Virus record (IMG/VR): IMGVR_UViG_3300045993_000236
Span: 1 to 23,976 of that record
Source of the DNA: a virus
Length of the DNA stretch: 23,976 nucleotides
Strand: one strand, 5' to 3'
Shown here: positions 1 through 23,976 of the stretch, in pieces
Numbering within the stretch: position 1 is the first letter of the stretch
Layout of the letters: each line of letters begins with the position of its first letter
Made by a program: the position numbers and the translations under genes
The notes under the pieces: model-generated
What the model saw: the letters and a program-made list of their open reading frames with translations, nothing else
Told to the model about the DNA's origin: nothing
Databases searched by the model: none

Positions 1-486
1 TTGCGGGGTTAAATCTGAAAGTGAAGCGGATAGGGTTACGTCACCTGTCAATTGGCCCCCGCCCGTTAATCCTGTACCGGCAATGATTTGAGTGGTGACA
101 GGAACATAGTCTCCCAGCGCTGCAATGGGCACATTCACCACTGACATCACCCGCCCGGTCGCATCAACTGTAATAACCGGCACCGTGAGCGAATCGCCGT
201 ACGTCCCTGCACCAACCCCTGTTGAGGCGAGCTGCGAAGTGCCTACGCCACCGGGAGCAATGCTCAAAGTGACGTCTGAGCTAAGCTGACCACCGCCAGT
301 CAGAGACGTCCCGGCAATGACCTGACGAGTAATCGGTACCCCGCTCACGTTCAGCAAGTCAGCTGCTTGAACTTTATAGTTCACCCCGTCCCGCACATAC
401 ATCAAGAAGCCTTGATCTGAAGGCGCTGGGTCAGTCGGCAGTTGGGTTATCCGTACTGGGATTAGATTTGAGGGAACGTTCGCCAT
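1..486 (-). CDS. tail-fibre-like structural protein, partial (C-terminus beyond window)
   Basis: The first 162 residues are visible, starting at the ATG at 486; the reading frame runs off the left edge. After a short N-terminal segment (MANVPSNLIPVRITQLP) it has two copies of a motif of the form AGTxLTGGGQLxxDVTLS, near residues 58-75 and 137-153. These are separated by a segment with VDATGRV. Such glycine-rich beta repeats and the 'VDAxGRV' element are typical of phage tail fibre/spike shafts and neck-fibre proteins. The start follows the stop of the upstream gene (TAATATG) and has no clear Shine-Dalgarno sequence, so translation is probably coupled. It is the last visible gene of the leftward virion module, which fits an adsorption or fibre role. 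Receptor-binding parts, if any, lie outside the window. Confidence 0.65.
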   Translation of the reverse strand, partial: MANVPSNLIPVRITQLPTDPAPSDQGFLMYVRDGVNYKVQAADLLNVSGVPITRQVIAGTSLTGGGQLSSDVTLSIAPGGVGTSQLASTGVGAGTYGDSLTVPVITVDATGRVMSVVNVPIAALGDYVPVTTQIIAGTGLTGGGQLTGDVTLSASLSDLTPQ

Positions 487-487
487 A

Positions 488-796
488 TTAGCCAATCACA
501 GATATGAAGACCAAACCATCTTCAGAAACCACAAATTGGGCTCCGTCTTGACTGATTAGGCCCGATGGATTAGTTGAGACTGGAGTATCCGGGCGCACAA
601 AAGGCAACGTAATGCGATCGGGTGCACGTGGGGCCAGCCGGTAAGGGTCATAGTCGTCTACATCCTCTCTGCAAACCATCAATTGCGGGTAATTAGGATC
701 ACTTACTAAATCAGCCAATTTGAACTTTCGGCTACATCTAGCGCAGAGGGCTAGCCCATATGTAGAGCTGCCGGATGGGTCAATGAAGCGGCTCAT
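488..796 (-). CDS. small conserved phage protein with partial zinc-ribbon-like motif
   Basis: 102 residues from the ATG at 796, which overlaps the stop of the upstream connector-like gene as ATGA (793-796). A GTG four codons earlier (808) is possible but less likely. Residues about 17-21 carry C-A-R-C, followed about 25 residues later by MVCREDVDDYDPYRLAP and a proline-rich DRITLPFVRPDTP stretch. This layout (CxxC, then C with 'Dp..P' nearby) resembles small phage proteins that sit among tail genes and have two CxxC knuckles. Here the second knuckle has only one cysteine, so metal binding is doubtful. The position between connector-like and fibre-like genes suggests a virion or virion-assembly role; function is unknown. 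Confidence 0.6.
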   Translation of the reverse strand: MSRFIDPSGSSTYGLALCARCSRKFKLADLVSDPNYPQLMVCREDVDDYDPYRLAPRAPDRITLPFVRPDTPVSTNPSGLISQDGAQFVVSEDGLVFISVIG

Positions 797-1785
797 CGTG
801 TATAGCACCCGATTCCGGGATTGATCTGTGTTGGGCTACCGTCGCTGTCACCTTCCCACGCTTTCTGTATTGCCATCGCTGCTTTGTTGTCAAGCACAGG
901 AATTAGCTGGAGATCGACCGCAGGGGTCTCTGCAGCCACCCGTGCAGCCAAGCCTGCGATAATTGCCTCAAGCCACCTCTGAGGCACTTCAATCTCTTGC
1001 TGAAGGGTGCCGACGTCCATGATGTGACGATGCCGCCAAACAACAATCTGTTGATGCTCGGCCTCAAGGTTGGGCGCTGGCCACAGATTGAGCTGAGGCT
1101 GCGTGATGTTCCGCTGGAACCAATACGTGAGTGGGCGACCTTGAAAGGCGTGATTGCTCTGCGCTACGTAACTGTCTCGGTTCAGCAGCCCCATTGGGAT
1201 CTCTTGAGGCATCGTACCCAAGTAGATCTCAGTAGCATCGATCACACCGACCGAGGTTATACGGAAGTACGAATACGCAAGCGCCGGGGTGATATCCGTC
1301 CATGTCCATTGCCCAGCGCTAGCCGTGGTTACTTGCGTGCCGACCTGAGTCCATGTGACGTTGTTATCAGATGCCTCAAAAACCAACGGAACCGAGGCTG
1401 ACGCCCACTTGACCCCTATCGAGTTCACCGTACCCATACCTTCGTCTGTACCGGTAAAGTCTACGGTATAACTATTGGGTAGAGAAACGGTTGCCCCGGT
1501 TATTTCCTGCAGAGTGCGCAGATTAGCATTCAGCACCTCAACAGTACCGACATCCAACTGGACTACAGGCTGACCCTGATAGAGTGAGTAAATCTGCTTC
1601 TCAATACACCATGACGGGGTGCGTGGGTTTGACAGGTCTGAGAGCAGAAGGTGTAAGGCGTCAGATGCGTAATCTTGCATCTCAGGTGTGATGGCCTGAG
1701 CTGGCAAGCGGCACCGACGGTAGGCCGTGTCAATCACCCGACGGGTGTTGAAGGTCGTTGTGCTTAAAGTACCAGATGTAGACAT
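793..1785 (-). CDS. head-tail connector / tail-tube-adaptor-like structural protein with discoidin-like insert
   Basis: 330 residues from the ATG at 1785, with GGAG close upstream on the coding strand. The N-terminus (residues 12-60: NTRRVIDTAYRRCRLPAQ, then ITPEMQDYASDALHLLLSDL) looks like the helical start of phage connector/structural proteins. The C-terminal part (residues about 215-300, including TQPQLNLWPAP and PQRWLEAIIAGLAARVAAETP) resembles T7 gp11-type adaptors. Between them, residues about 95-190 (GVKWASASVPLVFEASDNNVTW to YFRITSVGVIDATEIYLG) have the sandwich pattern of an F5/8-type (discoidin) carbohydrate-binding-like domain. It lies downstream of the capsid genes and upstream of the fibre-like gene and has its own candidate promoter. 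Structural role is likely; the exact ring it forms is inferred. Confidence 0.6.
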   Translation of the reverse strand: MSTSGTLSTTTFNTRRVIDTAYRRCRLPAQAITPEMQDYASDALHLLLSDLSNPRTPSWCIEKQIYSLYQGQPVVQLDVGTVEVLNANLRTLQEITGATVSLPNSYTVDFTGTDEGMGTVNSIGVKWASASVPLVFEASDNNVTWTQVGTQVTTASAGQWTWTDITPALAYSYFRITSVGVIDATEIYLGTMPQEIPMGLLNRDSYVAQSNHAFQGRPLTYWFQRNITQPQLNLWPAPNLEAEHQQIVVWRHRHIMDVGTLQQEIEVPQRWLEAIIAGLAARVAAETPAVDLQLIPVLDNKAAMAIQKAWEGDSDGSPTQINPGIGCYTR

Positions 1786-1810
1786 CTCAGCTCCGTGAGT
1801 GTGAGGGCCA

Positions 1811-1827
1811 TTTGCTGGTACAGCAAA
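1811..1827 (-). promoter_or_regulatory. perfect 7-bp hairpin in the leader of the connector-like gene
   Basis: TTTGCTG and CAGCAAA are separated by 3 bases. The hairpin lies between the candidate promoter at 1841-1868 and the ATG at 1785, so it would form in the 5' leader. No U-tract follows on the coding strand, so it is not a classical terminator. It could stabilise the transcript 5' end or be a processing site. Confidence 0.4.
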
Positions 1828-1840
1828 CTCTACTTACAAA

Positions 1841-1868
1841 ATTATAACCCCGAAGGCAATATTGACAA
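1841..1868 (-). promoter_or_regulatory. sigma70-like promoter TTGTCA-16-TATAAT
   Basis: On the minus strand, TTGTCA (1868-1863) and a consensus TATAAT (1846-1841) are separated by 16 bases. It sits directly after the stop of the 46-residue gene and about 55 bases before the connector-like gene, in one of the few intergenic gaps of the leftward module. Two similar elements occur at 4836-4864 and 9881-9909. Confidence 0.5.
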
Positions 1869-1870
1869 AC

Positions 1871-2011
1871 CTAGCGTTTCTTCACTTTGCCGCCGCATTT
1901 CATCGCCATTTTCTTGTCGAGGGCTTCCTCTTTTTTGGAGCCCTCTTTCATGCCCTTGGGTTCTTTGTCTTTGGCGGACTTTTCAAACGGGAAAGGTTTC
2001 TTTGTTGCCAT
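1871..2011 (-). CDS. 46-residue lysine-rich phage protein
   Basis: The ATG at 2011 is preceded by AAGGA, whose first bases overlap the stop codon of the upstream gene (TAAGGATCAATC-ATG). The product begins MATKKPFPFEKSAKDKEPKG and ends MKCGGKVKKR. It is strongly basic and low in complexity, with no membrane segment. Small lysine-rich proteins with a 'KKPFPF' start and a GGKxKK end are found among structural genes of podovirus-like phages. The function is unknown; nucleic-acid binding or a virion-internal role is conceivable but not shown. The good ribosome-binding site, operon position and full use of the gap argue that it is real. Confidence 0.6.
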   Translation of the reverse strand: MATKKPFPFEKSAKDKEPKGMKEGSKKEEALDKKMAMKCGGKVKKR

Positions 2012-2020
2012 GATTGATCC

Positions 2021-2287
2021 TTAGGTATACAGCACGTTGACGGTTGCTGTGGCTACCACAGTCAATCCGGTGTTAGCAGAGATGCCGTTGCCACCAAAGT
2101 GAACAACATCACCTACAGCCGCCCCGGTCTTGGAGTACAGAAGCACCCCACTGGCCGATAGGCCGTCGTAAACCGCAACGTTACCTGCCCCTACCACAGT
2201 CAAGCCAAAAAACCCTGCAGGGGTATATTTGACAATGGCAGTGGTATTGGTAACTACGGCATAGCCGAGTTTTTCAGAGAATGCCAT
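2021..2287 (-). CDS. small probable virion protein, beta-rich
   Basis: 88 residues starting MAFSEKLGYAVVTNTT, with AAGGAG upstream of the ATG. The sequence alternates hydrophobic and small residues, with turns at GAGNVAVYDG, TGAAVGDVVHFGG and ISANTGLTVVATATVNVLY. This is a beta-sandwich pattern common in small phage decoration or fibre-associated proteins. It follows the repeat protein at 2299-2598 by 11 bases and precedes the lysine-rich gene in one run. No catalytic motif is seen. A minor structural role is inferred from context. Confidence 0.55.
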   Translation of the reverse strand: MAFSEKLGYAVVTNTTAIVKYTPAGFFGLTVVGAGNVAVYDGLSASGVLLYSKTGAAVGDVVHFGGNGISANTGLTVVATATVNVLYT

Positions 2288-2298
2288 AGCGGCTCTCC

Positions 2299-2598
2299 TT
2301 AACCCGCAGAGATGGTCAGCGTGCCGGCATCATTCCAGACCGCACCAACCACGTGAGGATCAGCTACCGGGAAAATGACATAGCCAGTGACGTGGCCAGT
2401 GACGTTGCCTGTCACATTGCCGGTGAGTGCGCCTGTTACACCACCGGGGGCGCTAACTGCTCCAGTCAGTGTAGAAGTACTGGTAACAGCAAGTGTACCT
2501 GTGAGGGAGAGGTTGTCGGTGCTGCCCGTGAAAGTACCTGTTACGTCACCAACAAAGCCATTAGTGGATACAACAGGACCAGAGAACGTGGTTGTCAT
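2299..2598 (-). CDS. small glycine/threonine-repeat structural protein
   Basis: 99 residues starting MTTTFSGPVVSTNGFVGDVTG. Nearly the whole protein is short G-x-V/L-T-G units, most regular at ALTGNVTGNVTGHVTGYV (residues about 56-73). The unique C-terminal tail runs from FPVADPHVVGAVWNDAG to TLTISAG. This composition matches shafts of phage fibres and head-decoration proteins that form beta-helical or extended trimers. The matching DNA carries tandem GTGAC/GTCAC-type repeats and could expand or contract. It is the first gene after the structured gap behind the major capsid gene, with AAGGAAAT before the ATG. Confidence 0.55.
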   Translation of the reverse strand: MTTTFSGPVVSTNGFVGDVTGTFTGSTDNLSLTGTLAVTSTSTLTGAVSAPGGVTGALTGNVTGNVTGHVTGYVIFPVADPHVVGAVWNDAGTLTISAG

Positions 2599-2720
2599 GA
2601 TATTTCCTTACATGCAAGTGTTGTGTACTGTCTGCATGTCGTCAGCGTGGGAGGTCGCTGTCAGTACACATTAATCGTCCCCAGAAGGGGTCGCCTTAAG
2701 CAACCCCTTGAAGTGACGTC
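2599..2720. other. structured intergenic gap downstream of the major capsid gene
   Basis: No gene is seen in these 122 bases. It holds several inverted repeats: a 10-bp hairpin (2685-2709, listed separately), TGTGTACTG/CAGTACACA (2622-2630 and 2662-2670), a nested CAGCG/CGCTG pair (2643-2647 and 2656-2660), and CATGCA/TGCATG (2611-2616 and 2633-2638). This may be a transcript-processing or attenuation region that lets capsid mRNA accumulate more than downstream messages. Confidence 0.5.
2685..2709 (-). terminator. strong hairpin after major capsid gene (attenuator or processing site)
   Basis: The arms at 2685-2694 and 2700-2709 form a 10-bp stem in RNA of the minus strand (one G-U pair) around a 5-base loop. 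It starts 12 bases after the capsid stop codon. No U-run follows, so it is not a textbook intrinsic terminator. A role as partial terminator, RNase site or 3'-end stabiliser is inferred. Confidence 0.45.
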
Positions 2721-3635
2721 TTAGACGCCTGCAGTGCCGTAGAAGCCGCGTGGATCAGTCCAACCCACGGTGTAGCGCTCTGTGGCCTTGTATCGCATGG
2801 AGTCGGTTTCGAAGTCGCCTTCCATGGATTTTTCCAAGCCGCGACGCATCAGGAGCTTGAGGCCTTCAGGTGCATCAGTCTGGACGCCCCACATCGTGGT
2901 GGATGTGATACGAGACAGATTGGCTTGACCGTCAGCCAGCAAGCCCATGGACTTGACCGGGTTGATGTCGTTGTCAGCGGAACCAGACCGCAGCACTGAT
3001 TTGAGCAGCACTTCAGCTTGGAACACGTTGGACGGGCCAGTCACGATTTGCTTAGGCGTCAGGCGGATGCGCTTGCCGTTGTTGTCAACAGCGTTGCGAA
3101 TCTGGATGAGCATTTGCTCCAGCGACGTTTGCGACAGCGCAGCAGCCACAGTCAGCTTGTTGCTGAAGGTGCCGTTGACAATCGGGTGGCTAGCGGAAAC
3201 CAACTCAACACCGTCACCGCCGACATACGCGCTGTTGAAAGCACGGTTCAGGATGTTGGCGCACAGGGTTTCTTTGGTCTCGATCAACGACTGAGCCAAG
3301 TGCTTGGAGTAGGTCTGACCGACACGGATGTGGTCACCGTCTTCAACCAAGACTTTGGTCAGCGCGAAGGCCAAGCCATATACCTTGTACAGATAGCGCT
3401 GAATGAACAAAACGCCACCAGATTGGTACGTTACAGCCATGCCGTCAGGCAGTTCCGGAGCTGCACCGAAGCCGTACAGGACGGGTTCTTCGTGGTAGTT
3501 ACGGGGGATGCCCTTCATTTCATTGAAGACTGATTTCCACTCGTCAGCACGCTGACTGTAGACACCGTCAAACACTTCATTGAGGATGGGCTCAACTACA
3601 GACCGAAAGTCCGTACTTCTCATTGGGGTTGCCAT
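2721..3635 (-). CDS. major capsid protein (Mu gpT-like / HK97 fold)
   Basis: 304 residues from the ATG at 3635, with AGGAGG upstream. It begins MATPMRSTDFRSVVEPILNEVF and includes QRADEWKSVFNE, then GALAFALTKVLVED-like helix residues (about 90-105), a SHPIVNGTFSNKLT loop (about 165-180) and the C-terminal block ERYTVGWTDPRGFYGT (residues about 286-301). The 'RYxVGWTDPRGxYG' ending is characteristic of phage major head proteins related to Mu gpT. The length is typical for this branch of the HK97 fold. No N-terminal delta/protease domain is apparent, and a separate scaffold gene lies upstream. It would form the icosahedral shell and be the most abundant virion protein. Confidence 0.88.
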   Translation of the reverse strand: MATPMRSTDFRSVVEPILNEVFDGVYSQRADEWKSVFNEMKGIPRNYHEEPVLYGFGAAPELPDGMAVTYQSGGVLFIQRYLYKVYGLAFALTKVLVEDGDHIRVGQTYSKHLAQSLIETKETLCANILNRAFNSAYVGGDGVELVSASHPIVNGTFSNKLTVAAALSQTSLEQMLIQIRNAVDNNGKRIRLTPKQIVTGPSNVFQAEVLLKSVLRSGSADNDINPVKSMGLLADGQANLSRITSTTMWGVQTDAPEGLKLLMRRGLEKSMEGDFETDSMRYKATERYTVGWTDPRGFYGTAGV

Positions 3636-3648
3636 GATTCAGCCCTCC

Positions 3649-4242
3649 TTAGATGCTATTAACGGCTGCTTTGTACTGGTGCTCATTGATCCGCACAGTA
3701 GCGGTCACATAAGCGTCAGTCAAGCTGTCGTTCGGGAAGTTATGGAAGCCTGTGATCTGGAATTGACCAGAGGTCGCTTGGATCACAGTAAGGGAGGTGG
3801 CAGACAAGCCTGTGGAAGTAGAGCCGCCCGGTGCGGTTGCCGTCCAGTCGCATTCTTCACCCACTGCCGTTTGCACGGTAGTACCAGCCGAGGGGTTGGC
3901 ATACTGCACATCGAACAGAGTTTCTGGGTCATCGTACACGTAGGCAACGATGTCCGTTGCGGTCGTGCCAGAAGGCCAGAAGGGAGAGATTGTTGGTTTG
4001 CCGAGGGAATCTTTGTACTCAACACCTGCGAAGATGCCAAGCAAAGAGATGCCGTCAACGGTGCCGGTACGGGAACCGTCAGACGTGCCGAGTTGAATGA
4101 CGCCAGCGTCGACGAGCTTTACCGGGTCACCGGCAAAGATGTTGACAGCTGTGCCAGTCGCGATCGTATAGGCCTTCGGACGCATTTGACCACTGTTGTG
4201 GAAACTCGGACGAAAGCCAAAAGGTGCGCTAGTAGAAGACAT
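3649..4242 (-). CDS. capsid-associated structural protein (putative head fibre/decoration)
   Basis: 197 residues starting MSSTSAPFGFRPSFHNSGQM, with AGGAG before the ATG at 4242. The N-terminal 'APFGFRPxxHxSGQxRP' signature recurs in phage proteins encoded immediately upstream of the major capsid gene. The rest is rich in T, G, S and D with beta-strand spacing (for example TIATGTAVNIFAGDPVKL, VDGISLLGIFAGVEY, QFQITGFHNFP). No enzyme motif is present. The 13-base spacing to the capsid gene, which holds that gene's Shine-Dalgarno, indicates co-transcription. A decoration or capsid-completion role is likely but inferred. Confidence 0.6.
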   Translation of the reverse strand: MSSTSAPFGFRPSFHNSGQMRPKAYTIATGTAVNIFAGDPVKLVDAGVIQLGTSDGSRTGTVDGISLLGIFAGVEYKDSLGKPTISPFWPSGTTATDIVAYVYDDPETLFDVQYANPSAGTTVQTAVGEECDWTATAPGGSTSTGLSATSLTVIQATSGQFQITGFHNFPNDSLTDAYVTATVRINEHQYKAAVNSI

Positions 4243-4276
4243 AGCTTACTCCTAATGGGTTAGATGAAAAATCACG

Positions 4277-4807
4277 TCAGGACAACTCAAACTGAGCTTT
4301 CCTGTTTTGGCCCAACTCCTGATTACCATCGCCCACCGTGATATTCGACTTTTCACCACGCGCCTGCTGCTGCATGAAGTTGGCTGTATCAGTCAATTTC
4401 TCCTCTTCACGCAGAGGGGCATCGTGGTGAGCCTCCTTCATGTAGAGTTCATACAGTTTCATCGGCAGTTTGAAAGCCAACATTTCATTGACACCGATCA
4501 TCCCTGAGTACTCGCCAGTTTTCACTGTGGCATACTCCCAGCCGGGAACGTCTTCCGGCTTCACGGGTTCGTAACCGAGGCGTGTGCGGCCTTGGATAGA
4601 GTCCCGAGGATTACTCGTTGTTAGCCAGCACATGTGCCAGCCGGGTAGTTTAGGCAAATCCGGAAGTGCGGACTGGAAAAAACTTTGACGGAACATTTCA
4701 ACTCGCTCATCATCAGACAACTCACGATTTTCAGTCACAGCGCGATCATTCATCGCACGACTGTCACGATTGTCACCAGCGGATTTCTTTAGTCTTTCGT
4801 CGCTCAT
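4277..4807 (-). CDS. conserved phage protein of the head module, unknown function
   Basis: 176 residues from the ATG at 4807, with AAGGAG seven bases upstream. The N-terminal 40 residues are charged and probably flexible. The core contains PDLPKLPGWHMCWLTTSNPRD (about 50-70), RLGYEPVKPEDVPGWEY (about 76-92), GVNEMLAFKLPMKLYELYMKE and HHDAPLREEE. This 'PGWHxCWLxTxN ... GYxPV ... NEMLxFKxP ... HHDxP' pattern is shared by proteins near scaffold and capsid genes in podovirus-like phages. No enzymatic motif is seen; it is probably an assembly or minor virion component. It is the first gene after a candidate promoter and after the inserted endonuclease gene. Confidence 0.6.
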   Translation of the reverse strand: MSDERLKKSAGDNRDSRAMNDRAVTENRELSDDERVEMFRQSFFQSALPDLPKLPGWHMCWLTTSNPRDSIQGRTRLGYEPVKPEDVPGWEYATVKTGEYSGMIGVNEMLAFKLPMKLYELYMKEAHHDAPLREEEKLTDTANFMQQQARGEKSNITVGDGNQELGQNRKAQFELS

Positions 4808-4835
4808 TTTCTTGCTCCTTCAGCAATTGGGGGAA

Positions 4836-4864
4836 ATTATAGGGTGGAAATTTAAAAAAGACAA
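4836..4864 (-). promoter_or_regulatory. sigma70-like promoter TTGTCT-17-TATAAT
   Basis: On the minus strand, TTGTCT (4864-4859) and TATAAT (4841-4836) are 17 bases apart, in the gap between the GIY-YIG endonuclease and the 176-residue gene. It could restore or boost transcription of the capsid genes downstream of the inserted endonuclease. The downstream leader AATTGCTGAAGGAGCAA is nearly repeated before the co-chaperonin gene at 6917-6942. Confidence 0.5.
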
Positions 4865-4865
4865 A

Positions 4866-5537
4866 TCAAGCGGAAACTTCAGCTAACGAGGCAGCTTTTC
4901 GGCGTACCCAAGCAGCTTTCAGTTTAGACCGCACTTCGGGTGAAGACATCACCGTTTTCTGTCGAATACGATGTTGCTCACAGAACTCATCAGACCTTTT
5001 GATACCTGTGAGTTTATCACTGATATTTGCCCTAGCTTTTGGGTCTGACATCTGAGCAGTAGTTGAGGCGCTGTGTTTTGCTCGGGTCTCTGCTGATACA
5101 AGTTTACCCTTGTGAGGGGCTGATGTCTTAGCTATGATTTCAGGTGAATTAACAATAGCTTGCATCTTCTCTCGTGTCTCAAGCCTAGCATGCGCAATTT
5201 TATTTGCAGCGCCTATCTTAGCTTTATGCTCTGGTGTGATGGGCTTACCTTTGCCTCCATTCCCACCGTCCCCGCCATCTGTCATGTTCACCAGTTTACC
5301 AAGACCGCAATCAAGCCTGCCATACAGTGCTATGAGTTGCTTTTCTAACTCAAGAGCTTGCTCTGCATCAAGATTGTCAATTTCGATAGTCACTGTGTGC
5401 CCATGTTTTTTGGCAATGTGCTTCCAATGTGGATTACGCTCAGTCTCCCAAGCTCGTTTCTCTTTGCCTTTCCCGACATAGAAAATTTCGCCTGTGTCGT
5501 TACGACGATGGGTGTAAGTGTAAAACTTAGCACTCAT
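4866..5537 (-). CDS. GIY-YIG homing endonuclease, free-standing
   Basis: 223 residues. The N-terminus has the GIY-YIG-type core FYTYTHRRNDTGEIFYVGKGK (residues 5-25), with Y6-Y8 and FYVGKG as the paired motif, followed by RAWETERNPHWKHIAKKHG and later EKQLIALYGR. The C-terminal half has several NUMOD3-like DNA-binding repeats, such as GKPITPEHKAKIGAANK (about 97-113), GKLVSAETRAKHSAS and a related LTGIKRSDEFC segment. Such enzymes cut a specific site and spread their own gene by recombination. The gene overlaps the scaffold stop codon as ATGA (5534-5537), so it is translationally coupled, unusual for a mobile gene. Its DNA is more AT-rich than the scaffold and portal genes, consistent with recent arrival. 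Confidence 0.8.
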   Translation of the reverse strand: MSAKFYTYTHRRNDTGEIFYVGKGKEKRAWETERNPHWKHIAKKHGHTVTIEIDNLDAEQALELEKQLIALYGRLDCGLGKLVNMTDGGDGGNGGKGKPITPEHKAKIGAANKIAHARLETREKMQAIVNSPEIIAKTSAPHKGKLVSAETRAKHSASTTAQMSDPKARANISDKLTGIKRSDEFCEQHRIRQKTVMSSPEVRSKLKAAWVRRKAASLAEVSA

Positions 5538-6511
5538 GCTTTGTTGTCCCGATCATATTGAGCGTATCTGCGAACGTATTTGAGTCTCAGCACTGGGTCA
5601 TCCCATACACCGGCATCGATCAAAGCCTGTTTGCGCTCAGGGCTGATGTAGACTTCACGACGGGTCGACGTAGGAGCGTGTTCTTTGCCTGACCCAACCG
5701 CTGGTCCACCGCGAGGCTCACGGACGCCAGGAACCACTCTCCCGTCTCCCGTAAGAGCCTCTTTCTTTTGTACCTTGTCCGGTAACCGACGGGCAACCCG
5801 GCGACGCAACTCGTCCCAGTAGTCATCGGACTTCGGGTCATAGCCCTCTTTGGCCAACGATTGGTCAATTGCCAGTACGATAGCCGACTCTTCGTTGCGC
5901 CCGTTCACATCATACCATGGATGGTCTTCCATGAAGTCTTTGGCATGCTCAACCACAGTAGGATCAACCTTGGGCGCTTGGGGCTCAGGTTTGACAGTTG
6001 CCTGTTGTTGCTTGTAGGCATTCAACTGCTGGGCCTTGGCCATGGCCTCGTCGCGATAACGCATGGCGCGAGTGACGTCCTCGCCGTTGCCGCTTGACAC
6101 AGCCTTGGCGATGATATCTTCAGCCATCTTGGCGTCAGCCATTGCTTTCTGGATAGCCTGATCAACTTGGCTGAGTTCAGACTGCTGGCTACGTTGCTCT
6201 TGCAACGACATGCGCCGCTCAAGCTCATCGTTGCGATTGCGTAGGAAGTCGAGTTCGATTTTGTCGCGGGTGATAGCCTTGTCCCTGCGTTCTTTGCGCT
6301 CTAGCTTCTCTAGACGCCTGCGCTCACGAATAGCTTCACGCTCTTTATCCGTTTTGTCAGCATCTTCTGGACTATCTTCCTCCTCATCCGCAAGACGCTT
6401 ATCTGCTGTCTTAGCGACTTCGGCCTGCGGCGCAGTCTCAGTAATGACCAGTTCTTCCTTCTCAGGAGTATCCAAGACTTCATTGTCATCTTCCTTCAGT
6501 ACTTCAGCCAT
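5534..6511 (-). CDS. capsid scaffolding protein
   Basis: 325 residues. Residues 1-60 are highly acidic. Residues about 55-175 are predicted coiled coil, rich in E, R, K, A and Q (KEREAIRERRRLEKLERKER and on). Next is a conserved block HAKDFMEDHPWYDVNGRNEES (about 193-213), and the C-terminus is basic (SPERKQALIDAGVWDDPVLR, then KYVRRYAQYDRDN). A helical acidic protein with a basic capsid-binding tail is the classic scaffold layout, and the gene lies between portal and capsid genes where scaffolds normally sit. Its Shine-Dalgarno AAGGAG overlaps the stop of the co-chaperonin gene, so the two are probably translated together. Confidence 0.75.
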   Translation of the reverse strand: MAEVLKEDDNEVLDTPEKEELVITETAPQAEVAKTADKRLADEEEDSPEDADKTDKEREAIRERRRLEKLERKERRDKAITRDKIELDFLRNRNDELERRMSLQEQRSQQSELSQVDQAIQKAMADAKMAEDIIAKAVSSGNGEDVTRAMRYRDEAMAKAQQLNAYKQQQATVKPEPQAPKVDPTVVEHAKDFMEDHPWYDVNGRNEESAIVLAIDQSLAKEGYDPKSDDYWDELRRRVARRLPDKVQKKEALTGDGRVVPGVREPRGGPAVGSGKEHAPTSTRREVYISPERKQALIDAGVWDDPVLRLKYVRRYAQYDRDNKA

Positions 6512-6520
6512 GATTACTCC

Positions 6521-6916
6521 TTAAAAGAATGCTTTGATTTCGGTTGGATCTGTCGTGACAGCGGCAAGTACGTCAAGATCGTTAATCAGGATGTAATAAG
6601 CCTTCTGATCGTCAGAATTGGTAGAAACCCAGCGATCACCACCGTATTTTGGCACGCGAACGAAGTCTCCAGCAGCGCACCATGCGCCTTCGGGCCACAT
6701 TTCTTGTGTATTCCGGTTCTTGAAGGCCAATGGACCGACTGCGAGCACCTTTGCAACTGTGGTATTCCACATTTGGGTGTCTTGATCGTTGGTGGATAGT
6801 ATGATACCGCCCTTGCTTTTGGTCTCCGGGGTGCGGATTTGAACCAAAATGCGTGATCCAAGAGGCTTGACGCCCGGATCAGCAACGGGGAAGGCTTCTT
6901 CGAGTAAAGTACTCAT
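6521..6916 (-). CDS. GroES-like co-chaperonin (Cpn10 fold)
   Basis: 131 residues. The stretch VKPLGSRILVQIRTPETKSK, immediately followed by GGIILST (residues about 16-43), matches the GroES beta-barrel start and the mobile loop that docks on GroEL. The later blocks TVAKVLAVGPLAFKN (about 53-67), AGDFVRVPKYGG (about 82-93) and YYILINDLDVLA (about 107-118) match the remaining strands; the final one is the usual 'I.E.DIL' end. It is longer than the bacterial protein (about 97 residues), with extra residues at both ends and around W74-W79. Phages such as T4 (gp31) carry their own co-chaperonin to fold capsid protein with host GroEL; the position before scaffold and capsid genes supports this. A good Shine-Dalgarno (AAAGGAG) precedes the ATG. 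Confidence 0.78.
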   Translation of the reverse strand: MSTLLEEAFPVADPGVKPLGSRILVQIRTPETKSKGGIILSTNDQDTQMWNTTVAKVLAVGPLAFKNRNTQEMWPEGAWCAAGDFVRVPKYGGDRWVSTNSDDQKAYYILINDLDVLAAVTTDPTEIKAFF

Positions 6917-6990
6917 GTTTCATTGCTCCTTTCAGCAATTCAGTGGTTGGGAATTTGTAATGCGCTCACCTGCGCCCAAAATCTACTCAG

Positions 6991-7188
6991 TCAGAGGTCT
7001 CTGTCCCCATTCTCTTCCTCGTCATAGAGGGAAAGTAGGATAGCGATAGCTGACTCCAAGCCCGATATGTAGCCACATCGGTAGCCAAAATCAAATTCCT
7101 GCTTCCCGCCCGGTGCCTTGAGGGCATCGATAGCGTAAGAAGCCTGAGTGCTCTTGAGTTTGTTCAAGAGCTGTGTTTCAATTGTCAT
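6991..7188 (-). CDS. 65-residue conserved phage protein, unknown
   Basis: Starts MTIETQLLNKLKSTQASYAI and contains FDFGYRCGYISGLESAIAILLS (residues about 32-53) before an acidic tail DEEENGDRDL. The 'FxYGxRxGxxxGLExA' helix recurs in small proteins next to phage portal genes. The ATG at 7188 overlaps the stop of the 38-residue gene upstream as ATGA, so it is translationally coupled. No membrane segment or enzyme motif is present. It may assist portal or capsid assembly; unproven. Confidence 0.55.
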   Translation of the reverse strand: MTIETQLLNKLKSTQASYAIDALKAPGGKQEFDFGYRCGYISGLESAIAILLSLYDEEENGDRDL

Positions 7189-7301
7189 GCAGGCGTCTTA
7201 GGCGTGGTAGAAACGGGCTTGTTCACAGGTTTACCTGTAGCCAAGTCGTGGTGTTGCTTGACTGGGCCTGCTGGGGTGCCGGGAATAGTTGAGGTTGCCA
7301 T
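7185..7301 (-). CDS. 38-residue small protein between portal and co-chaperonin genes
   Basis: The ATG at 7301 has an AAGGAG Shine-Dalgarno whose first bases lie in the portal stop codon (TAAGGAG), six bases before the start. The product begins MATSTIPGTPAGPVKQHHDL and ends KPVSTTPKTPA. It is proline- and threonine-rich and probably disordered. It ends in an ATGA overlap with the next gene. The paired signals at both ends are the main reason to call it; no function can be assigned. Confidence 0.5.
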   Translation of the reverse strand: MATSTIPGTPAGPVKQHHDLATGKPVNKPVSTTPKTPA

Positions 7302-7310
7302 GGTTGCTCC

Positions 7311-9824
7311 TTACGGGTTGGGGTTAATTCCGGTGCCAGTGGATAAGGCTGAGTTGTGTCCTGAGATGATCTCACCACTTGCGATAGTCATTGCGGTTGA
7401 GTTGTCGTCGGTGTTCATCTGATAACGGACACGTAACTCTTCCTGTAGCTTGGCGTGCTCGGCTTGCAAGCGCAACTGTTCGCGCTGGAACTCGGCTTGA
7501 CGCTGTTTTTCAGCCTCTGTCGATTGCGCTTGTAGCTTCTGGGCCTCAGTCTGTTGAGTGATTTGCAGTTTCTGCTGGTCTGCTGTGAGTTTGGCCTGAT
7601 CAGCCTGTGCTTTCTGCTGTAGCGCCTGACCCTGCAACTGAGCGTTGAGCTGGGCGACCTGCATGCTGCTGTCAGGCGGCATAGGCGGTTGAGGTTTGTA
7701 TTTCTGGGCCTCTGTATCTATCTGGCCAAGCATTTGATCAAAGCCTTGCATCGACTGCTCAATGGCCTGTTGCACCTGCATGATGACTTGTGCCTGTGCG
7801 TTGGATTCTTTCTCTATCAAGTTTTGACGCTGCGCTTGATCCACAGCCTCATGCGCCTCAGCTAGATAGTAGTTCAGCAGGTGGTCGCGTAGGTGGATAG
7901 CCATCGGGTACAGGTACGTCTTGATGATAGCCGGATTCTGGCCGAACATCGGTGACTTGAGGAAAGCCATGTGGAGCTGCAGATGCGCCATATGATCCTG
8001 ACCGGGCAACACGTACACCGGGCGACCCATAGCAGCGGCGACGTTCTCCGATACCGGATCCATGTCGTCTTGGCCGGGTGCAGGCTGCAACACATCATCA
8101 TCGCTGATCTTCAGATTGCGGAGGAACATCTCCTCTACCTTACGGGCGTCGTACATCCCCGGCACCATTGCCGAGCGTTGGAGCAGGGCTTGCACCTGAG
8201 CAAAGCGTTGTGTCTCGCTGAAGATAGCGGGGTCGCTGACCGGGACAACGTCCATCGGGCCATCAAAGTCACCCGGTTCAATCTCGAGGTCACCAGCTTG
8301 TAGCTTGATGTCCTCTTCGGTCAGATAGGCGCTGTTGATACGGTGCAGTATCTTGAACACTCGACTCATCGAGTTGTGCAGACGGCTGTGAATACTGGAG
8401 AACACCACCATGCCCTGCTCAATGAGCGCCATGGTTGTGCCCACAGGGGCGGCTGCGTTCTGGTCGGATAGCTTCTCAAAACTGGTCTGGACCACTCCCT
8501 TGCCAGCATCAACCAAGAAGCCTAGCAGCTGGAACAGCGTGGGGCTCGGTCCCGGGAAGGGGATAGGCATGGCGAGCTTGCGCACGTCATCAATGAGAGC
8601 CCCCCCTTCCATCTCACAGACCTCAGTAGGCTGGAGGTTGAGTGTCTGACCGGATGGGCCACCCTTGAGCTTCAGCAGCGTGGGGACGTTCTGAATATGA
8701 GCGCTATCCAGCAGGGCGCGGAGGGCGCCAGTGGCCGCGCCGGACAGTCCGCCAATCATGTGTGTCAGGCCGATGGGGTAAGCCCCGCGCCAAGGCACAA
8801 ACGGGAACTCGACAATCCAGTCAAGCTCCTTCTGCTGAGGGTCTTCCGGCTCCCAGTTGCGGTACAGACTGAGCGCCTTCTTGCTGGTCTTGTCAATGCT
8901 GAGGATGTAAGGCTCAGGACCATCATCAAACTCGATGTAGGTATAGATCTCAAAGACCGTGCGCAGACCGTCTTCGTTGTAGGAGGACTCCTCACGACCT
9001 TCGATCTTGTCATTGGCCTTGCTAGCCTTGCTGAACTCGGGCTCTTCGGCATAGCCCAAGTCGACATCAATGTACATACCTGACTTCACCCGGCGACCGT
9101 ACTCGGTCTTGGTGAGGTACTGTACGTGGGTCTTACGCTCCGCGCTGTAGAAGTTGGTCGCTGCAAACGGCAGATAGATGTCATCAATAGCGATGAACTC
9201 AGCAGTGGGTCGCTTCCACTGTGGCGACCACAGCATCTTGAGGTACTGTGCACCACCGAGAGGCAACTGCGTGCTGAGTTGCTCTAGCTCACCCCGGAAC
9301 TCTGGCATCTGCTCAGTGGTTTGCCAGTTCATGAACTCGGCCTTGCGTTCGGCCTTTTCTACCTTCGCCTTTTCCTTCTCACCGATGATCTTGCTCTTGA
9401 CTGGTCCGTTCGGTGGGAAGATCTCCTTCATAACCCGAGCGCTGAAGTCAACACACGCTTCCACAAGCATAGGGTGAACAACGCGAGTCGAGCCTGAGAA
9501 TTGTGCCCCACCGGGTGCGTCATCGCCTAGTCCGGTACGGCGCAGCCCTTCCTCGTAGAGCTTGTCGCGCTTCTCCCGCGCTTCCTTGTCACGCTCGATC
9601 AGGTCCAGCAGGTCACTGACGGCCGTCTTCAGGTCAGCTTGATCAACCTCATCAACGATATTGGCAAAGTGGGCTTGCTTGGCCTTGTTGTCTTGAATGT
9701 CGTCGAGTTTGACAACCGCACCACCGTCTTCGGTGTCTTCAACGTCAAGCTCTTCCGTATCCATGGCGAGCGTTTCGCCTTCGGCCTTGTCTTCCGTGTC
9801 GTCTTCAGCGGGGGTTATCGGCAT
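7311..9824 (-). CDS. portal protein (head-tail connector, P22-like size)
   Basis: 837 residues. An acidic leader (1-60) precedes a body with SGSTRVVHPMLVEACVDFSARVMKEIFP-type helices (about 110-140, here paraphrased), PAQWKRPTAEFIAIDDIYLPF-like strands (about 205-222) and the conserved FPFVPWRGAYPIGLTHMIGG (about 345-365), then GALRALLDSAHIQNVP. The stretch SDQNAAAPVGTTMALIEQGM fits the portal stem/clip region. Residues about 690-800 are glutamine- and lysine-rich coiled coil, reminiscent of the helical barrel of P22-type portals. It forms the dodecameric DNA gate and terminase docking ring. It starts 10 bases inside the upstream polyvalent gene (overlap 9815-9824) and has a candidate promoter just upstream within that gene. 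Confidence 0.82.
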   Translation of the reverse strand: MPITPAEDDTEDKAEGETLAMDTEELDVEDTEDGGAVVKLDDIQDNKAKQAHFANIVDEVDQADLKTAVSDLLDLIERDKEAREKRDKLYEEGLRRTGLGDDAPGGAQFSGSTRVVHPMLVEACVDFSARVMKEIFPPNGPVKSKIIGEKEKAKVEKAERKAEFMNWQTTEQMPEFRGELEQLSTQLPLGGAQYLKMLWSPQWKRPTAEFIAIDDIYLPFAATNFYSAERKTHVQYLTKTEYGRRVKSGMYIDVDLGYAEEPEFSKASKANDKIEGREESSYNEDGLRTVFEIYTYIEFDDGPEPYILSIDKTSKKALSLYRNWEPEDPQQKELDWIVEFPFVPWRGAYPIGLTHMIGGLSGAATGALRALLDSAHIQNVPTLLKLKGGPSGQTLNLQPTEVCEMEGGALIDDVRKLAMPIPFPGPSPTLFQLLGFLVDAGKGVVQTSFEKLSDQNAAAPVGTTMALIEQGMVVFSSIHSRLHNSMSRVFKILHRINSAYLTEEDIKLQAGDLEIEPGDFDGPMDVVPVSDPAIFSETQRFAQVQALLQRSAMVPGMYDARKVEEMFLRNLKISDDDVLQPAPGQDDMDPVSENVAAAMGRPVYVLPGQDHMAHLQLHMAFLKSPMFGQNPAIIKTYLYPMAIHLRDHLLNYYLAEAHEAVDQAQRQNLIEKESNAQAQVIMQVQQAIEQSMQGFDQMLGQIDTEAQKYKPQPPMPPDSSMQVAQLNAQLQGQALQQKAQADQAKLTADQQKLQITQQTEAQKLQAQSTEAEKQRQAEFQREQLRLQAEHAKLQEELRVRYQMNTDDNSTAMTIASGEIISGHNSALSTGTGINPNP

Positions 9825-12571
9825 GAGCAGACCTCTGCGGTTGGGTTTTGCTTGGCACGTGGATTGGCCAATTTGGGGCGATTATACCCGTGAACCTTCG
9901 GGGCGACAAGGCCACCGGAGGCGTAGCCGGGTTCGGTAAGTGTTTTGCGCAAGGCACCCTCCCATTCATCACGCGTAACATACCCGTCCTCCGGCAAAAG
10001 TCCTTTTTCATATGCACGCGATATCCCCAACATACGCTCTGAACGAGGCAAACGCAAATCTTCTGGAGCGGGAGTGTAACCTGCCAAGTCAACCAGTGAA
10101 TCTTTGTTAACTCGATACAACCCTGTGTTCTGCAAGTCACCCACATCTGACCACTGGCCTGACTTCACAAAGTCCTGCACGTAGGGTAGGTACTCGTCAT
10201 TGGGCTTACGGTTGGATTTGCCCTTGATTTGGAGTATCCTATCTTCAATAGGCACCATCAAGGCTTTACCTTCAGGCGAGTACATCATAGGTTGCGAATT
10301 AGGGCTTGGAGCCAATCCACGTATACGCAACGCTTCTTGGATGTCTGGGTTTAACCCACCGAATGGTAAAGACCCTTCAGGAGCTTTTGCACCTGGAGAC
10401 ATCTCAATCGTCACATGCGGTGTGCCCTTGGAGTCGCGCAGGGAATACAGTTTTACCCTTCCATCACGAGCCGCCTGCAGTCCACCTACCCCGTAGCCCC
10501 CTTCTGAGGCGTACCCACCGACCGAGTGGCCCATAGCGCCACCTTCGTAAAGTACTGCGTCCTGGAATGGGGCGTCTTCACCTTGGTGCTTCAACTCAAC
10601 CCACTTCAGTCCATGCTCTGGGTAGTCTTTGTGAAGAACTGTGGCAGCGTTGTTGGCTTTTGCAGCATTGGCCTCTGCAGCCTTGGCCTCACGCCAGGCA
10701 TTGATCTTGGCTACCCGTTCCACAGCCTGAGGAACCGACACTTGAGGCAGGCTGGAGTACTTGAGCAGGAGTTCCGGTGGCAGACCTGAGGTGGGATCAG
10801 TCGCGTTGCGGAGTTCGTCGATCAAGTGGTCGAAGCCGAGGCTCTTAGGTTTCTGCCAATCGTATGGAGCATTCACTCTAGTCTCTGGAGGAACTTTAGT
10901 AAGCCATGGGTTTTGCTCTACAATCCGATCTGAAACTTGCCCTCCTCCGTTACCAATCATTTGGCCTGCGCTTCTTTGATCCAGGTAATTATCGGCTACA
11001 TTTTCCCAGCCTTTCGCTTGAACCTCTTGAGCTAAGCCCTCATCGGGAAACCCCGACGCTCGTCGCTCTGCTCGTGGTATCCTACCAGTTCTCGGGTTAC
11101 CTTCAAAGTTAAGGTTGACATGTATCGGTCCCTTCTCGGCTAGCGCCCTGATCGGGTCACCCGGCGTGGCCATATCGTTCTTGACATACCGGGTGAGTTG
11201 TTTGTCGATCCAGTTATTCAGAGAATTATCAACAGCACCCCCGCCAGTTGTTAAATAATCATTCCACATCTCATCAGTTACAACATGTTGACCAACCCGG
11301 TCAGGGCGCTTCATAGTTTTCTTCAACCCAGTCAGTGAGTCCTCCACAGAGCCCCGCAGCCAGTTACCCCCCGGCAGCTTGACCACACCAGCTTCACGGC
11401 TCAAGGTACTGGGCACCATGGCGTTGCGTGCAGCGACCTTGGCCACTTTGACTGCACCCTTGGCGGGTAGGGTTGAACCCACTCCACCCAGCATTGAACC
11501 GAGCGACTCAACATCATCAGCGCCGATGCCTGTCTGTCCACCCGGTAACCACTCACGGTAGAAGTCCGAGGTGGGCAGCGCGGGTGTCTCACTTAGATTG
11601 CGATCAACGTACGAGCCGGGTGCTGCACCATACCTGAGCGCCATGCGGGCTAGCCCTTCAAGGTCGCCCGGCAACCCCGCTGTGCCCGCTGCCCAACCCC
11701 GAGCGAGGGATTGCAGCGGGTTGGCTGTCTTGGCCTGTGGCTTGTGGGTCATCTGGTCGGGGTTGGTGACCCGTCCCCCATCAGCATACAACTGCGTCAC
11801 CTCCTGTACGTCCTCGGGCATCAATCTACGTGCACGAGTGGTGATTGGTTCCTGCGCCCCGCTACCCATCGTGATATGGCCGTAGTTCTTGCCAGCAAAG
11901 GGATCAACCATGAGCATCTCAGCGTGTGGGTCTTGCCCGGTCTGCGCGGCACGCTTCTGGGCGTAGTAGTCAGCAACACGCTTCTGCGGACTGGTGAATA
12001 TCGGCTCGGTAGGTGCGGCGCTGACGTTCTCACCCGGCAGCGCGATGAAGACCTCCCCCTCACCTGCTCCACGCCCCATACCCACATCAAAGGCTCGTGC
12101 CGAGTCGTGTTGGCGGTTCCATAGTTCGCTGATCAGATCACCAACCTGACCGCCGTGTAGGTTCTCATCCAGCGCTGATGCTGGTGTATAGTAGTTGGCC
12201 GCGTTGTCAGGTACGTACTTTGCGGCAAGCTCTTCCAGTTCCTTGGGCGTCGCTGTGCTGCGTGGCCGGGGTGCTAGTGCTACCACCTTACCGTTGTCGG
12301 CCTTCATGTCGGCATAGCTTTGCGCCATGTTCCTGTCACGTGACATGTATAGTGGTCGGTTGGTCTCCGTGCCGGGAACGTACGTCCCGCCATGATAGTG
12401 CACGACAGGGGAGCCTGCATCACCTGCGTAACCCCTGTACACGCCTTGCAACATTGGCTTGGGCTTGGCAGCGTCCCTTGCCACCTGCAGTGCGAGGGCT
12501 TCGGCCTCGTTGGGGCGAACCTTTGCGGCCAGCTTGGCCAGCGCCTTGAGGACGGTTGTGCTAGGCGGCAT
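9815..12571 (-). CDS. large multi-domain 'polyvalent'-type protein with ART-like N-terminus and PcfJ-like C-terminal domain
   Basis: 918 residues. The N-terminus carries VYRGYAG (44-50) and LYMSRDRNMAQSYADMK (74-90), reminiscent of an ADP-ribosyltransferase-like fold, though the catalytic triad is not certain. Short glycine hinges YADGGRV (262-268) and YASGGLV (883-889) flank the rest. Residues 286-345 have RGWAAGTAGLPGDLEGLAR and ETPALPTSDFYREWLPG, also seen in phage polyvalent proteins. A PcfJ-like block follows: MGHSVGGY (680-687), KLYSLRD (707-713), HVTIE (719-723), QIKGKSNRKP (781-790), then YVQDFVKSGQWSDVGDLQ (797-814). The family norm is HCVGGY; here cysteine is serine (S683). Overlaps terminase by 11 bases and portal by 10. 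Polyvalent proteins are thought to be injected with phage DNA as counter-defence or takeover factors; that role is inferred. Confidence 0.6.
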   Translation of the reverse strand: MPPSTTVLKALAKLAAKVRPNEAEALALQVARDAAKPKPMLQGVYRGYAGDAGSPVVHYHGGTYVPGTETNRPLYMSRDRNMAQSYADMKADNGKVVALAPRPRSTATPKELEELAAKYVPDNAANYYTPASALDENLHGGQVGDLISELWNRQHDSARAFDVGMGRGAGEGEVFIALPGENVSAAPTEPIFTSPQKRVADYYAQKRAAQTGQDPHAEMLMVDPFAGKNYGHITMGSGAQEPITTRARRLMPEDVQEVTQLYADGGRVTNPDQMTHKPQAKTANPLQSLARGWAAGTAGLPGDLEGLARMALRYGAAPGSYVDRNLSETPALPTSDFYREWLPGGQTGIGADDVESLGSMLGGVGSTLPAKGAVKVAKVAARNAMVPSTLSREAGVVKLPGGNWLRGSVEDSLTGLKKTMKRPDRVGQHVVTDEMWNDYLTTGGGAVDNSLNNWIDKQLTRYVKNDMATPGDPIRALAEKGPIHVNLNFEGNPRTGRIPRAERRASGFPDEGLAQEVQAKGWENVADNYLDQRSAGQMIGNGGGQVSDRIVEQNPWLTKVPPETRVNAPYDWQKPKSLGFDHLIDELRNATDPTSGLPPELLLKYSSLPQVSVPQAVERVAKINAWREAKAAEANAAKANNAATVLHKDYPEHGLKWVELKHQGEDAPFQDAVLYEGGAMGHSVGGYASEGGYGVGGLQAARDGRVKLYSLRDSKGTPHVTIEMSPGAKAPEGSLPFGGLNPDIQEALRIRGLAPSPNSQPMMYSPEGKALMVPIEDRILQIKGKSNRKPNDEYLPYVQDFVKSGQWSDVGDLQNTGLYRVNKDSLVDLAGYTPAPEDLRLPRSERMLGISRAYEKGLLPEDGYVTRDEWEGALRKTLTEPGYASGGLVAPKVHGYNRPKLANPRAKQNPTAEVCSCR
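9881..9909 (-). promoter_or_regulatory. sigma70-like promoter TTGTCG-17-TATAAT upstream of portal
   Basis: On the minus strand, TTGTCG (9909-9904) and TATAAT (9886-9881) are 17 bases apart, inside the 3' end of the polyvalent gene and about 60 bases before the portal ATG. The match to the elements at 1841-1868 and 4836-4864 makes chance less likely, but it lies in coding sequence. Confidence 0.4.
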
Positions 12572-14138
12572 AAGGGTTCAGCCTTTCTTTGCGCTGACGG
12601 GGTTCATCGTCGGGGTCTTTGGCCCGAGGGAGTTCAAACCAACCGTCATTCTTGAGGTAGATAACGGCTTGTGTCATACAGTCAACATATTCATCATGCT
12701 CCGCCGTAGGAAACTTCGCCACCTGCTTCATGAAGCCAGCAGCCCACGTAACAGGCTGACCGGGATTCTTAGCCGACTCGGGTATCCACAGCAAGCCAAG
12801 CTCAAGAGTGGGAGCAGCCTGATGAGCGCGTGATACTTTATCCGCCTGACCGGGATTATACCCCACCGCAGGCACTCGGGCAAGCCGCAGATCTTGCAGC
12901 AGGGATTGCCCGCTGGCCTTGGCCTCAACCAGTATGCGGTCGGGTCGTCTGCCCTTGGTCATGTAGCCCGCACCCTTGCTGCTGTCGCCCCCGTACACCG
13001 TGCTCCAGTCATCAACCACCTTGGTGCGTAGGTCAGGGTAGGACAGGTGCTCATCCCACGCATCCAGCAGCATAGCGTTGCGCTCACCTTTGTGCGTGAA
13101 CACGCCCCACACCTCACACCCCGTGGGGTCGCCGGAGGTCTTCTCGGTGAATGCGGTGTCATAGCTTTGCAGCACGTACTCAAACGCAGGGAGCCGGGTG
13201 CCGTGTGGCCATAACTGGAAGTACTTGGTCTTGAGTATGCCGCCCTCGGCCGGGGAAGGGTCTTGTTGCAACTGACCGCTGGCGCCATACGTGCCCAGCA
13301 GTTGCTTCAGGCTGGTGATCTCATCAGGTCCGAACCGCTCGGGGCAGATCAGCTCATCCTTGACCTTGCGCGGGTCATAGTACCCCAACGAGGTCTTGCG
13401 TCGCTTGCCGTCCCACTCGGCCGGGATGCATATGTGTTCCCAATCCTTCAGGTCTTCAAGGATGTAACCGCTAACGTCCTTCTCGTGCAGCCGTTGCATC
13501 ACGACTACCATGGCGTCCTTCTTGGGGTCATTCAGCCGGGTGGACCAGACGGTCTTGAACCACTCAAGGGTTCCTTCCCGCAGTGCGTCAGACTGCGCGT
13601 CTTGCGCGCCGTGGGGGTCGTCCAGCACAAGGCGCGAACCACCCTCTCCGGTTGCCGTACCACCCACGCTGGTGGCGATGCGGTACCCGGTCTTGTCGTT
13701 CTCGAACCTCTGCTTGGCGTTTTGGTCGCCCGCAATCTGGAACAGGTTGCCCCACCGCTCTTGATACCACGGCGACTGCAACAGGCGACGAGCTTTCAGG
13801 TTGTCACGTATTGATAGCACTCCGGAGTAGGAGGCTGACAGGAACTTTTGTCCGGGATCAACCAACCATTCCCAGCACGGCCAAATCACCGAGACTATTG
13901 TCGACTTGCTATGCCGAGGGGGAATGTTAATTAATAGCTTGCGTATATCCCCGTCGCTAATTGCCTGCAGGTGTTCACATATTGTTTCAATGTGCCACGA
14001 CTCAACAAACTTAACACCCGGCTCAACTATTGGCCACGACTGCTTGACAAACTCGTAGAGGTTATCCTCGGCTGCACGCTTGGCTATTTCAAACTGCACC
14101 AGCCTGAGTAACTCCGCTGGGCCCATGGGCGCAGTCAC
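12561..14138 (-). CDS. terL: terminase large subunit (DNA-packaging ATPase/nuclease)
   Basis: 525 residues. The ATPase domain has a Walker-A-like PPRHSKST (73-80) and Walker B RLVLDDP (169-175). The RNase-H-like nuclease domain has SYDTAF with D327, LVEAKASG with E405, and HDEYVDCMTQA with D486, the acidic set that binds metal for DNA cleavage. GQLQQDPSPAEGGILK (288-303) is the typical linker block between the domains. The enzyme cuts concatemers and pumps DNA through the portal. The start is GTG at 14138, overlapping the small-subunit stop (GTGA); an in-frame ATG at 14126 is the alternative. Its first 250 bases are visibly more AT-rich than the rest. Confidence 0.9.
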   Translation of the reverse strand: MTAPMGPAELLRLVQFEIAKRAAEDNLYEFVKQSWPIVEPGVKFVESWHIETICEHLQAISDGDIRKLLINIPPRHSKSTIVSVIWPCWEWLVDPGQKFLSASYSGVLSIRDNLKARRLLQSPWYQERWGNLFQIAGDQNAKQRFENDKTGYRIATSVGGTATGEGGSRLVLDDPHGAQDAQSDALREGTLEWFKTVWSTRLNDPKKDAMVVVMQRLHEKDVSGYILEDLKDWEHICIPAEWDGKRRKTSLGYYDPRKVKDELICPERFGPDEITSLKQLLGTYGASGQLQQDPSPAEGGILKTKYFQLWPHGTRLPAFEYVLQSYDTAFTEKTSGDPTGCEVWGVFTHKGERNAMLLDAWDEHLSYPDLRTKVVDDWSTVYGGDSSKGAGYMTKGRRPDRILVEAKASGQSLLQDLRLARVPAVGYNPGQADKVSRAHQAAPTLELGLLWIPESAKNPGQPVTWAAGFMKQVAKFPTAEHDEYVDCMTQAVIYLKNDGWFELPRAKDPDDEPRQRKERLNPYAA

Positions 14139-14689
14139 GGCAGTTGGGGATTAGTCTTCTTCAGCATAGCTTCCATTTGCGCCAGCTCCGCTGATGAAAG
14201 GTTATTCAAACTCAGTGCGGCCATTTGGATTGGGCCTCCCCCTGCTCCAGTGAGTTCAGTGGTTACTTTGTCGCCGTAGACCTTGGGTAGCATCTTGCTC
14301 AGTATCCACTTGCGCGTGTCAACACGGAGCCTGTTGCGGGCAACGCCTGTCGAGTCTAGAGCCAGCACAGCCTCTTCACCCTCATAGCGGACAGCTACAT
14401 CCTTCTCGTCGCTGATGGCGATGATCTCCTCGGCGAGCATGTTGTAGCCTATAGCGCGCGCGGACGCGTACAGTTTGGCAAGGTCCGGGTATTGCTCCAT
14501 CCACGCCAACACCGATGCCGGGGTAGGACACTCCTTGACGAGCTTGCATGCGTCCTTGAGCGTACCGCCAGCTTCAAGGTGCCCGCAAAGCTCTTTCACG
14601 ATGTCCTCACGTGACCGAGTACGAGGCTTGACCCCCGGTGGTAGCGGCCTGACCTTGCTCTTCACAGCAGGAGGGGTCTGTTTGCTCAT
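14135..14689 (-). CDS. terS: terminase small subunit
   Basis: 184 residues from the ATG at 14689 (MSKQTPPAVKSKVRPLPP), chosen because AGGAGGT lies 11 bases upstream. The open frame extends to 14752, but the extra residues overlap the previous gene. Residues about 25-80 (REDIVKELCGHLEAGGTLKD, then ACKLVKECPTPASVLAWME) form a helix-turn-helix of the type used by small terminases to recognise packaging sites. The middle helices ARAIGYNMLAEEIIAISDE and VDTRKWILSKMLPKVYGDK are typical of the oligomerisation region. The partner gene follows in GTGA overlap. It selects viral DNA and regulates the large subunit. Confidence 0.85.
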   Translation of the reverse strand: MSKQTPPAVKSKVRPLPPGVKPRTRSREDIVKELCGHLEAGGTLKDACKLVKECPTPASVLAWMEQYPDLAKLYASARAIGYNMLAEEIIAISDEKDVAVRYEGEEAVLALDSTGVARNRLRVDTRKWILSKMLPKVYGDKVTTELTGAGGGPIQMAALSLNNLSSAELAQMEAMLKKTNPQLP

Positions 14690-14696
14690 GTTACGA

Positions 14697-15086
14697 TTAT
14701 ACCTCCTGTTTTTGAGCCAGCAAAACCGAGCGTTCGTGCGCTCGTTGTTCACTGATGCGTTGCCGTTCTAATCTGCGAGTATTTACATCAACCTCGTAAA
14801 TATCATCCGTTGGATCCCAATCATACGTTAATAAATCCGGCAAATCTGCGTAAAGGACTACATTTTCAAAATAGATTTGGTTTTCGAGGTCTGTATCTTC
14901 ATAAACTTCCGGTTTAGCTTTTATTGATCTTAACTCACAACCCGAATCATTATGCCAAACAACAACCTCGTTGGCTTCATTGATTAACATCGGACGGCAC
15001 AAAAACGTCAGCCCGTCCGGCAGTGTAGACACCACCTCAAAAAGCTCTGCACCTCTGTGTTTGCTTCCGCGCAAAATCAAGAACAT
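14697..15086 (-). CDS. uncharacterised protein at the head of the packaging module
   Basis: 129 residues from the ATG at 15086 (MFLILRGSKHRGAELFEVVS). This start is chosen because AAGAGGAG lies eight bases upstream; an ATG at 15092 and GTG at 15095 are too close to that site. There are two parts: a beta-rich N-terminal half (LTFLCRPMLINEANEVVVW) and an acidic then arginine-rich C-terminal half (DPTDDIYEVDVNTRRLERQR). No recognised domain. The gene is AT-rich compared with the terminase genes. It borders the repeat-rich gap and is probably first in the leftward packaging transcript. Confidence 0.5.
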   Translation of the reverse strand: MFLILRGSKHRGAELFEVVSTLPDGLTFLCRPMLINEANEVVVWHNDSGCELRSIKAKPEVYEDTDLENQIYFENVVLYADLPDLLTYDWDPTDDIYEVDVNTRRLERQRISEQRAHERSVLLAQKQEV

Positions 15087-15414
15087 TGTCATCACTCCTC
15101 TTCAAAAAAGTTAAAAATCAACCCACTTGCGCCTGTTTGGGTTTTTTGAACAGGCGCAACCTAAATGACCCTCTTCTCAAAATGGTTACTCACTGAAAAT
15201 ATTGCGTCCAGGTTGCGCCTTTTTGGTTGCGCCTCCCTTAAGGGAAAAAGGACAGGCGCAACCCCACTGACGCTGAAGCCGCAAGGAGAAGGAAGGGGAC
15301 GGAGCCCCCCCTTCCCTTCTGCGCCAACGAGCGTTTTATCTTGCGCTTGCGCTTGGTTGCGCTTGGTTGCGCTTGTTAACTTCCTAAAAACAGGCGCAAC
15401 CTCAAACCTCGAGT
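15087..15414. other. repeat-rich intergenic region, candidate origin or control region
   Basis: No convincing gene is seen in these roughly 330 bases. It holds ten TTGCGC/GCGCAA units, three exact copies of ACAGGCGCAACC, a strong hairpin (15127-15159), a 12-bp palindrome TCCCTTAAGGGA (15234-15245), and a purine/pyrimidine stem formed by 15287-15298 and 15305-15320. It lies just downstream of the primase-helicase gene. An 85-codon open frame (15161-15418) crosses it but reads like translated repeat. Confidence 0.55.
15127..15402. repeat. TTGCGC iteron-like cluster (7 forward, 3 reverse copies)
   Basis: Forward TTGCGC at 15127, 15213, 15227, 15341, 15347, 15357 and 15367; reverse GCGCAA at 15154, 15256 and 15394. 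ACAGGCGCAACC occurs exactly at 15150-15161, 15252-15263 and 15390-15401. GGTTGCGCTT is tandem at 15355-15374. TTGCGCCTGTT (15127-15137) pairs with AACAGGCGCAA (15149-15159), and GGTTGCGCCT (15225-15234) pairs with AGGCGCAACC (15254-15263). Direct plus inverted copies of one short word near a replication gene suggest protein-binding iterons, or a small invasive repeat family. Confidence 0.65.
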
Positions 15415-17472
15415 TCATATTCTGTACCCCCCGTGCAGCGCGGCATGACGTTCCTCGTCAACAATGAGAACTGTTTTCTCAGCTCCACGTTGAACTCGTG
15501 GGGGAACTTCTTTTAGCTCGCCGCGCACAAGTAGCGCGTTCAGCGCAGCTTGTTTGACCTTCCACGTATGCCCGGGACCACCGTCTTCTTTGGATTTGTT
15601 GTAATAATAGCTCATAGACCGCTCAGGCTCAGTACGGACCATCTCCCACATGACCGCCTGCAGAGTTTCGGTTTTGCTCTGAGCAGCCGCCTCCACTGCG
15701 CTCTCACGGGCGATTTCGCGGTCAGTAGCACTCGACCAGTCGAAGGTGACCGAGTCGAGTATGACCGTTTGAATGCGACTGAACTCATCCACCGCTGTTT
15801 GTGATGACTGGCGCAGCTCCAAGCGTAACTCGAGGTAACGAGGGCTGTAGCGCTTCTTACCTAAGACGATGTAACGCACGTCGTCTTCCTCGAAGATGCC
15901 AGAAGTGAGAGTGGTGTCGCCACCCCATGCTCCTGCGCCCCGAGGGTCGGTTATGAACTCATTACGGGTAGAATGCTTATGCGAGTGACCGACCATGCAA
16001 ACCGAGCATTTCATTTTCTCAAAGAACTCGGACTTGAGCATTGCCAAAACAGCGGCCACTTCCGAGTTGCTATTTTCATCTTCCAAATGAAACGATGATG
16101 AGGTAGTATCAAATATTAACCATGGTTTCATTACCACGCCGGATTCGTGAGTTACGCAATTGTCAGCAACAATCTGTTTCAGGCCCAATAACTCTTTTGC
16201 GCTGACCCTGCGTGCTGGAATAACTACAAATGATTTTTTGACCTCTTGAAAGCTCAGCCCAAAGTTATGTTCTAATGCTATTAAGTTACGCTTAAACTGC
16301 TCGGTATCTTCAGTGATGTAAATAATCTTCCTGCCGACTGCCGGGGAGCGGAGCGGGCATCCCGGTAGGATGTGCCCCGCAACCACCGCACAAAGCGCTA
16401 CCATAGCGGTTGACTTACCCATACCAGGCTTGCCCACAAACACCATGAGCGAGTGTGCCAAGAACTCATCCACCAAGTAGTTGACCGCCTCGACCTTACC
16501 GTCACCCAGATCGATTGGTTGCCACAACGACTCAGTTTGCGGTTCATCTGACGAGGGCTCAGGCTCCGGCAGCTTGCCGTACTGCTTTGCCACGTGGAAC
16601 ACCGACTGGTAACTGACCGTGTAGTCCTCCCGCATGCAGGAGCGCCATTTGGTATCGAAGTCAGAACTTGTGTGGTTGTCTTTGTTAGAGCGCAAGCTCC
16701 AGTCACGAGCCAGAGTGTATGCCTTTTCCTTATTCGACAGTCGACTCAAGCCTTGCAGCACCTTGAACCATCCGTCATTGTATCCCAACTCGGGTGGTAT
16801 CAGGGTCAGTGCCCGCTCCAAGTCGGCGTAAACTTCCGGTGCGACTATGACCGAGGCCGGGTGCACTGCCACGCTGAGTGAAGGAGTAGCTGTGCGCCCC
16901 AGCAATAATGAGGGTGCCCGAGTGGGCAGCGACCCTGTCATAGGGCTCTTGCCCGACTGCCATGCGTATCTACCCTGCTGGCCCTGTGAGGGCTCCACCA
17001 GTATGTAACCGTTGTACTTGATGTCAATGCCCGGACCGAGCGTACCGGGATAGGTGCCGTCGGGTTCCGCGCTGAACACCCGGTGCTCACCGCCGCCTTG
17101 GGTAGTGCTGGTGACTGACGAGTAGACTACCCCGTGTTCGGCTTCGAGTTTGGCCAGCGTCTCGTAACCCCCGTTGCGCGGATCAATGTCCATGACGACC
17201 AGACCCGAGCGCGCACAGGCTATAGCTATTCCGGCCGCAGGGTGCTGGCCCCAGATCTTGCGTATGAGGGCAGGGTCTTTGGTCGCTGTTGACAGGCCAT
17301 AGCCATCAACAGGCTTTTTGTCAATGCGCACTGGGATGACGTACCATCCCAGGTCAGCGTAGCGTAGCGCAAAGTCGAGCGGAGTATCCGTCAGGTGCGG
17401 ATGCTCTTGTTGTATAGTAGGTGTAACTAGCGCGAGCCGTACTGGCTCCGTGTCGAAGCCAAATTTGCTCAT
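15415..17472 (-). CDS. primase-polymerase / RepA-type helicase fusion
   Basis: 685 residues. The N-terminal Prim-Pol (archaeo-eukaryotic primase) domain has LVVMDIDPRNGG with catalytic D95 and D97, GGGEHRVFS with H130, and GIDIKYNGYILVEPS (148-162). Next is a PriCT-like helical segment, DLERALTLIPPELGYNDGWF (217-236). The C-terminal ATPase has Walker A GKPGMGKST (347-355), Walker B WLIFDT (451-456) and VGHSHK (494-499), as in RepA/RecA-like hexameric helicases. Such fusions prime and unwind phage DNA. No clear Shine-Dalgarno precedes the ATG at 17472. The core around 16,060-16,330 is AT-richer than the flanks (20 G/C of 60 in 16261-16320). The stop overlaps an ATG (15415-15418). Confidence 0.82.
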   Translation of the reverse strand: MSKFGFDTEPVRLALVTPTIQQEHPHLTDTPLDFALRYADLGWYVIPVRIDKKPVDGYGLSTATKDPALIRKIWGQHPAAGIAIACARSGLVVMDIDPRNGGYETLAKLEAEHGVVYSSVTSTTQGGGEHRVFSAEPDGTYPGTLGPGIDIKYNGYILVEPSQGQQGRYAWQSGKSPMTGSLPTRAPSLLLGRTATPSLSVAVHPASVIVAPEVYADLERALTLIPPELGYNDGWFKVLQGLSRLSNKEKAYTLARDWSLRSNKDNHTSSDFDTKWRSCMREDYTVSYQSVFHVAKQYGKLPEPEPSSDEPQTESLWQPIDLGDGKVEAVNYLVDEFLAHSLMVFVGKPGMGKSTAMVALCAVVAGHILPGCPLRSPAVGRKIIYITEDTEQFKRNLIALEHNFGLSFQEVKKSFVVIPARRVSAKELLGLKQIVADNCVTHESGVVMKPWLIFDTTSSSFHLEDENSNSEVAAVLAMLKSEFFEKMKCSVCMVGHSHKHSTRNEFITDPRGAGAWGGDTTLTSGIFEEDDVRYIVLGKKRYSPRYLELRLELRQSSQTAVDEFSRIQTVILDSVTFDWSSATDREIARESAVEAAAQSKTETLQAVMWEMVRTEPERSMSYYYNKSKEDGGPGHTWKVKQAALNALLVRGELKEVPPRVQRGAEKTVLIVDEERHAALHGGYRI

Positions 17473-17687
17473 GATGTGAGTCCGGTCGTCAGATGAGGGT
17501 ATATCTTGACGGACTTATATGCGGGAGGAATCTTTTGATGCTATACATTGAATAACCTCTTCAATTATTATGTGACCATGAGTTAAAAGGACTTGCCGGC
17601 AGGCACTGGTCAGGTGCTTTTCTGGAGCTACCATATCCGGGGTCGCAAGGGGCTAAGTTTACCCCTGTTTTGTTTGAGGGCAAAGGG
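17473..17687. other. gap upstream of the primase-helicase gene
   Basis: 215 bases without a supported gene. They contain a 6-bp inverted repeat ATTGAA/TTCAAT (17547-17552 and 17560-17565) and a TGCCGGCA palindrome (17594-17601), possible operator or leader elements. No strong sigma70 promoter or terminator is recognised here. Confidence 0.35.
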
Positions 17688-17984
17688 CTACTCTTCGCCC
17701 TCTTCCTCGTCATCTTCTGTATCAGTTTGATAGGGTCGTACCGGGAAGAGCGCACACGTGAACACGGTGCAGAGCTTGACCGTGGCCACCTCGTAATTGC
17801 AGCATTGAAGGCACTTTTGCTTGAGCGCCATGGCCTTGCCCATCTGCCCGAGGAGCGCACGCTCAGTAGCCATCTGATGCTTGGGCGGCACACTGCGGTC
17901 AAGGTACTCCCGTATGCGCTTGAGCTCCGCCGGGGAGGTCTTGCGGGGTTCTTTGACTCGCACACGTTTAGCTTTGGGTATCAT
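17688..17984 (-). CDS. small cysteine-motif protein with acidic tail
   Basis: 98 residues from the ATG at 17984, chosen because AAGGAG lies just upstream; in-frame upstream codons are less well placed. The basic N-terminus MIPKAKRVRVKEPRKTSPAE is followed by a helix (LKRIREYLDRSVPPKHQM). The core motif ALKQKCLQCCNYEVATVKLC is followed by C-A-L-F-P-V-R-P-Y. The C-x2-CC...C...C arrangement with a final 'LxPxRPY' recurs in small phage proteins and resembles a zinc knuckle. It ends in a run of D and E. Encoded directly downstream of the helicase, it may bind nucleic acid; function unknown. Confidence 0.6.
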   Translation of the reverse strand: MIPKAKRVRVKEPRKTSPAELKRIREYLDRSVPPKHQMATERALLGQMGKAMALKQKCLQCCNYEVATVKLCTVFTCALFPVRPYQTDTEDDEEEGEE

Positions 17985-18171
17985 GTTGCTCCTTGTGTTT
18001 GCAACCCTCACAGCCGGGGTCACAGCGGCCTAACTCAGTATGCGTATAGTTGCACGTAAGACTATTCCTGAACGGCACTTTGACTATGATGCGGGTACCA
18101 TCTTGTGAGTCCCTCCCGTGCAGCACTTGTTCAGGTTTGAACGGTGCACGGTTATAGCATCCATAGCTCAT
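17968..18171 (-). CDS. 67-residue cysteine-containing protein, unknown
   Basis: The ATG at 18171 overlaps the helicase stop as ATGA (18168-18171), which decides the start over longer in-frame versions. The product begins MSYGCYNRAPFKPEQVLHGR and has RIIVKVPFRNSLTCNYTHTE followed by LGRCDPGCEGC and KHKEQHDTQS. The four clustered cysteines (C-N-Y.., C-D-P-G-C-E-G-C) could coordinate a metal. It overlaps the next gene by 17 bases. With that gene it forms a coupled helicase plus two Cys-rich small proteins unit. Confidence 0.55.
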   Translation of the reverse strand: MSYGCYNRAPFKPEQVLHGRDSQDGTRIIVKVPFRNSLTCNYTHTELGRCDPGCEGCKHKEQHDTQS

Positions 18172-19700
18172 AGTTTCATCTCCCAGTGTTCTTCCACCAC
18201 GTTCCAATACTTGCCTGATTTGCGCACTGTGACAAACTGAGGAGCCGCTGCCCCCTTCAGTTGCCACGTGACCCGTTGCGGCTCAGTGGGCAGGGTGATC
18301 GCAAGGTTGCGTGCCGCGAAGAACATCCGGGTCTCATGTGTGGCTTTCTCGGTGTCCAAGAACCGAGTGGCGTCAATGCGGGCATTCTCCGGGGTCGTGC
18401 ACGTATACTGTACCAGCAGGGAGCGGCCTCGTCGGGTGGGGATAACCACCCCGCTGACCTTGTGCACCTGTACCGTGAGTGTTGCGCCTTCCACCGCCTG
18501 AGTCCCAGTTTGAGGGTCCAGCGGGATGAGGGAAGTCAGGCCGGGGAGTAGTTTGCGGGGTTCCCGGGGAGGAGCGGGTACAGCCTCGATAGGCTCGCTG
18601 GCCTCGCCCTTGCTCTCTCGTACGTAAGTGCTGAGCATATCGACACCGCCCAGACGCTGTAGGTTGCCTACAAAGTCCAGCACCAAACAGTTCTTTTTGT
18701 CCTCAGCAGTACGGGTTCCGCGGCCGAGTATCTGTACCCAAAGGGATGATGAGATCGTGGGGCGCAGACACGCTATGCAGTCCAGCGCGGGGAAGTCAAA
18801 CCCTGTGGTGAGCGTGTCAACACTGACCAACACACGGGTCTCCCCTGACTTGAACTTGCTGAGTGTGGCCAACCTTTCATTGGGTTTGGTTTCCCCGGTG
18901 AGAATGTCAGTGGTCCACCCTGTCACTTGATGTATTGCGGCCGAGGCGCGCATGGCCGAGACAATTGTCGGCGTGTATACGGCAATGTGTTTACGCTTGC
19001 TGGCCACGGCGAGCAGGGTTGCCGCACAAGAGCGTAACCACGTGTCGGTCTCCCGGCGACTGACCTCCACGTTGTTGAAGTCATCCCCTACCTGAACGTC
19101 TTGCAGGTCGAGTTGCGTTTCGGTCTCTACCCCAACCAACGGTGCAAGCCAACCGTCCCGCACGCCCTCGGCTACAGAGTATTTGTAGCAGCACTCATCA
19201 AACCAGCACATGTCCTCTTTGCCGTAGATGAGCCCGTTGTCCATGCGCCATGGGGTGGCTGTCATCGCGATGCGCGGAGCCGCAGGGTAACGCTCAAACA
19301 ACCGACCGTACATGCCGGGTTCGCCTGTCTTGTGGTTGATGCGGTGAGCCTCATCAACGATGATGAGGGTCGGCCGTATGAGTTCACCCCGGAGCGCAGG
19401 GTTGATCACTGATTGGATTGTGCCGAAGATCACCTCATCGCGCAGGTCGCTCCGGTTCAACCCCGAGCAGACTATTCCCGGCTGAGCACCCGTGTACTTG
19501 AAGTAAGTCTCTGCGTTCTGTTTGACTAACTCCTGCGAGTGGGTCAATATCAACACCCGGTGTTCAGCGTCAGAGGCTAGGTCTGCGATGACCAGCGACT
19601 TACCCGTGCCCGTGGCCATTTGCACTGCTGGGTTGACTCCGCGCTGCAAGGCTGAGTTGGTTGCCCGGACGGCTTCACATTGGTGTGGACGTAGATTCAT
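18168..19700 (-). CDS. superfamily 2 DNA/RNA helicase (RadD/type III restriction-like)
   Basis: 510 residues. Motif order is complete: LRPHQ (3-7, Q-motif-like), ATGTGKS (29-35, Walker A), HRVLILTHSQEL (47-58, Ia), DEAH (116-119), TATPWR (147-152, III), a second RecA lobe with SVDTLTTGFDFP (293-304, V) and QILGRGTR (323-330, VI). The C-terminal 130 residues end with a segment containing VTVRKSGKYWNVVEEHW, like the tail of RadD-type helicases; RadD's zinc-finger cysteines are not seen. It uses ATP to move on or remodel nucleic acid, probably in phage replication or recombination. It is the first leftward gene at the divergent region and lacks a clear Shine-Dalgarno. Confidence 0.85.
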   Translation of the reverse strand: MNLRPHQCEAVRATNSALQRGVNPAVQMATGTGKSLVIADLASDAEHRVLILTHSQELVKQNAETYFKYTGAQPGIVCSGLNRSDLRDEVIFGTIQSVINPALRGELIRPTLIIVDEAHRINHKTGEPGMYGRLFERYPAAPRIAMTATPWRMDNGLIYGKEDMCWFDECCYKYSVAEGVRDGWLAPLVGVETETQLDLQDVQVGDDFNNVEVSRRETDTWLRSCAATLLAVASKRKHIAVYTPTIVSAMRASAAIHQVTGWTTDILTGETKPNERLATLSKFKSGETRVLVSVDTLTTGFDFPALDCIACLRPTISSSLWVQILGRGTRTAEDKKNCLVLDFVGNLQRLGGVDMLSTYVRESKGEASEPIEAVPAPPREPRKLLPGLTSLIPLDPQTGTQAVEGATLTVQVHKVSGVVIPTRRGRSLLVQYTCTTPENARIDATRFLDTEKATHETRMFFAARNLAITLPTEPQRVTWQLKGAAAPQFVTVRKSGKYWNVVEEHWEMKL

Positions 19701-19885
19701 GATACACGTTATTCGCTAAAAAGTTACCGCGTAATTTTAGCCCTGCTTTGTTTTCCAGAGGTGATTGTTTTTTCAAATCGACCTTGAACTCTTGATTTGA
19801 AAATACAACTTGCCTTTCACGTTTTTGGGCCGAAAATTCTTCTTGTCAGTTTAGCACTTTAACTTTTTAACTCTGAAAGCTCATC
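19701..19885. promoter_or_regulatory. divergent control region with rightward promoter/leader copy A
   Basis: 185 bases separate the leftward helicase from the rightward early genes. The segment 19777-19852 closely repeats 21793-21870, sharing ATCGAC, TTGAAC, AAAATACAACTT, CTTTCA, AAAATTC and TGTCAGTTTA in order. It is followed by TTTAAC repeats and a weak GAAAG site before the ATG at 19886. TTGCCT at 19810 and GAAAAT at 19832, 16 bases apart, could be a promoter core, but this is not certain. No clear leftward promoter was recognised. Confidence 0.5.
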
Positions 19886-20593
19886 ATGTCAACCTCCTCT
19901 ACCCCTGTCGTTCTCTCCGCTGAACTCCCATTCGCCGCCCAAGAGAACCTCGAAGAATGCGTCCTACAAGGCGCTATACACGGCAACATCCGCTTCCCGG
20001 TGCGTGTGTTTGGTTACTGGTCCCATGACCCTATCACCGTATACATCAACCGCAAGAGCAGCTGGTACACCGACGGTGATGTGGAGAAGCGCGAACCCGC
20101 TGTGTGGAAGGCTGAAGTCAGCCACTCCTCAGGTGGTCGTGACACAGACAAACTTGAAAGCGATACACAGGCTGCACGCAACTTTGGTCAAGCCATCATC
20201 CATGCCGCTGACCTTGCTGAAGAGTTTCTGAGTCGCACCGAGGAGTTTGAAGAGCTGTTCCAAGCCGAACGTGCGGCCAGCCGCGCCCGGTACGAAGCCG
20301 AACGTGCTGCCGAGAAAGCCGCTGTGGAAGCCGACTCTGCTCTGGGGGTTGACAAGGCCAAAGCGCTGATGGCCCTCGCCGTGGTCAATGCAGGACCGCG
20401 CAAGGCTGGCATTGTTAATAGCTACGAACGTGGTTCTGACGCACTCAATGCTCGTGTGAGCTGCATCAAGACCTCCCGCGTAACGTGGTATATGAGTTCC
20501 ACCATGGTGTCAGCCGAGAAAGCCACCAGTTACCTTGCTGCTTGCTCTGCCCGTAGCTACGCAGCCAACATGACCACTGTGGAGGCTGTATGA
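19886..20593 (+). CDS. uncharacterised early protein with central coiled coil
   Basis: 235 residues starting MSTSSTPVVLSAELPFAAQE. Residues 25-90 look globular and beta-rich (VRVFGYWSHDPITVYINRKS). Residues about 95-150 form an alanine/glutamate-rich helix (ADLAEEFLSRTEEFEELFQA and on) likely to be coiled coil. The C-terminal 60 residues are mixed. No family is recognised. It is the first gene of the rightward arm, behind leader copy A, a position where phages often place host-takeover proteins. Its stop overlaps the next start as ATGA. Confidence 0.6.
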   Translation: MSTSSTPVVLSAELPFAAQENLEECVLQGAIHGNIRFPVRVFGYWSHDPITVYINRKSSWYTDGDVEKREPAVWKAEVSHSSGGRDTDKLESDTQAARNFGQAIIHAADLAEEFLSRTEEFEELFQAERAASRARYEAERAAEKAAVEADSALGVDKAKALMALAVVNAGPRKAGIVNSYERGSDALNARVSCIKTSRVTWYMSSTMVSAEKATSYLAACSARSYAANMTTVEAV

Positions 20594-20895
20594 GAACCAT
20601 GACCGATGCCGAGTGGGAATGGCACAAACGATGCTATGCTATCGTTATCCCTGAAGAAACCCCAACCACCCACTGGAGCCAGAAAGAGTCTTACCTGAGA
20701 AGCCAAGCCGAAGAACAGCTCAATTGGCAGATCGAGCGTAACCAAGAGAACGCAGCGTACTGGGCTAACAGGAGCAACGAAGACAACGTCAACTACGCCC
20801 TCCTCGCTATCGGCCTAGGCGCTGTTTGGTACTTCTTCGGCCTAATCCCGGCCTTGCTCAGCATCATCATCCTCATCCTTCTTGCACGGAGCTAA
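20590..20895 (+). CDS. small membrane protein, C-terminal hydrophobic segment(s)
   Basis: 101 residues. A charged, glutamine-rich N-terminal two-thirds (DAEWEWHKRC, YLRSQAEEQLNWQIERNQEN) is followed by ALLAIGLGAVWYFFGLIPAL and then LSIIILILLARS (residues about 69-101): one long or two short membrane segments ending at the C-terminus. The start overlaps the previous stop (ATGA, 20590-20593). The topology would place the soluble part on one face of the inner membrane. It is not clearly a holin, because it sits in the early arm and no endolysin is nearby. Function unknown. Confidence 0.6.
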   Translation: MRTMTDAEWEWHKRCYAIVIPEETPTTHWSQKESYLRSQAEEQLNWQIERNQENAAYWANRSNEDNVNYALLAIGLGAVWYFFGLIPALLSIIILILLARS

Positions 20896-20897
20896 TC

Positions 20898-21509
20898 ATG
20901 TATGACCGCTCTCACGTTCCCTATGTCTATCGGCTGACGGACAAGATCAACGGAAAGCGCTATATTGGCTCACGCTACGCCCGAGTTTGCGAACCAGCTG
21001 ACTTGGGGGTTAAGTACTTTACGACAAGCAAAGCGGTTGAACCTTTGTTCAAAGCTGACCCAGATCGATTTGAAACGCAGATCATTGTAACAGGAACCAT
21101 TGATTACGTTATTAAGGTTGAGAAAGACTTGATTGAGTTTTATGATGCGGTCATGTCTGAAGACTTTTACAATCGCACAAACGCAGGAGCTATTCATCCA
21201 GATGACATCTCTAGGGGTGGAAAAATAGGTGGAAAGATTGCTGGACAAATGAGGATTGCTTCTGGTGATCTGCCAAGAATGGCTTATATAGCCGGAAAGA
21301 TAGGAGGAAAAATATCAGGCACCTTGGCCAAAAAGTCTGGACAGATATATGAGCTACAACGTAAAGTAGCAGGTGTCGGAGGTAAAGCGGGATCAAAAGT
21401 GACAAATTCTCAAAGATGGAAATGTTTAGAGTGCGGTTTAATAGTCCCCTCTGGTCCGTTAGGAACACATCAAAAACATTTAGGACACATTGGGAAGGAG
21501 AAACTATGA
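20898..21509 (+). CDS. GIY-YIG homing endonuclease with C-terminal zinc finger
   Basis: 203 residues from the ATG at 20898, with GGAG six bases upstream. The N-terminal core YVYRLTDKINGKRYIGSRYA (9-28) is the GIY-YIG pair (YVY ... YIG), followed by LGVKYFTTSKAVEPLF, E93-type acidic residue in KVEKDLIEFYDA, and DFYNRTNAGAIHP. The middle has glycine/lysine-rich repeats (GGKIGGKIAG, AGKIGGKISG, GVGGKAGSK) probably contacting DNA. The end carries WKCLECGLIVPSGPLGTHQK followed by HLGHIG, a C2H2-like zinc finger. The gene is AT-rich relative to its neighbours. It overlaps the next start as ATGA (21506-21509) and is the second such endonuclease in the window, unlike the first outside the core. Confidence 0.78.
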   Translation: MYDRSHVPYVYRLTDKINGKRYIGSRYARVCEPADLGVKYFTTSKAVEPLFKADPDRFETQIIVTGTIDYVIKVEKDLIEFYDAVMSEDFYNRTNAGAIHPDDISRGGKIGGKIAGQMRIASGDLPRMAYIAGKIGGKISGTLAKKSGQIYELQRKVAGVGGKAGSKVTNSQRWKCLECGLIVPSGPLGTHQKHLGHIGKEKL

Positions 21510-21787
21510 TAACCTTCCAAAGCAAAATCAGAGGTATACCGTGTCTTATACACGTAACTCATCATTACGTACAAAAACCATTAGGACCTAGATGTGACTC
21601 TGATTGGGATGCTAGGGGTTATACCGAGCTAGAATTTGAAGTGCTCGATCGTAGAGGTCGATATGCGAAATGGTTGGAGCGCAAGATGAAGCCGGAAGAC
21701 GTCGACCGCATTGAAACCGAGGCCGAGGCTCATCTGGAACAGAACCGTCAGGACGATTTTGATCCACCTGATCCCAGTGATTGGTAA
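21506..21787 (+). CDS. 93-residue conserved phage protein, unknown
   Basis: The start ATG at 21506 overlaps the endonuclease stop and has GGAAGGAG eight bases upstream; a longer in-frame version would run inside the previous gene. The product begins MITFQSKIRGIPCLIHVTHH and has DSDWDARGYTELEFEVLDRR followed by GRYAKWLERKM, then an acidic C-terminus (DDFDPPDPSDW). The 'GIPC ... DSDxDxxGYxExEFxVLDRxG' signature is seen in small phage proteins of the early or replication region. No catalytic motif is recognised. Confidence 0.6.
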   Translation: MITFQSKIRGIPCLIHVTHHYVQKPLGPRCDSDWDARGYTELEFEVLDRRGRYAKWLERKMKPEDVDRIETEAEAHLEQNRQDDFDPPDPSDW

Positions 21788-21792
21788 AAGCA

Positions 21793-21905
21793 ATCGACAT
21801 TGAACCTCTCATTGTAAAATACAACTTTACTTTCAAGTTCCGCTGCATCTAAAATTCACCCTGTCAGTTTAACATTTAACCCTTTAACTCTATAGGACCT
21901 GTATC
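21793..21905 (+). promoter_or_regulatory. rightward promoter/leader copy B
   Basis: A second copy of the 19777-19852 block (21793-21870), ending in TTTAACCCTTTAACTCTATAGGACC before the ATG at 21906 (spans abbreviated). A plausible sigma70 core here is TTTACT (21826) with TAAAAT (21850), 18 bases apart. Being intergenic in both places and always oriented with the downstream gene supports a promoter role. Confidence 0.5.
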
Positions 21906-22130
21906 ATGAACAAAGCACAACGCACCCGGATCGAAGCTCTTGTGAGCCAACTGCAAGACATCGAGGCTCAACTGGAGGACATCAAGTCCGAAGAAGAGGA
22001 AAAGCTCGACAACATGCCCGAAGGTCTCCAAGCCAGCGAAGCCGGGGAAACCATGCAAGCCGCTGTCGACGCACTGGACACTGCCATCAGTAACATCCAA
22101 GACGCTGTGGGGGAGATTGAAAACTTCTGA
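21906..22130 (+). CDS. small coiled-coil phage protein
   Basis: 74 residues, almost entirely helical and acidic: MNKAQRTRIEALVSQLQDIE continues with heptads to residue 36, then DNMPEGLQASEAGETMQAAV and a second helix. The 'EKxDNMPExLQxSExGExM' centre is a recurring signature in short phage proteins that form dimeric coiled coils. It sits alone behind leader copy B and before leader C. No enzymatic role is expected; it may be an inhibitor or adaptor of a host protein, which is speculation. Confidence 0.65.
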   Translation: MNKAQRTRIEALVSQLQDIEAQLEDIKSEEEEKLDNMPEGLQASEAGETMQAAVDALDTAISNIQDAVGEIENF

Positions 22131-22142
22131 TCCACCACCTCG

Positions 22143-22193
22143 ACACCCTCACTTTTTAACTTTTTAACTTTTTAACTCTTGAAAGACCTTATC
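22143..22193 (+). promoter_or_regulatory. leader C: triple CTTTTTAA repeat before the zinc-ribbon gene
   Basis: Three tandem units of CTTTTTAA (about 22151-22174) are followed by a GAAAGACC site and the ATG at 22194. The same order (TTTAAC units, then CTCT, GAAAG or AGGACC, then ATC-ATG) precedes the genes at 19886 and 21906. The upstream 77-bp block is absent here, so this may be a translation-leader element rather than a promoter. Confidence 0.45.
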
Positions 22194-22964
22194 ATGTCAC
22201 ACTCTCAAATCCAAACCGCTGTTACCCTGAGCAAGAACCTGCTGGCTTTCTACAACGCCAACACCGCAGGCGCTCCCGTCAAGAAGTTCGCCGACCGCAA
22301 GACCGCCGAACGTCGCGTGCTGGCGCTGATCGAAGAATTGTTGGCAGAGAAAATTGATGAATCTATTATCATGGAATCTGTTCGTGATGGAACAATAGCA
22401 TTGAATGATGATGAGGAAGTTGACGCTTCATACGAAGACATGGTCAACCTCAAATCAGAACAAAAAACAGTGGAGGTATTGAAGGCTTTTGATAAAGCGT
22501 ATCCTTCTGATACTGCAGCCTCAGCCAATGCGCTCGCAGCTAAGGCGCTGATAAGCAACGCGCATCCCTCTGATGATGTGTGCCCTAACTGTGGCGGAAC
22601 TGAGGACATCACAGCAGGGCGCATAGTTGACCGTGGGGGCAAGCAAATCCTCGTCGACACTGATTATTTCACACACCACGGTTGCGGCCACGAGTGGGGG
22701 CGCAAAGACTCCGTCAAGAAGGTCTCCGCCTCGGCCGTCATCACCCGGCCTGAGATGGCCGCGAGCATGAAGCTGGACCGTACCATCATCTGCGTTGAAA
22801 CAGGCCTCGAGTACGCAAACGCCTTCCAAGTGTACAAGGCTGGCAGGGTGACCTCCGGGCAGTGTGACCGCCTCTCGGCAGTGCTCTACGGTGCAGCCAA
22901 GAAGGGCGACCGCACTGTGCAGATCGTCATCGCGGGTAGCACCTTCACTCTGGCCAACGAGTAA
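22194..22964 (+). CDS. zinc-ribbon protein with AT-rich central insertion
   Basis: 256 residues from the ATG at 22194. The N-terminal part has LLAFYNANTAGAPVKKFADR and KTAERRVLALIEELL (residues about 17-51), a pattern seen at the start of several small phage proteins. Residues about 52-120 are acidic and encoded by an AT-rich patch. A zinc-ribbon-like set follows: CPNCGG (about 129-134), then HHGCGHEWG (about 157-165). The C-terminal domain (SAVITRPEMAASMKLDRTII and on) ends in FTLANE and may be a DNA- or protein-binding module. Function unknown; nucleic-acid binding is inferred from the metal site. Confidence 0.6.
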   Translation: MSHSQIQTAVTLSKNLLAFYNANTAGAPVKKFADRKTAERRVLALIEELLAEKIDESIIMESVRDGTIALNDDEEVDASYEDMVNLKSEQKTVEVLKAFDKAYPSDTAASANALAAKALISNAHPSDDVCPNCGGTEDITAGRIVDRGGKQILVDTDYFTHHGCGHEWGRKDSVKKVSASAVITRPEMAASMKLDRTIICVETGLEYANAFQVYKAGRVTSGQCDRLSAVLYGAAKKGDRTVQIVIAGSTFTLANE

Positions 22965-22976
22965 GGAGCACTCAAA

Positions 22977-23405
22977 ATGAATGCTCTGACCTCCGCTCTC
23001 AAGGACGCAGGGGTTGCCCTGCCCCCTGCCGGAAAACGCATCTGGCTCTGGCTCAAAGACCATCCCGGCAAGACCGCCAAGGATATAGCCACTGCGTTGA
23101 ACATAGAGGCTTCGACCTCATCGTCGCAGTTAACCAAAATGGAACAACGCGGTATGGTGGCAAAAGTGTATAGTAGTGTATACGGTGACTCACTGCGCTG
23201 GAAGACCTGCATTCCTGAGTACGATTTGCTTCCTATACACAAAAACGGCATCATAGCCAAGGCCACTGTAACTACTCTTCCTCCCCCTATAGCGCCTAAA
23301 GCTCCTAGCATGGGCGCTCTTCCCAGCTATAAGTTTGACATGGAGAAGCTGACCATCGAGGATGCCCGTACGCTATACCTACAGCTGAAAAAGCTCTTTG
23401 GGTAG
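22977..23405 (+). CDS. winged helix-turn-helix DNA-binding protein
   Basis: 142 residues, with AAGGAG before the ATG. Residues 20-75 (RIWLWLKDHPGKTAKDIATA, then LNIEASTSSSQLTKMEQRGMV) form a winged HTH of the MarR/ArsR type: helix, recognition helix with STSSSQLTKME, then a wing with KVYSSVYGDSLRWK. A proline-rich linker (TTLPPPIAPKAPSMG) leads to a short helical tail (DMEKLTIEDARTLYLQLKKL). It may regulate transcription in the early arm or adjust host genes. It follows the zinc-ribbon gene by 12 bases and is co-transcribed with the small membrane gene and thymine-modification candidate. Confidence 0.68.
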   Translation: MNALTSALKDAGVALPPAGKRIWLWLKDHPGKTAKDIATALNIEASTSSSQLTKMEQRGMVAKVYSSVYGDSLRWKTCIPEYDLLPIHKNGIIAKATVTTLPPPIAPKAPSMGALPSYKFDMEKLTIEDARTLYLQLKKLFG

Positions 23406-23409
23406 AGCT

Positions 23410-23508
23410 ATGAAGCGCCGACACTACTTCAACCTCGCGCTGGCGCTGACATACATCGCCGCGCTGGTTATCTTCTTGCTCGATATGCTCGTGTGGAGAC
23501 CACAATGA
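23410..23508 (+). CDS. 32-residue single-pass membrane peptide
   Basis: Starts with the ATG at 23410, four bases after the previous stop (GGTAGAGCT upstream is a weak Shine-Dalgarno). MKRRHYFNLALALTYIAALV continues IFLLDMLVWRPQ. A basic N-terminus and about 20 hydrophobic residues predict an inner-membrane single pass with cytoplasmic N-terminus. Its TGA overlaps the ATG of the next gene (23505-23508). This double linkage supports it as a real mini-gene; function unknown. Confidence 0.5.
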   Translation: MKRRHYFNLALALTYIAALVIFLLDMLVWRPQ

Positions 23509-23976
23509 CAACGCTATCCATAACCGAGTTCGGCAAGATCCTCCTCGATACGGAAGACCTCGACCCGGTGTATTCTACCATCTATCGCTCTGGCATTGGC
23601 CCCAACACCCGTGGCCGGCTGTGTGTTGCGTATTGGTGCTTCTATCACTTAGGTCTGGCGTCAAAGCTGGCGACCATTGAAGACCCAGACGAGTTCTGGG
23701 AAGGTATGATGCGTGCGGCTGTGAACCAATCAAACGACGACGGAACCAAACCCTTCCCACGCGGAGGGGAGCGGAGGCACTTCCGGGGCGGTCAAGCCAC
23801 AGCGTCTATTGCCAACTTGCGTCGGTTGTATCCTAACGGGGCTGAGCAAGCCCTGCAGGGGTTCATCCGGCCGACCGTTCTGGGCAACTACACGTACAAC
23901 TCGGTAGCAGCTTCAGTTCAGCAACACCGGGGGTTTGGCCCGTGGATAGCCTGGAAGGTCGCTGATATGGCCGAAC
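23505..23976 (+). CDS. putative alpha-glutamyl/putrescinyl-thymine pyrophosphorylase-like protein (clade 2), partial
   Basis: 157 codons are visible; the C-terminus lies beyond the window. The N-terminus MTTLSITEFGKILLDTEDLD leads to PVYSTIYRSG and LCVAYWCFYHLGLASKL (about 38-54). A later RGGERRHFRGG (about 88-98) and GFGPWIAWKVADM (about 143-155) match what I recall of the aGPT-Pplase2 family described in phages that hypermodify thymine: an acidic/aromatic N-terminus, 'RGxERRHFRG', then a helix-hairpin-like GFGPWxAxK. Family enzymes are proposed to attach amino acids or polyamines to 5-hydroxymethyl-uracil in DNA. Assignment is by motif memory. If correct, related modification genes should lie just to the right. 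Confidence 0.6.
   Translation, partial: MTTLSITEFGKILLDTEDLDPVYSTIYRSGIGPNTRGRLCVAYWCFYHLGLASKLATIEDPDEFWEGMMRAAVNQSNDDGTKPFPRGGERRHFRGGQATASIANLRRLYPNGAEQALQGFIRPTVLGNYTYNSVAASVQQHRGFGPWIAWKVADMAE

Follow-up and report, generated by a model that had tools for sequence, protein, structure and literature searches.

A putative replication origin made of iteron clusters and a central hairpin downstream of a phage PrimPol-AAA_25 gene

What is the role of the repeat-rich gap which, in a 24-kb phage contig (the window, i.e. the whole stretch of 23,976 nucleotides analysed), separates a gene for a proposed initiator primase-helicase from the terminase genes? Ten copies of the hexamer TTGCGC/GCGCAA reside within positions 15127-15402, seven on the plus strand, starting at 15127, 15213, 15227, 15341, 15347, 15357 and 15367, and three on the minus strand, at 15154, 15256 and 15394. 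A recount has confirmed the number, positions and strands given in a preliminary description, which had placed the cluster beside the primase-helicase gene, as indeed the gap borders directly on the PrimPol/AAA_25 gene (15415-17472, minus strand), and had envisaged an origin bound by an initiator, a control region, or a mobile repeat. The chance expectation of 0.13 copies reported there is right for uniform random sequence. In 300 simulated 24-kb windows with the dinucleotide make-up of the real one the maximum per window was 1-5 copies, against 10 copies per 276 bp here; similarly, the best hexamer of whatever sequence reached at most 5 copies in 15 simulations, against 9 non-overlapping copies here. 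The repeat unit is better described by the longer word CAAGCGCAACC. Its core, the 8-mer GCGCAACC, has seven copies in the window (1.1 expected), all of which fall within the gap, at 15154-15401; three copies starting ACAGGCGCAACC are found at 15150, 15252 and 15390. The gap also hosts seven inverted pairs, and its predicted RNA fold has a z of about -5.5 on both strands. Searches of the gap against Rfam, and by BLASTn against phages and plasmids, gave no match.

All the features of the region are annotated on the minus strand and, going in gene direction, the PrimPol stop codon is followed by a first iteron cluster, a central hairpin, a second cluster and a distal hairpin. The array begins 14 bp past the stop codon, and the repeats are thus directly downstream of the initiator gene. 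Cluster 1, proximal to the initiator (15341-15402), carries one inverted GGTTGCGCCTGTT and two direct CAAGCGCAACC copies 10 bp apart, followed by half-sites GCGCAAGCGCAAG. The central GC-rich hairpin, delimited by alignment and covariation (15269-15325), is the positional homologue of CTCGAYGGACGGAGGAGAGGGC..GCCTCTCTCCGTAGTCGATCAGAGTGG in the aligned relatives. In cluster 2 (15210-15264) inverted, direct and direct copies are arranged round an inner palindrome, CCCTTAAGGG, and a similar palindrome is present in L002 and L050. The distal hairpin, GGTTGCGCCTGTT-CAAAAAACCC-AAACAGGCGCAAG, spans 15126-15162. The initiator gene, which encodes PrimPol (PF09250) and AAA_25 (PF13481) domains, has been assigned on the basis of Pfam, PHROGs and the relatives L002 and L101-L105, and is preceded by a gene for a DEAD/ResIII-type helicase. 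On the other side of the array are a small ORF of 132 aa (14697-15095), for which no homologue was found in the relatives compared, and the genes for TerS, of the Sf6 type (PF20901 in Pfam; 14135-14689), and TerL (12561-14138; PHROGs), the latter used as query for finding relatives. A TATAAT box (14696-14701), conserved in the window and many relatives, precedes the TerS ATG by 6 nt and, because of this -10 box, the ATG at 14689 is a more likely start than the listed GTG at 14752. The sequence GGTATAAT, or a close variant, is found in the window (14689-14701), in L002, L101, L105, L116, L120, L131, L141, L150 and in others, with 6-7 nt between it and the TerS ATG. Such a distance suggests that the terS mRNA may be leaderless, or nearly so. 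A promoter scan of 14700-15700 returned no sigma-70 match.

Relatives were retrieved by TerL and PrimPol searches, 80 loci each. The preliminary description had indicated, as a check, whether related phages conserve the repeat; the layout turned out to be conserved, the word did not. Dozens of relatives have, between the initiator and terminase genes, two iteron clusters round a central hairpin, and the iteron word varies. Words found in PrimPol-TerS arrays are TAATCGTTCGG, TAATCAAGTGG, TAACGGG, TAATCGTTTGG, TAACCGTGTGG, TAATCGTGTGG, CCTAAATAAG and CAAGCGCAACC. As an example, L002, the PrimPol of which is 41% identical, has in the equivalent gap an array of the very different word TAATCAAGTGG, and a central hairpin of like kind. 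Since the architecture, and not the word, is conserved, conservation of the repeat word would have misled as a test for an origin in this case. Arrays are common, not universal, among PrimPol relatives, about half of which have no clear array by an 8-mer criterion; L024 was left out, as its best 8-mer falls in a coding region. The word AATCGTTCG is nearly restricted to one array in most of the 12 contigs scanned whole. Additional genes may adjoin the arrays. A GIY-YIG endonuclease gene, possibly a homing insertion, separates the array of L022 from the terminase genes (4343-4984), and in L073 a gene matching PHROG 3704 (ferredoxin, auxiliary) lies between PrimPol and the array (4016-4645).

Pairing of the central hairpin has been maintained. 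When 20 central regions were aligned, 8 of the 14 predicted pairs showed compensatory changes, and 92.5% of cells are paired. Double changes number 34, against 10.6 in shuffled alignments and 2-9 when the partner is slid, a comparison favouring the structure somewhat, as this was taken from the very alignment tested.

The C-terminal 120 aa of the PrimPol protein (15418-15777) are predicted by AlphaFold2 (pLDDT 82) to form a long helix followed by a domain having the helix-strand order of a winged helix. Most structural neighbours of this domain belong to the winged-helix proteins, MarR, PadR, MecI and cullin WHB among them, although the winged-helix fold is common, and none of the Foldseek matches falls below E 0.001; a sequence search of the whole protein against solved structures gave no match. 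The initiator is therefore modelled as carrying a C-terminal DNA-binding domain, which we propose to be the iteron reader. Only four weak relatives were found by scanning bacterial genomes for the PrimPol family, and in plasmid relatives the match is confined to the N-terminal part. The window protein is 55-63% identical to those of L101-L105 in the N-domain, only 26-29% in the AAA part, a contrast that suggests domain exchange.

Which protein the iteron word follows was assessed by Mantel and partial tests of iteron distance against protein-domain distance at 21 non-redundant loci. The best single correlate is the winged helix (r 0.72), followed by the AAA domain (0.66), the PrimPol N-domain (0.51) and TerS (0.40). 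The correlation with the winged helix persists given TerS (partial r 0.65, p 0.0007), is less clear given the AAA domain (partial r 0.43, p 0.01), and that with TerS given the winged helix is lost (partial r -0.02, p 0.54); the iteron classes were assigned by hand, only eight are independent and most loci fall in one of them, so that p values are approximate and the statistics indicative. Single comparisons point in the same direction. L101 and L102 have the iteron TAATCAAGTGG in common, and their winged helices are 80% identical, their TerS proteins 48%. L101 and L105, on the other hand, call for caution: their winged helices are 79% identical, yet the words are unlike, and a few residues of the domain may thus decide the word. 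By correlation, iteron specificity appears to go with the C-terminal domain of PrimPol.

Arrays also accompany primase-helicases of other types. In c6, c9 and c42 the TerL proteins are related to that of the window, the primase-helicases are not, and arrays lie no more than about 300 bp from the stop codon of the primase-helicase gene. Primase-helicases of such TerL relatives are P4-alpha-like PriCT2/Toprim/SF3, PriCT2/SF3 or Toprim/AAA_25 proteins; the arrays reside at the 3' end of their genes, and in many instances a ParB-N/methyltransferase gene precedes TerS. At c6 loci, as L056 (3300-3600) and L063 (3360-3620), repeats of TTTGGCACAGGAT are located at the stop codon of the P4-alpha-like primase, and are followed by a ParB-N/N6_N4 methyltransferase gene. 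DnaA-box-like TTATCCAC(A) motifs are found on both sides of the arrays of L091 (3436-3650) and L096 (1680-1900), which are downstream of Toprim/AAA_25 primase genes.

The region 15126-15402 is probably a replication origin. This conclusion draws on the position of the relatives' arrays between initiator gene and TerS, with the layout kept and the words differing, on the compensatory changes keeping the central hairpin paired, and on the correlation of iteron distance with winged-helix distance, the best among those measured. It is further favoured by the arrays close to the stop codons of unrelated primase-helicase genes, by the DnaA-box-like motifs flanking two of them, and by the precedents of SaPI Rep, SCCmec Cch2 and pRN1. 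According to this proposal, the PrimPol-AAA protein made from the adjoining upstream gene would bind the CAAGCGCAACC iterons of both clusters by its C-terminal winged helix, multimerise either side of the central hairpin, melt the DNA at this hairpin and prime synthesis on the opened structure, and replication would start at the array.

Not all the data fit. A GC-skew switch at the array, another check put forward at the outset, is absent from five contigs of 57-60 kb, in which skew follows gene orientation (coding strand); the sign change typical of a bidirectional origin was hence not found in these contigs. The window's array has no classical A+T-rich unwinding element, and DnaA boxes are no more frequent in the window than expected by chance, none of them lying near the array. 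Among the three initial guesses, the initiator-bound origin is nevertheless the best supported, by arrays at the same place and winged-helix co-variation, GC skew being unsupportive. Also counting against an origin are several genomes in which the array is 1-3.6 kb away from the PrimPol gene, but still beside TerS. An array staying with TerS where genes have been inserted would fit a pac site, or an operator of the late promoter.

If the array were a pac site, TerS would bind the iterons, and the terminase would start the first headful by cutting between the two clusters. P1 pac has two clusters of hexanucleotides flanking a central site near a packaging gene, and here too there are two clusters round a centre, which many relatives have immediately before TerS, even when PrimPol is 1-3.6 kb off. 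Yet the iteron words follow the replication protein, and are independent of TerS once the winged helix is taken into account (partial r -0.02, with the reservations above on the classes). L101 and L104 have unlike iterons and TerS proteins 70% identical, and in most c6 genomes and L091 the array is parted from the terminase genes by a methyltransferase gene. Packaging initiation is thus an unlikely function.

An operator array, at which a regulator, perhaps the winged helix of PrimPol, would bind the repeats and switch the terS/late promoter, is likewise unlikely as the main role. The TATAAT box 6-7 nt ahead of the TerS ATG in many relatives, and the last iterons, which in some of them reach the terS promoter and in L002 and L150 lie near the -35 region, are in keeping with such a switch. 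In contrast, the small ORF in the window, and the GIY-YIG gene in L022 and L104, separate the array from the TerS promoter, c6 arrays are away from terS, and the covarying central hairpin would be left unexplained. A regulatory side-role beside the origin function is plausible because of the promoter element next to the TerS ATG, and the early guess of a control region may hold as a second role, since the last iterons of some relatives extend to this promoter.

A mobile or REP-type element inserted beside the gene would account for the short, hairpin-forming palindromes repeated between two genes, but is very improbable, as many relatives have an array of different words at the equivalent place, and essentially one array per contig was found for the word tested. 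The guess of a mobile repeat is not supported: the window's tandem word is found in only four other viral contigs, single or within coding repeats, as chance or coding matches, its inverted pair has no occurrence elsewhere in viral contigs, and copies scattered at unrelated positions were not seen in those scanned. Equally improbable is a cohesive-end (cos) region, suggested by an array adjoining terS and by the repeats present in lambda cosB, given that in relatives long contigs continue across the array, which speaks against cos and not against pac, that their ends fall at scattered distances, and that short terminal overlaps typical of circular assembly occur in 3 of the 5 contigs checked.

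Returning to the origin, a broader scenario may be tentatively drawn, and we regard it as rather doubtful. Iterons may have been rewritten repeatedly in step with the PrimPol winged helix around a fixed hairpin core, possibly barring the use of each other's origins by co-infecting relatives, the array also touching the terS promoter. If this were true, replication could be coupled to late transcription or packaging. The loci form a naturally occurring set in which different iteron words go together with DNA-reading domains that are close relatives, and on which phage-initiator specificity can be put directly to the test. Likely origins are moreover marked in many uncultivated phages, in which motif conservation alone would find nothing.

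Known replication systems share parts of this arrangement. SaPI Rep uses its C-terminal domain to read the iterons that immediately follow its gene, and SCCmec Cch2 requires for binding the direct repeats found downstream of the operon (PMC7581432). As proposed for the window, an initiator helicase gene is directly followed by short iterons read by a C-terminal domain. The helicases there are not described as PrimPol-AAA_25 fusions (PMC7581432), and the window differs in having a covarying hairpin between two clusters, in a phage with terminase genes. A stem-loop right after the PrimPol gene is indispensable to pRN1, and a like arrangement was proposed by the authors for phage BIP-1 (PMC4234260). 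There, the gene of a PrimPol replication protein with a C-terminal winged helix is immediately followed by a stem-loop (PMC4234260); in the window the winged helix is predicted, and a conserved, covarying stem-loop was found just past the PrimPol replication gene. The helicase of pRN1 is of the SF3 type and iterons are absent, whereas the window protein carries an ATPase of the AAA_25 family (RecA/RepA-like), and the stem-loop has iteron clusters on either side. In P4 a single protein, alpha, combines recognition of the origin repeats through a winged helix with unwinding and priming, as proposed here, but its primase is of the Toprim type (PMC4234260). RSF1010 oriV similarly combines iterons, ssi stem-loops for priming and a hexameric helicase, but relies on three separate proteins, RepC, RepA and RepB', in place of one fused protein (PMC4234260). 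The arrangement in the window thus joins P4-like iterons and a pRN1-like stem-loop, two designs contrasted by Berkner et al. (PMC4234260).
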